This document shows positions 1 to 64,000 of a DNA stretch of 64,000 bases, in pieces. Source of the DNA: Cellulomonas sp. PhB143 (GTDB taxonomy: Bacteria > Actinomycetota > Actinomycetes > Actinomycetales > Cellulomonadaceae); contig NZ_RKIJ01000015.1 of NCBI RefSeq assembly GCF_003752595.1, forward strand, positions 62,001 to 126,000, in the 5' to 3' direction. The translations under genes were made by a program, and so were the position numbers. The first letter of the stretch is position 1. Each line of letters opens with the position of its first letter. The notes beneath the pieces are model-generated. The model was not told where the DNA came from, searched no databases, and saw nothing but the letters and a program-made list of their open reading frames with translations.

Positions 1-2
1 AC

Positions 3-362
3 GCGCGTGTCGACGCGGTGCGCGGCTGCGTCGCGATCGAGCGCGGCCCGCTGGTCTACGCGCTCGAGCAGCCCGACCAGGCCGCCGGCGTCGTCGTCGA
101 CGACGCGCGCCTCGACCCGGACGAGACGATCACGGTCGAGCGGCGCGACGACCTGCTGGGCGGGACGACGGTCCTGCGCGCCCGTGGTCGCGTCGTGCGG
201 GCGCCCGACGGCGCGGCGCGCGCCCCGTACCGGCCGCTCGGGGACGCTGTGCCCACGGACGGCGGGGACGACGAGCGAGACGTGGAGCTCGTCGCGATCC
301 CGTACCACCTGTGGGCCAATCGCGGCCCGCAGCCGATGCGCGTCTGGATCCCGCTGGCCTGA
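3..362 (+). CDS. Glycoside hydrolase family 127-type beta-L-arabinofuranosidase, C-terminal fragment
   Basis: The reading frame is open from the window edge and ends at TGA 360-362, so only about the last 119 residues are visible. The segment reads VAIERGPLVYALEQPD, a close match to the RGPLVYCLE signature in the C-terminal beta-sandwich of GH127 (HypBA1-like) enzymes, followed by a DLLGG-TVLRARG strand typical of the same domain. The family removes terminal beta-L-arabinofuranose from plant glycans. The catalytic barrel lies outside the window. With the GH2 enzyme downstream it suggests plant polysaccharide use (inference). The promoter for the next gene begins 25 nt after the stop. Confidence 0.75.
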   Translation, partial: ARVDAVRGCVAIERGPLVYALEQPDQAAGVVVDDARLDPDETITVERRDDLLGGTTVLRARGRVVRAPDGAARAPYRPLGDAVPTDGGDDERDVELVAIPYHLWANRGPQPMRVWIPLA

Positions 363-387
363 GCGGGCCTCCCGTCCGGTGTGGCGG

Positions 388-416
388 TTGACACACTCCA
401 CGACCCTTCGTACGCT
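388..416 (+). promoter_or_regulatory. Sigma-70-type promoter of the NCS1 permease/racemase operon
   Basis: TTGACA at 388-393, a 17-bp spacer, then TACGCT at 411-416. This is the best consensus housekeeping promoter in the window. Transcription would start near 423 and leave a leader of about 170 nt before the permease start at 592. The leader contains small GC hairpins such as GGACGG-AACC-CCGTCC near 452-467. I recognise no known riboswitch in it. Confidence 0.75.
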
Positions 417-517
417 TCCATTAAGCAAAAGCCGAATTCCATGATGCGAAAGGACGGAACCCCGTCCCGCACCACCGGAGTGGCGACCGGCTCTGAGTCG
501 CGGCGCCGGTCGGCCGA

Positions 518-531
518 GAACACCGGTGTTC
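518..531. promoter_or_regulatory. Perfect 14-bp palindrome in the leader of the permease gene
   Basis: GAACACCGGTGTTC is a perfect palindrome with no loop, so it looks like a dimeric DNA-binding site rather than an RNA hairpin. It lies about 95 bp downstream of the predicted transcription start and 60 bp upstream of the ATG, where a bound regulator would act as a roadblock. No regulator gene is adjacent, so the cognate protein is unknown. Confidence 0.45.
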
Positions 532-591
532 GCCCGACGGCGCGCGCACCGACCCGACGGGCGTCCAGGGGGCGCCGCGAGAGGTGTCAGC

Positions 592-2193
592 ATGGCCGAG
601 GTCCCGAACCCGAAGAACGCGACGACGCTGCCGGCGGACGACCTGCACAAGGAGCCGCCCGCCAGCGCGGGCCCTACCCCGTGGGGCACGACGGAACCGG
701 CGATCGAGCGCGCGCCGCGGGGCTCCTCGCCGGCGCACCCCGTCCCGGCCGGCGCGAGCCCGTCGCTGTACAACCGCGACCTCGCGCCGACGACGCGCGA
801 GGGGCGCACCTGGCACGCGTACAGCATCTTCACGCTGTGGGCGAGCGACGTGCACTCGCTCGGGAACTACGTCTTCGCCGCCGGGCTCTTCGCGCTCGGG
901 CTCGGGGGCTGGCAGATCATGCTGGCGTTCCTCGTCGGCTCGTTCCTGCTCCTCGGGCTGCTCAACCTGTCCGGGTTCATGGGTCAGCGCACCGGGGTGC
1001 CGTTCCCCGTGATGAGCCGTATCGCCTTCGGCGTCCGGGGGGCGCAGGTGCCCGCGATCATCCGCGGGGCCGTGGCCGTCGCGTGGTTCGGCATCCAGAC
1101 CTACCTCGCGTCCGTGGTCCTGCGCGTCCTGCTCGTCGCCCTCGCCCCGTCGCTCGACGACCTCGACCACAACTCGATCCTCGGGCTGTCCACGCTCGGC
1201 TGGATGGCGTTCGTCGCCCTGTGGATCGTCCAGGTGGTCATCGTCAGCTACGGCATGGAGATGATCCGCAAGTACGAGGCGTTCGCCGGCCCCGTGATCC
1301 TCGCGACGATGCTCGGCCTGGCGATCTGGATGTTCTCCCGCGCCGGCTTCTCGATCGCCTGGTCGACGGACGGGTCGCTGACCGGCGGCGAGATGTGGGT
1401 GCGGATCTTCGAGTCTGCGGCGCTGTGGGTCGTGGTCTACGGCACCTTCGTGCTCAACTTCTGCGACTTCACGCGCGGCGCCCCGTCGAAGCGGTCGGTG
1501 GTCAAGGGCAACGTCTTCGGCATCCCCGTCAACATGCTGTTCTTCGCCGCGGTCGTCGTGGTGATGTCGGGGTCCCAGTACAAGATCAACGGCACGATCA
1601 TCGAGTCCCCGACCGAGATCGTCCAGCAGATCCCCAACACCCTGATCCTCGTCCTCGCGTGCCTCGCCCTGATGGTCCTCACCGTCGCGGTGAACCTCAT
1701 GGCCAACTTCGTGGCGCCGACCTACACGCTGACGAACCTGTTCCCGCGACGGCTGAACTTCCGCAAGGCGGCGATCATCTCGGCGTCCATCGGCCTCGTC
1801 ATCCTCCCGTGGAACCTCTACAACTCGCCGACCGTCGTCGTCTACTTCCTCGGTGGCCTGGGAGCCCTGCTCGGCCCGCTGTTCGGTGTGATCGTCGCCG
1901 ACTACTGGCTCCTGCGCCGCGGGCGGATCAACGTCCTCGACCTCTACTCCGACGACCCGGCGGCCGACTACGCCTACACCCGTGGCGTCAACTGGCGCGC
2001 CATCGGCGCGGGGACGCCGGCCGCGGTCCTCGCGCTCGTCATCGCCCTGGTCCCCGCCTTCGAGGAGGTCTCCGGCTTCTCGTGGTTCGTCGGGGCGATC
2101 GCCGCCTGCGGCATCTACCTGGTCGTGGCGGACCGTTCCCCGGTGTTCCGCGCGGTCGACGGCGAGCCGATCGCCGTCCCCCCGCTGCACTGA
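592..2193 (+). CDS. NCS1-family nucleobase/hydantoin/allantoin permease
   Basis: Predicted 533-residue inner-membrane symporter with about 12 hydrophobic segments from residue ~80 to the C-terminus. Conserved NCS1 motifs are visible: AWFGIQTYLAS (substrate-binding Trp/Gln helix), NFCDFTRG (usual NxxDFTR) and NLMANFVAPTYTLTNLFP in the later bundle helix. The family takes up purines, cytosine, uracil, allantoin or hydantoins with Na+ or H+. The ATG at 592 is preferred over an upstream in-frame start because GAGAGG sits 7 nt before it. A hydantoin-racemase-family gene follows after 22 nt in what looks like one operon, so a hydantoin, allantoin or similar cyclic ureide is the best substrate guess (inference). 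Confidence 0.88.
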   Translation: MAEVPNPKNATTLPADDLHKEPPASAGPTPWGTTEPAIERAPRGSSPAHPVPAGASPSLYNRDLAPTTREGRTWHAYSIFTLWASDVHSLGNYVFAAGLFALGLGGWQIMLAFLVGSFLLLGLLNLSGFMGQRTGVPFPVMSRIAFGVRGAQVPAIIRGAVAVAWFGIQTYLASVVLRVLLVALAPSLDDLDHNSILGLSTLGWMAFVALWIVQVVIVSYGMEMIRKYEAFAGPVILATMLGLAIWMFSRAGFSIAWSTDGSLTGGEMWVRIFESAALWVVVYGTFVLNFCDFTRGAPSKRSVVKGNVFGIPVNMLFFAAVVVVMSGSQYKINGTIIESPTEIVQQIPNTLILVLACLALMVLTVAVNLMANFVAPTYTLTNLFPRRLNFRKAAIISASIGLVILPWNLYNSPTVVVYFLGGLGALLGPLFGVIVADYWLLRRGRINVLDLYSDDPAADYAYTRGVNWRAIGAGTPAAVLALVIALVPAFEEVSGFSWFVGAIAACGIYLVVADRSPVFRAVDGEPIAVPPLH

Positions 2194-2215
2194 CCTCCTA
2201 CCGAAAGGGGCGCGC

Positions 2216-2950
2216 GTGCGCATCCTCGTCGTCAACGTCAACACCACGCGGTCGATGACCGACTCCATCGCGGCCTCGGCCCGTGCGGCCGCCGCCCCCG
2301 GGACCGAGATCGTCGGGATCACCCCGCCGTTCGGAGCCGAGTCCGTCGAGGGCAACCTCGAGTCCTACCTCGCGGCGGTCGCCGTCCAGGAGGCCGTGCG
2401 GACCTACGAGGGGGAGTACGACGCCGTCGTCCAGGCGGGGTACGGAGAGCACGGGCGCGAGGGGCTCCAGGAGCTGACGACCTGCCCGGTCGTGGACATC
2501 ACCGAGGCGGCGGCCTCCACGGCGATGTACCTGGGCCACCGCTACTCCGTCGTGACGACGCTCGACCGCGCCGTCCCGCTCATCGAGGACCGGCTGCTGC
2601 TGGCCGGGCTCTCGGCGCGCTGCGCGTCCGTGCGGGCCTCCGGCCTGTCGGTGCTCGAGCTCGAGCAGGACGAGCGCCGCGCGGTCGAGGCCATCGCCGC
2701 CGAGGCGGAGCGTGCGGTCGTCGAGGACCGAGCGGAGGTCGTCATCCTCGGGTGCGGCGGCATGGCGGGGCTCGCCGATGAGGTGCGCGCCCGCGCGGGC
2801 GTCCCCGTCGTGGACGGGGTCGCCGCGGCGGTCACGGTCGCCGAGTCGCTCGTGCGGCTGGGCCTGACGACGTCGAAGGTGCGCACCTATGCGCCGCCGC
2901 GGCCCAAGCGCGTGGTGCACCCCGTCGCGCCGGGGCAGCCCGGCCGGTAG
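2216..2950 (+). CDS. Asp/Glu/hydantoin racemase-family protein with one catalytic Cys missing
   Basis: Predicted 244 residues from GTG 2216, with AAAGGGG 5 nt upstream. The two-lobed racemase fold is clear: ILVVNVNTT at the N-terminus and VVILGCGGMAGLAD with Cys180. Hydantoin and allantoin racemases use two cysteines. Here the first position, normally in an ACFGDP-like motif, reads AGYGEHG with Gly75, while Cys180 is kept. That Gly/Cys arrangement is the one known from arylmalonate decarboxylase, a non-racemising member of the superfamily. Two-base racemisation of hydantoins is therefore doubtful. It is probably co-transcribed with the upstream NCS1 permease. Family assignment is firm; substrate and reaction are not. 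Confidence 0.8.
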   Translation: MRILVVNVNTTRSMTDSIAASARAAAAPGTEIVGITPPFGAESVEGNLESYLAAVAVQEAVRTYEGEYDAVVQAGYGEHGREGLQELTTCPVVDITEAAASTAMYLGHRYSVVTTLDRAVPLIEDRLLLAGLSARCASVRASGLSVLELEQDERRAVEAIAAEAERAVVEDRAEVVILGCGGMAGLADEVRARAGVPVVDGVAAAVTVAESLVRLGLTTSKVRTYAPPRPKRVVHPVAPGQPGR

Positions 2951-2994
2951 GCCCACAGGGCTGGCCGGCCGGGACGGTCGGGCCGACCCCCAGG

Positions 2995-4865
2995 TCAGGC
3001 CCCGCCCGGCTCCCCGGTGACGAGCCGACGCAGCACCTCGACCGGCAGCTTGGGCGTGCGGTCGGCGAACAGCAGGCCGTTCGTCTCCTGCCCGGTGTCC
3101 GTGAGCTGCGTGTAGCAGAAGCCGGAGAGCGGCGCCGCGGTGCGGGCGGCGTCGATCAGGTCGCCCACGCGCGCCTCGAAGTCCGTGTCGTCGGTCGCCG
3201 TCGAGTAGCCCCACGCGTCGTCGCGCGCACCGGCGTAGGAGACGCCGCCGAACTCGGTGAGCATGACGGCCTGTCCGCGCTCGACGGTGGGCGCCGCGTC
3301 GGCGAGCAGGATCCGCCGGCCTGCCGGCCCGACGCCGTCGAGCATCGCCTGCACCGCCTCCGGGGTGCCGTAGCGGGTGCGCAGCACGTCGCCGGAGGGC
3401 TCGTAGTCGTGGATCGTCCAGATGTCCGAGTCGGTGTGCTCCCAGCCGTCGTTGGAGATCACGGGCCGCGTCGGGTCCAGCGCGCGGGTCAGGTGCACGA
3501 GCGCCAGGGAGTAGTCCTGCTGCGCGACGTCGTGGGGGCCGTGCTGGACGCCCCAGCTCTCGTTGAGCGGCACCCAGGTGACGATCGAGGGGTGGGAGCG
3601 GTCGCGCCGCACGAGGTCGAGCCACTCGCGGGTGAGCATCTCCACGGCGCGCGGGGAGAAGGCGTAGGCGTTGGCGGTCTCGGCCCAGATCGTCAGGCCC
3701 AGGCGATCCGCCCAGTAGAGGAACCGCGGGTCCTCGGCCTTCTGGTGGATGCGCGCGGAGTTGAACCCGAGGTCCTTGATGAGCTGGACCTCGGCGCGCA
3801 GCGCGTCGGCGTCCGGCGGGGTCAGGAGCGAGGTGGGCCACAGGCCCTGCTCGAGCACCGAGCGCAGGAAGTACGGGCGGTCGTTGAGCTGGAAGCGGCC
3901 GTCGCGCACGGCGACGTCGCGCAGGCCCAGGTAGCTTGCGATCCGGTCGGTCGTGCCCGACGACGTCCCGGCCGGCCGCAGCTCGACGCTCGCGTCCAGC
4001 AGGACCGGGCTCTCGGGAGACCAGAGCGTCTTCTCGTAGACCTGGCCGTTGGTCTGGCGCGGCAGCGAGAGCGTGAGCTCGACGTCCCGCTCGCGCACGA
4101 GGAGCGTCTGGGCGCCGAGGAGCTCGTCGCCGAGCGAGACCTCGACGGCGACCTCGTGGTCGGCGCGCGGGCGCTCGTTCAGCACGAGCGAGAGGCGCAC
4201 GGTCGCGGTGGCCAGGTCCGTCGACCACGCGAGGCGCTCGACGTGCAGCGCGGGACGGTCTCGAGCCAGACGGGCTGCCAGATGCCGGTCGTGCGGTCGT
4301 ACCAGATGGCGTGCGGGTCCACCTGCCAGTCCTGCTTGCCGCGCGGCTGCGCCACGTCGAGCGGGTCGTCGACCGCGCGGACGACGAGGGTGAGGTCGCC
4401 GCCGTCGGCCCGGCGCACGGCGTCGGTCAGGTCGAGCGTGAACGGCGTCTGGCCGCCGGTGTGGCTGCCCACGAGGCGGCCGTCGGCCCAGACGTCGCAC
4501 GAGTGGTCGACGGCGCCGAAGTTCAGCAGGGTGCAGCTCGCGCCGGTGTCGGTGCCGGTGCCGTTGCCGCACCCGAGCGCCGGGACGTCGCCGGCCGCGA
4601 CGGTGCGGCGGTACCAGACGACGCCGAGGAACCCGGTCTCGCCGACCCCCGACGCCTGCGCCTCGGGCGGGAACGGGACGGTGATCGTCCGGTCGAACGC
4701 GGCGGAGCCCGGCTCGTACCAGCGCTCGGCGAGGCCTGCGTCGTCGGCGTCGACGGCGAAGTCCCACGCGCCGCACAGATCGGTCCACGCGGGGCGCACG
4801 AGCTGGGGGCGGGGATAGGTGCCGTCGTTCTGGGTGGCGCGGGCGGGGGCAGCGGTCACGGGCAT
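2995..4865 (-). pseudogene. Glycoside hydrolase family 2 (beta-galactosidase/beta-glucuronidase-like), frameshifted
   Basis: From ATG 4865 the first ~204 residues encode a GH2 sugar-binding jelly roll (WYRRTVAAGDV, IWYDRTTGIWQPVWLE). The reading frame then shifts near 4250-4254, and the remainder, beginning ALHVERLAW, continues one frame over to TGA 2995. The total of 1871 nt is one base short of 624 codons, so a single deleted base explains it. The second part holds the Ig-like domain and TIM barrel with the acid/base Glu in VPLNESWG (~437) and the nucleophile Glu in MLTEFGG (~538). It would hydrolyse beta-galactosides or beta-glucuronides. Either a recent pseudogene or a sequencing error; every catalytic residue is intact. 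Confidence 0.85.
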
Positions 4866-4872
4866 GATTACA

Positions 4873-4902
4873 ACGATGTACCACAGCCGGGACGGCTGTC
4901 CA
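4873..4902 (-). promoter_or_regulatory. Probable leaderless promoter of the GH2 gene with an embedded dyad
   Basis: On the minus strand, TGGACA (4902-4897), an 18-nt spacer and CATCGT (4878-4873) precede ATG 4865 by 7 nt, so the mRNA would have almost no leader and no ribosome site is visible. The spacer carries the inverted repeat ACAGCC-GGGAC-GGCTGT (4883-4899), a plausible operator for a sugar-responsive repressor. The -35 and spacer match the arsR promoter at 20.4 kb. Confidence 0.5.
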
Positions 4903-4973
4903 GCCCACCCGCGAGCGAGGGAACCGCGCCGTGTGCCATCGTGGAGCCCCGCCCGCCGACGAAGGGACCGCAC

Positions 4974-6116
4974 GTGCCATCGAACGCCCCCCGGGACGAG
5001 CCGCGCGAGACCCAGCGCCCGCACTACGCCGCACGCCTGGAGGACCGGGTCACCGGCCGGCTCGGCCGGGCCCTGCGCCGGCGCGGCTGGGTGCCGCGCA
5101 TCCTGCCCTACACGGGGTACGGGCAGGCGTCCGACGGCGTCGCCCCGGGATCGGTCCGCGTCCTCGCCCGGGTGCTGCTCACCTCTCCGAACCGCCCCGC
5201 CCGCGTGGACGCGAGCTTCGAGCGCCGCGGCTACCGCAGCTTCCTCGCGGCGAAGGCACCCGCCGAGCCGGTCACGCTCGAGGTGGGGGACGCCGTCGTG
5301 CACGTGACGGCCGACCGCGGGGGGTACGTCGACGTCGTCGTGCCCGTGGACCTGGCGGCCGGGACGCACGAGGTGACGTTCCGCGCCCGGCAGGGCGAGG
5401 CCGCCGTCGGGCAGGTGGTGGTGGTCGCGCGCGGCGAGCGGCTCGGGGTGGTCAGCGACATCGACGACACCGTGATGGTCACCGCGGTCCCGAGGCTCTT
5501 CCTCGCCGCGTGGAACACGTTCGTCCGCCACCCCAGCGCGCGCACCCCGGTGCGGGGCATGGCCGAGCTCTACCGCTCGGTCCGGGCCACGCACCCGGAC
5601 GCCCCGTTCGTCTACGTCTCGACGGGCGCGTGGAACACGGCGAGCACCCTGACCCGCTTCCTCGAGACTCACGGCTTCCCCGCGGGCCCGCTGCTGCTGA
5701 CGGACTGGGGGCCCACGAGCACCGGCTGGTTCCGCAGCGGCCCCGCCCACAAGGACGCGGCGCTCGACCGGCTCGTGCGCGAGCTGCCGGACGTGCAATG
5801 GCTGCTCGTCGGGGACGACGGGCAGCACGACCCGGGGATCTACACGCGCGCGGCGCAGCGGCACCGCGGGCACGTCGCCGCCGTCGCCATCCGCCGCCTC
5901 ACCCCGGCCCAGCAGGTGCTCGCGCACGGCACGACGACGTCCAACGACCCGACGGCACCCGGCCGGGGGCGCGCCGATCACCCGCCGCACCCCGGGGACA
6001 CGGACCCGTCCGCCGCGCTGCGGGCGCCCGGACCGGCGACCGTCGCCGCGCCCGACGGGTTCGGCCTCGCGGTGGCGCTGCGCGACGTGATCGAGGGCCC
6101 GAGCACGCAGGGCTGA
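4974..6116 (+). CDS. App1-family phosphatidate phosphatase (DUF2183) protein
   Basis: Predicted 380 residues from GTG 4974, with AAGGGA 6 nt upstream. The catalytic signature VVSDIDDTVMVTAV (about residues 158-171) is the DxDxT loop of HAD-like App1 phosphatases. STGAWN and LVGDDGQHDPGIY follow as the later HAD motifs. An N-terminal beta-rich domain (~60-155) precedes it. Yeast App1 dephosphorylates phosphatidic acid; bacterial homologues are cytosolic and of uncertain substrate. No transmembrane helix is seen. Divergent from the GH2 gene and convergent with the flavin reductase. The C-terminal ~60 residues are Pro/Gly-rich and probably disordered. Confidence 0.82.
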   Translation: MPSNAPRDEPRETQRPHYAARLEDRVTGRLGRALRRRGWVPRILPYTGYGQASDGVAPGSVRVLARVLLTSPNRPARVDASFERRGYRSFLAAKAPAEPVTLEVGDAVVHVTADRGGYVDVVVPVDLAAGTHEVTFRARQGEAAVGQVVVVARGERLGVVSDIDDTVMVTAVPRLFLAAWNTFVRHPSARTPVRGMAELYRSVRATHPDAPFVYVSTGAWNTASTLTRFLETHGFPAGPLLLTDWGPTSTGWFRSGPAHKDAALDRLVRELPDVQWLLVGDDGQHDPGIYTRAAQRHRGHVAAVAIRRLTPAQQVLAHGTTTSNDPTAPGRGRADHPPHPGDTDPSAALRAPGPATVAAPDGFGLAVALRDVIEGPSTQG

Positions 6117-6145
6117 CGCGCCGCGATGCGGGCGGCCACGGGCGC

Positions 6146-7015
6146 TCAGTCCCCGGCGGGGCCGAACCGCTCCGTGCGGATCCGCGCCGCGTCGTGGCCG
6201 AGCGCGAGCAGCATCTGCGCCGCCGCCTCCACGAAGGGCGTCGGCCCGCACACGAAGCACGCGGGCTCCAGCTCGGCCGGCCACCCGTGGGCGGCGAGGT
6301 CCGCCGGGGTCATCCGGCCGGGGTCGCGGCGCGCGGGGCCCGGCTCGTCCGAGCCGTCGTCCAGCGGCGCCGCGCGCGTGTACAGGACGGTGACGTCCAC
6401 GCCGTCCGTGCCGGTCCGCGTCACCTCCTCGACGAACAACCGGTCGGCGGGCGTGCGCACGGACACGACCAGCCGGAACGGGGTGCGTGACCCGGCCCGA
6501 CGGCGCTCGCGGACCATCGCGACGAGCGGCACGATCCCGGACCCGCCCGCCACGAGCAGCACCGGTGGGCCGGGGAGCGGCGTGGGCTCGCCCGGGGCAG
6601 GGACGGCGTCGGGCGCCCAGACGAACCAGCCGCCCACCGGGCCGCGCAGCTCGACCGGGTAGCCGACGGCGAAGGTGTCGGTGAGGTACGTCGAGACCTC
6701 GCCGTCGGCCACCCGCTGGACCGTGAGGGCGATGCGGGGCACGCCGTCGGGCCCGCGCGTGACGGGGCCGCCGATCGAGTAGGAGCGCTCGGCGACGTAC
6801 CCGTCGGGGGCGCGCAGGCGCAGGTCGACGTGCTGGCCGGCGAGGTGCCCGGGCCAGGACGGGACCGCGAGGACGAGGGTGCGCGCGCTCGCGCTCTCCT
6901 CCCACGCGTCGACCAGCGTGCCGACCTGCCAGCCGGGCAGCGGCCCGACGCGAGCGCCGAGCGTGGGCGCGGGCACCGCGCCGGGAGGTGCCGGCGCGCC
7001 GGGGGAGACCGTCAC
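6146..7015 (-). CDS. Ferredoxin-reductase-type FAD/NAD(P) oxidoreductase
   Basis: Predicted 289 residues from GTG 7015, which overlaps the stop of the molybdopterin enzyme by 4 nt (GTGA), so the two are translationally coupled. The FAD-binding motif RSYSIGG lies near residue 80, an NAD-binding GGSGIVP near 170, and the C-terminus has [12 protein letters not shown], the CGPxxF(M/V) signature of the ferredoxin-NADP reductase superfamily. No plant-type [2Fe-2S] domain is present, so it is a plain flavin reductase. By context it should pass electrons between NAD(P)H and the partner sulfite-oxidase-like protein. Confidence 0.85.
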
Positions 7016-7614
7016 AGGTCGCCCTGGTAGCGCTGCTCGCGCCACGGGTCGCCGCGGTCGTGGTAGCCGAGGCGCTCCCAGAAGCCGGGCGAGTCCGTCG
7101 TCGCGAGGCGGATCGAGGTCACCCACTTCGCGGACTTCCAGAAGTACAGTCCGGGCACGAGCAGCCGGACCGGGCCGCCGTGCACGGGGTGCAGCGGGGC
7201 GCCCTCGTAGGTGTGCACGAGCCAGGCCTTGCCGCCGAGCAGGTCGGAGAGCGGCAGGTTCGTGGTGTACCCGCCCTCGCAGCCGACCATCGCGTAGTCG
7301 GCCATCGACTCCACGTCCGCCAGCAGGGTGTCGATCGAGACGCCCTTCCAGGACGTGCCGAGCTTGGACCAGCGCGTGACGCAGTGGATGTCGACGACGG
7401 GCTTCTCCTGCGGGAGCCGCAGCAGCTGCGTCCACGACCACCGGTGCTCGACGCCGTGCTCCGTGGTGACGGTGACCGACCACCCGGCGGGGTCGATGCG
7501 CGGCGTCGTGGTCGCCGAGAGCACGGGGAAGTCGTCGGTCAGGTACTGACCCGGCGGCAGGGCGACGCCCTCGGGGCGGGGACGGCCGGTGAAGCCGGGG
7601 GTCACGATCTCCAT
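7012..7614 (-). CDS. Sulfite-oxidase-like molybdopterin-dependent oxidoreductase
   Basis: Predicted 200 residues from ATG 7614. [11 protein letters not shown] carries the conserved Mo-ligating Cys (~77) of the sulfite oxidase/MsrP fold, and [12 protein letters not shown] and [20 protein letters not shown] are typical of the compact bacterial proteins of this group. There is no Tat signal, so it is probably cytosolic, unlike MsrP. Minus-strand GAGACT lies 6 nt before the ATG, consistent with a leaderless transcript. It is coupled to the flavin reductase by a 4-nt overlap. Possible substrates are oxidised methionine, sulfite or N-oxides; the sequence does not decide. Confidence 0.87.
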
Positions 7615-7642
7615 GTGCCCAGTCTCGCTCGCCGCGCGGTGC

Positions 7643-9109
7643 TCAGCACTCGATGACGTTGACCGCGAGCCCGCCCTCGGACGTCTCCTTGTACTTGGTG
7701 GACATGTCCGCGCCGGTCTGGCGCATCGTCTCGATGACGGTGTCGAGCGAGACCACGTGCGAGCCGTCGCCCTGCATCGCCATCCGCGCGGCCGAGACCG
7801 CCGTGCACGCCGCGATCGCGTTGCGCTCGATGCACGGCACCTGCACGAGGCCGCCGACCGGGTCGCACGTGAGCCCGAGGTTGTGCTCCATCGCGATCTC
7901 GGCGGCGTTCTCGACCTGGGCGGGCGTCCCGCCGAGCAGCGCACACACGGCGCCCGCGGCCATCGAGCAGGCCGAGCCGACCTCGCCCTGGCAGCCCGCC
8001 TCGGCGCCGGAGATCGAGGCGTTGCGCTTGTACAGCGCGCCGATCGCCGCCGCGGTCAGCAGGTACACGCGCATGGTCCGGCGCCGCTCCTCGGCGGTGG
8101 CGGGGTCGTCGCCGGCGAGCTCCGGGTGGGTGCGCAGGTAGTGGCGCCCGACGGCCGGGATGATCCCGGCCGCACCGTTCGTCGGGGCGGTCACGACCCG
8201 CCGCCCGTCGGCGTTCTCCTCGTTGACGGCCATCGCGTAGGCCTGCAGCCACTCGATGGTCGTCTCGCCGCCGGCGGCATCGAGCGCCTCGAGCCGCTCC
8301 CCCTGCGCCCGTGCCCGACGACGGACGTTCAGCCGCCCGGGCAGCGTCCCCGTGCGGCGCAGGCCGTCGTCCACGCACGCGCTCATGGTGGCCCAGATCG
8401 CGTCGAGGCCCGCGCGGACCTCGGCCTCGGGGCGCAGCGCCGTCTCGTTCGCCCAGGCGACCTCCGCGATGCCGAGCCCGGTGGCGGCGCACGCCTCGAG
8501 GAGGCCGGCGGCGTCGACCAGGGGGTACGGGACGTCGTCGGGCACGGTGGCGGCGGCCGGCGCGCCGGGCCCACCGCGCTCGGCGGCGACGAGCGCCGCC
8601 TCGGCGGCCTCCGCCTGCGCGAGCTCGGTCTCGCTCAGCACGAACCCGCCGCCGACCGAGTAGTACACGCGCTCCAGGACAGTGACCCCCGCGCCGTCGG
8701 TCGCGGTGAACCGCATGCCGTTGGGGTGGCCCGGCAGGCGGGTCAGGGGGGCGAGGCGGACGTCCGCGGTCGCGACCGTCAGGTCGAGGGTGCCGGTGCG
8801 GCCGGTCAGGCGCACCGGTGTGCCGTCGCCGAGGCCCGCCCAGCCGCCGGGGACGTCGTCGGGGTCGCAGGTCTCGGGGTCGAGGCCGCGCAGGCCGGCG
8901 ACCACGGCGTCGGGGGTGCCGTGGCCGATGCCGGTGGCACCGAGCGACCCGCACAGCACCACGGCGATCCGGGCGGCCGGGCTCTCGTGGGAGCCGTCGA
9001 CGAGCTCGGCCGCGAAGGCCCGCGCGGCGCGCATCGGCCCGACGGTGTGCGAGCTCGAGGGCCCGATGCCGATGGAGAACAGGTCGAGGGCGCTGACGTA
9101 CGAGGACAT
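7643..9109 (-). CDS. sdaA: L-serine ammonia-lyase (single-chain, iron-sulfur type)
   Basis: Predicted 488 residues, converting L-serine to pyruvate and ammonia in the cytosol. The N-terminal domain opens with [24 protein letters not shown], the hallmark of the beta subunit/domain. The C-terminal domain has [28 protein letters not shown] and [12 protein letters not shown], whose cysteines bind the [4Fe-4S] cluster that activates serine. Length fits the fused bacterial enzyme. ATG 9109 is preceded on the minus strand by GACGAT and 6 nt, so it is probably leaderless. Confidence 0.95.
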
Positions 9110-9178
9110 GGGTCCATCGTCGCACCGCGTCTCACGTGTCGGACGCGGTCGCGGCGTCAGCTCACGCACGGTCGCCCA

Positions 9179-9307
9179 GTGGCAATAAAACGCCGACCGA
9201 TCCTCGTCGGACCCCTGATCGGCCTGCTCGCAGGCGCCTTCTCCTGCGTCTACCCCGCGATCCGCGCCGGCCTGATCCAACCCGCCCGAGCGGTCCGCGC
9301 CGACTGA
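9179..9307 (+). pseudogene. C-terminal remnant of an FtsX/MacB-type ABC permease
   Basis: An open segment of about 42 residues ends in GLLAGAFSCVYPAIRAGLIQPARAVRAD. This is the characteristic tail of FtsX-like permeases (last transmembrane helix, then YPAxRAxxxxPxxALR). Nothing upstream encodes the rest of such a protein, since serine dehydratase lies immediately on the other strand. No ribosome site precedes it, and the local AATAAAA run is atypically AT-rich. I read it as a leftover from a deletion or rearrangement. A short genuine membrane peptide cannot be excluded. Confidence 0.5.
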
Positions 9308-9393
9308 CCACATCGGCGGTCCGAGCGGGGCCCGGTGGTGCGCCCGGGACCCAGAACGTTGCCCCGGGCGCCCGTTGCTGCGAGAGTGGCGGT

Positions 9394-9561
9394 ATGACGG
9401 CTCGCAGGGTGGCGGCAGTGCTGATCGCGGCACCCCTGGCGATCGCCTCGTTCGCCGTGCAGAACTGGTGGACGGCCGCCGCCATGGTGCTGGTCGTCCT
9501 CGCTCAGGTCGTCGATGCCTACCAGGAGCGCGGTCGCGCCCGACGCAACCGCTCCGCCTGA
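9394..9561 (+). CDS. Small two-helix membrane protein
   Basis: Predicted 55 residues from ATG 9394 with GAGAG 7 nt upstream. Two hydrophobic stretches (about residues 5-22 and 27-43) are followed by a basic tail ending ERGRARRNRSA, giving a probable two-pass inner-membrane protein. I do not recognise the family. It lies between the permease remnant and the convergent DNA glycosylase gene, so context gives no function. Confidence 0.5.
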   Translation: MTARRVAAVLIAAPLAIASFAVQNWWTAAAMVLVVLAQVVDAYQERGRARRNRSA

Positions 9562-9577
9562 CGGGCGCCCGCGCCGC

Positions 9578-10186
9578 TCACGCCCGGGCGAGCACCACGG
9601 GGCACGTGGTCAGGTGGTCGTCGACCAGTCCGCACGCCTGCATCGCGGCGTACATCGTGGTGGGGCCGACGAACCGGAAGCCGCGCCTCTTGAGGTCCTT
9701 CGAGAGCGCGAGCGACGCCGGTGTCGTCGCCGGGACGGCGCCCCACGTGCTCGGGCGCTCGGGCACGGGGTCGGGCGCGTAGGACCAGAAGAGCTCGTCG
9801 AGCGTCTCGCCCTGGTCGTGCAGCGCGACCAGCGCCCGGGCGTTGTCCAGGGTCGCGCCGATCTTGGCGCGGTTGCGGATGATGCGGGCGTCCAGGAGGA
9901 GCCGCGCCACGTCGTCGTCCCCGAAGGCGGCGACCGTCTCCGGCTCGAACCCGGCGAACGCCTCGCGGAACGCGGGCCGCTTGCGCAGCACGGTCAGCCA
10001 CGACAGGCCCGACTGGAAGCCCTCGAGGGCGATGCGCTCGAACAGCGCCGCCTCGCCGTGCACGGGCACGCCCCACTCGTCGTCGTGGTACGCCGCGTAC
10101 AGGGGGTCGGAGTCCCCGAAGCAGCGAGCGGGTCCGGGTTCGGGGGGATCGGCGGGATCGATGACGGGCGGTGCGGACGAGGTCAT
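9578..10186 (-). CDS. tag: DNA-3-methyladenine glycosylase I
   Basis: Predicted 202 residues. Removes 3-methyladenine from alkylated DNA as the first step of base excision repair. The Zn-snap residues are recognisable: RC near residue 22, YHDDEWG near 33-39 and HLTTC near the C-terminus, with FERIALEGFQSGLSWLTVLRKRPAFR and NRAKIGATLDNARA in between, all typical of Tag. The N-terminus is slightly extended. ATG 10186 has CAGAGT 6 nt upstream on the minus strand (likely leaderless) and no ribosome site. Confidence 0.95.
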   Translation of the reverse strand: MTSSAPPVIDPADPPEPGPARCFGDSDPLYAAYHDDEWGVPVHGEAALFERIALEGFQSGLSWLTVLRKRPAFREAFAGFEPETVAAFGDDDVARLLLDARIIRNRAKIGATLDNARALVALHDQGETLDELFWSYAPDPVPERPSTWGAVPATTPASLALSKDLKRRGFRFVGPTTMYAAMQACGLVDDHLTTCPVVLARA

Positions 10187-10275
10187 GGGCACACTCTGCC
10201 GCGTGCCACCCACCCCGCGACCGCCGCCGGCCCGCGGGACGGGAGAGACGGCGTCGTCCACAGGACCGCGGACGC

Positions 10276-11130
10276 TCAGAACACCGGCTTGCCGCCGGTC
10301 ACCCCGAGGACCGTGCCCGTAACGTAGCTGGCCTCGGCGGGCGCGGCGAGGAAGACGAGCGCCGGCGCGACCTCCGCGGGCTGGCCCGGGCGACCGAGCG
10401 GGGTGTCCTTGCCGAACGTCGGCAGCTTCTCGGCCGGCTGCGTCGCGGGCTGCAGCGGCGTCCAGATCGGCCCCGGCGCCACGGCGTTCACCCGGATGCC
10501 GCGCTCGCCGAGCTCCGCGGCCAGGTTCACGGTCATGTTGTTGATCGCGGCCTTGGTCGCCGCGTAGTCGAGCAGCATCGTCGACGGCTGGTAGGCCTGG
10601 ATCGAGGACACGTTGATGATCGAGGAGCCCTCGCCCAGGTGCTCCACGGCCGCCTGCGTCAGCCACACCAGCGCGTAGAGGTTGGTGTGCAGCACCCGGT
10701 CCAGGTCCTCGGGTGTGATGTCGGCCAGCGAGCTGCGCCGCGCCATCTGGAACCCGGCGTTGTTGACGAGCACGTCGAGGCCGCCGAGCCCCTCGACCGC
10801 CGCGGCGACGGTCGCCCGGCACGCGTCGCGCTCGCGCAGGTCGCCCGGCACGAGCACCGCGGTGCGCCCCGCCGCGCGGACGAGGGCCGCGGTCGCCTCC
10901 GCGTCCGGCTGCTCCTGCGGCAGGTAGGCGATCGCCACGTCCGCGCCCTCGCGCGCGAACGCGATCGCGGTGGCCCGCCCGATGCCCGAGTCCCCGCCCG
11001 TGATCAGCGCGCGCAGCCCGTGCAGGCGCGCATTGCCGCGGTAGCTGTCCTCGCCGTGGTCGGGCTGCGGGCTCATCGGCTCCGTCAGCCCCGGCGGCTC
11101 CTGCTGCTGGGCGGTGATCTCGTCGCTCAT
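10276..11130 (-). CDS. SDR-family oxidoreductase (YhdF/glucose-dehydrogenase-like)
   Basis: Predicted 284 residues from ATG 11130 with a strong GGAGGAGC site. The Rossmann motif TGGDSGIGRA (~43-52), NNAG, the catalytic Ser in INVSSIQAYQ and the YAATK active-site pair are all present. The extended N-terminus ending MSPQPDHGEDSYRGNARL is typical of the general-stress SDR group related to YhdF/YghA. Substrate is unknown. Head-to-head with the next SDR gene across 124 bp. Confidence 0.85.
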   Translation of the reverse strand: MSDEITAQQQEPPGLTEPMSPQPDHGEDSYRGNARLHGLRALITGGDSGIGRATAIAFAREGADVAIAYLPQEQPDAEATAALVRAAGRTAVLVPGDLRERDACRATVAAAVEGLGGLDVLVNNAGFQMARRSSLADITPEDLDRVLHTNLYALVWLTQAAVEHLGEGSSIINVSSIQAYQPSTMLLDYAATKAAINNMTVNLAAELGERGIRVNAVAPGPIWTPLQPATQPAEKLPTFGKDTPLGRPGQPAEVAPALVFLAAPAEASYVTGTVLGVTGGKPVF

Positions 11131-11254
11131 GGCGTGCTCCTCCGTCGTCCTCGGCTCCCGGTCACGGTAGGCACGCCCCCGGTTCGTCGCCTCCGGGGCC
11201 CGCCCGCCGCACCCCCGGGCTGCGAGAAGGCGCCGCCGTTCCTACGGTCGAGGC

Positions 11255-12046
11255 ATGGACCTGGGAATCACGGGGCGCGCCGCGCTCGTCACCGGGGCGG
11301 ACTCGGGCATCGGCCTGGCCACCGCCCGCCACCTGCTCGCGGAGGGCGCACGCGTCGTCCTCACGGACCTCGACGCCGGCCGGCTCGCGGACGCCGCCGC
11401 CGGCCTGGGCGGGGAGCACACCACGATCGCCGCGGACCTCACGGTGCCCGACGACGTCGGGCGCCTCCTCGAGGAGGCCCGCGCCGCGTACGGGGACCCG
11501 GAGATCCTCGTGCACTGCGCCGGGATCACGGGCCCGCAGGGCCCGTTCCACGAGCTGGACGACGACGCGTGGCGCACCACGCTCGACGTCAACCTGTTCT
11601 CCGCGGTGCGGGTGGTGCGCGGCGTCGTCGGCGCGATGCGCGAGGCCGGGTGGGGGCGCATCGTCCTCGTCGCGTCCGAGGACGGCGTCCAGCCGTACGT
11701 CGACGAGCTGCCGTACTGCGCGTCGAAGGCCGGCGTGCTCTCCCTGACCAAGGGCCTGTCGAAGGCCTACGGGCCCGACGGCGTGCTGGTCAATGCCGTC
11801 TCGCCGGCGTTCGTCGAGACGCCGATGACCGACGCGATGATGGAGGCCCGCGCCCAGGAACGCGGCACCGACGTGGACGAGGCGGTCGAGAGCTTCCTCG
11901 ACGAGGAGCGCCCGTTGATGGCGCTGAAGCGGCGCGGGCGGCCCGACGAGGTCGCCGCGGTGGCGGCGTTCCTGTGCTCCGAGCGGGCGAGCTTCGTCAA
12001 CGGCTCCAGCTACCGGGTCGACTCCGGGTCCGTCGCCACCATCTGA
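11255..12046 (+). CDS. SDR-family NAD(P)-dependent oxidoreductase
   Basis: Predicted 263 residues, classical SDR. TGADSGIGLA is the cofactor loop, HCAGITG replaces the usual NNAG, SEDG stands at the catalytic Ser region and YCASK gives Tyr and Lys. The segment ETPMTDAMMEAR is the flexible substrate loop. A TACGGT box ends exactly 6 nt before ATG 11255 and there is no ribosome site, so the mRNA is probably leaderless. It runs into an FAD oxidoreductase gene 11 nt downstream, suggesting a two-gene operon in which one redox product feeds the other (inference). Confidence 0.87.
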   Translation: MDLGITGRAALVTGADSGIGLATARHLLAEGARVVLTDLDAGRLADAAAGLGGEHTTIAADLTVPDDVGRLLEEARAAYGDPEILVHCAGITGPQGPFHELDDDAWRTTLDVNLFSAVRVVRGVVGAMREAGWGRIVLVASEDGVQPYVDELPYCASKAGVLSLTKGLSKAYGPDGVLVNAVSPAFVETPMTDAMMEARAQERGTDVDEAVESFLDEERPLMALKRRGRPDEVAAVAAFLCSERASFVNGSSYRVDSGSVATI

Positions 12047-12057
12047 GGGAGAGTGCA

Positions 12058-13296
12058 GTGAGCGAGAACGCCTACGACTACGTGATCGTCGGCGCCGGCA
12101 TGGCCGGCGATGCCGCGGCGAAGGGCATCCGGGAGGTCGACGCGGACGGCACGATCTGCCTGGTGGGCCGCGAGCCGACGCCGCCCGTGACCCGCCCGGC
12201 GCTGTCGAAGAAGCTGTGGACGGACCCGGACTTCGCGTTCGACGACGTCTGGCTCGGCACCGAGGAGCAGACGGGCGCGACCCTCCTGCTGGGCGAGAGC
12301 GTCGTCGGCCTCGATCCCGCCGGCCGGACGGTGACCACCGACGCCGGGCGGACCCTCACCTACGGGAGCCTGCTGGTCGCAACGTCGGGCACTCCGGGCG
12401 GCCCGGACGTCGACGACCCGGCCGGGACCGGGCTCGTCGTGCGCTTCCGCACGGTCGACGACTACTCGTTCTTGCGCGAGCGCACCCGCGACGGCGGGCA
12501 CGCCGTCGTCGTGGGCGGCAGCTACATCGCGACCGAGCTCGCCGCGGCGCTCGTGCAGAACGGCGTGGGGACCGACCTGGTGCACGCCGAGGAGCGCCTG
12601 CTCGGCGCCGTCTTCCCGCCGGTGCTGGTCGATCGCCTGGAGAGCCGGTTCACGCAGGCCGGCGTGCGCCTCGTGCCCGGCACCACGGTGGAGGGCGGTT
12701 CCGTCGAGGGCCTGGACGGGCCGGTGCGCCTCGAGCTGTCCGGCGACCGCACGCACGAGGCCGACGTCGTCGTCGCCGGCTTCGGCATCACCCTCGAGAC
12801 CGGGTTCGCCGCGGACGCGGGGCTCGAGACGTCCGAGGACGGCGGCGTGGTGGTCGACGAGCGCCTGCGCACGAGCGACCCGCACGTGTGGGCCGCGGGC
12901 GACGTCGCGCAGTACCCGGACCAGGTGCTCGGCCGGCGGCGCGTCGAGCACGTCGACCACGCGACGGAGTCGGGGCGCCAGGCCGGCCGGAACATGGCGG
13001 GCGCGGGCGAGCCGTACACGCACACGCCCTACTACTACTCGGTGCTCTTCGAGGACCGGTACGAGGCCGTGGGCACGCTCGACGCGTCGCTCGAGACGGT
13101 CGAGGACTGGCAGGGCGAGGACGACCCGCAGGACAAGGGCGTCGTCTACTACGTCGAGCGCGAGTCCGACGAGGCGCAGGACGTGCAGGTGCGCGGGGTC
13201 CTGCTCTGGAACGTCGACGGCGCCCGCGACGCCGCGCGGCACGCCATCGCCTCGGGGGCCGTGCGCGCGGACGCGCTGCCGGGCCGGATCGGCTGA
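12058..13296 (+). CDS. FAD-dependent NAD(P) oxidoreductase (AIF/ferredoxin-reductase-like)
   Basis: Predicted 412 residues from GTG 12058, with GAGGGAGAG just upstream and only 11 nt after the SDR stop. The FAD dinucleotide fold is YVIVGAGMAG, the NAD fold VVVGGSYIATELAAAL, and VWAAGDVAQYP is the terminal FAD motif. The C-terminal ~120 residues (YYYSVLFEDRYEAVG, YYVERE) resemble the dimerisation domain of apoptosis-inducing-factor-like and Rieske-ferredoxin reductases. Probable NADH-linked electron-transfer flavoprotein. The partner ferredoxin is not in the window. Confidence 0.85.
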   Translation: MSENAYDYVIVGAGMAGDAAAKGIREVDADGTICLVGREPTPPVTRPALSKKLWTDPDFAFDDVWLGTEEQTGATLLLGESVVGLDPAGRTVTTDAGRTLTYGSLLVATSGTPGGPDVDDPAGTGLVVRFRTVDDYSFLRERTRDGGHAVVVGGSYIATELAAALVQNGVGTDLVHAEERLLGAVFPPVLVDRLESRFTQAGVRLVPGTTVEGGSVEGLDGPVRLELSGDRTHEADVVVAGFGITLETGFAADAGLETSEDGGVVVDERLRTSDPHVWAAGDVAQYPDQVLGRRRVEHVDHATESGRQAGRNMAGAGEPYTHTPYYYSVLFEDRYEAVGTLDASLETVEDWQGEDDPQDKGVVYYVERESDEAQDVQVRGVLLWNVDGARDAARHAIASGAVRADALPGRIG

Positions 13297-13315
13297 CCCG
13301 GCCCGGCGGGCGCCG

Positions 13316-14887
13316 TCAGCGCTCCGAGCTGGCCTCGAGCCGGCGCACGAGCTCGCGCTTGAGGATCTTGCCGGACGGGCCCAGCGGCAGCTCGGGCAGG
13401 ACCTGGACGTGGCGCGGGTACTTGTAGGCCGCGACCCGCTCCTTGATCCAGGCGACCAGCTCGTCTCCCGAGACGGGATCGGCGCCGTCGGCGAGCACGA
13501 CGGCGGCGTGCACCTCCTGGCCGTGCGCCTCGTCCTCGACGCCGAACACCGCGGCCATGTTCACGGCCGGGTGCGAGACGAGCACCTCCTCGACCTCGCG
13601 CGGGTACACGTTGTAGCCGTTGCGGATGATCATGTCCTTCGTGCGGTCGAGGATCGTCACATAGTCGTCGTCGCCCTTGGTGCCCAGGTCGCCAGAGCGG
13701 AACCAGCCGTCGACGACGGCCTCGGCCGTCGCGTCGGGCCGGTTCAGGTACCCGGAGAACAGGTTGTGCCCGCGGATGACGATCTCGCCGAGCTCGCCGC
13801 GGGGCAGCAGCTCGATGCGGTCGCGGACCAGCGGGTCGGCGACCTCGACGTCCACGCCCCAGATCGGGGTGCCCACCGTGCCGGGGCGGATGGGGGTGCC
13901 CACCTTGTTGAAGGTCGCGACCGGGCTCGTCTCCGTCAGTCCGTACCCCTCGTGCACCGGGGCGCCGAAGGCGTCCTGGAAGGCGTCGAGCGCGGACACC
14001 GGCAGCGCGGCGCCGCCGGAGACGGCGAACCTCAGCGGCGGGCGGGCGGGGTTCTTCCGGGCGGCCCCGGTGATGCCGATGTGCATCGTCGGCACCCCCA
14101 TCATCACGGTGACGCCGTGCTCGACCATGAGGCCGAGGGCGGCGTCGGCGTCGAACCGCGGGATCAGCACGATCGTCGCGCCCGCGCGGAGGCCGCCGTT
14201 CAGCGCGACCGTCTGGCCGAACGTGTGGAAGAAGGGCAGGCAGCCGAGGATCACGTCGTCGGACGCGATCGGCAGCGTCGAGGTGAGCATCACGTGGACC
14301 TGCTCGACCAGCGCCAGGTGGCAGCCCAGCGCGCCCTTGGGCTCGCCCGTGGTGCCGCTCGTGTAGAGGATCGTGGCGGTGCTCATCGGGTCCACGGGCA
14401 CGTAGGTGTCGATCGGCTCCGCGTCCCGCGCCTCGTCCTCCAGGCGCGGGAAGGGGACGTCGGCGACCTTGTCGTCCGGGAGCAGCAGGCTCAGCACGTC
14501 GACGCCCGCGCCCGCCGCGCCCTTGGCGCCCTCGCCGAGCAGCGGGGCGCCGACGAGGAAGAGCCTCGCCCCCGAGTCGCGGAGCACGTACTCGATCTCG
14601 CGCCCCTTGAGCAGCGCGTGCACCGGAACGACGGTGGCGCCGAGCGCGAGGATCCCGTAGTAGGCGCGGGCGAAGTCCGGCACGTTGGGCAGCAGGACCG
14701 CGACGGCGTCGCCCGGGCCGATGCCGCGGGCCCGCAGCGCGCCGGCGTACGCCTTGGTCTCCTCCCACAGGGTGGCGTAGGTGATCCGCTGGTCGCCCAT
14801 GATCAGGGCGTCCTTGTCGCGGTACTCCTTCGCCGACTCGGCGAGGATCGTCGCGACCGAGAGCGTGGCGTGGGTGGGGTTCGACAT
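13316..14887 (-). CDS. Acyl-CoA ligase (AMP-forming, medium/long-chain fatty acid type)
   Basis: Predicted 523 residues of the adenylate-forming superfamily. The P-loop TILYTSGTTGEPKGA (~170-185), YGLTETSP, GWFRSGDLG, DRTKDMIIRNGYNVYPREVEE and the C-terminal catalytic Lys in GPSGKILKREL are all present. It activates a carboxylic acid with ATP and CoA; the LPFFHTFGQ motif favours fatty acids. ATG 14887 opens MSNPTHATLS. A CRP-like dyad lies about 70 bp upstream. Substrate chain length cannot be read from sequence. Confidence 0.87.
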   Translation of the reverse strand: MSNPTHATLSVATILAESAKEYRDKDALIMGDQRITYATLWEETKAYAGALRARGIGPGDAVAVLLPNVPDFARAYYGILALGATVVPVHALLKGREIEYVLRDSGARLFLVGAPLLGEGAKGAAGAGVDVLSLLLPDDKVADVPFPRLEDEARDAEPIDTYVPVDPMSTATILYTSGTTGEPKGALGCHLALVEQVHVMLTSTLPIASDDVILGCLPFFHTFGQTVALNGGLRAGATIVLIPRFDADAALGLMVEHGVTVMMGVPTMHIGITGAARKNPARPPLRFAVSGGAALPVSALDAFQDAFGAPVHEGYGLTETSPVATFNKVGTPIRPGTVGTPIWGVDVEVADPLVRDRIELLPRGELGEIVIRGHNLFSGYLNRPDATAEAVVDGWFRSGDLGTKGDDDYVTILDRTKDMIIRNGYNVYPREVEEVLVSHPAVNMAAVFGVEDEAHGQEVHAAVVLADGADPVSGDELVAWIKERVAAYKYPRHVQVLPELPLGPSGKILKRELVRRLEASSER

Positions 14888-14956
14888 CTGAGTCCTTCCT
14901 CGATCCCGCCGGCTCCGGTGCCCGCGGGCGTGCTGGCGCCCAGGCTACGTGCTCCG

Positions 14957-14972
14957 TGTGACGCCAGTCACG
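14957..14972. promoter_or_regulatory. CRP/GlxR-like dyad between acyl-CoA ligase and phytase-like genes
   Basis: TGTGA-CGCCAG-TCACG matches the CRP-family consensus TGTGA-N6-TCACA at all but the last base. It lies 70 bp upstream of the acyl-CoA ligase start and 125 bp upstream of the secreted phytase-like protein, so it could act on either divergent gene. A similar GTGAC-N4-GTCAC dyad precedes the branched-chain amino-acid binding protein at 56.5 kb. Site similarity is seen; the regulator is inferred. Confidence 0.4.
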
Positions 14973-15096
14973 TCGCCGTCCGGCTCGTGCCCGCCGCCCC
15001 CGAGTTCACCCGCCCGTCACCGCGGCGACCGGTGCCCGACGGCGTCCGGTCGCCCGCGTCCGAGAGCCTGCGGAGGCCATCGACGAAGGAGAGCCC

Positions 15097-17718
15097 ATGC
15101 CTGCCCCCGCCGGACAGCACCGTCCCGGACAGCACCGCCCCGGCCGCACCCGCACCGTCGCCGCCGCGACCGCCGTCGGTCTGGCGCTCGCGACCGTCGC
15201 CGCCGCCCTCCCGGCCCAGGGGACGTCGTCGTCCGCCGGCTGGGCGAGCCCGAGGCCGAGCGAGACGTTCCACCGCCTGGCGACCTACCCCGTCTTCCAG
15301 AACCGGCCCGACGGGGAGCCGGCCACCGCGGAGTCCGTCGCGGAGATCTCGAGCATCTCGAAGGACGGGAAGACGCTCGTGTACACGGACGCGCTGGGCA
15401 AGCGCGTCGGGTTCCTCGACGTCAGCGACCCGGGCAGCCCGCGGGGGCTCGGCACCCTCAGCCTCGCCGAGCTGGGCGACAGCGACGACCAGCCCACGTC
15501 GGTCGCCGTCGTCGGCGCGTGCGTCCTCGTCGTGGTGGACACCTCCACGAGCTTTACGGAGCCGACCGGCCGCGTGGACGTCGTCGACCTCGCCACCCGC
15601 ACCCGCGTGCGGTCCATCGACCTCGGCGGCCAGCCGGACTCGATCGTCGTCACGCCCGACGGGAAGCACGCGGCGGTCGCGATCGAGAACGAGCGCGACG
15701 AGGAGGCCGCGCCCGCGGGCGGCGACGAGGGCGACCTGCCGCAGCTGCCCGCCGGGTTCGTGCAGCTCCTCGACCTGTCCGCGCCCACGCCCGCGGGCTG
15801 GGGCGCGACGCCCGTCCCGCTCACGGCCCCCGACGGCTCGGCGCTCCCGGCGCTCGCGGCCATGGACACGCCGGTCGACCCCGAGCCCGAGTACGTCGCC
15901 GTGAACCCCTCGGGGACCCGGTACGCGGTGACGCTGCAGGAGAACGACGGGGTCGTGATCCTCGACGTCGCGACGGGTGCGATCGTCCAGGCGTTCAGCG
16001 CGGGGACCGACACGGTGACCGGCATCGACACCGCCAAGGACGGCGGCATCGACCAGAGCGGCTCGATCACCGACGTCCCCCGCGAGCCGGACGCGATCGC
16101 CTGGGTCGACGACCGCCACGTCGCTACCGCGAACGAGGGGGACTGGAAGGGCGGCACGCGCGGCTGGTCGATCTTCGACGCCACGACCGGCGCGGTCGTC
16201 TGGGACGCGGGCAACGAGATGGAGCGGCTCGCCGTGCGCGTCGGCCTGCACACCGAGGACCGCGCGGCCAAGAAGGGCGTCGAGATCGAGGGCCTCGCCA
16301 CGGCCACCTTCGGCGGGACGCGGTACGCGTTCGTCGGCTCGGAGCGCTCGAACTTCGTGGCCGTCTACGACGTCTCGAAGCCCGCCGCGCCGCGGTTCGT
16401 GCAGGTGCTGGCCACGACGAACGGGCCCGAGGGCCTGCTGCCCGTGCCGTCGCGGAACCTGCTCCTGACCTCCAGCGAGGAGGACGTGGCGGCCGACGGC
16501 GTGCGCGCCACGGTCGGCGTGTTCGGCCTCGGGCCGAAGTACGCGAAGGGCGCGGGGACGCCGCAGTTCCCCTCGGTGGTCTCCGCCGACGACCCCGCGG
16601 CCCCCGCCGGGACGCCGATCGGGTGGACCGCGCTCGGCGCGCTCTCCGCCGACCCGGCGGCGAAGGACCGGCTCTGGACGGCCACCGACGCCGCGCAGAC
16701 GCCCACGAAGATCCTCTCGCTCGACGTGTCGTCGCTGAAGGACGGCTCGCCCGCCGTCGTCGACCGCTCGCTCACCGTCACCGACGCCGGCGCGCCCGCC
16801 GGGCTCGACGTCGAGGGCGTCTACGCGCGCCCCGCCGGCGGGTTCTGGCTCGGTGTCGAGGGCGCGAAGGGCGCGCAGAACGCGCTCGTGCGCACCGATG
16901 CCGCCGGCACCGTGCAGCAGCGGGTCGCGCTGCCCGCCGACGTCGCCGCCGGCCTGGGCAAGTGGGGGATCGAGGGCGTCTCCGGCCTCACGGACGCCGC
17001 GGGCGAGCACCTCGTCGTCGCGCTCCAGCGCGGCCTGACGACCGACGACGGCCTCGGCGGCTACGCCCGCATCGGGCGGTATGACGTCGGCACCGCCCGC
17101 TGGACGTGGTTCGGTTACTCGCTGGAGACGCCGTCGACCGACGACGACTGGCTCGGGCTGTCCGAGATCACGATGGTCGACGCCGACACGGTCGCCGTGA
17201 TCGAGCGCGACAAGCTCAACGGGCCGGCCGCCGCGGTCAAGCGGGTCTACACCGCGGACCTGCCCGCGGGCGCGGCGGCGGGCGCGGTGACGCCGGTCCG
17301 CAAGCGCCTGGCCGTCGACGTGCTGCCGGCGCTGCGTGCCACGAAGGGCTGGACCCAGGAGAAGCTCGAGGGACTGACGATCGGCGGCGACGGACAGGTG
17401 TACGCCGTCACCGACAACGACGGCGTCGAGGACGCGACCGGCGAGACGGTGCTGCTCGAGCTCGGGTCCGCGAAGAAGCTGCTCGGCGGCGACGGGTCCG
17501 TCGCGCGGGAGCTGCCCCGCGGCGGCGGCTCGGGCGGGCACGACGACGGCTCCGGCTCCGGCGGCGGTCACGACGGCGGGTCGGCCGGCTCCGACGGCGG
17601 GCACGACGGCGGGTCGGCCGGCTCCGGGGGCCACGGGGGGCTGGGCGCGCTGATCGACGCGCTGCGTGAGCGGCTCGACGACTGGTGGCAGGACCTGACC
17701 GACCGCTGGCGCTCCTGA
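15097..17718 (+). CDS. Secreted esterase-like/phytase-family protein with His/Asp/Gly-rich tail
   Basis: Predicted 873 residues from ATG 15097 with GAAGGAG about 5 nt upstream. An N-terminal signal peptide (basic start, then VAAATAVGLALATVAAALPAQG) directs export. The first half looks like a WD/YVTN-type beta-propeller (VSEISS, LDVSDPGSPRG, SIVVTPDGKHAAVAIENE). The second half (~500-810) has GLDVEGVY, WGIEGVSGL, LEGLTIGGDGQVYAVTDNDG, the pattern of the 'esterase-like activity of phytase' domain. The last ~65 residues contain two 11-residue repeats GGHDGGSAGSD and an amphipathic end RLDDWWQDLTDRW. Probably a calcium-dependent phosphoester hydrolase at the cell surface (family-based). Confidence 0.78.
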   Translation: MPAPAGQHRPGQHRPGRTRTVAAATAVGLALATVAAALPAQGTSSSAGWASPRPSETFHRLATYPVFQNRPDGEPATAESVAEISSISKDGKTLVYTDALGKRVGFLDVSDPGSPRGLGTLSLAELGDSDDQPTSVAVVGACVLVVVDTSTSFTEPTGRVDVVDLATRTRVRSIDLGGQPDSIVVTPDGKHAAVAIENERDEEAAPAGGDEGDLPQLPAGFVQLLDLSAPTPAGWGATPVPLTAPDGSALPALAAMDTPVDPEPEYVAVNPSGTRYAVTLQENDGVVILDVATGAIVQAFSAGTDTVTGIDTAKDGGIDQSGSITDVPREPDAIAWVDDRHVATANEGDWKGGTRGWSIFDATTGAVVWDAGNEMERLAVRVGLHTEDRAAKKGVEIEGLATATFGGTRYAFVGSERSNFVAVYDVSKPAAPRFVQVLATTNGPEGLLPVPSRNLLLTSSEEDVAADGVRATVGVFGLGPKYAKGAGTPQFPSVVSADDPAAPAGTPIGWTALGALSADPAAKDRLWTATDAAQTPTKILSLDVSSLKDGSPAVVDRSLTVTDAGAPAGLDVEGVYARPAGGFWLGVEGAKGAQNALVRTDAAGTVQQRVALPADVAAGLGKWGIEGVSGLTDAAGEHLVVALQRGLTTDDGLGGYARIGRYDVGTARWTWFGYSLETPSTDDDWLGLSEITMVDADTVAVIERDKLNGPAAAVKRVYTADLPAGAAAGAVTPVRKRLAVDVLPALRATKGWTQEKLEGLTIGGDGQVYAVTDNDGVEDATGETVLLELGSAKKLLGGDGSVARELPRGGGSGGHDDGSGSGGGHDGGSAGSDGGHDGGSAGSGGHGGLGALIDALRERLDDWWQDLTDRWRS
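17563..17628 (+). repeat. Two 33-bp tandem repeats encoding a His/Asp/Gly-rich tail
   Basis: Two nearly identical 33-bp units (17563-17595, 17596-17628) encode GGHDGGSAGSD twice. One base differs in the first codons (GGTCAC versus GGGCAC). Preceding sequence encodes related degenerate units. The repeat keeps frame, so copy-number change would lengthen or shorten the tail without breaking the protein. Confidence 0.7.
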
Positions 17719-17770
17719 GCGACCCGGGCCGCCCGCCCCCCGCTCTACCTCGCGGCCGCCGGCGAGCGGG

Positions 17771-17962
17771 TCAGGCGGGGTCGCGGGGCATGACGACCCA
17801 GAGGACGACGTAGGCGAGCACCTGCGGGCCGGGCAGGAGGCACGAGAGCACGGCGACGAGGCGGACGGTGCCGGGCCGGACGCCGAACCGGCGGGCGAGC
17901 CCGGAGCAGACGCCCGCGATCCAGCGGTCGTACCGGGGACGGGACAGGGTGACGGTGGACAT
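17771..17962 (-). CDS. PspC-domain small membrane protein
   Basis: Predicted 63 residues. RPRYDRWIAGVCSGLARRFGVRPGTVRLVAVLSCLLPG followed by the helix LAYVVLWVVMPRD is the whole PspC domain (PF04024 type), with one or two membrane segments. PspC proteins take part in envelope-stress signalling or toxin-antitoxin-like membrane control; here there is no fused kinase and no pspA neighbour. TAGCGT lies 7 nt before ATG 17962 on the minus strand, so it is probably leaderless. Confidence 0.85.
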   Translation of the reverse strand: MSTVTLSRPRYDRWIAGVCSGLARRFGVRPGTVRLVAVLSCLLPGPQVLAYVVLWVVMPRDPA

Positions 17963-18106
17963 GGCGGCGACGCTACGTCGTCGGGCACGGTCGCCACATC
18001 GGGGACGTCCCGGACGTCGCCCCTGAGATCCGCCGAACGGCTGGCGCGCGGGGCCGGCGTGGCGGACGATGCGTGGTGCCACCACCCCGACCCCGGAAGC
18101 GGAGCC

Positions 18107-18826
18107 ATGACCGACCTCGTGCTCGACGGACTGTCCAACCTGCGCGACGTCGGCGGCATCCCGACGCCCCGCGGGCCGGTGCGCCACGGCGTCCTGCTCC
18201 GCTCGGACTCGCTGGCGTCGCTGACGGCCGCGGGGCGGGCGGCGCTCGCGTCCGGGCCGGTCGGCTACGTCGTGGACATGCGCAGCCGGGGCGAGACCGA
18301 GGCGATGCCGGGCTGGCCGGCCGACGCCCCGCACCCGCGGCTCGTGCCGCTGCCGATGCTCGAGGGGTCGGTCCAGCAGCTGACGACGCTGCCGTCGCTG
18401 GAGTCGATCTACCGCGACCTGCTGGCCGGCGCGGGCGAGGGCTTCGCGCGGACGGCGGCGCTGGTCGCGGAGGGGCCCGAGGCGGTGCTCGTGCACTGCA
18501 CCGCGGGCAAGGACCGCACGGGGGTCGCGACTGCGCTGGTGCTGCTCGCCGTCGACGCCGACCGCGACGCGGTGCTCACCGACTACGCGGCGTCGACCGG
18601 CAATCTCGGCGGCGCGTGGCGCGACCGGATGGTCGCCGGGATCCAGCGCATGGGCGTCGAGCTGACGCCGCAGGTCGAGGCGCTGCTCGTGGGCACGGAC
18701 CCCGAGGGCCTCGACCGCGTGCTCGGGGAGGTCGAGGCGGAGCACGGCAGCGTCCTGGGCTACCTGCGGGCGCACGGGCTCACCGACGCCCAGGCGTCGG
18801 CGCTGCGCGAGCGGCTGGTCGGCTGA
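18107..18826 (+). CDS. Tyrosine/dual-specificity protein phosphatase (PtpB-like)
   Basis: Predicted 239 residues. The P-loop HCTAGKDRTGVATA (around residues 129-142) is the CxxxxxR active site of the PtpB/lipid-phosphatase-like group, where the AGKDRT variant is characteristic. NLRDVGGIPTPRGPVRHGVLLRSDSL at the N-terminus is also typical. It dephosphorylates phosphotyrosine or phosphoinositides and is probably cytosolic. ATG 18107 is chosen over an in-frame ATG at 18059 because GGAAGCGGAG precedes it and homologues start at NLRDVGG. A palindrome-rich stretch follows the stop. Confidence 0.88.
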   Translation: MTDLVLDGLSNLRDVGGIPTPRGPVRHGVLLRSDSLASLTAAGRAALASGPVGYVVDMRSRGETEAMPGWPADAPHPRLVPLPMLEGSVQQLTTLPSLESIYRDLLAGAGEGFARTAALVAEGPEAVLVHCTAGKDRTGVATALVLLAVDADRDAVLTDYAASTGNLGGAWRDRMVAGIQRMGVELTPQVEALLVGTDPEGLDRVLGEVEAEHGSVLGYLRAHGLTDAQASALRERLVG

Positions 18827-18840
18827 CGGGCTCCCCACTT

Positions 18841-18960
18841 GTCGGCCGGATCTGCGATCTGGGCCGACAGATGACGCGCTCGGCGGTTCCCTCAGGGGCC
18901 GAACGCGCCATCTGTCGGTCGGATCGGCTCCGTGGGCCGACAGATGACGCGCTCGGCGGT
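18841..18960. repeat. Palindrome array after the phosphatase gene (27-bp direct repeats with interleaved hairpins)
   Basis: A 27-bp sequence beginning GGGCCGACAGATGACG and ending CTCGGCGGT occurs at 18861-18887 and again, identical, at 18934-18960. Each copy closes a hairpin: GTCGGCC..GGATC-TGC-GATC..GGCCGAC at 18841-18868, and CATCTGTCGG (18909-18918) with CCGACAGATG (18937-18946). The end of the first copy can also pair with GGCCGAACGCGCCATCTG at 18897-18914, so alternative folds exist. It lies between convergent genes. Read on the minus strand it begins CACCGCCGAGCGCGTCATCTG, the same CCGCCGAG opening as the 65-bp palindromes elsewhere in this window. Confidence 0.75.
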
Positions 18961-19018
18961 GGTCGGTGGGCGGTGAGCGGTGGTCGGTGGGCGGTGGTCG
19001 GTGGGGACGGTGGGCGGA
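18958..19018. repeat. G-rich tandem repeats of a GGTGGTCGGTGGGC unit
   Basis: Around four degenerate copies of a ~14-bp unit with runs of two to four G on the plus strand fill the space between the palindrome array and the dinB-type stop at 19022. The density of G runs makes a G-quadruplex possible on the plus strand and in RNA reading through from the phosphatase gene. No coding role is seen. Confidence 0.6.
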
Positions 19019-19021
19019 CCG

Positions 19022-19537
19022 CTACAGGTCGTCCGGCCCGAGGCCGGTACGGCCGTCGATCAGCTCGCGGGCGGCGTCCAGGTGGCCCAGGTGCCGGGCG
19101 GTCTCCTCGATCATGTGCAGGACGACGGCGCGCAGGTCCGGGACCTGCCCCGGGCCCGCGCCCTCGTGCCGGCCCCGCGGGGGCGTCTCGAGCGGCGTCG
19201 TGGCCAGCAGGACGTTCGCCCGCCGGATCTGCTCGCGGTAGAAGGCGAAGACGGCGTCGGGGGACCGGGTCGTGGTGAACGGCCCGCCCGGGTCGGGCGA
19301 CCCCGGCGAGGGCGGCGGTGGCGCGAGGTCCAGCGCGACCCCCTGGAACCAGTGGCGCTCGGCGAACCCGAGGTGCTCGATCATGCCGAGCGGGGTCCAG
19401 CCGGACGGGAGGACGGGCTCGACGAGCTGACGGTCGTCGAGGCCGGAGACGATCTCGAACGCCCGGCCGCGCTGCGCGTCGAGCAGCGCGAGGAGCGCGG
19501 CGTCCTGGTCCGTCGCCGCCCGGGTGCCGGTCGTCAC
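19022..19537 (-). CDS. DinB/MSMEI-type metal-binding hydrolase-fold protein
   Basis: Predicted 171 residues from GTG 19537, which overlaps the SRPBCC stop by 4 nt. The four-helix DinB_2-type fold is suggested by LPSGWTPLGMIEHLGFAERHWFQG (first metal His region) and VVLHMIEETARHLGHLDAARELIDG (HxxxH pair near the C-terminus). Members bind a divalent metal and often act as thiol transferases, though many are uncharacterised. It is the last gene of an ArsR-controlled operon, a common actinobacterial arrangement with SRPBCC proteins. Confidence 0.8.
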   Translation of the reverse strand: MTTGTRAATDQDAALLALLDAQRGRAFEIVSGLDDRQLVEPVLPSGWTPLGMIEHLGFAERHWFQGVALDLAPPPPSPGSPDPGGPFTTTRSPDAVFAFYREQIRRANVLLATTPLETPPRGRHEGAGPGQVPDLRAVVLHMIEETARHLGHLDAARELIDGRTGLGPDDL

Positions 19538-20049
19538 GAGAGGTCCTCCGCGAGCCGGCGGTAGTGCGGGGCCAGCTCGGCCCAGCGGCTCCTCCAGTCG
19601 CCGGCCGGCCGGTCGGCGAGGTGCGCGGCGAGGTCCTCCACGTGCGCCTGCCAGCCCGCCCCGTGCGCGGCGACCTCGGGCAGGGAGAAGCCCCGCTCCT
19701 CGACCACCAGGCGGGTGTGGTCGCCGTCGGCGCTGAGCCAGGCCTCGATGACCGTCTCCTCGGGCTCGCCCGGGCACATGGACAGCACGAGGTGGTGCGG
19801 GCGCTCGCAGACGTCGACGCGCCCGGGGCCGTCCCAGCTGCTGGTGAAGCGCGCGTGGAAGGTCCCGCCGAGACGGAGGTCGCCCGTCACCTCGGCGATC
19901 CATCGGCTGAGCCGGTCGGGCTCGGTGAGGGCGGTCCACAGGTCCTCGACGTCGGTGGCGTAGCGGTCCTCCATCCGGACCACCCCCGTCCCGTCCGCGG
20001 TCCGCAGGCTGCCGATGGTGCGGTGGTTCGTGCGGGTCTCGTCGCTCAT
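19534..20049 (-). CDS. SRPBCC/AHSA1-family protein
   Basis: Predicted 171 residues. VVRMEDRYATDVEDLWTALTEPDRLSRWIAEVTGDLRLGG is the start of the AHSA1 helix-grip fold, which binds hydrophobic ligands or client proteins. Start ATG overlaps the arsR stop (ATGA) and its own stop overlaps the DinB-type start (GTGA), so the three genes are translationally coupled. ArsR-AHSA1 operons are widespread and mostly unstudied. No catalytic residues are obvious. Confidence 0.87.
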   Translation of the reverse strand: MSDETRTNHRTIGSLRTADGTGVVRMEDRYATDVEDLWTALTEPDRLSRWIAEVTGDLRLGGTFHARFTSSWDGPGRVDVCERPHHLVLSMCPGEPEETVIEAWLSADGDHTRLVVEERGFSLPEVAAHGAGWQAHVEDLAAHLADRPAGDWRSRWAELAPHYRRLAEDLS

Positions 20050-20372
20050 GCCGTGCTCCTTCGCTCGTGCTTTCCCCGTGCGACCTCGGTGTGCAGTGCG
20101 TCCGCGCGCTGCTCCCACAGCGCCCGGTACCGGCCGAGCCACTCCTCCACCTCGGCGAGCGGCTCGGGGCGGATGCTGTAGACGCGCCACTGCGCGTCGT
20201 GGGCCACGTCGACGAGCCCCGCCTCGCGGAGCACCCGCAGGTGGCGTGAGACCCCCGGGCGGGCGATCGGCAGGATCGCGGCCAGCTCGCCGACGGTCGC
20301 CGGGCCGGCCAGCAGGGCCTCCATGACGGTCCGCCGGCTCTGGTCGGCCAGGGCCCGCAGTGCAGCTTCCAT
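20046..20372 (-). CDS. ArsR-family transcriptional repressor
   Basis: Predicted 108 residues with a winged helix (ALADQSRRTVMEALLAGPATVGELAAILPIARPGVSRHLRVLREAGLVDVAHDAQWRVYSI). It lacks the CxC metal site of ArsR/SmtB sensors, so it belongs to the group that pairs with AHSA1 proteins and senses an unknown signal. It is first in the arsR-SRPBCC-DinB operon. No ribosome site is present; a -10 box 6 nt before ATG 20372 implies leaderless translation. The large operator over its own promoter predicts autorepression. Confidence 0.9.
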   Translation of the reverse strand: MEAALRALADQSRRTVMEALLAGPATVGELAAILPIARPGVSRHLRVLREAGLVDVAHDAQWRVYSIRPEPLAEVEEWLGRYRALWEQRADALHTEVARGKHERRSTA

Positions 20373-20378
20373 GGTTTG

Positions 20379-20414
20379 AATGTACCCGTGCTGGTACGTA
20401 CCTGTCCAGGTACA
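20379..20414 (-). promoter_or_regulatory. Leaderless arsR promoter fully covered by a double inverted-repeat operator
   Basis: Minus-strand promoter: TGGACA (20408-20403), 18-nt spacer, TACATT (20384-20379), six nucleotides, then ATG 20372. Over it lies TGTACC-N6-GGTACGTACC-N6-GGTACA (20381-20414), symmetric about 20397.5. It reads as two adjacent GTACC-N6-GGTAC sites, room for two ArsR dimers blocking both promoter elements. The architecture is directly visible; binding by this ArsR is inferred. Confidence 0.75.
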
Positions 20415-20452
20415 TGCGAGATCGCGCCGTGCCCGCGCTCCCGCGGCGGGCG

Positions 20453-23400
20453 TCACCAGCCGCCGGGCGCCAGCACCTTGCGGATCCGCTTCTCGCTGAC
20501 GGGGCCGTCGGTGCCGAGCTGCTGCGCGAACAGCGAGACGCGCAGCTCCTCGATCTGCCAGCGCACGTCGGCGAGCTCGGCGGCCCGCGCGGCGTCGGGC
20601 GGGCCGGCGGCGTACGCGGCGCGCGCCTTCGCGTACGCGTCCTCGACGTCGTGCACCCGCCACGCCAGCTCGGCGTCGCGGTTCGGGTTCGCCGCGGCCC
20701 GCTCCACGCGGTACGACGCCGCGCGCAGGTACCGGGTCAGGTGCCGCAGCCGCTCGGGCGGGGTCTCGGCCACGAACCCCACGTCGACCAGCGCGGCGAC
20801 CTGGTCGCGGACGTCGGTCAGCGCGTTCAGCAGCGCCAGGCTGTTCGCCGAGCGGATCTCGCCCTCCAGCGTCCGGCTCGCGGTCAGAGCGGCGACGACG
20901 TGCCCGACGACGGTGTGCACCTCGTCCTCGATCCCGCGGCGGACGCCGTCGCGCGCCGCCCGGTAGGCGTCGGCGTCCGTGATCGTGGCGGCGTCCGCGA
21001 CGCTCCCCGGGGCGCCCGAGGTCAGCGCCGCCACCGCGGCGAGCTGCAGGTCCGCGACGAGGTCCGCCGTCGTCCGGTACGGGCTCGCGGCGAGGGTCAG
21101 CGACTGCGTGCCGCTCCAGCGCGACGTGATGCGCCCGTCGGAGAGCGCGCACTCGGTGACGAGCAGCCGCCGCACGCCCCGCACGTGCTGCGCACCGCGG
21201 GTCCGCGCGTCGGCGAGCACCCGCAGCGCGACGCCGGGCCGGCCCTTGGCGTCGGGCTCCTCCACCAGCGCGGGGAACCCCCGCACGACGGTCCCGCCGC
21301 CGAGGTCCGTGCTCACCTCGTCGGGCAGCGCGCCCCCGGGCAGCCCCTCGGGCCAGGTCCGCAGCCCTACCTGCTCGGCGACCACGACGTGCGCCGCGCC
21401 GCCGGACGGCGCGGCGGAGGCCGGGCCGGCGGCGCGGTCGCCCGGGTCGCGGGGGGTGGCTGGCGACGAGGAGTCGAAGGACGTCGAGGCCGCCTGTTGC
21501 GACCGCCGCCCACCGTCGGAAGGTGACGTGGCGGCCAGTCCGAGCCCCTCGGCGGCGGCCGCCCCGGAACCCGAGCTCGACCGAGCCGCCTCGGCGAGCG
21601 CGCGGCCGACGGCTCCGCGGACGGCCGTGCGCACGGCGGCCTCGGCCTGCGGTGCGAGCCGGCGCCGGAGCGCGAGGAGGTCCTTGGACTCGTCGAGCGC
21701 GATCGTCTCGCCCGCCGCGCCGCGCGGCTCGGTGACGCGGAACGTCATGCGCAGGTGCGCCGGGAGCCGCTCGGCGGCCCCGTCCCACGCGGCGTCGGGC
21801 ACGACGACGTCCCGCAGCGCCCGGACCGCGCGGGTGAAGGCGGACCGGAACGACTCGGCCATGTCGCCGGCCCGGGCCATGTCCTCCCAGGCGGGCGTGT
21901 TCTGGCGCAGCCAGCCGACGACGTCCCGCGCGACGTCGGGCGCGGGCACGAGCTGGACGCGCACGGCCTTGGGCAGGGAGCGGATCGTCGCGGTGGCGAG
22001 CTCGTCGAGCAGGCCGGGCACCATCCAGTCGAACCCGTCCGGCGCGACGCGGTTGAGCACCGCCACGGGGATGTGCACTGTCACGCCGTCGGCATCGGTC
22101 CCCGGCTGGAACTGGTAGGTGAGCGGCAGGGTCAGGTCGCCCTGCTGCCACGCCTGCGGGAACTGGGAGGTGTCGACCTGCTCGGCCTCGGGCACGAGCT
22201 GGTCGAGCGTGAAGGTCAGCAGGTCGGGCGTCTCCCGACGCGCCGTCCGCCACCACCGGTCGAAGTGGGCGGCCGAGACGACGTCGTCGGGCACGCGCTC
22301 GTCGTAGAAGTCGAACAGGGCGTCGTCGTCCACGACGAGCCCGCGCCGGCGCGACCGGGCCTCGAGCTCCGCGGCCTCCTCGAGCAGGCGCTGGTTCTCG
22401 GCGAAGAACGCGTGGTGCGTCGTCCACTCGCCCTGGACGAGCGCGTGGCGCAGGAACATCTCGCGCGCCGCCTCCGGGTCGACCTTCGCGTACAGGACCT
22501 TGCGGTCGCTGACGATCGGGACCCCGTACAGCAGCACCTTCTCGAGCGCCTGGGCGGCGCCGCGCTTCGTGGACCAGTACGGGTCCGAGTACGTGCGCCG
22601 GGCGAGCGGGCCGGCGAGGGACTCGGCCCACTCGGGGTCGATGCGCGCGACGTCGCGGCCCCACAGCCGGCTGGTCTCGACGAGCTCGCCCGCCATCACC
22701 CACGCCGGCGGCTTCTTCGACAGCGGCGACCCGGGGAAGATCGCGAACCGCGCCCCGCGGGCGCCCAGGTACTCGTTGCGCGCCTGCTTCTTCGCACGCC
22801 GCACCGCCTGCTCGCGGGCCGGCCCCTTGAGGTGCGCGAAGCTCGACGCCTTGAGCTCGTTGGTCTCCTGCATGCCGATCTGGGAGAGCAGCCCCGCGAG
22901 GATCGAGCGGTGGATGGCGTCGTCGTCCCAGAGGTGGCGCAGCTCGGGCGTCTCGCCGGCCGGGCGGGCCTCTCCCACCGGGCGGGCGGTGCTGCGCTCG
23001 GTGGTGTGCGACAGGTCGATGCCCAGCGGGCGCCCCATCTCGCGCAGCTGGCCGACGACGTCCTGCCACTCGCGCACCCGCAGGAAGTTGATCATCTCGG
23101 CCTTGCACAGCCGCCGGAACGCCGATGACGACAGCTCGCGCTGCTGCGTGCGCACGTACTCCCAGAGGTTGAGGTAGCTGAGGAAGTCGGAGCGGCCGTC
23201 CGCGAACCGGCGGTGCAGCTCGTCGGCGCGCTCGCGCTGCTCCGCGGGACGTTCCCGGGGGTCCTGGATCGACAGGGCGGCGGCGACGATCGCCACCTCC
23301 CGGGCCACGCCGTGCTTCGATCCCTCCCAGATCATCCGGGCCAGGCGCGGGTCCATCGGCAGCCGGGCGAGCACCCGCCCGGTCTCCGTCAGGCGCTGGC

Positions 23401-25033
23401 GCGCGCCGCCGTCGCGGGGAGAGCTCGCCTCCAGCGCGCCGAGCTCGGTGAGGAGCTGGACGCCGTCGCGCACCGCGCGCGTGTCCGGGGGCTCGACGAA
23501 GGGGAACTGCGCGACGTCGTCGGGCGTCGCGACGACCCCGACGGCGATCATCTGCAGCAGCACGGACGCGAGCGACGTGCGCAGGATCTCGGGCTCGGTG
23601 AACTCGGGGCGGGACTCGAAGTCCTCCTGGGAGTACAGCCGGACCGCGATACCGTCCGCGACGCGCCCGGAGCGCCCGGAGCGCTGGTTCGCGCTGGCCT
23701 GGGCGATCGGCTCGATCGGCAGGCGCTGCACCTTCGTGGCCTTGGAGTAGCGCGAGATCCGCGCCGTGCCGGGGTCGATGACGTAGTGGATGCCGGGGAC
23801 GGTCAGCGACGTCTCGGCGACGTTGGTCGCCAGGACGATGCGTCGCGAGCGGTGCGACTGGAAGACGCGGTGCTGCTCGGCGGCGCTCAGCCGCGAGTAC
23901 AGGGGCAGGATCTCGACGTGGTCGGGGCGGCGGGCGTCGCGGGCGCGCTCCCCGAGCCAGGACTCCAGCGCGTCCTGGGCGTCGTGGATCTCGCGCTCGC
24001 CGGAGAGGAACACGAGGATGTCGCCGGGCCCCTCGGCCATGAGCTCCTGCGCGGCCTCGACGATGCCGGTGACGAGGTCGCGCTCCTCCTTGCGCGCCCG
24101 GCCGGTCCCCGCGTCGTCGGGCACGAGCGGGCGGTAGCGGATCTCGACGGGGAACGTGCGGCCGGTGACCTCGATGACCGGTGCGGTGCGGGGCTGCTCA
24201 CCCCCGGACCTGTCAGACTCTCGCCCCGCCAGGGCGGGGCCGGAGTCTGACAGGTCGGCGGGCGACGGTGCCGGGAGCGGGCCGCCGGGCGCGAAGTGCC
24301 GCGCGAAGCGCGCGGAGTCGATCGTCGCCGAGGTGATCACGACCTTGAGGTCGGGGCGCCGCGGCAGCAGCCGGGTGAGGTACCCGAGCAGGAAGTCGAT
24401 GTTCAGCGAGCGCTCGTGCGCCTCGTCGATGATCAGCGTGTCGTACGCGAGCAGCTCCGGGTCGCGCTGGATCTGCGCGAGCAGGATCCCGTCCGTCATC
24501 ACCTTGACGAGCGTGCGCTCGGACGACTGGTCCGTGAACCGCACCTGGTAGCCGACGATCTCCCCGAGGGGGACGTCGGAGCTCCCGTAGATCTCCTCGT
24601 TGATCCGCTCCGCGACGGAGCGCGCCGCGATCCGCCGCGGCTGCGTGTGCCCGATCTGCCCCTCGCGGCCCCGCCCGAGCTCGAGCGCGATCTTGGGCAG
24701 CTGCGTCGTCTTCCCGGACCCCGTCTCGCCGGCGACGATCACGACCTGGTGGTCGCGGATCGCGGCGGCGATGTCCTCGCGCCGCGCGGAGACGGGCAGC
24801 TGCTCGGGGTAGACGATCTCGGGGACGACGACGTCCCGCCGCGCCGCCGCGGCCTTCTCCAGCTGGGCGGCGCTCACCCGGGAGCGGGTCCCGCGCCCGT
24901 CGGCGGTCCGGGCACCGCGTCCGTCCTCGCGTCCGCCGCCCCGTCGTCCGCGTCCTGCCCGACGTCGGCCCGCGCCGCGCGCGGGTGCCCCGCCCTGGTC
25001 GGGGCGTGCGTCGGGACGAGGGTCGGTGCTCAC
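20453..25033 (-). CDS. hrpA: ATP-dependent RNA helicase HrpA
   Basis: Predicted 1526 residues from GTG 25033. DEAH-box motifs are complete: GETGSGKTTQLPK (~100), TQPRRIAARSVAERI, DEAHERSLNIDFLLGYL (~200), SATID, then SGEREIHDAQDAL, NVAETSLTVPGIHYVIDPG and QRSGRSGRVADGIAVRLYS. The long C-terminal region with the DUF3418-type HrpA tail (LDELATATIRSLPKAVR) distinguishes it from HrpB. HrpA unwinds RNA and rescues stalled ribosomes in E. coli. At ~259-275 a 50-bp palindromic DNA element is inserted in frame after the SAT motif. The first ~60 residues are Arg/Gly-rich. Longer than E. coli HrpA (1300 residues). Confidence 0.93.
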   Translation of the reverse strand: MSTDPRPDARPDQGGAPARGAGRRRAGRGRRGGGREDGRGARTADGRGTRSRVSAAQLEKAAAARRDVVVPEIVYPEQLPVSARREDIAAAIRDHQVVIVAGETGSGKTTQLPKIALELGRGREGQIGHTQPRRIAARSVAERINEEIYGSSDVPLGEIVGYQVRFTDQSSERTLVKVMTDGILLAQIQRDPELLAYDTLIIDEAHERSLNIDFLLGYLTRLLPRRPDLKVVITSATIDSARFARHFAPGGPLPAPSPADLSDSGPALAGRESDRSGGEQPRTAPVIEVTGRTFPVEIRYRPLVPDDAGTGRARKEERDLVTGIVEAAQELMAEGPGDILVFLSGEREIHDAQDALESWLGERARDARRPDHVEILPLYSRLSAAEQHRVFQSHRSRRIVLATNVAETSLTVPGIHYVIDPGTARISRYSKATKVQRLPIEPIAQASANQRSGRSGRVADGIAVRLYSQEDFESRPEFTEPEILRTSLASVLLQMIAVGVVATPDDVAQFPFVEPPDTRAVRDGVQLLTELGALEASSPRDGGARQRLTETGRVLARLPMDPRLARMIWEGSKHGVAREVAIVAAALSIQDPRERPAEQRERADELHRRFADGRSDFLSYLNLWEYVRTQQRELSSSAFRRLCKAEMINFLRVREWQDVVGQLREMGRPLGIDLSHTTERSTARPVGEARPAGETPELRHLWDDDAIHRSILAGLLSQIGMQETNELKASSFAHLKGPAREQAVRRAKKQARNEYLGARGARFAIFPGSPLSKKPPAWVMAGELVETSRLWGRDVARIDPEWAESLAGPLARRTYSDPYWSTKRGAAQALEKVLLYGVPIVSDRKVLYAKVDPEAAREMFLRHALVQGEWTTHHAFFAENQRLLEEAAELEARSRRRGLVVDDDALFDFYDERVPDDVVSAAHFDRWWRTARRETPDLLTFTLDQLVPEAEQVDTSQFPQAWQQGDLTLPLTYQFQPGTDADGVTVHIPVAVLNRVAPDGFDWMVPGLLDELATATIRSLPKAVRVQLVPAPDVARDVVGWLRQNTPAWEDMARAGDMAESFRSAFTRAVRALRDVVVPDAAWDGAAERLPAHLRMTFRVTEPRGAAGETIALDESKDLLALRRRLAPQAEAAVRTAVRGAVGRALAEAARSSSGSGAAAAEGLGLAATSPSDGGRRSQQAASTSFDSSSPATPRDPGDRAAGPASAAPSGGAAHVVVAEQVGLRTWPEGLPGGALPDEVSTDLGGGTVVRGFPALVEEPDAKGRPGVALRVLADARTRGAQHVRGVRRLLVTECALSDGRITSRWSGTQSLTLAASPYRTTADLVADLQLAAVAALTSGAPGSVADAATITDADAYRAARDGVRRGIEDEVHTVVGHVVAALTASRTLEGEIRSANSLALLNALTDVRDQVAALVDVGFVAETPPERLRHLTRYLRAASYRVERAAANPNRDAELAWRVHDVEDAYAKARAAYAAGPPDAARAAELADVRWQIEELRVSLFAQQLGTDGPVSEKRIRKVLAPGGW
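24207..24256. repeat. 50-bp palindromic element inserted in frame inside hrpA
   Basis: Arms GACCTGTCAGACTC (24207-24220) and GAGTCTGACAGGTC (24243-24256) are perfect 14-bp complements. Within them GCCCCGCC (24223-24230) and GGCGGGGC (24233-24240) form a second perfect stem around a 2-nt loop. In the hrpA frame it encodes part of PADLSDSGPALAGRESDRSG, between the SAT motif and the conserved EVTGRTFPVEI strand. Such length and perfection are not expected from coding constraint. Like the 65-bp palindromes, on the hrpA strand it is preceded by CGCCGA. Confidence 0.75.
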
Positions 25034-25092
25034 GGTCGTCCATTCTCGCAAGGGGGCGCAAGCGAGATGTCGGGCACCGGGCGATGCGTCGT

Positions 25093-25632
25093 TCAGCCGG
25101 CCTCGGTCTGCCCGCGCAGGGCGTCCAGGTGGTCGGAGAGCTCGGTCAGGCTGCCGGGGACGGGCGTCCCCGAGCCGGCGACCTGGTCGGTCGCGTGGTG
25201 CAGCTCGGCCCACGCGGCCTCGAGGGCGACCTGCGCGTCGGCGATCTCGACGGTGGCGCGGCCCAGGAGGTCCTCGGTGGAGCGGGCGGCGTCGGACGCG
25301 CTGGTCAGCGCGGTCCCCGCCTGCTCCGAGGCGGCGGCGGCCGACTCGACCGCGCTGGAGACCATCGCGCGCAGGGTCCCGCCGAGGCTGCGCGCGTCGG
25401 TGCGCGCAGCGGCGAGGTTCGCGGAGATGGCGTCGGTCTGCGAGCGCGCCGCGGCGATGACCTGGTGGACGGATCCGGTGGTCGCGGCGGAGGTGCCCGC
25501 GAAGGGGATCATGGAGGCGATCGCGAAGAGCCCGGCGGCGGCGAACCGTGTCGTGGCGCGCGATCCCGAGGCGCGCTCGGCCCGGGGGCCCGTGCCTCGT
25601 GAGGTAGACGTCGATGTCATGTCCGACAGCAT
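25093..25632 (-). CDS. Secreted alpha-helical protein of unknown function
   Basis: Predicted 179 residues. A basic N-terminus and the hydrophobic stretch FAAAGLFAIASMIPFAGTSAA suggest a signal peptide or anchor. The mature part is Ala/Thr/Ser-rich and helical with coiled-coil spacing (SQTDAISANLAAARTDARSLGGTLRAMVSSAVESAAAASEQAG). I do not recognise the family. ATG 25632 is listed; ATG 25620 is an equally possible start, and neither has a clear ribosome site. It neighbours a coiled-coil lipoprotein on the same strand and may share its promoter. Confidence 0.65.
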   Translation of the reverse strand: MLSDMTSTSTSRGTGPRAERASGSRATTRFAAAGLFAIASMIPFAGTSAATTGSVHQVIAAARSQTDAISANLAAARTDARSLGGTLRAMVSSAVESAAAASEQAGTALTSASDAARSTEDLLGRATVEIADAQVALEAAWAELHHATDQVAGSGTPVPGSLTELSDHLDALRGQTEAG

Positions 25633-25668
25633 GGGCCACCAACCTGGACGGAAACAGGGAGCTGGATC

Positions 25669-26175
25669 TCAGGACCGCGCGTCCTGGACCTCCGTGCTCA
25701 GCTCGTCGACCTGGCCGTGCAGGTCGTCCAGCCGGTCACCGAGCCCGGGGTCGGCGTCGGCCGCGCCCTCGCGGACCTCGTCGAGCCGCGCGTCGGCGGA
25801 GTCGAGGGCGTCCTGGGCGTCGGCGAGCCGCTGCTCGGCGTCCGCGCGGGCGTCGCCCGTCGCCCCCTGGAGGTCGTCGAGCGCCGTCTGCGCCTGCTCC
25901 GCCGCGGTCTGGGCGTCGTCGACGGCGGTCTGGGTGCGGTCCCGGAGGTCGTCGGGCAGCGTGCCCAGCCGGTCCGCGAGGTCCTGCGCGGAGTCGGTGA
26001 TGTCGGAGACCTGGCTCTTCGCGTCGTCGAGCGCGGACTGCAGCCCGGACCCGTCGGGCAGGTCGTCCGTCGAGCAGCCTGCGGTGGCGAGGACGCCGAG
26101 GCTCAGGGGCACGGCGAGGGCCAGGGCGGTGACCGGGCGGACCGGCCTCCGGGGACGGCGGGAGGTGGAGTACAT
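25669..26175 (-). CDS. Coiled-coil lipoprotein
   Basis: Predicted 168 residues with a lipoprotein signal (RRPVRPVTALALAVPLSLGVLATAGC); the lipobox LATAGC places the lipidated Cys near residue 34. The mature part is a continuous acidic helix rich in Asp, Ala, Gln and Leu (DDAQTAAEQAQTALDDLQ, ADAEQRLADAQDALDSADARLDEV) with strong coiled-coil character, resembling Lpp-like tethers. Divergent from the VanY-domain protein across ~170 bp. Its function is unknown; a structural envelope role is plausible. Confidence 0.75.
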   Translation of the reverse strand: MYSTSRRPRRPVRPVTALALAVPLSLGVLATAGCSTDDLPDGSGLQSALDDAKSQVSDITDSAQDLADRLGTLPDDLRDRTQTAVDDAQTAAEQAQTALDDLQGATGDARADAEQRLADAQDALDSADARLDEVREGAADADPGLGDRLDDLHGQVDELSTEVQDARS

Positions 26176-26344
26176 TCCGACATCGTCGCACCGTCGCGTC
26201 GGTCACCGGGAGCCCCCTGTTGCCGGACGAGCCCGGCCGGGGTGAACTCGTGCGGAGCCGCACGTGACGTCTGGCACATTCGCCGCGAGAGGCGCACGCT
26301 GGTAACCGGGTCGACCAGGAGGAGTTCGGTTGGAGGCACGACCG

Positions 26345-29300
26345 GTGAGCAGCGAGCAGGAACGAGCCGCCCGCCGCCGCGCACGACTGCGCCGCGCGTC
26401 CGTGGGCGTCGTCGGTGCGTTCGGCGCCGCGACGGTCCTCGTGGGTGCCTCCGGCGTGTCCGGCGTGGGCTCCGACGACGTGAGCCGCTGGATCCGGGCG
26501 GTCGACCACCCGACCACCGGTGCGGCACCCGCGGGCGCGCTGGGCGGTGCCGTGGGAGGCGCCCGCCCCGTGTCCATGAGCGGTGTGCCTGCCGGGGCGT
26601 TCTCGGCCGGCGGTACCCGTGCGCAGGCGGTCGCGGACGAGACGCCCGACGCGGTCCAGCGCCCGCTCGACCGTGCAGCGGTCCTCGCGATCCTCCAGGC
26701 GTCGCAGGACGCCGAGCAGGCCGCGCGCGCGGCCGCCGACGACGCCGCGGCAGCCGTCGCGCAGACCCCGACCGGGCCGGTCGCCGGGGTGCCCGGTGCG
26801 GGCGAGGGTGCGGCGGGATCGCCGGGCGTGACCTCGCCGGGCGTGACCTCGCCGGGCGGGACGACGCCGTCGTCCCCCTCCGGCCTGGCCGCGCCGACCG
26901 GCAAGGAGCCGCAGGCGCCCGTGGTGAGCGCGCCGGGCGGCACGAGCCCTGACTCGCCCGCGCCGGCCGCGACGCTTGCTCCCGCTGCCTCGCCCGCCGT
27001 GACGCCCGCGCCGGACGCGAGCCCTGCGCCCGACGCCGGCACCGTGCCGTCGGCGGAGCCCTCCGCGACGCCGTCCGGCGCTCCGCAGCCCGCCGGCGGC
27101 GCCGGTACCGGCGCCACGGGCACGGGTGTCGCCGCGTCCGCCGGAGCGACCACCGGCGTCGACCCCTCGGTCGACCCCTCCGCGGGAGCGGGCGGGAGCA
27201 CGCAGGCCGGTGGCACCGCCGGCGCGGCGGGCGCCGGTGCGTCGGCCGGCGTCACGGTGACGCCCGACGGCGCGTCCTCGCAGACGGCCACGCCGTCGCC
27301 GCTCGCGCAGCCCCTCGCCGAGCTCGCCATGCTCCTGGCGACCTGGGACGCGCAGCAGGCGGCCCACCCCGAGGGCGACGGCACCCGGACGACCGGGGCG
27401 CAGCGCGGCCTGCAGATCGATCAGCGCCCGACGACGTCGCTCGTCGCGCCCCAGGTGCTGTCCGCGCCCGAGCTGCGGCCGCCGACGCTCGTCGGGCCCG
27501 GACAGGTCGAGACCGAGGCTGCCGGGGACGTGACCCCCGACGCCCTGGACGCGACCACCACGGCGACGGACGACGTGGACGTCGACGGCGCCGCGACGAC
27601 CGGCGACGCGTTGGCGGGGACCGAGCCGGAGCCGAGCCCGACGCCGACGCCCGAGCAAGGCCTCGCGAGCGCGACCGACGGTGCAGGCGCGAGCGGGGCA
27701 GCAGCCGACGGCGCGGGCGCCGCGGAGACAGGCGTCACCGGCGCGGGAGCCGGTGCCGACGTCGGCGTGTCCGAGACCGGCTCGGAGGACCCCGCCGCGG
27801 TCCCGGAGGCCGATGCGGCCCCGCCCCCGGGGGACTCCGGAAGCGACGGGGCGGCGACCGCCGACGGTTCGACGAGCACCGACGGTTCCGCGCCGGCCGA
27901 CGACGAACGTGCCGGCGTCGAGCAGGAGAAGGTCACCTGGGCCGACGTCGAGGCAGCCGCCCGGCGCCTCGCGTACATGCTCGAGCTCGGTGGCGCGGAC
28001 GTCCCCGTGTCGGTGCAGCCGCGGCCCTCGGCGGGCCTCGTGCTCCCCGACGGCACGGTGCTGGCCGCCGGGACCGTGCTCGCGGACGGGACCGTGGTCA
28101 CGGGCGGCAACCCGTTGCTCGACCAGCTGCGCACCGTCGTCGGGCGCTACGCGAGCACCAGCGCCGGGTACAAGAACGGGGAGCTGCCCGCCTCGGTGCT
28201 CTGCCCCATCTCGTTCGCGCCCGGGCAGTCGCTGCGGTGCGACGCCGCGGACCGCTTCGTCGCGATGTCGGCCGCGTTCGAGAGCGTGTTCGGGCACCAG
28301 ATCGGCATCACCGACTCCTACCGGTCCTACGCCGCTCAGGTCGCCGTGCGGGCCGCGAAGCCGGCGCTCGCCGCGATCCCGGGCACGTCGCACCACGGGT
28401 GGGGCCTGGCGCTCGACCTCGCCGCGCCGATCTCGAGCGGGACGAGCGCCGAGTACCGCTGGCTGCGGCAGAACGGGCCGCTCTACGGCTGGGACAACCC
28501 CACGTGGGCGCGGGCCGACGGCTCGAAGCCGGAGCCGTGGCACTTCGAGTTCTTCGGCGGCGAGCTGACGCCGGGGCAGATCGAGACGGTGATCCCGTGG
28601 TCGGGCGGCGGGGGTACGGCCGGCCTGTGGTCGGCCGGCGGCGGCAGCCTCCTGAGCGGCGCCGGCACGGCCGGTGGAGCGCCGGGCCCGACGACGGGCG
28701 CCGGGGCGTCGCACGGGAGCACGCACGCGAGCGCGGCGAAGCCGAAGGCGACAGCGAAGCCGAAGCCGGGTCCGGAGCCCACGCCGTCGGCGACGACGAA
28801 GCCGAAGCCGAAGCCGGCGCCTTCTCCCACGCCGACGCCGAAGCCGACGCCGTCGTCCGACGCCGCCGCGCAGCTGAAGGCGCTGAAGGCCGCGGCGGCG
28901 AAGGCGGCGGCAGCGGCGGACACGGCGAGCGCGGCTGCCGCGGCGGAGGCGAAGACGTACGACGCGGCGACGGCGGACGCAGCGGCGAAGGCCGACGCGG
29001 CCGAGAAGGCGGACGCCGAGGCGGCGGACGCGCAGGTCACGGCGGACGCGGCCGAGAAGGCGCGAGCCGACGCCGCGGATGCGGCGGCTGCGGCCGACGC
29101 CGCCGCTGCCGATGCGGACGCGGCGGCGGAGGCAGACCCTGCCGACGAGGCCGCCGCAGCGGCGGCGAAGACTGCGGCGGCCGCGGCGGCGCAGGCGCAC
29201 TCGGAGGCTGACGCGGCAGCGGACAAGGCGGCCGGGGCCGAGGCGGACGCCGACGCGGCGGCTGCCGACGCGGCCGATGCCGGGAAGGCCGCGGCGGACG

Positions 29301-29413
29301 CGAAGGCGAAGGCCGACGCGGCGAAGAAGGCGGCGGACGCGGCGAAGGCGAAGGCCGACGCGGCGAAGAAGGCGTCCGCGGCGGCGAAGGCCAAGGTCGA
29401 CGCGGCGACGTAG
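26345..29413 (+). CDS. Large envelope protein with M15 (VanY-type) peptidase domain and Ala-rich helical tail
   Basis: Predicted 1022 residues. Basic N-terminus plus the hydrophobic segment ASVGVVGAFGAATVLVGASGVSGV suggests export or anchoring. About 500 residues of Ala/Pro/Thr/Gly-rich, probably disordered sequence follow. Residues ~615-735 form a D-Ala-D-Ala carboxypeptidase domain: TDSYRSYAAQ, GTSHHGWGLALDLA and EPWHFEFF supply Zn ligands His, Asp, His and the catalytic Glu. A Pro/Lys linker (KPKPKPAPSPTPTPKP) leads to ~180 residues of Ala/Asp/Lys/Glu helix (KADAAKKAADAAKAKADAAK). GTG 26345 with GGAGG 8 nt upstream is chosen; TTG 26330 behind AGGAGGAG is a real alternative. Probably trims peptidoglycan stem peptides at the wall. 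Confidence 0.8.
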   Translation: MSSEQERAARRRARLRRASVGVVGAFGAATVLVGASGVSGVGSDDVSRWIRAVDHPTTGAAPAGALGGAVGGARPVSMSGVPAGAFSAGGTRAQAVADETPDAVQRPLDRAAVLAILQASQDAEQAARAAADDAAAAVAQTPTGPVAGVPGAGEGAAGSPGVTSPGVTSPGGTTPSSPSGLAAPTGKEPQAPVVSAPGGTSPDSPAPAATLAPAASPAVTPAPDASPAPDAGTVPSAEPSATPSGAPQPAGGAGTGATGTGVAASAGATTGVDPSVDPSAGAGGSTQAGGTAGAAGAGASAGVTVTPDGASSQTATPSPLAQPLAELAMLLATWDAQQAAHPEGDGTRTTGAQRGLQIDQRPTTSLVAPQVLSAPELRPPTLVGPGQVETEAAGDVTPDALDATTTATDDVDVDGAATTGDALAGTEPEPSPTPTPEQGLASATDGAGASGAAADGAGAAETGVTGAGAGADVGVSETGSEDPAAVPEADAAPPPGDSGSDGAATADGSTSTDGSAPADDERAGVEQEKVTWADVEAAARRLAYMLELGGADVPVSVQPRPSAGLVLPDGTVLAAGTVLADGTVVTGGNPLLDQLRTVVGRYASTSAGYKNGELPASVLCPISFAPGQSLRCDAADRFVAMSAAFESVFGHQIGITDSYRSYAAQVAVRAAKPALAAIPGTSHHGWGLALDLAAPISSGTSAEYRWLRQNGPLYGWDNPTWARADGSKPEPWHFEFFGGELTPGQIETVIPWSGGGGTAGLWSAGGGSLLSGAGTAGGAPGPTTGAGASHGSTHASAAKPKATAKPKPGPEPTPSATTKPKPKPAPSPTPTPKPTPSSDAAAQLKALKAAAAKAAAAADTASAAAAAEAKTYDAATADAAAKADAAEKADAEAADAQVTADAAEKARADAADAAAAADAAAADADAAAEADPADEAAAAAAKTAAAAAAQAHSEADAAADKAAGAEADADAAAADAADAGKAAADAKAKADAAKKAADAAKAKADAAKKASAAAKAKVDAAT

Positions 29414-29479
29414 GCAGAGGTCGGGGAGCAGGTCGGCGAGAAGCAGGCCCGTGTCGGACGCGACGCCTACGGTGGTCCC

Positions 29480-29950
29480 ATGAGCGAACGCCGCGTCACC
29501 GACGCCCTCGACGCCACGGGCATCGGCTACACGGTGACCCGGCACGAGCCGGCCGGCTCCCTGGCAGAGGCTGCCCGGGCTCGCGGGGTGGGGGCGGGAG
29601 ACCTGCTCAAGACGCTCGTCGTGCGCCGCGGCGAGGACGACTTCCTGCTCGTGCTGGTCCCGGGGGACCGGACCATCGCGTGGCCCAGGCTGCGCGCGCT
29701 GCTCGGCGTCACCCGCCTCTCGATGCCGGACGCGGCGGTTGCTCGCGACGTCACCGGCTACGAGCGCGGCACCATCACGCCGTTCGGTGCGCTGCGCGCG
29801 TGGCCCGTCGTGGCCGACGAGCGGGCCGCTGCGCCGCGGCGCACGGTCTCGCTCGGAGGCGGTGCGCACGGTGTCGGTGTGAGCGTCGACAACGACGATC
29901 TCGTGCGCGTGCTGGGCGCCACGGTCGCGGACGTGACCGATCCCGCCTGA
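29480..29950 (+). CDS. ybaK: YbaK/ProX-type aminoacyl-tRNA deacylase
   Basis: Predicted 156 residues. Conserved features of the YbaK/EbsC editing fold are present: DLLKTLVVRRGEDDFLLVLVPGD with its Lys, and GYERGTITPFGAL, the GxxxGxxxPxG-like loop near the active site. These enzymes hydrolyse Cys-tRNA(Pro) or other mischarged tRNAs. ATG 29480 has no ribosome site; TACGGT (29468-29473) ends exactly 6 nt upstream, and TGTCGG begins 16 nt before that box, so the transcript is probably leaderless and perhaps damage-linked. Confidence 0.88.
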   Translation: MSERRVTDALDATGIGYTVTRHEPAGSLAEAARARGVGAGDLLKTLVVRRGEDDFLLVLVPGDRTIAWPRLRALLGVTRLSMPDAAVARDVTGYERGTITPFGALRAWPVVADERAAAPRRTVSLGGGAHGVGVSVDNDDLVRVLGATVADVTDPA

Positions 29951-30110
29951 CCCCGACGGCCCTCCCCGCCGAGGCCGCCGCGAGAGCCCGCGGCGACGCG
30001 CCCGACGGCGTGAGCGCCGGCAGAGCCTTGCGTGTCACCCCTCGAGATGGAAAACTTTTGACCCGACCCACCGGGACTCCCCGGGAATTTGAATGGAGCA
30101 CGACTCAGCC

Positions 30111-30455
30111 ATGACTGATCAGCCGCTCGAGGGCGGTATCGAGACATCGACGATCGACGGCGAGACCGTAGTGACCATGTGGGGCGCCGTCGACGCCGCC
30201 CTCCGCGCCGCCGCGAGCGAGGCGATGACCTATCTCGCCTCCCACGAGGGGCCCGTGGTGTTCGACGTCGCCCGGGTGACCTTCATCGACTCCTCCGGTC
30301 TCGCGTTCGTCCTGCAGGGGTACATGCTCGGCAAGGAGGCGGGCACGCCCGTCACGCTGCGCGACCCGGGCCCCGAGGTCCTGCGGGTCCTCGAGATGAT
30401 CGGCATGGCCGACACGATCCCGGTGGTCCGGACCGCAGGGAGCGCCGCCCGCTGA
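30111..30455 (+). CDS. STAS-domain anti-anti-sigma factor
   Basis: Predicted 114 residues. VTMWGAVDAALRAAASEAMTYLASHEGPVVFDVARVTFIDSSGLAFVLQGYMLG is the SpoIIAA/RsbV fold, with the phosphorylatable Ser in FIDSSGLAF. Such proteins release a sigma factor from an anti-sigma kinase. No sigma factor or RsbW-like kinase gene lies in the window, so it is an orphan here. Two starts are possible, ATG 30093 and ATG 30111; GGAG at 30095-30098 supports the second. Upstream, TTGACC at 30058-30063 lies in an unusually AT-rich patch but without a well-spaced -10. Confidence 0.85.
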   Translation: MTDQPLEGGIETSTIDGETVVTMWGAVDAALRAAASEAMTYLASHEGPVVFDVARVTFIDSSGLAFVLQGYMLGKEAGTPVTLRDPGPEVLRVLEMIGMADTIPVVRTAGSAAR

Positions 30456-30456
30456 C

Positions 30457-30478
30457 TGTCGGAGGCTGCCGCTAGGTT
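30457..30478 (+). promoter_or_regulatory. DNA-damage-type (PafBC-like) leaderless promoter of sbcDC
   Basis: TGTCGGAG (30457-30464), exactly 8 nt, TAGGTT (30473-30478), 6 nt, ATG 30485. The published RecA-independent damage promoter of mycobacteria, activated by PafBC, is TTGTCRGTG-N8-TANNNT; this site differs at the T of GTG. Spacing is exact. The six-base gap makes the A of ATG the likely transcription start. Confidence 0.6.
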
Positions 30479-30484
30479 CGACGC

Positions 30485-31720
30485 ATGCGCATCCTCCACA
30501 CGTCCGACTGGCACCTGGGCCGCGGCCTGCACGGGGTGGACCTGCTGGACCACCAGGCGGCGCACCTCGACCACCTCGTCGAGCTGGCTGCGGCGGAGCG
30601 CGTCGACGCGGTGCTCGTCGCGGGCGACGTCTACGACCGCGCGCTGCCGCCCGTCGAGGCGGTCACGCTCCTGTCGGAGTCGGTGCGCCGGCTCGCGGAG
30701 CGCAGCGCCGTCGTCCTGACGCCCGGCAACCACGACTCGGCGGTGCGCCTCGGCTTCGGTGCGGCTCTCATGCGCGAGGGCGTCCACATCCGCGCCCGGG
30801 TCGCCGGCGTCGGCACGCCCGTCGAGGTCCCCGCCCGCGGCGACGGGCCCTCCGTGCTGGTCTACGCGCTGCCCTACCTCGACCCGGACGCCTGCCGGGT
30901 GGCGCTGGCGGACGACGCGGCAGCGCCGCTGCCCCGCTCGCACGACGCGGTCGCGTCCGCAGCGCTGGACCGGGTCTCGGCAGACCTGCGCGGCCGCCGC
31001 GGCGGCGGCCTCGCCCGGCGCGGACCGGCCGACGCGCGCGCCGTGGTCATGGCGCACGCCTTCGTCGTCGGCGGGGTCGCGTCGGACTCCGAGCGGGACA
31101 TCCGGGTCGGCGGCGTCGACTCGGTGCCGGCGGGCGTGCTCGCCGGCCGCGGGCTCGACTACGTGGCGCTCGGCCACCTGCACGGGCCCCAGCGCGTGAC
31201 GGTCCCGGGCCGCGCGCCGGGGGACGAGGCCGACGGCGCCGCGCCGCCGCTCGCCCGGTACTCCGGCTCGCCGCTCGCGTACTCCTTCTCGGAGATGCAC
31301 CAGCACAAGTCCACGGTGCTGCTCGACACCGAGGCGCCCGCCGACGCGCGCGTCACGCTCGTCGACGCGCCGGTGCCGCGGAGGCTCGCCGAGCTGACCG
31401 GCCCGCTCGCCGACATCCTCGGCGCCGCGGGGGACGCTCACGTCGACGACTGGCTCCGGGTGGTCGTCACCGACCCGGCCCGTCCGTCCGAGCTGGTCGC
31501 CAGGGTCCGTGCGCGGTTCCCCCACGCTCTCCAGATCAAGCACGCCCCGGCCCAGCCGGTCGAGCGGGAGCGGATCGCCCTCGTCGCCGCGTCGACGGAC
31601 CCGCTCGCCGTCGCGCGGGACTTCGTCGAGCACGTGGCGGGCGCGCCGCCGTCGTCGGCCGAGCAGGACGTGCTCCGCGCGGCCCTCGAGGGCGCCCTCG
31701 CGACGGAGCGGAGCGCCTGA
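30485..31720 (+). CDS. sbcD: Exonuclease SbcCD, nuclease subunit D
   Basis: Predicted 411 residues. Mre11-type metallophosphatase motifs: RILHTSDWHLGR, AGDVYDRALPP, LTPGNHDSAVRLG, and YVALGHLHGPQRV. With SbcC it forms a Mn-dependent nuclease that cuts hairpins and processes double-strand ends. Its stop overlaps the sbcC start (TGATG), so the subunits are translationally coupled. The preceding promoter suggests induction by DNA damage. Hairpin-cutting is notable in a window holding many perfect palindromes. Confidence 0.96.
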   Translation: MRILHTSDWHLGRGLHGVDLLDHQAAHLDHLVELAAAERVDAVLVAGDVYDRALPPVEAVTLLSESVRRLAERSAVVLTPGNHDSAVRLGFGAALMREGVHIRARVAGVGTPVEVPARGDGPSVLVYALPYLDPDACRVALADDAAAPLPRSHDAVASAALDRVSADLRGRRGGGLARRGPADARAVVMAHAFVVGGVASDSERDIRVGGVDSVPAGVLAGRGLDYVALGHLHGPQRVTVPGRAPGDEADGAAPPLARYSGSPLAYSFSEMHQHKSTVLLDTEAPADARVTLVDAPVPRRLAELTGPLADILGAAGDAHVDDWLRVVVTDPARPSELVARVRARFPHALQIKHAPAQPVERERIALVAASTDPLAVARDFVEHVAGAPPSSAEQDVLRAALEGALATERSA

Positions 31721-34700
31721 TGTACCTGCACTCCCTGACGCTGCAGGCGATCGGGCCGTTCCCCGGGCGGCACCGGATCGACTTCGCGGAGCTCGGTGCC
31801 TCCGGGATCTTCCTCCTCGAGGGGCCCACGGGCGCGGGCAAGTCGACGCTCATCGACGCGATCGTCTTCGCCCTGTACGGCACGGTGGCCTCCGAGTCGT
31901 CGAGCTCGAAGCGGCTGCGCTCCGCCCATGCCGGTCCGGAGGAGGAGTCGTTCGTCGACCTCGTGTTCGAGACCGGCTCCGGGGTCTATCGGGTGCGCCG
32001 GACCCCGGAGTACCAGCGGCCCAAGAAGCGCGGCTCCGGGACCACCACCCAGCAGGCCGGGGTGCGGCTGTGGCGGCTGTCCGCGGTCCCCGAGCCGGGC
32101 GTGGACGACGCCGCGACCGCCGACGCCCTCGACGGGCTCGGGGACCTGCTCTCCGCCCGGCTCGACGAGGCGGGCGGAGAGATCGAGAGAGCCGTCGGGC
32201 TCGACCGCCGCCAGTTCGTGCAGACGGTGGTGCTGCCGCAGGGAGAGTTCGCGAGCTTCCTGCGCGCCGATCCCGAGGCCCGGCGTGGCCTGCTGCAGCG
32301 GGTGTTCGGCACCGAGGTCTACGAGCGGGTCCAGGCACAGCTCGCGGAGATGAGCCGTGCGGCGCGTGGCGCCGTCACGGACGCCCGCGGCGGTGTCCGC
32401 AGGGCCGCCGAGCAGCTCGTGGGCGCCGCCGGCCTGCCGCCCGAGCAGGGTCAGGCCGTGCGCGACGCCGCGGGGTCGGACGCCGAGGCCGAGCCCGACG
32501 GGCTGACGCAGCTCGCCGACGAGCACGTCTCCGCGCTGCGCGCCGAGGCCGACGGACTCGAGGCGGACGAGCTCGACGCCAACGCCGTCCTCCTCACCGC
32601 GCGCGAGCGCCTCGACGCGGAGCGCGCCGTGCTGGGCGCGATCGAGCGGCGCGCGGCGCTGGTCGCGGAGCGTGCGGAGCTCGCCGCCCGGGCCGGCGAC
32701 GTCGACGCGGGGCGCGCGCGGCTGCGCGACGCCGCGCGCGCGGCAGTCGTCGAACCGGTCGAGCGGCGTGCCCGCCGGGCGCGCGGCGAGCTCGCCGCGG
32801 CCACCGAGCGGCGCGGGCTCGCGCGCGTCGGCCTGCCGGAGTCCGTGGTCTGCGCCGGTGAGTCCGAGCTGCTCACGGTCCGGTCCGCGGTCGCCGACGC
32901 GGCGGCACGCCTGGCCGCCCTGCGCCCTGTCGGTGCGCGGATCCCGGGCCGGGAGGCTGAGCTCGCCGACGCGCGCAAGGAGGTCGAGCGGCTCGCCGCC
33001 GAGCACGGCCTGCTGGGCGGCGAGGTCGAGGCCCGGCCCGGGCTGCGCGCTGCGCTGCTCGCACGTCGCGACGCCTCCGCCCAGGAGGCAGCGGCCCTCG
33101 GCGTCCGCCAGGAGCAGGTGCTGCGCGCCCGCGCGGTCCTGAAGGCCGCCCAGGGCGTCGAGGCGACGGAGGCCGGGCTCGTGTCGGCACGCGCCGCCCG
33201 GTCGGACGCGGTCGCGCGCGCCGGGGCAGCCGTCGACGCCGAGCGCACGGCGCGGCGGGCACGCATCGCTGGCATGGCCGGAGAGATCGCGGCGACGCTC
33301 GAGGACGGCTCGCCGTGCGCGGTCTGCGGCTCGCCCGAGCACCCGGCGCCCGCCGACCCCACCGGGTCGGTCACCGTCGAGGACGTCGAGGGCGCCGAGC
33401 GCTCGCGGGTCGCCGCGGAGGCCTCGCTCGCCACCGCGGGATCAGCCGTGGAGGTGCTCGAGGAACGGCTCGATGCGCTCCGCCGCACCGCAGAGGGCCA
33501 CGGCGCGGTCGATGCCGAGGAGCGGCTGGACGCCGCCGAGCTCGCCGTCCGGCTCGCGACCGACGCCGTCGAGGCGCACGTCGCCGCCGAGCGCGAGCTC
33601 GAGGACTTCGACGAGGACTCCGTGCGGCTCACCGAGCGCGTCGGGGAGCTCGCCACGACGCTGGCCGCGGAGCGGTCCCGGGTCGAGGCCCTGGACCGCG
33701 CGCTGGCGCAGGACCGCGGCCAGGTCGCCGGGGAGGTCGCCGCGGCGGTGCGCATCCTCGACGACGTCTCGGAGGAGCGCCATCGCGAGGAGTCCGGCCG
33801 CGAGGAGTCCCCTCGCGGGGATGTCGGCCCCGGGCGGACCGGAGCGGGCTCGCCCGCGAACCCGGTGACCGTTGTCGAGGACGCCCTGCGCGAGCGCTCG
33901 CGCTCGCTGGACGAGCTCGCCGCCGCGACGGTCGCGGTCGCCGCGGCGGAGCGGTCGTGCGCGCAGTGCGCGGAGGACGTCGAGCGGGTGCTCGCGGACA
34001 CGGGCTTCGCCGAGGTCGCCCACGCGATGGACGCCGTCGTCCCCGAGGAGGACCACGCCGCGCTCGAGCGGACCGTGCGGACCCATGACGCCGCGGTCGC
34101 GCGCGTCGAGTCGGGGCTCGCCGAGCCTGTGATCGCGGCCCTCGCGCAGGACGCCGGCGCCGACGTGGATGCCGCCCGCGCGGTCGTCGCGGAGGCGGAG
34201 TCGGTGGCGCGGACGGTCGCCCGCCGGCTCGAGGGCGTCCGGGTACGGCTCGCCGGCGCGGCCGCGTCCGCCGCGGCGATCCGCGACGCGATCGGCGCGT
34301 GGGAGGCCGCCCGCCTCGCGGCGGCACCGGTCTCGCGGATGGCGGCGCTCGCCGCGGGCACCTCCGGGGACAACGCGCACGCGCTCACGCTCGCCACGTT
34401 CGTCCTGGTCCGCCGCTTCGAGGAGGTCGTCGCCGCTGCGAACGGGCGGCTCGCCGAGATGTCCGACGGCCGGTACGAGCTGGTCCGCAGCGACACCCGC
34501 GAGGACGTCCGCACCCGCCGCACGGGCCTCGCCATGCGGGTCGTGGACCACGTCACCGAGCAGTCGCGCGACCCACGCACGCTCTCCGGCGGCGAGACGT
34601 TCTACGTCTCGCTTTGTCTCGCCCTCGGCATGGCCGACGTGGTCACCGCGGAGGCCGGCGGCGTGGACCTCGGGACGCTGTTCGTCGACGAGGGCTTCGG

Positions 34701-34875
34701 CAGCCTCGACCCGCAGACGCTCGAGGCCGTGCTCGCCGAGCTGGGACGCCTGCGCGACGGCGGCCGGGTCATCGGCGTCGTCTCCCACGTGGACGCGCTC
34801 AAGCAGTCGATCGCCGAGCGCATCGAGGTGCGGCGGCTGCCGTCCGGCGCGAGCACCCTGCACGTGCGGGCGTGA
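31720..34875 (+). CDS. sbcC: Exonuclease SbcCD, ATPase subunit C
   Basis: Predicted 1051 residues, Rad50-like. Walker A LLEGPTGAGKSTLIDAIVF (~32-45), a Q-loop region QTVVLPQGEFASFLRA, long coiled coils either side of a zinc hook CAVCGSPEH (~533-541), ABC signature RTLSGGETFYVSL (~955) and Walker B LFVDEGFGSLDPQTL. It acts as an SMC-like ATPase that opens DNA ends for SbcD. Length matches the family. The segment encoding EESGREESPRGDVGPGRTGAGSPAN inside the second coil is an actinobacterial low-complexity insert. Confidence 0.96.
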   Translation: MYLHSLTLQAIGPFPGRHRIDFAELGASGIFLLEGPTGAGKSTLIDAIVFALYGTVASESSSSKRLRSAHAGPEEESFVDLVFETGSGVYRVRRTPEYQRPKKRGSGTTTQQAGVRLWRLSAVPEPGVDDAATADALDGLGDLLSARLDEAGGEIERAVGLDRRQFVQTVVLPQGEFASFLRADPEARRGLLQRVFGTEVYERVQAQLAEMSRAARGAVTDARGGVRRAAEQLVGAAGLPPEQGQAVRDAAGSDAEAEPDGLTQLADEHVSALRAEADGLEADELDANAVLLTARERLDAERAVLGAIERRAALVAERAELAARAGDVDAGRARLRDAARAAVVEPVERRARRARGELAAATERRGLARVGLPESVVCAGESELLTVRSAVADAAARLAALRPVGARIPGREAELADARKEVERLAAEHGLLGGEVEARPGLRAALLARRDASAQEAAALGVRQEQVLRARAVLKAAQGVEATEAGLVSARAARSDAVARAGAAVDAERTARRARIAGMAGEIAATLEDGSPCAVCGSPEHPAPADPTGSVTVEDVEGAERSRVAAEASLATAGSAVEVLEERLDALRRTAEGHGAVDAEERLDAAELAVRLATDAVEAHVAAERELEDFDEDSVRLTERVGELATTLAAERSRVEALDRALAQDRGQVAGEVAAAVRILDDVSEERHREESGREESPRGDVGPGRTGAGSPANPVTVVEDALRERSRSLDELAAATVAVAAAERSCAQCAEDVERVLADTGFAEVAHAMDAVVPEEDHAALERTVRTHDAAVARVESGLAEPVIAALAQDAGADVDAARAVVAEAESVARTVARRLEGVRVRLAGAAASAAAIRDAIGAWEAARLAAAPVSRMAALAAGTSGDNAHALTLATFVLVRRFEEVVAAANGRLAEMSDGRYELVRSDTREDVRTRRTGLAMRVVDHVTEQSRDPRTLSGGETFYVSLCLALGMADVVTAEAGGVDLGTLFVDEGFGSLDPQTLEAVLAELGRLRDGGRVIGVVSHVDALKQSIAERIEVRRLPSGASTLHVRA

Positions 34876-34894
34876 GCGGTCGCGGGCGGGCCGC

Positions 34895-35671
34895 TCACCC
34901 CACCACGCGGCACCCGTCGAGCTCGTGGGCCATCGCGTCGTGCTCCTCCGGCGTCACCCACAGCCCGTAGGCGGCCTTGACCTCCACCTGCCGCAGCACG
35001 TACGCGCACCGGAAGCCCCGGTTCGGGGGCAGCCACGTGGCCGAGTCCTCCGCCCCCTTGTCCTGGTTGAGCGGCCCGTCGACGGCGAGCAGGTTCGCCG
35101 GGTCGTTCGCGAGGCGGCGCCGCGCGTCGGCGCTCAGGTCCTGCGCCCCGGTGCGCCAGGCGTCGTTCAGCGCCACGACGTGGTCGATCTGGACGAGGGC
35201 GCTGTGCGGGCCGCGCTCGAAGGCGATCGTCGCGCCGCCGTAGGGATCGACCAGCGTGCCCGAGAGCACGGTGCACGCGTCCTCCGCGTCGACGGTCGTC
35301 GCCGTCAGATCGCGGGCGAGCACGTCGTTGCGGGTGTCGCAGCCGTTGCCGTCGACGTCGTCCCACGCGGGGCCGAACTCGTCCCGGTCGTACCCGTCGC
35401 CCGGTGCCGACCCGCGGACCGGCAGCGCCGCGAGGTCCGCGCGGGCGGCGGCGAGCATCGGACGGCTGACCCCGTAGACCGGACCCGCCGGCCCGGCCAG
35501 GTGGGTGGCGGTGATCCAGACGAGCACGCCGAGGACGGCCAGGGCGAGCAGCGCCGCCCCGTGCGGGAGGGTGCGCTCCGGCCCCGGCGGGCGGGCACGG
35601 TCGGCGGAGGGTCGTCGGGGCACGGGGCGACCGTCCCGCGTCCGGCAGGGCCGCCGTCGGGCCGCCGGCAC
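34895..35671 (-). CDS. Membrane-anchored or secreted HNH-family (DUF1524-like) endonuclease
   Basis: Predicted 258 residues. After a basic N-terminus one hydrophobic helix (HGAALLALAVLGVLVWITATHLAG, ~37-60) should anchor or export it. The catalytic core is YDRDEFGPAWDDVDGNGCDTRNDVLARDL and VQIDHVVALNDAWRTGA, with the DHV of the HNH/GmrSD C-terminal domain, then NLLAVDGPLNQDKG. Relatives are secreted nucleases of Streptomyces and corynebacteria. The GTG at 35671 lacks a ribosome site; another GTG at 35623 is possible. Convergent with sbcC, 19 bp apart. Confidence 0.82.
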   Translation of the reverse strand: MPAARRRPCRTRDGRPVPRRPSADRARPPGPERTLPHGAALLALAVLGVLVWITATHLAGPAGPVYGVSRPMLAAARADLAALPVRGSAPGDGYDRDEFGPAWDDVDGNGCDTRNDVLARDLTATTVDAEDACTVLSGTLVDPYGGATIAFERGPHSALVQIDHVVALNDAWRTGAQDLSADARRRLANDPANLLAVDGPLNQDKGAEDSATWLPPNRGFRCAYVLRQVEVKAAYGLWVTPEEHDAMAHELDGCRVVG

Positions 35672-35722
35672 GACCTGTGGACGGAGGGCCGCGTCGCCCG
35701 GGCGGTGGGGGCCGTCGTCGGC

Positions 35723-36490
35723 TCAGGCGCGGATGCCGGCGAGCTCGCCCGCTCGCAGGAGCACGGAGTCGAGCATGGGCGGAGTGAGGCGCCCGGTGAA
35801 GGTGTTCTGCTGGGAGACGTGGAAGCACCCGAGCAGGGTGAGCGAGCGGCCGTCGGGATGGCCGACCCGCACCTCGGCGCCGTGGCCGAAGACCGGCCTC
35901 GGCCGCGGCACGGACCACCCCTGCTCGGCGAGGGTCGAGAGGGTCGCGAGCCAGCCGAACCCGCCGAGCACGACGATCACCGAGGGAGCGACCAGCTGGA
36001 GCTCGCGGCCCAGGAAGGGCCCGCAGGTGCGGCGCTCGGTGGGCGTGGGCCGGTTGGCCGGCGGGGCGCAGCGCACGGGGGCGGTGAGCCGGACGCCGGT
36101 CAGCACCAGGCCGTCGTCGGGCCGCCGGCCGGTCGGCTGGGACGCGAACCCCGTGCGGTGCAGGGCCGCGAAGAGGAAGTCTCCGCTGCGGTCGCCGGTG
36201 AACATCCGGCCCGTGCGGTTGGCGCCGTGCGCAGCCGGGGCGAGCCCGACCACGAGGACCGGGGCCGCGGGGTCGCCGAACCCCGGCACCGGCCGGCCCC
36301 AGTAGGTCTCGTCGCGGAACGCTGCCCGCTTCTCCCGGGCGACGCTCTCACGCCAGGCCACGAGCCGCGGGCACGCGCGGCACGTCGTGACGAGCGCGTC
36401 CAGGGCGGGAAGGTCCGGCGCGGACGCTGCGCGCTCGGGGGTCGCAGCGTCGGCACCCGACCGCCCGGCGACCCCACCGTCGTCGTCCAT
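35723..36490 (-). CDS. Family 5 uracil-DNA glycosylase (UdgB)
   Basis: Predicted 255 residues. VVGLAPAAHGANRTGRMFTGDRSGDFLF is the signature of type-5 UDGs. CRACPRL near the start and later Cys (RCAPP, RRTCGPFLGREL) supply the [4Fe-4S] cluster. GCFHVSQQNTFTGRL matches the second active-site motif. It removes uracil and other deaminated bases, useful in a very GC-rich genome. ATG 36490 is chosen because any longer reading frame would run through the palindromic element at 36559-36624 and produce a spurious SNSAP..AEFDISA N-terminus. Confidence 0.92.
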   Translation of the reverse strand: MDDDGGVAGRSGADAATPERAASAPDLPALDALVTTCRACPRLVAWRESVAREKRAAFRDETYWGRPVPGFGDPAAPVLVVGLAPAAHGANRTGRMFTGDRSGDFLFAALHRTGFASQPTGRRPDDGLVLTGVRLTAPVRCAPPANRPTPTERRTCGPFLGRELQLVAPSVIVVLGGFGWLATLSTLAEQGWSVPRPRPVFGHGAEVRVGHPDGRSLTLLGCFHVSQQNTFTGRLTPPMLDSVLLRAGELAGIRA

Positions 36491-36558
36491 CCGCTCGACC
36501 ACCCTCCTCCCGCCCACACCCAGACCCCCGCCGTCCGCCCACCCCGCCGTCCGCCCAC

Positions 36559-36624
36559 CCGCCGAGATGTCGAATTCGGCCCCGGATTCTTCGAATCCAG
36601 GGGCGGAATTCGACATCTCGGCGG
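36559..36624. repeat. 65-bp palindromic element, copy A
   Basis: Left arm CCGCCGAGATGTCGAATTC pairs exactly with the right arm GAATTCGACATCTCGGCGG. The inner arms (GGCCCC with GGGGCGG) and the centre GGATTC-TTC-GAATCC extend the stem with one bulge. It lies 5 bp after the stop of the F420-oxidoreductase gene and upstream of the UDG gene, both on the minus strand. The left side is preceded by a C-rich tract. No U-run follows, so it is not a standard intrinsic terminator. Confidence 0.85.
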
Positions 36625-36629
36625 AGGGG

Positions 36630-37406
36630 TCAGGCGCGCTCGTCGCGCCAGGCGATCCACTTCTTCAGCAGCTCCAGGTCGTAGTCCGGTCCGCCGGTGC
36701 CCACCGTGAGCAGGGTCGCGCCGGCCGCGACGACGCCGTCCGCCACCTCCTCGGGCGGGGCCCCGACGCCCACGGACCGCTCGACGAGCGCGGCGGTGTC
36801 CCGGCCGACCGCCGCGCCGTGCTCGTCGAGGATCGCGCTCTTGCGCGCGAGCGTCTCGGCGTCGCCGAACGAGTGCCAGACGTCCGCGTGCTCCGCGACG
36901 ATGCGCAGCGTCTTCTTCTCGCCGCCGCCGCCGATCATGATCGGGATGTCACGCACCGGCGCGGGGTTCCCGGCGGCCAGGCGGCGCCGGATGCGCGGCA
37001 GGTCCTCGGCGAGCCGGGCGATGCGCGATCCCGCGGTGCCGAACTCGTACCCGAGCTGCTCGTAGTCCTTCTCGAACCAGCCGGCGCCGATGCCGAGGAT
37101 CAGCCGCCCGCCCGAGAGGTGGTCGACGGTCCGCGCCATGTCCGCCAGAAGCTCGGGGTTGCGATAGCTGTTGCACGTCACGAGCGCGCCGATCTCGACG
37201 CGCTCGGTCTGCTCCGCCCACGCGCCGAGCATCGTCCAGCACTCGAAGTGCTTGCCCTCGGGGTCGCCGGACAAGGGGTAGAAGTGGTCCCAGTTGAAGA
37301 TCACGTCGACCCCGGCGTCCTCCGCGCGCAGCACGGCGTCGCGGATCTGCGGGTAGTCGGCATGCTGGGGCTGGATCTGGACTCCGATGCGGATGGGGTG
37401 CGTCAT
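36630..37406 (-). CDS. LLM-class F420-dependent oxidoreductase
   Basis: Predicted 258 residues with a luciferase-like TIM barrel: IRIGVQIQPQHADYPQIRDAVLRAEDAGVDVIFNWDHFYPL, NSYRNPELLADMARTVDHLSGGRLILGIGAGWFEKDYEQLGYEF and IPIMIGGGGEKKTLRIVAEHAD. The GxGxGW segment and the PIMIGGGG phosphate loop suit coenzyme F420, a cofactor typical of actinobacteria. Substrate unknown. TACGCT lies 6 nt before ATG 37406 on the minus strand, so the mRNA is probably leaderless. Divergent from the LmeA-like gene. Confidence 0.88.
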   Translation of the reverse strand: MTHPIRIGVQIQPQHADYPQIRDAVLRAEDAGVDVIFNWDHFYPLSGDPEGKHFECWTMLGAWAEQTERVEIGALVTCNSYRNPELLADMARTVDHLSGGRLILGIGAGWFEKDYEQLGYEFGTAGSRIARLAEDLPRIRRRLAAGNPAPVRDIPIMIGGGGEKKTLRIVAEHADVWHSFGDAETLARKSAILDEHGAAVGRDTAALVERSVGVGAPPEEVADGVVAAGATLLTVGTGGPDYDLELLKKWIAWRDERA

Positions 37407-37473
37407 GCGTGCAGCGTAGGCACGCCGCGCCCCGGCACACCCGCCGGGCCGCCGCCGCACCTACGCTGACCCC

Positions 37474-38199
37474 GTGAGACGCAGCGTGAGACGCACCGTG
37501 GGCTGGCTCGTGGGCGTCGTCGTCGTGCTCGCGCTCCTCGTGGCCGTCGACCGCGCCGCGGCGTGGGTCGTCGCGGGCCGGGTCGCGGACGGGCTGGAGG
37601 ACGACGGCGCCACGGACGTCGGCGTGCACGTCGGCGGCTTCCCGTTCCTCACCCAGCTGGCCCGCGGCGAGCTCGAGGACGTCACCGGCACGGCGGGCAC
37701 GGCCGCGGTCGCGGCGACGGGCGACGCCCCGGCCCCCGTCACGCTCGACGACCTGCGCTTCGCCGCCCAGGACCTGGGCACGCGCGACCCGTGGCGCGCG
37801 GGTCACGTGACCGCCTCCGCCGTCCTGCCCGCGTCGTCGCTCACCACCCTGGTGAGCGACGCGACCGGCGCCGACCTGCAGGTCGCGACCGCCGACGGCG
37901 CCCTCGAGGTCACCACCAGCACCTTCGGGCTCGACGTCGTGGTGTCCGTCGCGCCGCGGGTCGACGACGGCCACCTCGCCGTCGGCGTCTCGTCCGTGCG
38001 CGTCGGCCCGCTCGAGGTCTCGCCCGACCAGCTGCCGGACGCCCTCGCGGGCCTGGTCACCGACCGGCTGGACGGCCTGCGGGTCCCGCTCGACCTGCCG
38101 GACGGCGTCCGGCTCGAGCGGGTCGCCGTGCGGGACGACGGCGTCCGGGTCGTGCTCTCGGGCGAGGACGTCGCCCTCGGCGAGCTGGCGGCGTCGTGA
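37474..38199 (+). CDS. LmeA-family (DUF2993) phospholipid-binding protein
   Basis: Predicted 241 residues. One N-terminal membrane helix (RTVGWLVGVVVVLALLVAVDRAAAW) then GFPFLTQLARGELEDVTGTA and LDDLRFAAQDL, the beta-rich repeats of DUF2993. The mycobacterial homologue LmeA binds phosphoinositides in the periplasm and controls lipomannan mannan length. GTG 37474 has no ribosome site but TACGCT (37462-37467) lies 6 nt upstream, so it is probably leaderless. It overlaps the next gene by 4 nt. Confidence 0.83.
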   Translation: MRRSVRRTVGWLVGVVVVLALLVAVDRAAAWVVAGRVADGLEDDGATDVGVHVGGFPFLTQLARGELEDVTGTAGTAAVAATGDAPAPVTLDDLRFAAQDLGTRDPWRAGHVTASAVLPASSLTTLVSDATGADLQVATADGALEVTTSTFGLDVVVSVAPRVDDGHLAVGVSSVRVGPLEVSPDQLPDALAGLVTDRLDGLRVPLDLPDGVRLERVAVRDDGVRVVLSGEDVALGELAAS

Positions 38200-39464
38200 C
38201 GGGCGGGCCGGTGACCGGCCACCCGGACCGTCTCGACGGCCCGGCGGTCCGCGTCGCGCGCCTGGCCGGGCACGGGCTGCGCGGCGCGGGGGCCGCGGAC
38301 GTGCCGGCCGCCGTCGGGCACCTGCTCGCCGTCCAGGCGCAGGAGTTCCGGGCGTCGCTGTGGGGGCTCGCGAGCCGCTGCGGCCCCGGCGGCGGCCCCG
38401 TCCCGACGGCCGCGGAGGCGCTGCGGGCCTTCGACGCCGGCGAGGTCCTGCGCACCCACGTCCTGCGACCCACCTGGCACCTCGTGCTGCCGGACGACGT
38501 CCGCGGGCTCCTCGAGCTCAGCGCGCCCCGCGTGCACCGGGCGGCGAGCGGGATGTACCGGCAGGAGGGGCTGGACGAGCGCACCCGGGGCCGGGCCGCG
38601 GAGGCGCTGGCGACCGCCGCCGCGGGAGCGCCCGTCACGCGGGCCGAGGCGGCGCAGGTGCTCGCCTCGGGCGGGTTCCCGTCGTCGGGCAACGCCCTGA
38701 CGTACCTCCTGATGAGCGCCGAGCTCGACCGGGCGATCGTCAGCGGGCCGGTGCGCGGGCGCCGGCACACCTACGCCCCGTTCGACGAGCGCGTGCCTCC
38801 CGCGCCCGGGTCCGCCGGGGCGGGGGAGTCGCTCGGCCTGACGCGCGCCGCCGACGAGCGGGTGGACGTCCCGGGCCGGGCGCGGGACCGGGCGCTGACC
38901 AAGGTCGCCCGGCGGTACCTGGCGGCGCGCGGCCCCGCGACGGCGAAGGATCTCGCGACCTGGTCGGGCTTCACGCTGACGGAGGTGCGGCGCGCGCTCG
39001 CGGCGCTGGCGGAGCATGGCGCGGCTGCGGCGCGGCCCGGCGCCGGGGTGCTCGACGGCCTGGAGCTGTGGACGGCGGCGCCGTCCCGGCAGGCGGGACC
39101 GGGCCGGGCGTCCCGCCGGGAGGTGCCCGTCGTCGACCTCCTGCAGGGCTACGACGAGTACGTCGTCTCCTACACCCAGAGCCGCGGAGTCGTCCTGGAG
39201 GGCCTGGGCGCGGCGCCGGGGGACCGGCCGGGGACGGCCCTGGCGCTGGAGAGCCGGGCGGCGGTCGACGGCGTCGGGCCGTACCTGCACGCGGTGACGG
39301 TCGACGGGATCGTCGTCGGGCGGTGGAAGACGACCGTGTCGGCGCGCGAGCTGGTCGTCGACGCGCAGTGGTACCGCGCACCGTCAGGGTCCGTGCGTGC
39401 GGCGCTCGCGGCGGAGGTCGACCGCATGGCCGCCCATCACGGGCTCGCGGGCGCGCTGCGCTGA
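38196..39464 (+). CDS. Winged-helix DNA-binding protein of the AlkZ/HTH_42 family
   Basis: Predicted 422 residues from GTG 38196, overlapping the LmeA-like stop (GTGA). VGHLLAVQAQEFRASLWGLASR contains the QxQ motif typical of AlkZ-type glycosylases, and THVLRPTWHLVLPDDVRGLLELSAPRV and RYLAARGPATAKDLATWSGFTLTEVRRAL are conserved in HTH_42 proteins. Streptomyces AlkZ unhooks interstrand crosslinks. Many paralogues lack shown activity, so a DNA-repair role here is family-based. A later in-frame GTG at 38211 is possible. Confidence 0.82.
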   Translation: MTGGPVTGHPDRLDGPAVRVARLAGHGLRGAGAADVPAAVGHLLAVQAQEFRASLWGLASRCGPGGGPVPTAAEALRAFDAGEVLRTHVLRPTWHLVLPDDVRGLLELSAPRVHRAASGMYRQEGLDERTRGRAAEALATAAAGAPVTRAEAAQVLASGGFPSSGNALTYLLMSAELDRAIVSGPVRGRRHTYAPFDERVPPAPGSAGAGESLGLTRAADERVDVPGRARDRALTKVARRYLAARGPATAKDLATWSGFTLTEVRRALAALAEHGAAAARPGAGVLDGLELWTAAPSRQAGPGRASRREVPVVDLLQGYDEYVVSYTQSRGVVLEGLGAAPGDRPGTALALESRAAVDGVGPYLHAVTVDGIVVGRWKTTVSARELVVDAQWYRAPSGSVRAALAAEVDRMAAHHGLAGALR

Positions 39465-39500
39465 CCCGCCTCGGCGGAGGGCCGGTGGGAGACTGGGCCG

Positions 39501-39941
39501 ATGACCACCTCCACCCCGGCTGCACCGGCCGACGCCCCGGCGCCCACTCCCGCGCCCGCCGAGGGGCGCGCGCTGCCGATCGCCGAGGCCGCCTCCGCGA
39601 CCGGCCTGAGCGTGCACACGCTGCGCTACTACGAGCGCGACGGCCTGATGCTGGGCGCGGTCGAGCGGGCGCCGTCGGGCCATCGCCGCTACTCGCCGGG
39701 CGACCTGGACTGGCTCCGGATGGTCACGCGGCTGCGCGAGACGGGCATGTCGATCGAGGAGATCCGCCAGTACGCCGCGCTCGTGCGCGCGGGCGCGGCG
39801 TCGACCGCCGAGCGGCTCGAGCTGTTGCGCGAGCACCGGCGCCGGGTGCTGGTCGAGCTGGAGCGCGTGCAGGAGCACCTGCGGGCGATCGACGGGAAGA
39901 TCTCGCTGTACGAGTCGGAGGTCGGGTTCGCGCGCGCTTGA
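39501..39941 (+). CDS. MerR-family transcriptional regulator
   Basis: Predicted 146 residues. ALPIAEAASATGLSVHTLRYYERDGLML is the MerR winged helix with the usual HTLRYYE motif, followed by RMVTRLRETGMSIEEIRQYAALV and a C-terminal dimerisation coil. No metal-binding Cys cluster is present, so it resembles the MerR proteins paired with aldo-keto reductases that sense small organic molecules. GGGAG lies 9 nt before ATG 39501, while GAGACT 6 nt before would also allow leaderless translation. The promoter it should control starts at its own stop codon. Confidence 0.92.
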   Translation: MTTSTPAAPADAPAPTPAPAEGRALPIAEAASATGLSVHTLRYYERDGLMLGAVERAPSGHRRYSPGDLDWLRMVTRLRETGMSIEEIRQYAALVRAGAASTAERLELLREHRRRVLVELERVQEHLRAIDGKISLYESEVGFARA

Positions 39942-39968
39942 CCTCGAGCGCGCTCGAAGGGCGAGGCT
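39938..39968 (+). promoter_or_regulatory. MerR-type promoter with 19-bp spacer driving the aldo-keto reductase
   Basis: TTGACC (39938-39943), a 19-bp spacer, GAGGCT (39963-39968), then 6 nt and ATG 39975. The overlong 19-bp spacer is the hallmark of promoters that MerR proteins untwist. The dyad TCGAGCG-CGCTCGA (39944-39957) sits inside the spacer. The -35 overlaps the merR stop codon and the transcript is probably leaderless. Confidence 0.8.
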
Positions 39969-39974
39969 CGAACC

Positions 39975-41018
<1,044 letters not shown>

Positions 41019-41020
41019 GC

Positions 41021-41044
41021 GCCCGCCCGCCCGCCCGCCCGCCC
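41021..41044. repeat. (GCCC)6 tetranucleotide tract
   Basis: Six perfect GCCC units begin 3 nt after the aldo-keto reductase stop and lead directly into palindromic element copy B. The minus strand carries six GGG runs and could form a G-quadruplex. Similar C-rich tracts precede copies A and C. Confidence 0.75.
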
Positions 41045-41051
41045 GTCCGTT

Positions 41052-41117
41052 CCGCCGAGACGTCGAATTCCGCCCCGGATCTGGCGATCCGAGGGGCGGA
41101 ATTCGACTTCTCGGCGG
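41052..41117. repeat. 65-bp palindromic element, copy B
   Basis: Left arm CCGCCGAGACGTCGAATTCC, inner CGCCCC, centre GGATC-TGGC-GATCC, right inner GGGGCGG, right arm AATTCGACTTCTCGGCGG. One mismatch (ACG against TTC) in the outer arm. It lies between the aldo-keto reductase and alditol oxidase genes, both on the plus strand. Confidence 0.85.
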
Positions 41118-41166
41118 GTCACGGCGGGTCACGGCGGGGTGCCCCGCGACGTGGCAGGCTGACGGC

Positions 41167-42477
41167 ATGTCGACGTCGAACTGGGCCCGCAACCTCACCT
41201 ACTCCTCGTCGCGGGTCGTGCGCCCGACGACGCTCGACGAGCTGGCGGAGACGGTCACCTCCAGCCCGCGCGTCCGGCCGCTCGGAACGCGCCACAGCTT
41301 CAACCGGGTCGCGGACACCGACGGCGTGCACGTCGTCGTCGACGCGCTCGACGACGGCCGCCCGGCCGTCGAGGTCGACGTCGCCCGCGGGACCGCGAGC
41401 ATCGCCGCCGGCGCGCGCTACGGCGAGGCGTCCCAGGCGCTGCAGGAGCAGGGCGTGGCGCTCGGGGCGATGGCGTCGCTCCCGCACATCTCCGTCGCCG
41501 GAGCCGTCGCCACGGCGACCCACGGCTCGGGCGACACGACGCGGAACCTGGCCGCCGCCGTCCGCGGTCTCGAGCTCGTGACGGCCGACGGCGCGGTGCG
41601 TACCCTCGCGCGCGGCGACACCGACTTCGCGGGCGCGGTCGTGGGGCTCGGCGCGCTGGGGATCGTCACGCGCCTCGAGCTCGACGTCGTGCCCACCTAC
41701 GACGTCCGCCAGGACGTCTACCTCGGGCTCGGCTGGGACGTCGTCGCCGAGCAGCTCGACGAGATCACGGCGAGCGCCACCTCGGTGAGCCTGTTCACCG
41801 GCTGGGGCGACGGCGTCGACCAGGTCTGGCGCAAGACGGCGGTGCGCCCCGGCAGCGACGCTGTCGCCTTTCCGGCGGCGTACCTGGGCGCGGCGGCGGC
41901 GACCCGCGCGATGCACCCGCTGCCCGGCGTCGACGCGGCGGCCTGCACCGAGCAGCTCGGCGTGGCGGGGCCGTGGAACGAGCGGCTGCCGCACTTCCGG
42001 CTCGCGTTCACCCCGTCGAACGGCGAGGAGCTGCAGAGCGAGTACCTGGTGCCGCGCCGGCACGCGGTCGAGGCGATGGCGGCGCTGCGGAAGATCGCCG
42101 ACGTCGTGCGGCCGCTCCTGCAGATCACCGAGATCCGTACGATCGCGGCGGACGACCTGTGGATGAGCACCGCGTTCGTCGAGGGTGTGGCTGCCGGGGA
42201 GCAGCCGGATCCCCGCGCGGGGTTCGTCGGGTTCCACTTTACGTGGCTGCCGCGCCAGCGCGAGGTCGAGGCGGTGCTGCCGGCGATCGAGTCCGCGCTC
42301 GCGCCGTTCGGCGCGCGCCCGCACTGGGGGAAGCTCTTCACCGACGGTCCGGCGGAGCTGGCCGACGTCGCGGGCCGGTACCCGAGGTTCGCGGACTTCG
42401 CCGCTCTGGTCGAGCGGTACGACCCGGCGGGGCGCTTCCGCGGGGGCATCGTCGACACGCTGCTGGCCGGCGCCTGA
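41167..42477 (+). CDS. FAD-linked alditol oxidase / sugar-1,4-lactone oxidase-like protein
   Basis: Predicted 436 residues. RPLGTRHSFNRVADT contains the His that covalently binds FAD in Streptomyces AldO. GAMASLPHISVAGAVATATHGSG is the vanillyl-alcohol-oxidase-type FAD fold, and HWGKLFT and RYDPAGRFRGG are conserved at the C-terminus. It oxidises alditols such as xylitol or sorbitol with O2, giving H2O2. ATG 41167 has CAGGCT 6 nt upstream and no ribosome site (likely leaderless). Length fits the family. Confidence 0.88.
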   Translation: MSTSNWARNLTYSSSRVVRPTTLDELAETVTSSPRVRPLGTRHSFNRVADTDGVHVVVDALDDGRPAVEVDVARGTASIAAGARYGEASQALQEQGVALGAMASLPHISVAGAVATATHGSGDTTRNLAAAVRGLELVTADGAVRTLARGDTDFAGAVVGLGALGIVTRLELDVVPTYDVRQDVYLGLGWDVVAEQLDEITASATSVSLFTGWGDGVDQVWRKTAVRPGSDAVAFPAAYLGAAAATRAMHPLPGVDAAACTEQLGVAGPWNERLPHFRLAFTPSNGEELQSEYLVPRRHAVEAMAALRKIADVVRPLLQITEIRTIAADDLWMSTAFVEGVAAGEQPDPRAGFVGFHFTWLPRQREVEAVLPAIESALAPFGARPHWGKLFTDGPAELADVAGRYPRFADFAALVERYDPAGRFRGGIVDTLLAGA

Positions 42478-42504
42478 CCCGCCGTCCGCCGTCCGCCGCT
42501 CGCT

Positions 42505-42568
42505 CGCCGAGAAGTCGAACTCCGCCCCTGAAAATGGAGCTTCGGGGGCGGAATTCGACTTCTCGGCG
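42505..42568. repeat. 65-bp palindromic element, copy C
   Basis: Left arm CGCCGAGAAGTCGAACTCC, right arm GAATTCGACTTCTCGGCG, with one C/T difference in the arms. Inner GCCCC/GGGGGC and a more degenerate centre (TGAA-N8-TTCG). It sits between the convergent alditol oxidase and membrane hydrolase genes, 28 bp after one stop and 10 bp after the other. Confidence 0.83.
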
Positions 42569-42577
42569 GAGCTGGCG

Positions 42578-43741
42578 TCAGGAACCGGCTTCCGTCGTCG
42601 CCTTCTTCTCCGCGTCGTCGCTCGTGCCGTCCGTGCCCTCGCCGTCCGTGACCTTCCCGTCCTTGCCGGCCTTCTCCTTCGCGACCGCCACCCGGTCCAT
42701 GAACGCGAGGTCGGCCGAGCGGATCTGCGCGCTGGCGACCTTGTCGTCCAGCGTCGGGTCCCCGTCGGAGCCCTGCGCGCCGTAGTCGGCGAACTGGGCG
42801 TGCGACGCCCCGAAGATCCGCACGAAGTCGGTGTCGGCGGGCAGCCGGTCCCGGGACGCCGCGATCCGCGCGGGCGGCACGACTCCGTCCTGCGTCCCCC
42901 ACACGCTCGCGGCGAGCACGTCGGCGTCGGACGCGTCCGTCGTCGGGCTCGAGGCCTGCAGCAGCAGCCCCCGGACGGGCCCGTCGCTGCCGGAGTGGTG
43001 TGCCGCGACGGCCGCCGCGGCCTCCCCGCCCGCGCCGTGCCCGGCCACGACCCACCGCGTGACCTGCGGGAACTCGGCGAACGCCTGCAGCGCCTGGTCG
43101 GGGTCCGTGGACGCCACCCCGAGCGGCTCGTTCATGACGACGACGACGTAGCCCGCCTCCGCGACGGGGCGCAGCAGCGGTGCGAGGGCGCGCGAGTCGA
43201 CGCGCTCGTCGGGGTAGTAGGCGAGGCCGGTGGCGGCGACCTGCTCGGCGTCGGGCCCGCCGTCGCCGGACCGGTCGGCGACGGGCGCCGTCGTGCCCCC
43301 GCTGTCCCCGCCCCGCGGCACGAACGCGTACCAGTCCTCGTCGTCCTGGAGCCCGACGACGTCGTTCGGCGCGTAGACCGCGAGCGCGTCGGCGGTCGCG
43401 ACCATGGGCTGGAACCGCAGGACCGACCAGGTCAGCCCGACCAGCGCGACCGCGACGACCGTCCACGCGGCCCCCAGGCTCCAGCGCGCGAGCGGGGGAC
43501 GGATGACGGGGAGCGGGGGGCGTGCCTGCGGGTCGCGTCCGCCGCCGTCCCGGTAGAGCAGCACGAGGAGGTAGCCGATGAGCACGCCACCGACCGTGAA
43601 CGCGACGACGAGCAGGACCGGGTACAGCCAGTGGTTGCGGGCGAGGGCGTCGCCGGACCGCAGCCCGACCCACACGGAGGTCGCGAGCAACGACGTGCCG
43701 AGCAGGAAGAGCCCGAACCGCGTGAGTCCCCTGGCCTCCAT
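42578..43741 (-). CDS. Membrane-bound alpha/beta-hydrolase-fold protein lacking the Ser nucleophile
   Basis: Predicted 387 residues. Three N-terminal transmembrane helices (~9-28, 40-62, 88-110) precede an extracytoplasmic alpha/beta-hydrolase domain of the Abhydrolase_5/DUF2048-like kind: VVVVMNEPLGVAST, RWVVAGHGAGGEAAAAVAAHH, GTQDGVVP, GASHAQFADYG. The nucleophile elbow reads GHGAG, Gly replacing the usual Ser, while the Asp and His regions persist. It may be inactive or use another residue. The C-terminal ~30 residues are Lys/Asp/Glu-rich. TACCGT lies 6 nt before ATG 43741 (likely leaderless). Confidence 0.75.
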   Translation of the reverse strand: MEARGLTRFGLFLLGTSLLATSVWVGLRSGDALARNHWLYPVLLVVAFTVGGVLIGYLLVLLYRDGGGRDPQARPPLPVIRPPLARWSLGAAWTVVAVALVGLTWSVLRFQPMVATADALAVYAPNDVVGLQDDEDWYAFVPRGGDSGGTTAPVADRSGDGGPDAEQVAATGLAYYPDERVDSRALAPLLRPVAEAGYVVVVMNEPLGVASTDPDQALQAFAEFPQVTRWVVAGHGAGGEAAAAVAAHHSGSDGPVRGLLLQASSPTTDASDADVLAASVWGTQDGVVPPARIAASRDRLPADTDFVRIFGASHAQFADYGAQGSDGDPTLDDKVASAQIRSADLAFMDRVAVAKEKAGKDGKVTDGEGTDGTSDDAEKKATTEAGS

Positions 43742-43830
43742 GGCACGACGGTAGGCGGGCCCGGCGAGGAGCGCTCGCGGAACGTAGCGTGTCGCACGAG
43801 GTGGATCGGGGCCGCGCACCGGAGGCGAGC

Positions 43831-44199
43831 ATGATCGGCAGGCTGCACCACGTGATCGTCGACTGTCCCGACCCGCGGGGCTCGGCCGTGTTCTGGGCCG
43901 CGCTGCTGGGCCGGGAGATCACCTACGAGGACGCCGACTTCGTGGTCGTGTCGACGAGCGACCAGGCGTCCGGGATCGCGTTCCAGCGAGCCACCGGGAA
44001 CGTCGCGCCGACCTGGCCCGACCCGGCCGTGCCTCAGCAGCTGCACCTCGACGTGATGGTCGAGGACGTCGCGGCGTCCGCCCCCGAGGTCCTCGCGCTG
44101 GGGGCGACGCGGCTCGAGGGGGACGTGTTCGCCGATCCGGGCGGTCACCCGTTCTGCCTGGTCCGCCGGCCGGGCTGGGCGCCGCCGATCCCGGGCTGA
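43831..44199 (+). CDS. VOC-family (glyoxalase/bleomycin-resistance-like) protein
   Basis: Predicted 122 residues from ATG 43831 with GGAGG 5 nt upstream. LHHVIVDCPDPRGSAVFWAALLGREITYED and LHLDVMVEDVAASAPEVLALGATRL..DPGGHPFCLVRRP are the paired beta-alpha-beta units of the glyoxalase_6 group. Metal ligands are incomplete, so activity is unknown. It ends 10 bp before the G6PDH stop on the other strand. Confidence 0.85.
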   Translation: MIGRLHHVIVDCPDPRGSAVFWAALLGREITYEDADFVVVSTSDQASGIAFQRATGNVAPTWPDPAVPQQLHLDVMVEDVAASAPEVLALGATRLEGDVFADPGGHPFCLVRRPGWAPPIPG

Positions 44200-44209
44200 G
44201 GACCTCGCG

Positions 44210-45613
44210 TCAGCGCACCCACCAGCCGTGCTCGCCGACGAGCGCGTCGGCGGCCTCGGGCCCCCACGACCCCGGCGCGTAGGGCTGCGGCGCGGGCCGG
44301 GCGTCTCCGAGCAGCGGTGCGAACGCCCGCCACGCCTCGCGCAGCGCGGCGGACGTGGTGAACGCCCGGTGGTCGCCCCGCAGGACGTCGTGCAGCGCGG
44401 CGGCGTACGGCGGCATCGGGTCGCCGCCTGCGACGTCGTCCAGCGAGAGCTTCGCGGTGCCCTGCGAGAGCTGCAGGTCGGGGCCGGGCGTCTTGACGGT
44501 CGCGGACACCTCGATCACCCCGTCGCCGCTGACGGAGACGCTGACCGCGTCCGTGCCGGCGTCCTCGACCGGGCCCTCGGGGGAGCGCAGCAGGAGGGTC
44601 ACCCGCTGCGCGGAGCCCGCCATCCGCTTGCCGGAGCGCAGCACGAACGGCACGCCGCGCCAGCGGTCGCTGTCGATCCACAGCCGCGCCGCGACGTAGG
44701 TGTCGGTCGTCGAGTCGTCCGCGATCCCGTCGATGTCCGTGTACCCCTCGAACTGGCCGAGGACGACGTCGTTCTCCGGGTCCAGCGGCCGGAAGCGGCG
44801 GAAGATTTCCTCGCGCGCCTCGCGGACCGGGCCGGCGTCGAGCGACCCGGGCGAGTCGAGCGCGACCTCCGCCGCCGTCTGGAACAGGTGCGTGACGAGC
44901 ATGTCGAGGGCCGCGCCGGTGGCGTCGTAGAAGGAGGCACGGTCGGCGACGTCGAGCGTCTCGGGCACGTCGACCTGGACCTGGACGACGTGCTCGCGGT
45001 CCCACACGCTCGCGAACATCTCGTTGGCGAACCGCAGCACGTGCAGGTTCTGCGTGCCCTCCTTCGCGAGGAAGTGGTCGATCCGGTACACCTGCGACTC
45101 GTCGAGGTGCTCGTGCACGAGCGCGTCGAGCTCCTCGAAGGTCTCGGGCGACGTGCCGAACGGCTTCTCGTAGACGACGCGGGCGTCGGTGAGCAGGTCG
45201 TGCGCGGCGAGGGCCTTCGTCAGGGGCGCGAACGTCGTCGGCGGCACGGCCAGGTAGTGGACGACGAGCGCCTCGCGGTCGCGCAGGTCGCGCACGCGGT
45301 CGGTGAGCGTGCCCGGGTCGTCGTCGGACGGGTCGCTGCCGTAGGCGAGCCGGTCGGCGAAGTCGTTCCAGCGCTCGTCGAGGGGCTCGTCGGAGTACTC
45401 CTCGAGGGCGTCGTGCACGAGGTCGGCGAACTCGTCGTCGGTGATCTCCTTGCGCCCGGAGCCGAGGACGGTCCAGTCGCGCGGCAGGAGCCCTCGCCGG
45501 TAGAGCAGGTACAGGGCAGGCAGGACCATGCGCGCCGCGAGGTCGCCGCGCGCCCCGTGCAGGACGAGGCACAGGGAGTCCGGCAGGTCGGTCGGTTCGC
45601 TCGTTCCGCTCAC
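44210..45613 (-). CDS. zwf: Divergent glucose-6-phosphate dehydrogenase (second-type Zwf)
   Basis: Predicted 467 residues from GTG 45613 behind a strong GAGGAGAG. VYRIDHFLAKEGTQNLHVLRFANEMF preserves the catalytic RIDHxLxKE; VYEKPFG and VPFVLRSGKRM are also family hallmarks. The cofactor loop reads HGARGDLAARMVLPALY instead of GASGDLxxRKLxPALY, losing the Ser and the Lys that help bind the NADP phosphate. It is not in the usual tkt-tal-zwf-opcA cluster and is therefore probably a second paralogue with altered cofactor or sugar preference (inference). -10 TAGCGT lies on the minus strand at 45657-45652. Confidence 0.87.
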   Translation of the reverse strand: MSGTSEPTDLPDSLCLVLHGARGDLAARMVLPALYLLYRRGLLPRDWTVLGSGRKEITDDEFADLVHDALEEYSDEPLDERWNDFADRLAYGSDPSDDDPGTLTDRVRDLRDREALVVHYLAVPPTTFAPLTKALAAHDLLTDARVVYEKPFGTSPETFEELDALVHEHLDESQVYRIDHFLAKEGTQNLHVLRFANEMFASVWDREHVVQVQVDVPETLDVADRASFYDATGAALDMLVTHLFQTAAEVALDSPGSLDAGPVREAREEIFRRFRPLDPENDVVLGQFEGYTDIDGIADDSTTDTYVAARLWIDSDRWRGVPFVLRSGKRMAGSAQRVTLLLRSPEGPVEDAGTDAVSVSVSGDGVIEVSATVKTPGPDLQLSQGTAKLSLDDVAGGDPMPPYAAALHDVLRGDHRAFTTSAALREAWRAFAPLLGDARPAPQPYAPGSWGPEAADALVGEHGWWVR

Positions 45614-45727
45614 GTTCTCTCCTCGGTGTCCGACGACGGGGTCCGCCACCGACGCTACGGTCCCCGCGCGTCCGACGCGCCCCGGCAGGCCCCGCCGGCC
45701 GTCGGCCGACGCCGCCCGGCGTGCCCG

Positions 45728-45749
45728 CGTCGGTGGCGCCCGATAGCGT
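45728..45749 (+). promoter_or_regulatory. PafBC-like promoter element upstream of the MetP-type gene
   Basis: CGTCGGTG (45728-45735), exactly 8 nt, TAGCGT (45744-45749). It agrees with the damage-promoter consensus apart from its first base(s). It shares GTCGGTGGCGCCCG with the nuclease-helicase promoter at 52.07 kb. The transcript would start near 45756, 62 nt before ATG 45818. Damage control of an amino-acid importer would be surprising, so chance or a broader activator is possible. Confidence 0.45.
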
Positions 45750-45817
45750 GCCACCAGTCAGCGAACGTCCAGCAACGAGCGGGGCCACCGGTCACCGGGA
45801 TCGACGGGAGGGTGCAG

Positions 45818-47452
45818 ATGGCACGCACGCGCACGAGCACGGACGGGGGCGTCACGGGCCAGCGCGACCAGTGGACCGGGCAGACGGCGTTCATCCTCGC
45901 CGCGGTCGGCTCGGCCATCGGGCTGGGCAACATCTGGCGCTTCCCCGGCGTGGCCTACGACAACGGCGGCGGGGCGTTCATGGTGCCCTACCTCGTGGCG
46001 CTCCTGACCGCCGGCATCCCGATCCTCTTCCTCGACTACGCGCTCGGGCACCGGTACCGGGGGTCGTCGCCGCTGGCGTTCCGGCGGGTCGTGCGGTGGG
46101 CCGAGGGACTGGGCTGGTTCCAGGTCGGCATCTGCTTCGTCATCGCGATCTACTACACCGCGGTGATCGGCTGGGCGGCGAGCTTCTTCTTCTTCTCGTT
46201 CGACCTGCGCTACGCCGACGACCCGCAGGGATTCTTCTTCCAGGACTACCTGCAGATGGGCGACCCGGGCTTCTCTCTGCACTTCGTGCCGTGGGTGCTG
46301 ATCCCGCTGGTCGTGGTGTGGCTGGTGACGATCGCGATCCTCGCGGGCGGCGTGGCCAAGGGCATCGAGCGGGCGAACGTCGTCTTCATCCCGGTGCTGG
46401 TCGTGACCTTCGCCGTGATGGTGGTCCGGGCGCTCTTCCTCGACGGGGCGGCGGACGGGCTGAACGCGCTGTTCACGCCGGACTGGGGCGCGCTCGGCGA
46501 CGCGAACGTGTGGATCCAGGCCTACGGGCAGATCTTCTTCTCGCTCTCGATCGCGTTCGGGATCATGATCACCTACGCCTCGTTCCGCCCGCGGCGCTCG
46601 AACCTCACGGGCCCCGGGCTGGTGGTCGCGTTCGCGAACTCCTCCTTCGAGATCCTCGCCGGCATCGGCGTGTTCGCGACGCTCGGGTTCCTCGCGGTCC
46701 AGGAGGGCGTGCCGATCTCCGACCTCGAGGGGCTCTCCGGCGTCGGGCTGTCGTTCGTGACGTTCCCCGCCGTCATCGCCCAGATGCCCGGCGGCCAGCT
46801 CTTCGGGGCGCTCTTCTTCGCGGCCCTGGTGCTCGCGGGGCTGACGTCGCTCGTGTCGATCCTGCAGGTCGTCTCGTCCGGCTTCCAGGAGAAGTTCGGC
46901 TGGAACGCGCGCCGGTCCGCCGTCGGGGTCGGCTCCGTCTCGGCGATCGTCTCGATCCTGCTCCTGGGGACCACCACGGGCCTGTACTTCCTCGACACCG
47001 CCGACAACTGGGCCAACAACATCGGGATCGTCGGCTCGGCGGTCCTGATGACGATCCTGCTGCTGTGGGTGCTGCGCAAGGGTCCGGAGCTGCGCTACCA
47101 CCTCAACGCGGTCTCCACGTTCCGCGTCGGGCGCTGGTGGTACGTGTGCGTGGGGGTGCTCGCGCCCCTGCTGCTCGGCTACATGCTGGTCTCGCGGATC
47201 GTCGACCTCGTCCAGCACGGCTACCCGGCCGCGCCGGACGAGAGCTACCCGACGTGGTACCTCCTCACGGTCGGTTGGGGCGCGATCGCCTTCTGCATCG
47301 TGCTCGCCGTGGTGATGTCCTCGATGCGCTGGCGCACCGACCCGGACCGGTTCGTCGCCTGGCCGCCCTACCCGCCCGAGGGGCGACAGGTCGCGGCGGC
47401 GAGCGCCGCTACGGCGCCGTCGGGCACCTCGACCGGAGGGAACCGCCCATGA
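45818..47452 (+). CDS. metP: Sodium-dependent methionine/alanine importer, large subunit (SNF/NSS family)
   Basis: Predicted 544 residues from ATG 45818 with GGGAGGG 5 nt upstream. Twelve membrane helices; FILAAVGSAIGLGNIWRFPGVAYDNGGGAF is the unwound first helix that forms the Na+ and substrate site in NSS transporters. FSLSIAFGIMITYASF is the sixth. It is followed with a 4-nt overlap by a 59-residue single-helix gene, the MetP-MetS arrangement characterised in Corynebacterium glutamicum for Na+-dependent methionine and alanine uptake. Confidence 0.9.
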   Translation: MARTRTSTDGGVTGQRDQWTGQTAFILAAVGSAIGLGNIWRFPGVAYDNGGGAFMVPYLVALLTAGIPILFLDYALGHRYRGSSPLAFRRVVRWAEGLGWFQVGICFVIAIYYTAVIGWAASFFFFSFDLRYADDPQGFFFQDYLQMGDPGFSLHFVPWVLIPLVVVWLVTIAILAGGVAKGIERANVVFIPVLVVTFAVMVVRALFLDGAADGLNALFTPDWGALGDANVWIQAYGQIFFSLSIAFGIMITYASFRPRRSNLTGPGLVVAFANSSFEILAGIGVFATLGFLAVQEGVPISDLEGLSGVGLSFVTFPAVIAQMPGGQLFGALFFAALVLAGLTSLVSILQVVSSGFQEKFGWNARRSAVGVGSVSAIVSILLLGTTTGLYFLDTADNWANNIGIVGSAVLMTILLLWVLRKGPELRYHLNAVSTFRVGRWWYVCVGVLAPLLLGYMLVSRIVDLVQHGYPAAPDESYPTWYLLTVGWGAIAFCIVLAVVMSSMRWRTDPDRFVAWPPYPPEGRQVAAASAATAPSGTSTGGNRP

Positions 47453-47628
47453 CCGCCACGTCCGTGACCTTCCTCGTCCTGACCCTCGCCATCGTGTGGG
47501 GCGGCCTGGTGGCCAGCGTGCTGTACGTTCGCGCCCGCCCGGAGGCGGACCACCTGCCGCCCGGCGGCGAGGAGGACCCCGAGGACCCCGTGCGCGAGCA
47601 GGGAGGCCCGGTCGTCCACGACACCTGA
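47449..47628 (+). CDS. metS: Methionine/alanine importer small subunit
   Basis: Predicted 59 residues. One membrane helix (TSVTFLVLTLAIVWGGLVASVLYV) and an acidic tail, matching the MetS-type small subunit. Start ATG overlaps the large-subunit stop (ATGA), with GGAGGG 8 nt upstream, so equimolar synthesis is likely. In C. glutamicum the small subunit is required for transport. Confidence 0.87.
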   Translation: MTATSVTFLVLTLAIVWGGLVASVLYVRARPEADHLPPGGEEDPEDPVREQGGPVVHDT

Positions 47629-47732
47629 GCGCGGCGGGCGGAACGGGCGCGAAACACGGCGGTGGTAGCGTGCCCCCGCGCCACGGCCACGGGCCGGGCC
47701 CACCCACTGCGTACCCGATCCCTGGAGCCCAG

Positions 47733-48653
47733 ATGCGCAAGCTTCCCGTCCTCGTCGCCCTCGCGGCGGCCGCCACCCTCGCCCTGTCGGGCTGCACCGA
47801 CGCGTCCCAGACCGGTGCGACGTCGGGCTCGGACGACTCGTCGTCGCCCGCCCCGACGTTCGACCTGTCGAGCATCCAGAAGGACGACGCCGCCGCGAAG
47901 CTCCTGCCGGCCGACGTCGCGGCCTCGGGAAAGCTCACCGTGGGGACCGACACGACCTACGCCCCGGCGGAGTTCATCGACCCCGACGGCAAGACGCCGG
48001 TCGGCTACGACATCGACCTGATCGACGCCGTCGCGGCGGTGCTGGGCCTCGACGCCGAGCCGCAGACGGCGGAGTTCCCGTCGATCATCCCCGGTCTCGG
48101 TTCGAAGTACGACGTCGGGATCTCGTCCTTCACGATCACGCCCGAGCGCCTCGAGAGCGCGAACATGGTCAGCTACTTCTCGGCCGGCGAGGCCTACGCG
48201 GTGCCCAAGGGGAACCCGGAGAAGCTCACCGTCGACGACATCTGCGGCATGACGGTCACGGTGCAGAACGGGACCATCCAGGACGACGAGGTCGACGACA
48301 TCTCGACGAAGTGCGAGTCCGACGGCAAGGACCCGCTGAAGGTCCTCAACTACGACAGCCAGGCCGACGCGACGACGAACGTCGTCGGCGGCAAGGCGGA
48401 CGTGATGTTCGCGGACTCCCCGATCGTGCAGTACGCGGTCACGCAGACCGACGGTCAGCTCGAGCAGCTCGGGGACACCTTCTCGTCCGCGCCGCAGGGG
48501 ATCGCGGTCGCGAAGGACGACGAGGACCTCGCCAAGGCGATCCAGGCCGCGCTCCAGGTGCTCATGGACGACGGCGACATGACCAAGATCCTCGACGTCT
48601 GGGGCGCCTCCGACGGCGCGCTCGACACGGCGGAGCTCAACCCCGCCTCCTGA
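47733..48653 (+). CDS. Amino-acid ABC transporter, substrate-binding lipoprotein
   Basis: Predicted 306 residues. The signal [20 protein letters not shown] carries a lipobox (LSGC). The mature part has the SBP_bac_3 fold: [66 protein letters not shown] and [14 protein letters not shown]. It binds a polar amino acid and delivers it to the permease encoded next. ATG 47733 has GGAG 5 nt upstream. First gene of a three-gene operon. Confidence 0.92.
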
Positions 48654-48685
48654 GCGGCACCTCCCGGAACGAGAGAAGGAGCACG

Positions 48686-49644
48686 ATGACCGCCTCGACC
48701 AGCGGCGACGGCCCGGCCGGCGCCGACCCGGTCCCGAACCGGATCGACGCCCGACCCGTCCCGCGGCCGGGGCGGCTCGTCTCCGCCGTCGTCGTCCTCG
48801 TGCTCGCCGCCATGGCCCTGCACGGCCTGGTGACGAACGAGAACTTCCGCTGGGACATCGTCTGGCTCTACCTGCGCGACACGACCGTCGTGCGCGGCGT
48901 CGGCTGGACGCTGGTGCTCACGGCGGGCGCGATGGTCGTGGCCATCGCGCTCGCCGTGACCCTCGCCGTGATGCGCCGCTCCGGCAACCCCGTCATGCGG
49001 TGGACGAGCTGGTTCTACATCTGGTTCTTCCGCGGCACCCCGGTCTACACGCAGCTCGTGTTCTGGGGCCTGCTGTCCGTGCTGTACCCCCGGCTGAGCA
49101 TCGGCATCCCGTTCGGGCCCGAGTTCTTCGTCTTCGACACCGGCGACCTGATCACCGCCTTCTGGGCAGCGATGTTCGGTCTGGCGCTGAACGAGGCCGC
49201 CTACCTGGCCGAGATCGTGCGGGCCGGGCTCGGGTCCGTCGACCCGGGCCAGAGCGAGGCCGCGAAGGCGCTGGGGATGAAGGACTCGAAGATCCTGCGG
49301 CGCATCGTCCTGCCGCAGGCGATGCGCGTGATCGTCCCGCCCACGGGCAACGAGACGATCTCCATGCTCAAGACCACGTCACTGGTGCTCGCGGTGCCGT
49401 TCACGCTCGAGCTGACGTTCGTCACCAACTCCATCGGCAACCGCATCTTCCTGCCGATCCCGTTGCTCATGGTCGCGGCGATCTGGTACCTGTTCATCAC
49501 GAGCATCCTCATGGTCGGCCAGCACTACGTGGAGCGGTACTACGGACGCGGGTTCGGCACCGACCACACCCCGCGCCGGCCCCGGCAGGCGGCGATCGCG
49601 GCCGCCGGCACCACCAAGGAGGACCCCTTCATGGACGTGACCCC

Positions 49645-49648
<4 letters not shown>
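48686..49648 (+). CDS. Amino-acid ABC transporter permease
   Basis: Predicted 320 residues behind AGAAGGAG. A cytoplasmic N-terminus is followed by five or six helices. [50 protein letters not shown] is the EAA coupling loop typical of the HisM/GlnP type. A single permease gene implies a homodimer. Its stop overlaps the ATPase start (GTGA). Confidence 0.93.
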
Positions 49649-50436
<788 letters not shown>

Positions 50437-50437
50437 G

Positions 50438-50457
50438 CCGCCGGCGCGCAGCGGCGG
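50438..50457. terminator. Small GC hairpin between convergent genes
   Basis: CCGCCG-N8-CGGCGG starts 2 nt after the ATPase stop and ends 4 nt before the excalibur-protein stop. A 6-bp GC stem without a T-run could serve as a weak terminator in either direction. Confidence 0.35.
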
Positions 50458-50460
50458 GCG

Positions 50461-51432
50461 TCAGCCGCACTCCACGCCGTCGCCGTCCGGGTCGAGCAGC
50501 GGGTTGAAGCCCGCGTCGCCGCGGTGCATGGGAGCGATGCCGTCGGCCTGCGCCGACCCGCAGTCCCAGTAGACCTTCTGGGCCGCCGCCGGTGGCTGCG
50601 CCTGCTGGACGTTCGGGTCCGCCGGGGCAGGTGCCTGCTGCTCGCGTGCGGCGACGGCCGCCTCCCGGTCGGCGAGCTCCTTCTCCTTCGCCGCGGTGGC
50701 CTTGTCGCGCTGGTCGAGGTCCTTCTCGTACGCCGTCGCGGCGTCCCGGTCCTTCTTCAGCGTCGCCTGGTCCTTCGTCAGGGTCGCCTGATCCTCGGCC
50801 AGCCGGTCCTGCCGGGCCGTGAGGTCGGCCGTGTCGGACTCGAGCTGCGCCTGGTCCTGCGTGAGCCGCCCGCGCTCGGTGGACGCCGATGCGGAGGCGG
50901 CCTCGGCCGCGGCGGTGGCGTCCTGCGCGTCGGAGCGTGCGGCGAGCGCGAGCAGCAGCCCGACGACGAGCCCGATGACGAGCCCCGCGATGCCGACGAC
51001 GACGACCAGGGCGGGCCGGCGCGCGGAGCTCGAACCCTCCACGGGCGGCCCCTCCTCGGGCGGCGTGGCGCCGGCGGGCGTGAGGAGCGCGGGCGCGAGC
51101 GGCGCGCCCTGCGCGACCGCGGGCATGACCATCGTGGCGGAGGCAGGGGCGCCGGCCGCGCTCGCGGAGCCGGCGGCGAGCCCGGCACGCGTCTCGCGGT
51201 GCACGCGCGTCGGGCCGGTCGGCACCGGCACGGCGGATGCCGAGGCGAGAGACGCTGTGGCGAGCGGTGCTGTGGCCAGCGGTGCTGTGGCGAGCGGTGC
51301 CGTGGCGGGCGCGTCCTCGACCCAGTACTGCCAGGCGGGCGGTGCCGGCGGCCACGACGGGTCGGGCGACCAGGCGGCGTCGGGCACGAACCCGAGCGGG
51401 ACCTGCCATCCCGGGGGCGGGTTGAAGCGCAT
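50461..51432 (-). CDS. Membrane protein with C-terminal excalibur calcium-binding domain
   Basis: Predicted 323 residues from ATG 51432 behind AAGGAG. Pro/Ala-rich N-terminus containing LATAP-type repeats, one membrane helix (PALVVVVGIAGLVIGLVVGLLLALAA, ~141-166), a long coiled coil (QLESDTADLTARQDRLAEDQATLTKDQATLKKDRDAA), then the excalibur domain YWDCGSAQADGIAPMHRGDAGFNPLLDPDGDGVECG with its paired Cys and DxDxDGxxC loop. Topology suggests the domain is extracellular. Excalibur domains bind Ca2+ in surface nucleases and similar proteins; no enzyme domain is attached here. Confidence 0.87.
   Translation of the reverse strand: MRFNPPPGWQVPLGFVPDAAWSPDPSWPPAPPAWQYWVEDAPATAPLATAPLATAPLATASLASASAVPVPTGPTRVHRETRAGLAAGSASAAGAPASATMVMPAVAQGAPLAPALLTPAGATPPEEGPPVEGSSSARRPALVVVVGIAGLVIGLVVGLLLALAARSDAQDATAAAEAASASASTERGRLTQDQAQLESDTADLTARQDRLAEDQATLTKDQATLKKDRDAATAYEKDLDQRDKATAAKEKELADREAAVAAREQQAPAPADPNVQQAQPPAAAQKVYWDCGSAQADGIAPMHRGDAGFNPLLDPDGDGVECG
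51254..51298 (-). repeat. 15-bp tandem repeat within the excalibur-protein gene
   Basis: Three units of GCTGTGGCGAGCGGT (one with a single base change), followed by degenerate copies, encode repeated ATAPL pentapeptides on the minus strand. The 15-bp period preserves frame, so unit gain or loss would alter the N-terminal linker length only. Confidence 0.7.
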
Positions 51433-51512
51433 CGGTACTCCTTCGAGGGGGCGCGCACACTATGGCCCATCGCGGGCGCCCGCGTCACGTCCGTCAGGTG
51501 GCCGGACGCACG

Positions 51513-51541
51513 AACGCCCCCGCCGTGACGGCGGGGGCGTT
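51513..51541 (-). terminator. Strong hairpin terminator downstream of cspA
   Basis: AACGCCCCCGCCG-TGA-CGGCGGGGGCGTT is a perfect 13-bp stem with a 3-nt loop, about 50 bp after the cspA stop. It lacks a long T-run, as is common for actinobacterial terminators, and by symmetry could act in either direction. Confidence 0.7.
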
Positions 51542-51591
51542 CCTGGAGTGCACTGGTGCGGGCGACCGTGGGCCGCGCCGCTCCGGGCAGA

Positions 51592-51795
51592 TCAGGCCGG
51601 GCGGATGTTCTCCGCCTGCGGGCCCTTCGGGCCCTGCGTCACGTCGAACTCGACGCGCTGGTTCTCCTCGAGGGTGCGGTAACCCTGCGTCTGGATCGCC
51701 GAGTAGTGGGCGAAGACATCGGCCGAGCCGTCCTCGGGGGCGATGAAGCCAAAGCCCTTCTCAGCGTTGAACCACTTCACGATTCCAAGCGTCAT
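51592..51795 (-). CDS. cspA: Cold-shock protein CspA family
   Basis: Predicted 67 residues. [31 protein letters not shown] contains RNP1 (KGFGFI) and RNP2 (VFAHYSAI) for single-stranded nucleic-acid binding. It acts as an RNA chaperone. GAAGGAG lies 10 nt before ATG 51795. A leader of over 100 nt, less GC-rich than its surroundings, precedes it; a 13-bp terminator follows. Confidence 0.97.
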
Positions 51796-51960
51796 CTTCT
51801 TGCTGCTCCTTCAAGAGGTGTCAACGACCCCGTCGTTCGAGGTCGTGCATCACGGTGTTCGTCGTCAACTCTTGGGTAACAAGGTCCGCCGGGCGTGAAG
51901 CCGTAGCGCGAGGACAAGCGAGGCACTGCAATCTGCTCTTCAAGGGTACATGGCCGACGG
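51796..51960 (-). other. Long leader/promoter region of cspA
   Basis: This ~165-bp stretch and the rest of the 326-bp gap to 52121 hold no convincing gene. On the cspA strand it contains TTGACG near 51870 and pairing segments ACGACC (51824-51829) and GGTCGT (51841-51846). The base composition is less GC-biased than the flanks. Long structured leaders are typical of cold-shock genes. I could not fix a transcription start. Confidence 0.4.
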
Positions 51961-52035
51961 GATTCGCACCATGCTTCTGTGAGGACTCCTGTTCGCGGCA
52001 CCGCTGGGCCGGCCGCCGGACCTCGCCCGGCCCGT

Positions 52036-52054
52036 CTGCCAGACCGTCTGGCAG
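52036..52054. promoter_or_regulatory. 19-bp palindrome upstream of the nuclease-helicase promoter
   Basis: CTGCCAGAC-C-GTCTGGCAG is a perfect 9-bp inverted repeat around one base. It ends 10 bp before the PafBC-like element and about 240 bp from the cspA start. It could be an operator for the nuclease-helicase gene or part of a hairpin. Confidence 0.5.
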
Positions 52055-52064
52055 GGCGGGCGCG

Positions 52065-52086
52065 TGTCGGTGGCGCCCGGTAGGAC
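52065..52086 (+). promoter_or_regulatory. PafBC-like DNA-damage promoter of the nuclease-helicase gene
   Basis: TGTCGGTG (52065-52072), exactly 8 nt, TAGGAC (52081-52086). The upstream half is a full match to TGTCRGTG; the -10 has C for the final T of TANNNT. The start would be near 52093, giving a ~29-nt leader with GAGGAG ahead of GTG 52122. Damage induction suits the product. Confidence 0.65.
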
Positions 52087-52121
52087 TGGGGGCGTCCGAC
52101 CCGCCCGCGTGAGGAGTTCCC

Positions 52122-55100
52122 GTGTTCCTGCTGGACGACGTGCCCGCGCCGGGACTGCGCGAGGTCCGGGGCCTCGTCTGGTCTCCGAGCGACCTCGTGG
52201 CCGCCGCGCGCTGCGAGCTGGGAGTGGTGCGCCGCATCGACGAGGTGCTCGGCCGTGCTGAACGCGTCCCCGCCCCCGCGGACGAGATGCTGGTGCGCGC
52301 GAGCCGGCTCGGTGACGCGCACGAGCAGCGGGTGCTGGACGGGTGGGTGGCGCGCCTCGGCGCCGCGTCGGACGACGACGTCGCGGGCCGGGTGGTGAGC
52401 GTCCCGCCCCTGCGCCGTGTCGGGTACCTGGACCTGGTCGCCGCCCACGGAGCCACGCTCGCGGCGCTCGAGGCGGGGGCCGGCGTCGTCCACCAGGCCA
52501 CGTTCTTCGACGGCGAGATGCACGGCCGCGCCGACTTCCTGGTGCGAGAGGGCGACGGCGGGCGCTACGCCGTCCTGGACGCCAAGCTGGCGCGGCGGGC
52601 GAAGGTGGAGGCGCTGCTCCAGGTCGCGGCCTACGCGGACCAGCTCGTCGCGGCGCACGTGCCGCTCGCGCCGTCGGCGGGTCTCGTGCTCGGCTCGGGC
52701 GAGCGCACGGCGCACCGGCTCGCGGACCTGCTGCCCGTGTTCCGGGAGCGTCGCGCGCGGCTGCGCGCGATCGTCGCCGAGCGGCTCGCCGCGAGCGAGC
52801 CGGTGGCGTGGGGTGATCCTCGGTACCACGCCTGCGGGCGGTGCGAGCGCTGCGTGCCGGAGGTCGAGGCCCACGACGACGTGCTGCTCGTGGCGGGCGT
52901 GCGGCGCGCCCAGCGCGACGTGCTGCTCGCGAGCGGGGTACGCACCGTCGCGGCGCTGGCCGCGGCGCAGGAGCCGCCGGCAGCGATGTCGCCCACCACG
53001 TTCGCGAAGCTCCGGCGGCAGGCGGCGATGCAGTCCGGCACGGCGGAGGTCGACGGCACGGTGACCTGGGAGGAGGTCGTCGAGGGTCGTCCGGTCGCGC
53101 GGGAGCGGTCGTGGACCGTGGTCGACACCGCCCCGATCGACGCGCTGCCGCCCGCCAGCGACGGGGACCTGTTCTTCGACTTCGAGGGGGACCCGCTGTG
53201 GACGGACGCGTCCGCCTCCCGGTGGGGGATCGACTACCTCTTCGGCGTCACCGAACGCCCGGCGCCGGGGGAGCGCGCGCCGTTCCTGGCGTTCTGGGCG
53301 CACGACCTGGCGCAGGAGCGTGCGGCGCTCGTCGCCTTCGTCGACCACGTGGCCGAGCGACGGCGGCGCTACCCGGACCTGCACGTCTACCACTACGCGC
53401 CCTACGAGAAGACGCACCTCGTCTCGATCGCGGCCCGGCACGGGGTGTACGAGCAGGAGGTCGACGACCTGCTGCGCGCGGGCGTTCTCGTGGACCTGTA
53501 CGCGGTGGTCCGGGCGTCGGTGCGCATCTCGGCCGGCTCGTACTCCATCAAGAAGCTCGAGCCGCTGTACATGGCCGAGCACCTGCGCGCCGGGGACGTC
53601 ACGGACGCTGCGGCGTCGATCGTCGCGTACGCCGCCTACTGCGACCTGCGGGACGCGGGGGAGGCCGACGCGGCCGAGGAGCTGCTGGGCCAGATCCGCG
53701 ACTACAACCGGTACGACTGCGACTCCACGCTGGTGCTGCTCGCGTGGCTGCGGTGGGCCGCCGACCGGTCGCGGGCGCGTGCCGCGGGGGCTCGTGGTGC
53801 AGGGTCGGGTTCCTGGTCGCCGGGGTCGTCGTCGGACGTCTTCCATCCGGCCTCGTTCCTCGGCCTCCCGCCAGGCCCGTCCACGACGTCCGACGACGAC
53901 CCCGGCGACGGTCGGGACGGCACCACGGTCTCCTCGACCGCGACCCTCGACGGGGTGGCCGGTGACGGTGCGGGCACCGCCTCCGGCGTCGGCCCGGACC
54001 CGGCACGGGAAGATCCCCGGGCCGAGGCGCACGCCGTCGAGGCGCAGGTGCGGGAGATCGTCGGCGAGGACCGTGCGGCGCGCGACGCGCAGACGCAGGC
54101 GCTCGCGCTGATCGGTGCGGGCGTCGGTTACTACGAACGGGAGGACAAGCCGTTCTGGCAGGAGCACTTCTCGCGTCTCGCCGACCCGGTGGAGGACTGG
54201 ACAGGACGCCGCAGCTCGTTCGTGGTGGACGCCGCCACGGAGCTCGAGGGCTGGGCCGTGCAGCCTGGGCGCCAGACACCGTCGCGGCTCCTCGAGCTGC
54301 GTGGGCGGCTCGAGGAGGGCTCCGACCTGCGTGCCGGCGCGAAGACCTGGGCGGTCTACGAGTGCCCAGGGCCGGGGTGCGCCAAGTCGTCCGAGAACGG
54401 CTCGCGCGTGTGGACCGAGGGGATCGAGGTCGTCGAGGTGTCCCGGGACGCCGAGACGGACGTGCTGGTCGTCGCCGAGCGGGCACCGCGCCGCGCGGAG
54501 CCGTGGTCCGAGCTGCCCATGGCGCTCGCGCCCGCGAAGGGCCCCTACACCGCGCCCCAGCAGGAGGCCGTCCTGGAGACCGCGCGGCGGTGCCTCGCGA
54601 GCTGGCGGGCGGAGCCGGGCCCGCGGGGCGAGCGGCTGCCGCGGTCCGCCGTCGTCGACCTCGTGCTGCGGCGGCCCCCGCGGTGCGTCGGAGACACCGC
54701 CGGGCCGGCCGGCACGCTCCCGCCCGTGGGCGAGGGCCCGGACCGATACGTCGAGGCGATCACCGCGGCGGTGCGCGGTCTCGATCGCTCCTGCCTCGCC
54801 GTCCAGGGCCCGCCGGGGACGGGCAAGACGCACGTCGCCTCGCACGTGATAGCCCGCCTCGTGGCCGACGGGTGGCGCATCGGCGTCGTCGCCCAGTCCC
54901 ATGCCGCCGTCGAGAACCTCGTCCGCGCCGTCGTGGAGAAGGCGGGCGTCCCGGGGGCCGTGGTCGCCAAGAAGCTCGAGAACGGAGCGAAGCCGTCGGG
55001 CGAGCCCTGGCAGCAGGTCGACGGCAAGGGCCTGGCCGTCGCGGCGGCGGCCGCGCCGTGCGTCGTCGGCGGCACGGCCTGGGACTTCGCGAACGCCAAG

Positions 55101-55934
55101 AACTTCCCCGACGAGCACCTCGACCTGCTCGTGGTCGACGAGGCCGGTCAGTTCTCGCTCGCGAACACGATCGCCGTCGGGCGCGCGGCGCGCCGCCTCC
55201 TCCTGCTCGGCGACCCGCAGCAGCTCGACCAGGTCACCCAGGGGCGCCACCCCGAGCCGGTCGACCGCTCCGCGCTCGCCCACCTGGCGGGCGAGCACGG
55301 CGTGCTCCCGGCCGAGCACGGGTACTTCCTCTCGACGACGTGGCGCATGCACCCCGCCCTGGCCGGGGCCGTCTCCGAGCTCGCGTACGAGGGCCGGCTC
55401 GCCGCGGAGCCCGTGACCCGCGAACGCCGGCTCGACGGCATCCTCCCGGGCCTGCGGACCGTGCGGGTGCCCCATGTCGGCAACGCGACGTCGTCGCCGG
55501 AGGAGGCTGCCGAGGTCGTGGCGCTGGTGCGTGACGTCCTGGGGCGGGGGTGGACGGCGTCGTCGGGCAGCGACCCCGCACCCCTCGACGAGGCGGGAGT
55601 GATCGTCGTGGCCGCGTACAACGCGCAGGTCTGGACGGTGCGGCGTGCGCTGGAGCGGGCCGGTCTCGGAGCAGTGCGCGTGGGGACGGTCGACAAGTTC
55701 CAGGGCCAGGAGGCCCCGGTCGCGATCCTGACCACGGCCGCGTCGTCGGTCGAGGACGTCCCGCGCGGCCTGGGTTTCCTGCTCTCGCGCAACCGGGTCA
55801 ACGTCGCGGTCTCGCGCGGGCAGTGGTGCGCGGTCGTGGTGCGCTCGACCCGGCTGACCGACCACCTGCCCGGGACGCCGGAGGACCTGGAGCAGCTCGG
55901 CGCGTTCGTCGGGCTGTGCGAGCGCGGCGACTGA
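52122..55934 (+). CDS. TM0106-family RecB-like nuclease fused to RNase-H-like and SF1 helicase domains
   Basis: Predicted 1270 residues, Dna2-like. Residues ~20-250 form a Cas4/RecB nuclease: Asp138 in HGRADFL, Asp153 and Lys155 in VLDAKLA, Gln167/Tyr171 in LLQVAAY, and Fe-S cysteines at 31, 238, 241 and 244 (CGRCERC). A DEDD-type fold begins DLFFDFEGDPL (~347), continuing HYAPYEKTHL and RDYNRYDCDSTLVL. The helicase has Walker A VQGPPGTGKTHVA (~895), VVDEAGQFSL (~1003), TVDKFQGQEAPVAIL and NVAVSRG. It probably processes DNA ends or stalled forks. The preceding promoter suggests damage induction. GTG start behind GAGGAG. Confidence 0.9.
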   Translation: MFLLDDVPAPGLREVRGLVWSPSDLVAAARCELGVVRRIDEVLGRAERVPAPADEMLVRASRLGDAHEQRVLDGWVARLGAASDDDVAGRVVSVPPLRRVGYLDLVAAHGATLAALEAGAGVVHQATFFDGEMHGRADFLVREGDGGRYAVLDAKLARRAKVEALLQVAAYADQLVAAHVPLAPSAGLVLGSGERTAHRLADLLPVFRERRARLRAIVAERLAASEPVAWGDPRYHACGRCERCVPEVEAHDDVLLVAGVRRAQRDVLLASGVRTVAALAAAQEPPAAMSPTTFAKLRRQAAMQSGTAEVDGTVTWEEVVEGRPVARERSWTVVDTAPIDALPPASDGDLFFDFEGDPLWTDASASRWGIDYLFGVTERPAPGERAPFLAFWAHDLAQERAALVAFVDHVAERRRRYPDLHVYHYAPYEKTHLVSIAARHGVYEQEVDDLLRAGVLVDLYAVVRASVRISAGSYSIKKLEPLYMAEHLRAGDVTDAAASIVAYAAYCDLRDAGEADAAEELLGQIRDYNRYDCDSTLVLLAWLRWAADRSRARAAGARGAGSGSWSPGSSSDVFHPASFLGLPPGPSTTSDDDPGDGRDGTTVSSTATLDGVAGDGAGTASGVGPDPAREDPRAEAHAVEAQVREIVGEDRAARDAQTQALALIGAGVGYYEREDKPFWQEHFSRLADPVEDWTGRRSSFVVDAATELEGWAVQPGRQTPSRLLELRGRLEEGSDLRAGAKTWAVYECPGPGCAKSSENGSRVWTEGIEVVEVSRDAETDVLVVAERAPRRAEPWSELPMALAPAKGPYTAPQQEAVLETARRCLASWRAEPGPRGERLPRSAVVDLVLRRPPRCVGDTAGPAGTLPPVGEGPDRYVEAITAAVRGLDRSCLAVQGPPGTGKTHVASHVIARLVADGWRIGVVAQSHAAVENLVRAVVEKAGVPGAVVAKKLENGAKPSGEPWQQVDGKGLAVAAAAAPCVVGGTAWDFANAKNFPDEHLDLLVVDEAGQFSLANTIAVGRAARRLLLLGDPQQLDQVTQGRHPEPVDRSALAHLAGEHGVLPAEHGYFLSTTWRMHPALAGAVSELAYEGRLAAEPVTRERRLDGILPGLRTVRVPHVGNATSSPEEAAEVVALVRDVLGRGWTASSGSDPAPLDEAGVIVVAAYNAQVWTVRRALERAGLGAVRVGTVDKFQGQEAPVAILTTAASSVEDVPRGLGFLLSRNRVNVAVSRGQWCAVVVRSTRLTDHLPGTPEDLEQLGAFVGLCERGD

Positions 55935-55948
55935 CGGCGCCGCGCGGA

Positions 55949-56422
55949 TCAGTCGACGAGCGAGAGCTCGACCACGGGCACCAGCTCGCGCCAGTCCTGG
56001 CCCGGTGCGGCGGCGGGCTCCGCCCACCGGGTCAGCACCGGCGCGAGGCCGGCCCACGCCCGGGGGTGCGCGGACTCGTACGCCGAGAAGATCTCGACGC
56101 CGGAGGCGGGCGGGAGGACTCGCGCCCGGGCCCGGCGCCGTCGGACGGCCCCCGAGCTGACGACGACCCGCGGGTCCGCAGCGACGTTGCGGAACCACTG
56201 CGAGCCCGGGCCGAGGCCGGCGGCCACGAGCAGCACGCCGGGGCGGGGCCGGTCGACGACCTCGAGGACGACCGTGCGCCAGAGCCCCGAGGTGCGACCG
56301 CGGTGCTCCAGGAGCACGAGCCGCGGGCCGAGGAGCGGCCCGAGCCCCGCCCGGTAGAGCGCGATCGGCGCGCGAACCAGCCTCCGCGAGTGCAGCAGCC
56401 GCGAGGCGAGGTCAGGTGCCAT
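55949..56422 (-). CDS. Deazaflavin (F420)-dependent nitroreductase-family protein
   Basis: Predicted 157 residues. LVLLEHRGRTSGLWRTVVLEVVD and GLGPGSQWFRNVAADPRVVV match the split beta-barrel of Ddn/DUF385 proteins, with the GxxxxxxWxxNL-like F420-binding segment. Members reduce quinones or nitro compounds using reduced F420. TAGCGT lies 7 nt before ATG 56422 on the minus strand, consistent with a leaderless mRNA. Confidence 0.85.
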   Translation of the reverse strand: MAPDLASRLLHSRRLVRAPIALYRAGLGPLLGPRLVLLEHRGRTSGLWRTVVLEVVDRPRPGVLLVAAGLGPGSQWFRNVAADPRVVVSSGAVRRRRARARVLPPASGVEIFSAYESAHPRAWAGLAPVLTRWAEPAAAPGQDWRELVPVVELSLVD

Positions 56423-56542
56423 GCCCCGCACGCTATCCAGGCGCCGGGCGGACGTCACATGCTGAGACGAACAGTGGCGCCGGTCACACTGCGGTAACGA
56501 TCCGCGCCAGCACACGCCGCCGAGACATCCCCGACACATTCC

Positions 56543-56556
56543 GTGACTACGGTCAC
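56543..56556. promoter_or_regulatory. GTGAC-N4-GTCAC dyad upstream of the branched-chain binding-protein gene
   Basis: GTGAC-TACG-GTCAC lies 70 bp before ATG 56626 and overlaps a possible TACGGT -10 box. It is the inner core of a CRP/GlxR-type site. Overlap with the promoter would favour repression. The arrangement is seen; the regulator is inferred. Confidence 0.4.
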
Positions 56557-56625
56557 CCCCACGGCACGGCACCTGCAGTGCAGCAAGGCGCACGACTCAC
56601 AGCTCCATCCCGGAGGGAACACACG

Positions 56626-57930
56626 ATGAATCGACGGATGACAGTCGCGACGCGAGGCCTCGCCATCGCCGCCGCACTCAGCCTCGGGCTCACCGCCTGC
56701 AGCACGACCTCGGACGACGACAGCTCGGGCGACGAGGCCAGCGGCGGCAGCTCGTCGAGCGCGGACGACGGACTGGTCGTCGGCACGCTCCTGCCGCTGA
56801 CCGGGACCCTCGCCTACCTGGGCCCGCCCGAGGTCGCGGGCGTCGGCCTGGCGGTCGACGAGATCAACAAGGCCGGCGGCGTGCTCGGCAAGGACGTCAC
56901 GATCGAGGGCGCCGACTCCGGGGACTCGACCGACATGAACGTCTCGACGCAGTCGACGACGGACCTCCTCAAGCGCAAGTCGGACGTCATCATCGGCGCC
57001 GCGTCGTCCAGCGTGAGCATCAACGTCGTCGACCAGATCGCCGGCGCCGACGTCATGCAGATCTCGCCCGCGAACACCTCGACGACGCTCTCGGGCTACA
57101 GCCCGTTCTACGCGCGCACCGCGCCGCCGGACTCCGTCCAGGGCAACGCGCTCGGCTCGCTCATCCTCGACTCGGGCGCCACGAAGGTCGGCATGCTCGT
57201 GCAGAACGAGGACTACGGCACCGGCCTGCGCGACAACGTGCAGAAGACCATCGAGGCCGGTGGCGGCCAGGTCGTCTACGGCGCGACCGACGCGGGCCAG
57301 GAGTTCCAGCCCGGCGAGTCGAACTTCTCGGCCCAGGTCACCGACCTGCTCGCCCAGAAGCCCGACGCCATCGCGGTCATCGCGTTCGACGAGACCAAGG
57401 CGATCATCACCGAGCTCGTCGCCCAGGGCTGGAAGATGGACGGCACGACGTTCTTCTGCGACGGCAACACCGCCAGCTACGAGAAGGACTTCGACCCAGG
57501 GACGCTGAAGGGCGTCGTCGGGACCATCCCGGGCGCCGAGGCGCAGGGCGACTTCAAGGACCGCCTCAACACGTACTCCAAGGACAACAACGGCGGCGAG
57601 CTCACCTCGTACGCCTACGGCCCCGAGTCGTACGACGCGACGATCCTCGCCGCGCTCGCAGCGGTGCGTGGTGGCGCGGCCGACGGCAAGACCATCTCGG
57701 AGAACATCAAGTCCGTCTCCGGCGCCGACGGCGGCACGGAGGTCAAGACCTTCGAGGAGGGCGTCAAGGCGCTCAAGGCCGGTGACGACATCCACTACGT
57801 GGGCGTCGCCGGGACGGGCCCGCTGAACGAGGACAACGACCCGTCGTCGGCGTTCATCGGCGTGTACGACTACGACGGCAAGAACGTGCAGCAGTTCACG
57901 CGTTCCGTCGAGGGCAAGATCGGCGGCTGA
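56626..57930 (+). CDS. Branched-chain amino-acid (LivK-like) ABC substrate-binding lipoprotein
   Basis: Predicted 434 residues behind GGAGGG. Signal with lipobox LGLTAC near residue 26, then a Ser/Asp-rich spacer and a periplasmic-binding type 1 fold: VGTLLPLTGTLAYLGPPEVAGVGLAVDEINKAGGVLGKDV, IIGAASSSVSINVVDQI and GMLVQNEDYGTGLRDNVQK. It supplies the LivFGMH transporter encoded on the opposite strand just beyond. The permease genes are not in its operon, so binding protein and transporter can be regulated separately. Confidence 0.92.
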   Translation: MNRRMTVATRGLAIAAALSLGLTACSTTSDDDSSGDEASGGSSSSADDGLVVGTLLPLTGTLAYLGPPEVAGVGLAVDEINKAGGVLGKDVTIEGADSGDSTDMNVSTQSTTDLLKRKSDVIIGAASSSVSINVVDQIAGADVMQISPANTSTTLSGYSPFYARTAPPDSVQGNALGSLILDSGATKVGMLVQNEDYGTGLRDNVQKTIEAGGGQVVYGATDAGQEFQPGESNFSAQVTDLLAQKPDAIAVIAFDETKAIITELVAQGWKMDGTTFFCDGNTASYEKDFDPGTLKGVVGTIPGAEAQGDFKDRLNTYSKDNNGGELTSYAYGPESYDATILAALAAVRGGAADGKTISENIKSVSGADGGTEVKTFEEGVKALKAGDDIHYVGVAGTGPLNEDNDPSSAFIGVYDYDGKNVQQFTRSVEGKIGG

Positions 57931-57960
57931 CGCCGACGGCGCCGCACCGCCGGCGCCGCT

Positions 57961-58024
57961 CGCCGAGACGTCGAATTCCGCCCCCGATTCTTCGAATCGA
58001 GGGGCGGAATTCGACGTCTCGGCG
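57961..58024. repeat. 65-bp palindromic element, copy D
   Basis: Left arm CGCCGAGACGTCGAATTCC, centre CGATTC-TTC-GAATCG, right arm GAATTCGACGTCTCGGCG; outer arms are perfectly complementary, with one bulge in the inner CCCC/GGGG stem. It lies 31 bp after the binding-protein stop. A separate conventional hairpin terminator follows at 58060, so the element is not needed simply to end transcription. Confidence 0.87.
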
Positions 58025-58059
58025 GTGGGTGCGGCGGCCCGGCAGGGGGCGCGGCACGC

Positions 58060-58095
58060 GAGAGGGGCCCGGTGCATCGGCACCGGGCCCCTCTC
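58060..58095. terminator. Perfect 16-bp stem terminator between livK-type and livF genes
   Basis: GAGAGGGGCCCGGTGC-ATCG-GCACCGGGCCCCTCTC, with flanking CACG/CGTG extending the pairing. Placed between convergent genes, it should stop transcription from both sides. Confidence 0.85.
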
Positions 58096-58110
58096 GTCGT
58101 GCGGTCCTCG

Positions 58111-58944
58111 TCAGCCGGTGTGCGCCGCCGCGCTCTCCTCGACGTCCTCGGCGAGCGTGCCGAGGTACAGGGCGATCACCTTGGGGTCGGCCTGCAGCTC
58201 CCGCCCGGTGCCCGTGTGCGCGTCGCGGCCCTGGTCGAGGACGTACCCGCGGTCGCAGATCTGCAGGCAGCGGCGGGCGTTCTGCTCGACCATGACGATG
58301 CTGACACCCGCCTTGTTGATCATGCGGGTGCGCAGGAACGTCTCGTCCTGGCGCACGGGGGAGAGCCCCGCGGACGGCTCGTCGAGCAGCAGCACCGACG
58401 GGTTCATCATCAGCGCGCGCGCCATGGCGACCATCTGGCGCTCGCCGCCGGACAGCGAGCCGGCCCGCTGCGCCCGGCGGTCGCCGAGCGTCGGGAAGAG
58501 GTCGGCGATGAAGGAGAACCGGTCGCGGAACATCGCCGGCTTGAGGTAGACGCCCATCTTCAGGTTCTCCTCGATCGTCAGCGAGGGGAACACGTTGTTG
58601 GACTGCGGCACGAACCCGACGCCCTGGGCGACGAGCCGGTTCGCCCGCATCCCGGTGATCTCCTCGCCGTCGAGCTCGACGGACCCGGAGCGGATCTCGA
58701 CCTGGCCGAACAGGGCCTTGAGCAGCGTGGACTTCCCGGCGCCGTTGGGCCCGATGATGCCGACGAGCTCGCCGCGCCCGACCTCGATCGAGCAGTCGTC
58801 CAGGATGTTCACCCCGGGGATGTACCCGGCGACGAGGTGGCTCGCGCGCAGCAGCACCTCGCCGGTCGCGCCCTTCGACGCCGTGCCCGAGCTCGTGTCG
58901 GTGGGCGGGCCGCCGGCGGGGGCGGGGGTGGTGGGATCGGTCAT
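58111..58944 (-). CDS. livF: Branched-chain amino-acid ABC transporter ATPase LivF
   Basis: Predicted 277 residues. Walker A GIIGPNGAGKSTLLKALFG, VPQSNNVFPSLTIEENLKMG, signature SLSGGERQMVAMARALMMNP, Walker B VLLLDEPSAGLSP, switch VEQNARRCLQI. About 30 N-terminal Pro/Thr/Ser residues precede the domain. Start ATG 58944 overlaps the livG stop (ATGA). Confidence 0.94.
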   Translation of the reverse strand: MTDPTTPAPAGGPPTDTSSGTASKGATGEVLLRASHLVAGYIPGVNILDDCSIEVGRGELVGIIGPNGAGKSTLLKALFGQVEIRSGSVELDGEEITGMRANRLVAQGVGFVPQSNNVFPSLTIEENLKMGVYLKPAMFRDRFSFIADLFPTLGDRRAQRAGSLSGGERQMVAMARALMMNPSVLLLDEPSAGLSPVRQDETFLRTRMINKAGVSIVMVEQNARRCLQICDRGYVLDQGRDAHTGTGRELQADPKVIALYLGTLAEDVEESAAAHTG

Positions 58945-59930
58945 CGCTTCTCCTCCTCGGCCGCGAGGCGGGCCAGGACGTCGGGATCGAGCAACGAGTC
59001 GTCGCCGAGGTCCGTGTCGTGGTGGGCGCCGAGGTACGCGTCGACCACCGCCTGGTCCTGCATGACGTCCTCGGGCGGGCCCTCGGCGACGATCCGCCCC
59101 TCGGCCATGACGACGACCCAGTCCGAGATGTGCCGGACGGCGTGCATGTCGTGCTCCACGAAGAGGACGGTCATGCCCTCGTCGCGCAGCGCCTGGACGT
59201 GCCCGAGCAGCGACTGCACGAGCGCGGGGTTCACGCCGGCCATCGGCTCGTCGAGCATGATCATGGTCGGGTCGGTCATCAGGGCCCGGGCCATCTCGAG
59301 GAGCTTGCGCTGGCCACCGGACAGCGAGCCCGCGAAGTCGTCCTTCTTGCTGTCGAGCTTGAACCGCTCGAGCAGCTCCATGGCCTTGGCGGTCACCTCG
59401 GCCTCGCGCTTCTTCCACAGCGGTGGCACCAGCGAGGCGAACAGGTTCTCGCCCGGGTGCTGCGTGGCGGCGAGGCGCATGTTGTCCAGCACGGTCAGGC
59501 GCGAGAGCGCCTTGGTGAGCTGGAAGGTGCGCACGGCCCCGGTGCGGGCGACCTTCGCCGCCGACTTCTTCGCGAGGCTGCGGCCCTCGAAGGTCCACGC
59601 GCCGCCGTCGGGCACGTCGAAGCCGGTGAGGAGGTTGAAGAAGGTCGTCTTGCCGGCGCCGTTGGGGCCGATCAGGGCGGTGATGGCGCCGCGCTGGACC
59701 TCGAGGTGCGCGACGTCCACGGCGGTCATGCCGCCGAACCGGCGCACGACGTCGTCGACCACGAGCAGGGCGTCCGGCTTGGCGGCGCCGGGCACGGCCT
59801 CGACGCCGGCCAGCCCGGCGGGTCCGGTGGTCCCGGCCCCGGCCCCGGCGGGCCCGCTCGTCGCGGGCCGGTCGGTGGACACCGTGTCGACGGACGCCCG
59901 GTCCGTGGCGGGGGTCAGGTCATCGGGCAT
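58941..59930 (-). CDS. livG: Branched-chain amino-acid ABC transporter ATPase LivG
   Basis: Predicted 329 residues. Walker A ALIGPNGAGKTTFFNLLTGF, RTFQLTKALSRLTVLDNMRLAATQHPGEN, signature SLSGGQRKLLEMARALMTDP, Walker B IMLDEPMAGVNP and VEHDMHAVRHISD. An unusually long Ala/Gly/Thr/Pro-rich N-terminus of ~50 residues precedes the ATPase fold. It overlaps livM by 11 nt. Confidence 0.94.
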   Translation of the reverse strand: MPDDLTPATDRASVDTVSTDRPATSGPAGAGAGTTGPAGLAGVEAVPGAAKPDALLVVDDVVRRFGGMTAVDVAHLEVQRGAITALIGPNGAGKTTFFNLLTGFDVPDGGAWTFEGRSLAKKSAAKVARTGAVRTFQLTKALSRLTVLDNMRLAATQHPGENLFASLVPPLWKKREAEVTAKAMELLERFKLDSKKDDFAGSLSGGQRKLLEMARALMTDPTMIMLDEPMAGVNPALVQSLLGHVQALRDEGMTVLFVEHDMHAVRHISDWVVVMAEGRIVAEGPPEDVMQDQAVVDAYLGAHHDTDLGDDSLLDPDVLARLAAEEEKR

Positions 59931-60903
59931 CGAACGCCAGCTCCTTCTTGTCGCCGAATATGCCTTGCGGCCGGAAGATGACGAGGCACATGAGCGTGAT
60001 GCCGACGACCATGCCGCCGATCTGCTCGATCTGCGCCGAGGAGATCGCGTCGGGCAGGGCCACGCGCATCCCGGCCCGCAGCAGCATGTACACGCCGAAG
60101 AAGATCATGGAGCCGACGACGGGTCCCCAGATGGTCGCGGCGCCGCCGAGCAGGAGGATGGTCCAGATGAAGAACGTCATCGAGCGGCCCATCGAGTCGG
60201 GCTGCACGGCGCGCGGCAGGCAGAACAGCACGCCGGCGACCGCTCCGGCGACGCCGCCGAGGATGAGCGCCTGCATCTTGTAGGAGTAGACGTTCTTGCC
60301 CAGGGCGCGCACGGCGTCCTCGTCCTCGCGGATGCCCTTGAGCACGCGGCCCCACGGGCTGCGGGTCAGGAGCCAGACGACCAGGACCGCGAACAGGACC
60401 ACCGACCAGGCGACGAGCCGGATCCACCAGGAGTTCGACCCGTTGTTCTGGTAGGTCCAGGGGCCGAACTGCGTGGTGCCGTCGGTGAGGAAGCTCAGGT
60501 CCAGGAACGTGTTCTTGAACGAGTTGCCCGTCAGCCCGGAGGAGCCGCCGGTCTGGTCGTTGAACACGGTCGAGCGGCCGATCATGCGCAGGATCTCGGC
60601 GGCGGAGATGGTCACGATGGCGAGGTAGTCACCGCGCAGCTTGAGCGTGGGTATCCCGAGGACCAGCGCGAACAGCGCGCCGGCGACGATCGCGATCGCC
60701 AGGGCCAGGAAGAACCCGGCGCCCGCGATCGTGGAGATCGCGAAGCCGTAGGCGCCGAGCAGCATGAACCCGGCCTGTCCCATGTTGAGCAGCCCGGTGT
60801 ACCCGAAGTGCAGGTTGAGGCCGATGGCGGCCAGCGCGTAGGCGGCGGTCGTCGGGGCGATGAGCTCCCCGAGGACCTGCGAGAGGATGCGGCTCAGTTC
60901 CAT
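59920..60903 (-). CDS. livM: Branched-chain amino-acid ABC transporter permease LivM
   Basis: Predicted 327 residues with about eight to ten helices. NLHFGYTGLLNMGQAGFMLLGAYGFA is the LivM N-terminal signature, and SPWGRVLKGIREDEDAVRALGKNVYSYKMQALILGG the conserved ATPase-coupling loop. FRPQGIFGDKKEL closes the protein. Ribosome site AAGGGA upstream; 13-nt gap to livH. Confidence 0.93.
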   Translation of the reverse strand: MELSRILSQVLGELIAPTTAAYALAAIGLNLHFGYTGLLNMGQAGFMLLGAYGFAISTIAGAGFFLALAIAIVAGALFALVLGIPTLKLRGDYLAIVTISAAEILRMIGRSTVFNDQTGGSSGLTGNSFKNTFLDLSFLTDGTTQFGPWTYQNNGSNSWWIRLVAWSVVLFAVLVVWLLTRSPWGRVLKGIREDEDAVRALGKNVYSYKMQALILGGVAGAVAGVLFCLPRAVQPDSMGRSMTFFIWTILLLGGAATIWGPVVGSMIFFGVYMLLRAGMRVALPDAISSAQIEQIGGMVVGITLMCLVIFRPQGIFGDKKELAFDAR

Positions 60904-60916
60904 TGGTCTTTTCCCT

Positions 60917-62305
60917 TCAGCCGATCCGCTCGCGTCGTCCGAGGATGCCCTGGGGCCGCACGAGAAGGACGAGGATGAGGATCAGGAGCGCGGTCGCGTA
61001 GCGCAGGTCGCTGGGCAGGACGAGGTTGGACAGCTCGACGACCATCCCGATCACGAGGGAGCCGATGAGGGCCCCGAACGCCGTGCCGAGACCGCCGAGC
61101 GTGACGGCGGCGAACATGAGCAGCAGGAGCTGCAGGCCCATCTGCCAGTTGAACGAGCCGAAGACCATCCCGAGCATCATCCCGCCGAGCCCCGCGAGGG
61201 TGGTCGCGAGGACCCAGACGATGCGGATGATCTTGTCGGGGTCGATCCCGGTCGCCGCGGCGAGCGCCGAGTTGTCGGAGACGGCGCGCGTGGCCTGGCC
61301 GATGCGCGTGCGGGTGAGGAACCACGCGACGCCGGCGAGCACGACGACCGAGATGATCATCGACACCCACGAGACGACCGTCAGCGTCACGGGACCGACG
61401 GTCCAGGAGCTCGGGTTGTTCGTCAGGATGCGCTGGGTGCCGGCCCCGATGAGCAGCTGGATGAGGAACTGCAGCGCGATCGAGAGGCCGATCGTCACGA
61501 TCATCAGCTGGACCGTGGGCGTCCCGCGGCGCCGCAGCGGGCGCCAGATCCCGGCGTCCTGCGCCCATCCCGTCGCGCCGCACACGGCGAGCGTGATGAT
61601 CGCGCCGAGCCAGATCGGCAGGCCCATGACGTTCATCGTCAGGTAGGCGAGCACGGCGCCGAGGGTGACCTGCTCGCCGTGCGAGAAGCTCGAGAGCTTC
61701 GTCGTGCCGTAGATGAGGCTCAGGCCGATCGACGCGAGGGCGAGCAGGAGCCCGAACCGCAGCCCGGACCCGATCTGCTGCCACACCTGGGCGGCCTGGA
61801 TGCCCCCGGACGACGACGCCTCGCTCTGCGACCCGGAGGACCCGCCGCTCCCGGGGCTCGCGCCGGGCGCGGGGGCGGCCTCGTCGCCGACCCGGAACGC
61901 CGCGCGTGACGTCGAGCCGAGCTGGGCGGTGACCTGGATCGAGCTCGCGGCGCCCTCGGCGAGGTGCGCGTCGGCGGGCAGCGTGCCCTCGTCGAGGGCG
62001 ATCGTGTAGGTGCCCACGGTCTTCGTCGCGACGGCGGGCAGGCCGTCCTCGGTCGTGGTGACCGTCTCGTCGAAGTCCTCCGGACCGGTGATCACGGCCT
62101 CGGCGCCGGCGACGTGCGCGTTGTCCTGGTCGAGGACGAGGACGGCGATGCACGAGGTCGAGCCGTCGGGCGTGCAGGTCTGGTCGGCGGCCGTCGTGGC
62201 CGCCAGCGCCGCGGGCGCCCCGACGACGGTCGTGGCCGCCGCGACGACGAGCGCCGCCGCCCATCGCCGTCGTCGCCGTGGGGTTCCGGCTCGTTCCGCT
62301 GTCAT
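60917..62305 (-). CDS. livH: LivH-type permease with an N-terminal secreted beta-domain fusion
   Basis: Predicted 462 residues, ~170 longer than E. coli LivH. Residues 1-36 look like a signal peptide (AAALVVAAATTVVGAPAALA). Residues ~37-135 form an exported beta-rich domain with paired Cys (CTPDGSTSCIAVLVLDQDNAHVAGAEAVITGPEDFDETVTT) resembling carboxypeptidase-regulatory/Ig-like folds, followed by a Gly/Ser linker. The permease begins near 175 (SGLRFGLLLALASIGLSLIYGTTKLSSFSHGEQVTLGA) and ends LLVRPQGILGRR. First gene of livHMGF, with GGAGGA 10 nt before ATG 62305. Confidence 0.88.
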   Translation of the reverse strand: MTAERAGTPRRRRRWAAALVVAAATTVVGAPAALAATTAADQTCTPDGSTSCIAVLVLDQDNAHVAGAEAVITGPEDFDETVTTTEDGLPAVATKTVGTYTIALDEGTLPADAHLAEGAASSIQVTAQLGSTSRAAFRVGDEAAPAPGASPGSGGSSGSQSEASSSGGIQAAQVWQQIGSGLRFGLLLALASIGLSLIYGTTKLSSFSHGEQVTLGAVLAYLTMNVMGLPIWLGAIITLAVCGATGWAQDAGIWRPLRRRGTPTVQLMIVTIGLSIALQFLIQLLIGAGTQRILTNNPSSWTVGPVTLTVVSWVSMIISVVVLAGVAWFLTRTRIGQATRAVSDNSALAAATGIDPDKIIRIVWVLATTLAGLGGMMLGMVFGSFNWQMGLQLLLLMFAAVTLGGLGTAFGALIGSLVIGMVVELSNLVLPSDLRYATALLILILVLLVRPQGILGRRERIG

Positions 62306-62642
62306 CGGCGGGGGTCCTCCGTGTCGGTGGTCCTCACGGGCGGGAGGCGGCCTGGTCCGGCCGCCGCCCCGTGGGTAGTGGGGACGGTAGGTGGAGCGTG
62401 TGTACGGGGTGTTACGCGTGTTTCGGGCATGTTCCTGTGACGTGCGTCATGCCGGCTCACGCCGGTGTGCCGGGAAGTGTAGCCCGCGTCACACCTGCCG
62501 TTTCCGGGCCTCCCGCGACGGCCGGTGCCGACGAGGCGGCGTCGCGCGGAATCGTCGCGGTCCGCCGCGGAGAACCGTTGCGCGATCGTGACTGGACGCC
62601 CGTTCGCTGCCCCCGCCCCGCCGGTGAGGCATGATCGCTGGC
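62306..62642. other. Intergenic region upstream of livHMGF and the PPOX-type gene
   Basis: A 337-bp divergent spacer with no convincing gene. It holds the palindrome TGACG-TG-CGTCA at 62438-62449, a plausible regulator site for livH, and an AT-richer patch near 62405-62440 where a livH promoter is likely. On the plus strand CATGAT (62630-62635) lies 7 nt before ATG 62643 and may be a leaderless -10 box. Confidence 0.45.
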
Positions 62643-63113
62643 ATGGCCACCAGCAACCAGGACGTCGCTCTCGGCGACGAGCAGTTCGTCGCGCTGACCA
62701 CCTACAAGCGGTCCGGCGACGGCGTCACGACCCCTGTCTGGGTGGCGCCCGCGCCGCGCGACCCGGGCACGCTCTACGTCGTCACGGGCGCGGCGACCGG
62801 GAAGGCCAAGCGGCTGCGCAACGGCTCGCGCGTGCGGATCCAGCCGTGCGGACGCACGGGGACGCTGCGCGGCGTGCCGGTCGAGGGGTCCGGCCGCATC
62901 GTGGCCGACGCGACGGAGCGCTCCGTCGCGGAGGCGGCGCTCCGCGGGAAGTACGGGTTCCAGTACCGGCTCTCCGGCCTCGCCACGCGGCTGCGCCGCA
63001 AGGGCGGAGGGCAGGTGTTCCTCGCCCTCGTGCCGGGGGAGCGGGCCGCCGACGGCGGGGCGCCCGACGCCGAGGCCCGCGATGCGGCGACCGGGTCGGG
63101 GGAGCAGGCGTGA
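62643..63113 (+). CDS. PPOX-class F420-dependent oxidoreductase-like protein
   Basis: Predicted 156 residues. LTTYKRSGDGVTTPVWVAP, LYVVTGAATGKAKRLRNGSRVRIQPCGRTGTLRG and AALRGKYGFQYRL match the split-barrel PPOX/F420 family (the TxxxxGxxxxxPVW opening is characteristic). Probable flavin or F420 enzyme of unknown substrate. ATG 62643 is chosen over ATG 62631 by homology to family starts. The stop overlaps the next gene (GTGA). Confidence 0.82.
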   Translation: MATSNQDVALGDEQFVALTTYKRSGDGVTTPVWVAPAPRDPGTLYVVTGAATGKAKRLRNGSRVRIQPCGRTGTLRGVPVEGSGRIVADATERSVAEAALRGKYGFQYRLSGLATRLRRKGGGQVFLALVPGERAADGGAPDAEARDAATGSGEQA

Positions 63114-63469
63114 GCGCCCCGGAGCCCGAGGACCTGGAGCGCGCGGGCTGGGTCGCGCTGTCCACCGACGGCGCCGCGGCCGCCGCCTACTACGGCGAGG
63201 TCCTCGACGCCGAGCCGACCTTCCTCCTGCCCGGCGGGCTGCGGCTCGACGACCGCGACGCGGTGATCGAGTCGATGGGCGGCGTGCCCTGGGAGGGGTA
63301 CGAGCTCTCCGACATCCGGCAGGTCGAGCTGGCGGACGACGTCGCCGTGGTCGCCTACGCGGTCGTCGCCACCCGCGCGGGGGCGACGTACAGCGCGCTG
63401 GTGTGCAGCACGTACGCGCGCCGCGACGGGCAGTGGCGGCTCGCGGTGCACCAGCAGACCCCGCGCTGA
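63110..63469 (+). CDS. NTF2-like (DUF4440-type) protein
   Basis: Predicted 119 residues from GTG 63110. LERAGWVALSTDGAAAAAYYGEVLDAEPTFLLPGGLRLDDRDAVIESM and SALVCSTYARRDGQWRLAVHQQTP match the NTF2-like cone fold of DUF4440. Function unknown. Coupled to the PPOX-type protein by a 4-nt overlap. Confidence 0.8.
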   Translation: MSAPEPEDLERAGWVALSTDGAAAAAYYGEVLDAEPTFLLPGGLRLDDRDAVIESMGGVPWEGYELSDIRQVELADDVAVVAYAVVATRAGATYSALVCSTYARRDGQWRLAVHQQTPR

Positions 63470-63544
63470 GGCGCCCCGCGCCGACGTCGCCCGGGCGGCC
63501 CCGCCGGTCTGGGGTGGCGCGTCGGTCGCACGTACGCTGACCGC

Positions 63545-64000
63545 ATGCCTGAAGCCTCGCCGTCCGCCCTCACGCCCCCGGTCGCCGACCGCCGCCCGAC
63601 CGCCCGCTCGCACCACGGGCACGAGGTCACCGACCCGTACGAGTGGCTGCGCGAGAAGGAGTCGCCGGACGTCGTCGCGCACCTCGAGGCCGAGAACGCC
63701 TACACGGAGCAGGAGACCGCGCACCTGGCCGGTCTGCGCGCCACGATCTTCGACGAGATCAAGGCCCGCACCCAGGAGACCGACCTGTCCGTCCCCGTGC
63801 GGGACGGCGCCTGGTGGTACTACGCGCGCACCGTGGAGGGCCAGCAGTACGCGATCCGCGCGCGGGCGCCGCTGGGCGGCGAGCCCGACGTCCCGCCGGT
63901 CCTCGTGCCGGGCGAGCCGGTGCCGGGCGAGCAGGTGCTGCTCGACGAGAACCTCGCGGCGCAGGGTCACGAGTTCTTCTCGCTCGGGTCGTTCGACGTC
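63545..64000 (+). CDS. ptrB: Oligopeptidase B (S9A prolyl oligopeptidase family), N-terminal part
   Basis: 152 codons are visible before the window ends. HHGHEVTDPYEWLREKESPDVVAHLEAENAYTEQETAHLAGLRATIFDEIKARTQETDLSVPVRDGAWWYYART is the classic N-terminus of oligopeptidase B, preceding the beta-propeller. The enzyme cuts small peptides after Lys and Arg in the cytosol. TACGCT (63533-63538) ends 6 nt before ATG 63545, so translation is probably leaderless. Confidence 0.9.
   Translation, partial: MPEASPSALTPPVADRRPTARSHHGHEVTDPYEWLREKESPDVVAHLEAENAYTEQETAHLAGLRATIFDEIKARTQETDLSVPVRDGAWWYYARTVEGQQYAIRARAPLGGEPDVPPVLVPGEPVPGEQVLLDENLAAQGHEFFSLGSFDV

Follow-up and report, generated by a model that had tools for sequence, protein, structure and literature searches.

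In mycobacteria, PafBC binds single-stranded DNA through its WYL domains, and the sigma-A polymerase then uses promoters in which a -26 element replaces the -35 element (PMC11804915). The consensus given for M. tuberculosis is TGTCGG-N10-TA-N3-T, and its direction is essential (PMC8151990). The M. smegmatis motif was reported as not conserved in S. venezuelae (PMC9380542). Among the M. smegmatis proteins, MSMEG_1252, a 'DNA helicase', was lower in a pafBC deletion (PMC5656591). This protein, whose level is thus PafBC-dependent, is possibly the mycobacterial orthologue of the TM0106 gene described below; PMC5656591, the one paper found that mentions it, gives no mechanism for the effect.

Proteins of COG2251 combine a RecB-like nuclease, an RNase H-like exonuclease and an AAA helicase (PMC3985635). 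Literature searches under the names TM0106 and COG2251 yielded no work on the function of the family, and no PafBC study of a TM0106-family gene was found published under that name.

The locus analyzed here resembles the RecA-NDp/P1 promoters of Mycobacterium in its -26 element, in the 8-nt gap to the TA of the -10 element and in its orientation, and the host genome has target genes of the same kind (recA, uvrA and uvrB). It differs in the last base of the -10 element, which is C, in its host, a member of the Cellulomonadaceae, and in the TM0106-family gene that it would drive. The protein encoded has the same three parts as other members of the TM0106 family/COG2251 (TIGR03491). With eukaryotic Dna2 it shares an N-terminal Cas4/RecB-type Fe-S nuclease and a C-terminal SF1 Upf1-like helicase; it differs from Dna2 by an extra DEDD exonuclease, and the fold similarity over the whole protein is weak.

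Sequence analysis

The window, i.e. the whole 64-kb stretch of DNA analyzed, was searched with the published form of the motif, TTGTCRGTG-N8-TANNNT, as reference pattern, and was scored with a weight matrix trained on nine further sites from the host genome. Upstream regions of orthologues were drawn from relatives in the family, order and class, and from named genomes. The features located are listed in Table 1.

Table 1. Features of the candidate promoter and of the gene downstream of it (window coordinates)
Feature	Position	Strand	Basis or remark
PafBC recognition element (-26 element), TGTCGGTG	52065..52072	+	perfect match; also before recA, uvrA, uvrB; kept before orthologues
-10 element, TAGGAC	52081..52086	+	C in place of the last T of TANNNT
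Predicted transcription start	52093	+	28 nt after motif start, at the start-codon position of leaderless orthologues
Predicted 29-nt 5' leader	52093..52121	+	this genus; other genera start leaderless
Shine-Dalgarno GAGGAG before GTG 52122	52111..52116	+	sequence
TM0106-family (COG2251-type) nuclease-helicase gene, 1270 aa	52122..55934	+	TIGR03491; PF13482; PF13086/PF13087
Cas4/Dna2-like PD-(D/E)XK nuclease domain, residues ~21-253	52182..52880	+	catalytic residues; AlphaFold; Foldseek
RNase_H_2 (DEDD-type 3'-5' exonuclease-like) domain, residues 350-543	53169..53750	+	PF13482 50.1 bits, cut-off 22
SF1B Upf1/IGHMBP2/Dna2-like helicase domain, residues ~880-1244	54759..55853	+	AAA_11/AAA_12; PDB matches

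The candidate promoter

The plus strand of the window reads TGTCGGTG-GCGCCCGG-TAGGAC at 52065-52086, exactly the motif and position given in the initial annotation. That annotation had also called it a match to TTGTCRGTG-N8-TANNNT with exact spacing. The core and spacing stood: the -26 element conforms to the TGTCRGTG of PafBC (RecA-NDp) promoters, and GCGCCCGG places 8 nt between it and the TA of the -10 element. Two consensus positions deviate: the first T is replaced by G and the final T of the -10 by C, so that TAGGAC is not a TANNNT hexamer. A TANNNT -10 is a general sigma-A feature and is not specific to PafBC.

Because of the G before TGTC and the C at the end of the -10, the strict pattern had no match in the 64 kb. 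The 10-position core, TGTCGGTG-N8-TA, had its sole perfect match in the window here; five sites were found when one mismatch was allowed, against a chance expectation of 1.0. By the weight matrix the candidate ranked first among 127,958 window positions, with a score of 17 bits versus 25-29 bits for the training sites, the low score being due to the missing T of the -10. The motif lies 57 nt before the GTG at 52122 and points towards the gene. As conserved sites in related genera also carry the C, the candidate was named a probable PafBC promoter, homologous to these and with a deviant -10.

PafBC-type sites in the host genome and its relatives

The 3.2-Mb host genome holds 13 copies of the pattern TGTCRGTG-N8-TA, versus none of the reversed pattern. 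Named from their translations, with no profile searches, the genes behind the other 12 sites are recA, uvrA, uvrB, those of a RecQ-like helicase, an MgsA/RarA-like ATPase and four HNH/DUF222 proteins, and further those of a small monooxygenase-like protein, a sigma factor and a DUF3499-type protein. The final T of the -10 is present at all of these 12. At most sites of the genome the start codon follows the first T of the motif by exactly 28 nt; since a transcription start 7 nt past the TANNNT hexamer coincides with a start codon at this distance, most appear leaderless. The genome also carries pafB and pafC as a pair, with tatA behind them. In ten of 11 relatives the core with TANNNT gave 2-22 matches, versus 0-2 for the reversed pattern. 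The host genome holds a recognizable PafBC-type regulon of repair genes.

Other sites of this kind were noted in the window. Positions 30457-30478 read TGTCGGAG-N8-TAGGTT and form a second PafBC-type site of the leaderless kind, which the ATG of sbcD (30485-31720, plus strand; SbcD exonuclease subunit, TIGR00619, 152 bits) follows at a distance of exactly 28 nt. The sequence TGTCGGAC-N8-TACGGT at 29452-29473 precedes by 28 nt the ATG of a gene for a YbaK-like tRNA-editing protein (29480-29950, plus strand; PF04073, 98 bits), damage regulation of which would be unexpected. A sodium-dependent transporter gene is preceded, at about 90 nt, by a sequence close to the candidate, CGTCGGTG-GCGCCCGA-TAGCGT (45728-45749, plus strand). 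In the host genome, four near-identical HNH/DUF222 (13E12-like) genes (L002, L005, L007 and L012) have a common leaderless PafBC-type promoter, and an SOS-like half palindrome, ACATATGTTCGA, spans their start codons.

Conservation upstream of TM0106-family orthologues

Conservation of the motif upstream of orthologues had been proposed in the initial annotation as a check, and it held strongly across many Actinomycetia genera. With up to two mismatches the motif was found in 150 of 192 distinct upstream regions, 25 times perfectly, versus 21 regions and no perfect match on the opposite strand; these counts, like the others from orthologues, are not phylogenetically independent, and the spacer, strand and offset controls share the same genus-level relatedness. 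In 126 orthologue upstream regions from 51 genera, a spacer of 8 gave 12 perfect cores and 48 with at most one mismatch, compared with 0-1 and 0-8, respectively, for spacers of 4-7 and 9-12; the mean of a Markov null was 0.7. The sites cluster at two distances from an in-frame start codon, 28 nt (24 genes) and 29 nt (22 genes) upstream of it; other offsets had 1.6 genes on average.

The site precedes the TM0106 gene with exact geometry across mycobacteria, Arthrobacter, Rothia, Microbacteriaceae and Cellulomonadaceae. Carriers included Agromyces italicus, Cryobacterium cheniae, Cellulomonas avistercoris, Herbiconiux ginsengi, Pseudarthrobacter, Rothia, Kocuria and many Mycobacterium species (e.g., M. 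triplex and M. paraense). Exceptions, with no site before the orthologue, include Sanguibacter suaedae, Rhodococcoides corynebacterioides and Nocardioides malaquae. Of 28 genomes examined for PafB, 27 had a homologue, whether or not the site was present, so the lack of sites in some genera is not due to a lack of PafB. In the upstream regions of one genus (g10; L094, L095, L098, L102 and L120) a conserved TGTCAGTGGCGAGTTGGAGGAT, without the TA of a -10, was seen some 230 nt upstream of the TM0106 gene.

Variation of the -10 element and the leader

Several genera of the Cellulomonadaceae have TAGACC or TAGAAC as the -10, with no final T and with TG at -15/-14 (extended -10). Across instances, with phylogeny ignored, absence of the T went with presence of the TG (odds ratio 0.12, p 6e-8); both were absent in just 11 of 151, and both are absent at the candidate. 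The two sister species read TGG-TAGAAC and TGG-TACGAC where the window reads CGG-TAGGAC. The motif is the main conserved intergenic block within the genus, and the -26 element is perfect in the window only, among the window and these two species. The leaderless start codon at +28 has been lost in this genus, where a conserved MFLLDD start stands about 29 nt downstream, behind a leader with a Shine-Dalgarno sequence.

These observations bear on the first alternative, namely that the PafBC site is in decay or near-silent in this species, its -26 element intact and its -10 drifted, with expression weak, constitutive or from elsewhere. The C at the last -10 base, the loss of the TG and the 17-bit score would fit such decay. 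However, the T is also absent from both sister species and from several other genera in which the element is still in place, the -26 element is better than those of the sisters, and the gene is intact; decay was considered improbable. In a functional PafBC promoter, the deviant -10 probably lowers promoter strength, or raises the dependence on PafBC, relative to the promoters of recA or uvrA.

A cold-shock protein gene (51592-51795, minus strand) is divergent from the TM0106 gene in the window and in both sister species; none was seen in this position at the other loci checked.

Other regulatory signals

The best match to a LexA box, TCGAAC-N4-GTTCGA, in the upstream region of the gene itself had four mismatches. 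At two mismatches the box was found in 2 of the 192 orthologue upstream regions, versus 9 for a control palindrome, and LexA control of the TM0106 gene was rejected because the SOS box did not exceed the control. The recA and uvrA genes of the same genome have SOS-like boxes with one mismatch near their PafBC motifs. A perfect 19-bp palindrome, CTGCCAGACCGTCTGGCAG, at 52036-52054, directly upstream of the -26 element, was rejected as an operator; it has a single copy in the genome and was absent from view in both sister species. A plain sigma-70 promoter was also rejected, none having been found in 51780-52200, where there is no sigma-A -35 hexamer.

The absence of a -35 at the candidate likewise speaks against a conserved promoter that is read by another regulator (e.g., ClgR) or by sigma-A alone, and not by PafBC. 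A role of ClgR on the mycobacterial P1 motif has been reported and is discussed in PMC5656591. Against it, in vivo binding of PafBC to RecA-NDp sites of M. smegmatis is cited in PMC6789036, and in the host genome the classical targets of PafBC are preceded by the same element. Control by a factor other than PafBC was therefore judged very unlikely.

The nuclease-helicase

The identity of the product as a TM0106-type RecB/DEDD/SF1 protein was borne out by profiles and catalytic residues. TIGR03491 scored 154.3 bits, against a curated cut-off of 97.45, and PF13482 and PF13086/PF13087 (AAA_11/AAA_12) also scored over their cut-offs in the 1270-aa protein. Among 39 homologues, the nuclease residues D138, D153-x-K155, Q167 and Y171 and the cysteines C31, C238, C241 and C244, in the pattern of Fe-S nucleases, were invariant or nearly so, and the exonuclease residues D353, E355, D458 and D532 were invariant. 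An AlphaFold model of residues 1-555 had a mean pLDDT of 94; its best Foldseek matches were Cas4 (probability 1.00) and Dna2 (probability 0.94), with E ~1e-3 and a low whole-length TM-score. The helicase half matched SMUBP-2 (IGHMBP2; 2e-15), UPF1 (2e-10) and DNA2 (4e-10) in the PDB.

The description 'Dna2-like' applies to the architecture, a fusion of Fe-S nuclease and SF1 helicase, and to a possible mode of action. It does not extend to membership of the Dna2 family: no Dna2 nuclease profile was matched among the Pfam or NCBIfam results for the protein, and the DEDD exonuclease domain (PF13482) lies between the two fused parts.

The helicase half also resembles Mokosh MkoA (6e-39), which would favor an enzyme that is mainly an anti-phage defence protein and only incidentally damage-inducible. 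The resemblance is confined to the helicase, however, and the gene, unlike island-type defence genes, is present in 100 of 121 genomes of the family and has a promoter of the type found in the repair regulon. A chiefly defensive role is accordingly held to be highly doubtful.

Proposed mechanism and significance

A chance motif match near a repair gene is hardly credible, for although base composition would by our own estimate allow about 1-2 chance core matches per genome, the reversed pattern had none and the orthologues keep the exact spacing, strand and start-codon distance, which rejects chance unless the candidate alone is an exception.

In all likelihood, therefore, the site at 52065-52086 is a promoter through which DNA damage induces the TM0106-family nuclease-helicase gene in dependence on PafBC and independently of RecA/LexA. 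By analogy with the mycobacterial work, single-stranded DNA arising upon damage would bind the WYL domains of PafBC, which would join the housekeeping RNA polymerase at the -26 element and replace the -35 contact. Transcription would begin at about 52093, and the Shine-Dalgarno sequence of the short leader would direct translation from the GTG. The Cas4/Dna2-like Fe-S nuclease, second exonuclease and SF1 helicase may then together trim or unwind damaged DNA ends or flaps.

Very probably the enzyme belongs to the DNA-damage response, as the same promoter motif is kept before its gene in dozens of related genera. The link between gene and PafBC response drawn in the initial annotation is well supported by the sequence, given the conserved motif, the presence of pafBC and the PafBC-type regulon. 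On these grounds there is good support for regarding the candidate as a new, widely conserved member of the known PafBC regulon, one whose -10 is deviant in the host genome. A broader reading, put forward tentatively, is that the TM0106 nuclease-helicase may be a core LexA-independent effector of the PafBC response across much of the Actinomycetia and may take, in bacteria, the functional place of Dna2 in the processing of ends or flaps, its promoter having switched from leaderless to leadered translation in some genera under retained PafBC control.

If MSMEG_1252 is the TM0106 orthologue, the link to PafBC is in part already contained in published data (PMC5656591). Conservation of a promoter type that belongs to the main damage response of mycobacteria gives the TM0106 gene a placement in a pathway and a role that is directly testable. 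In the Cellulomonadaceae, the genome sequence also allows recognition of the PafBC regulon that mycobacterial studies have described.
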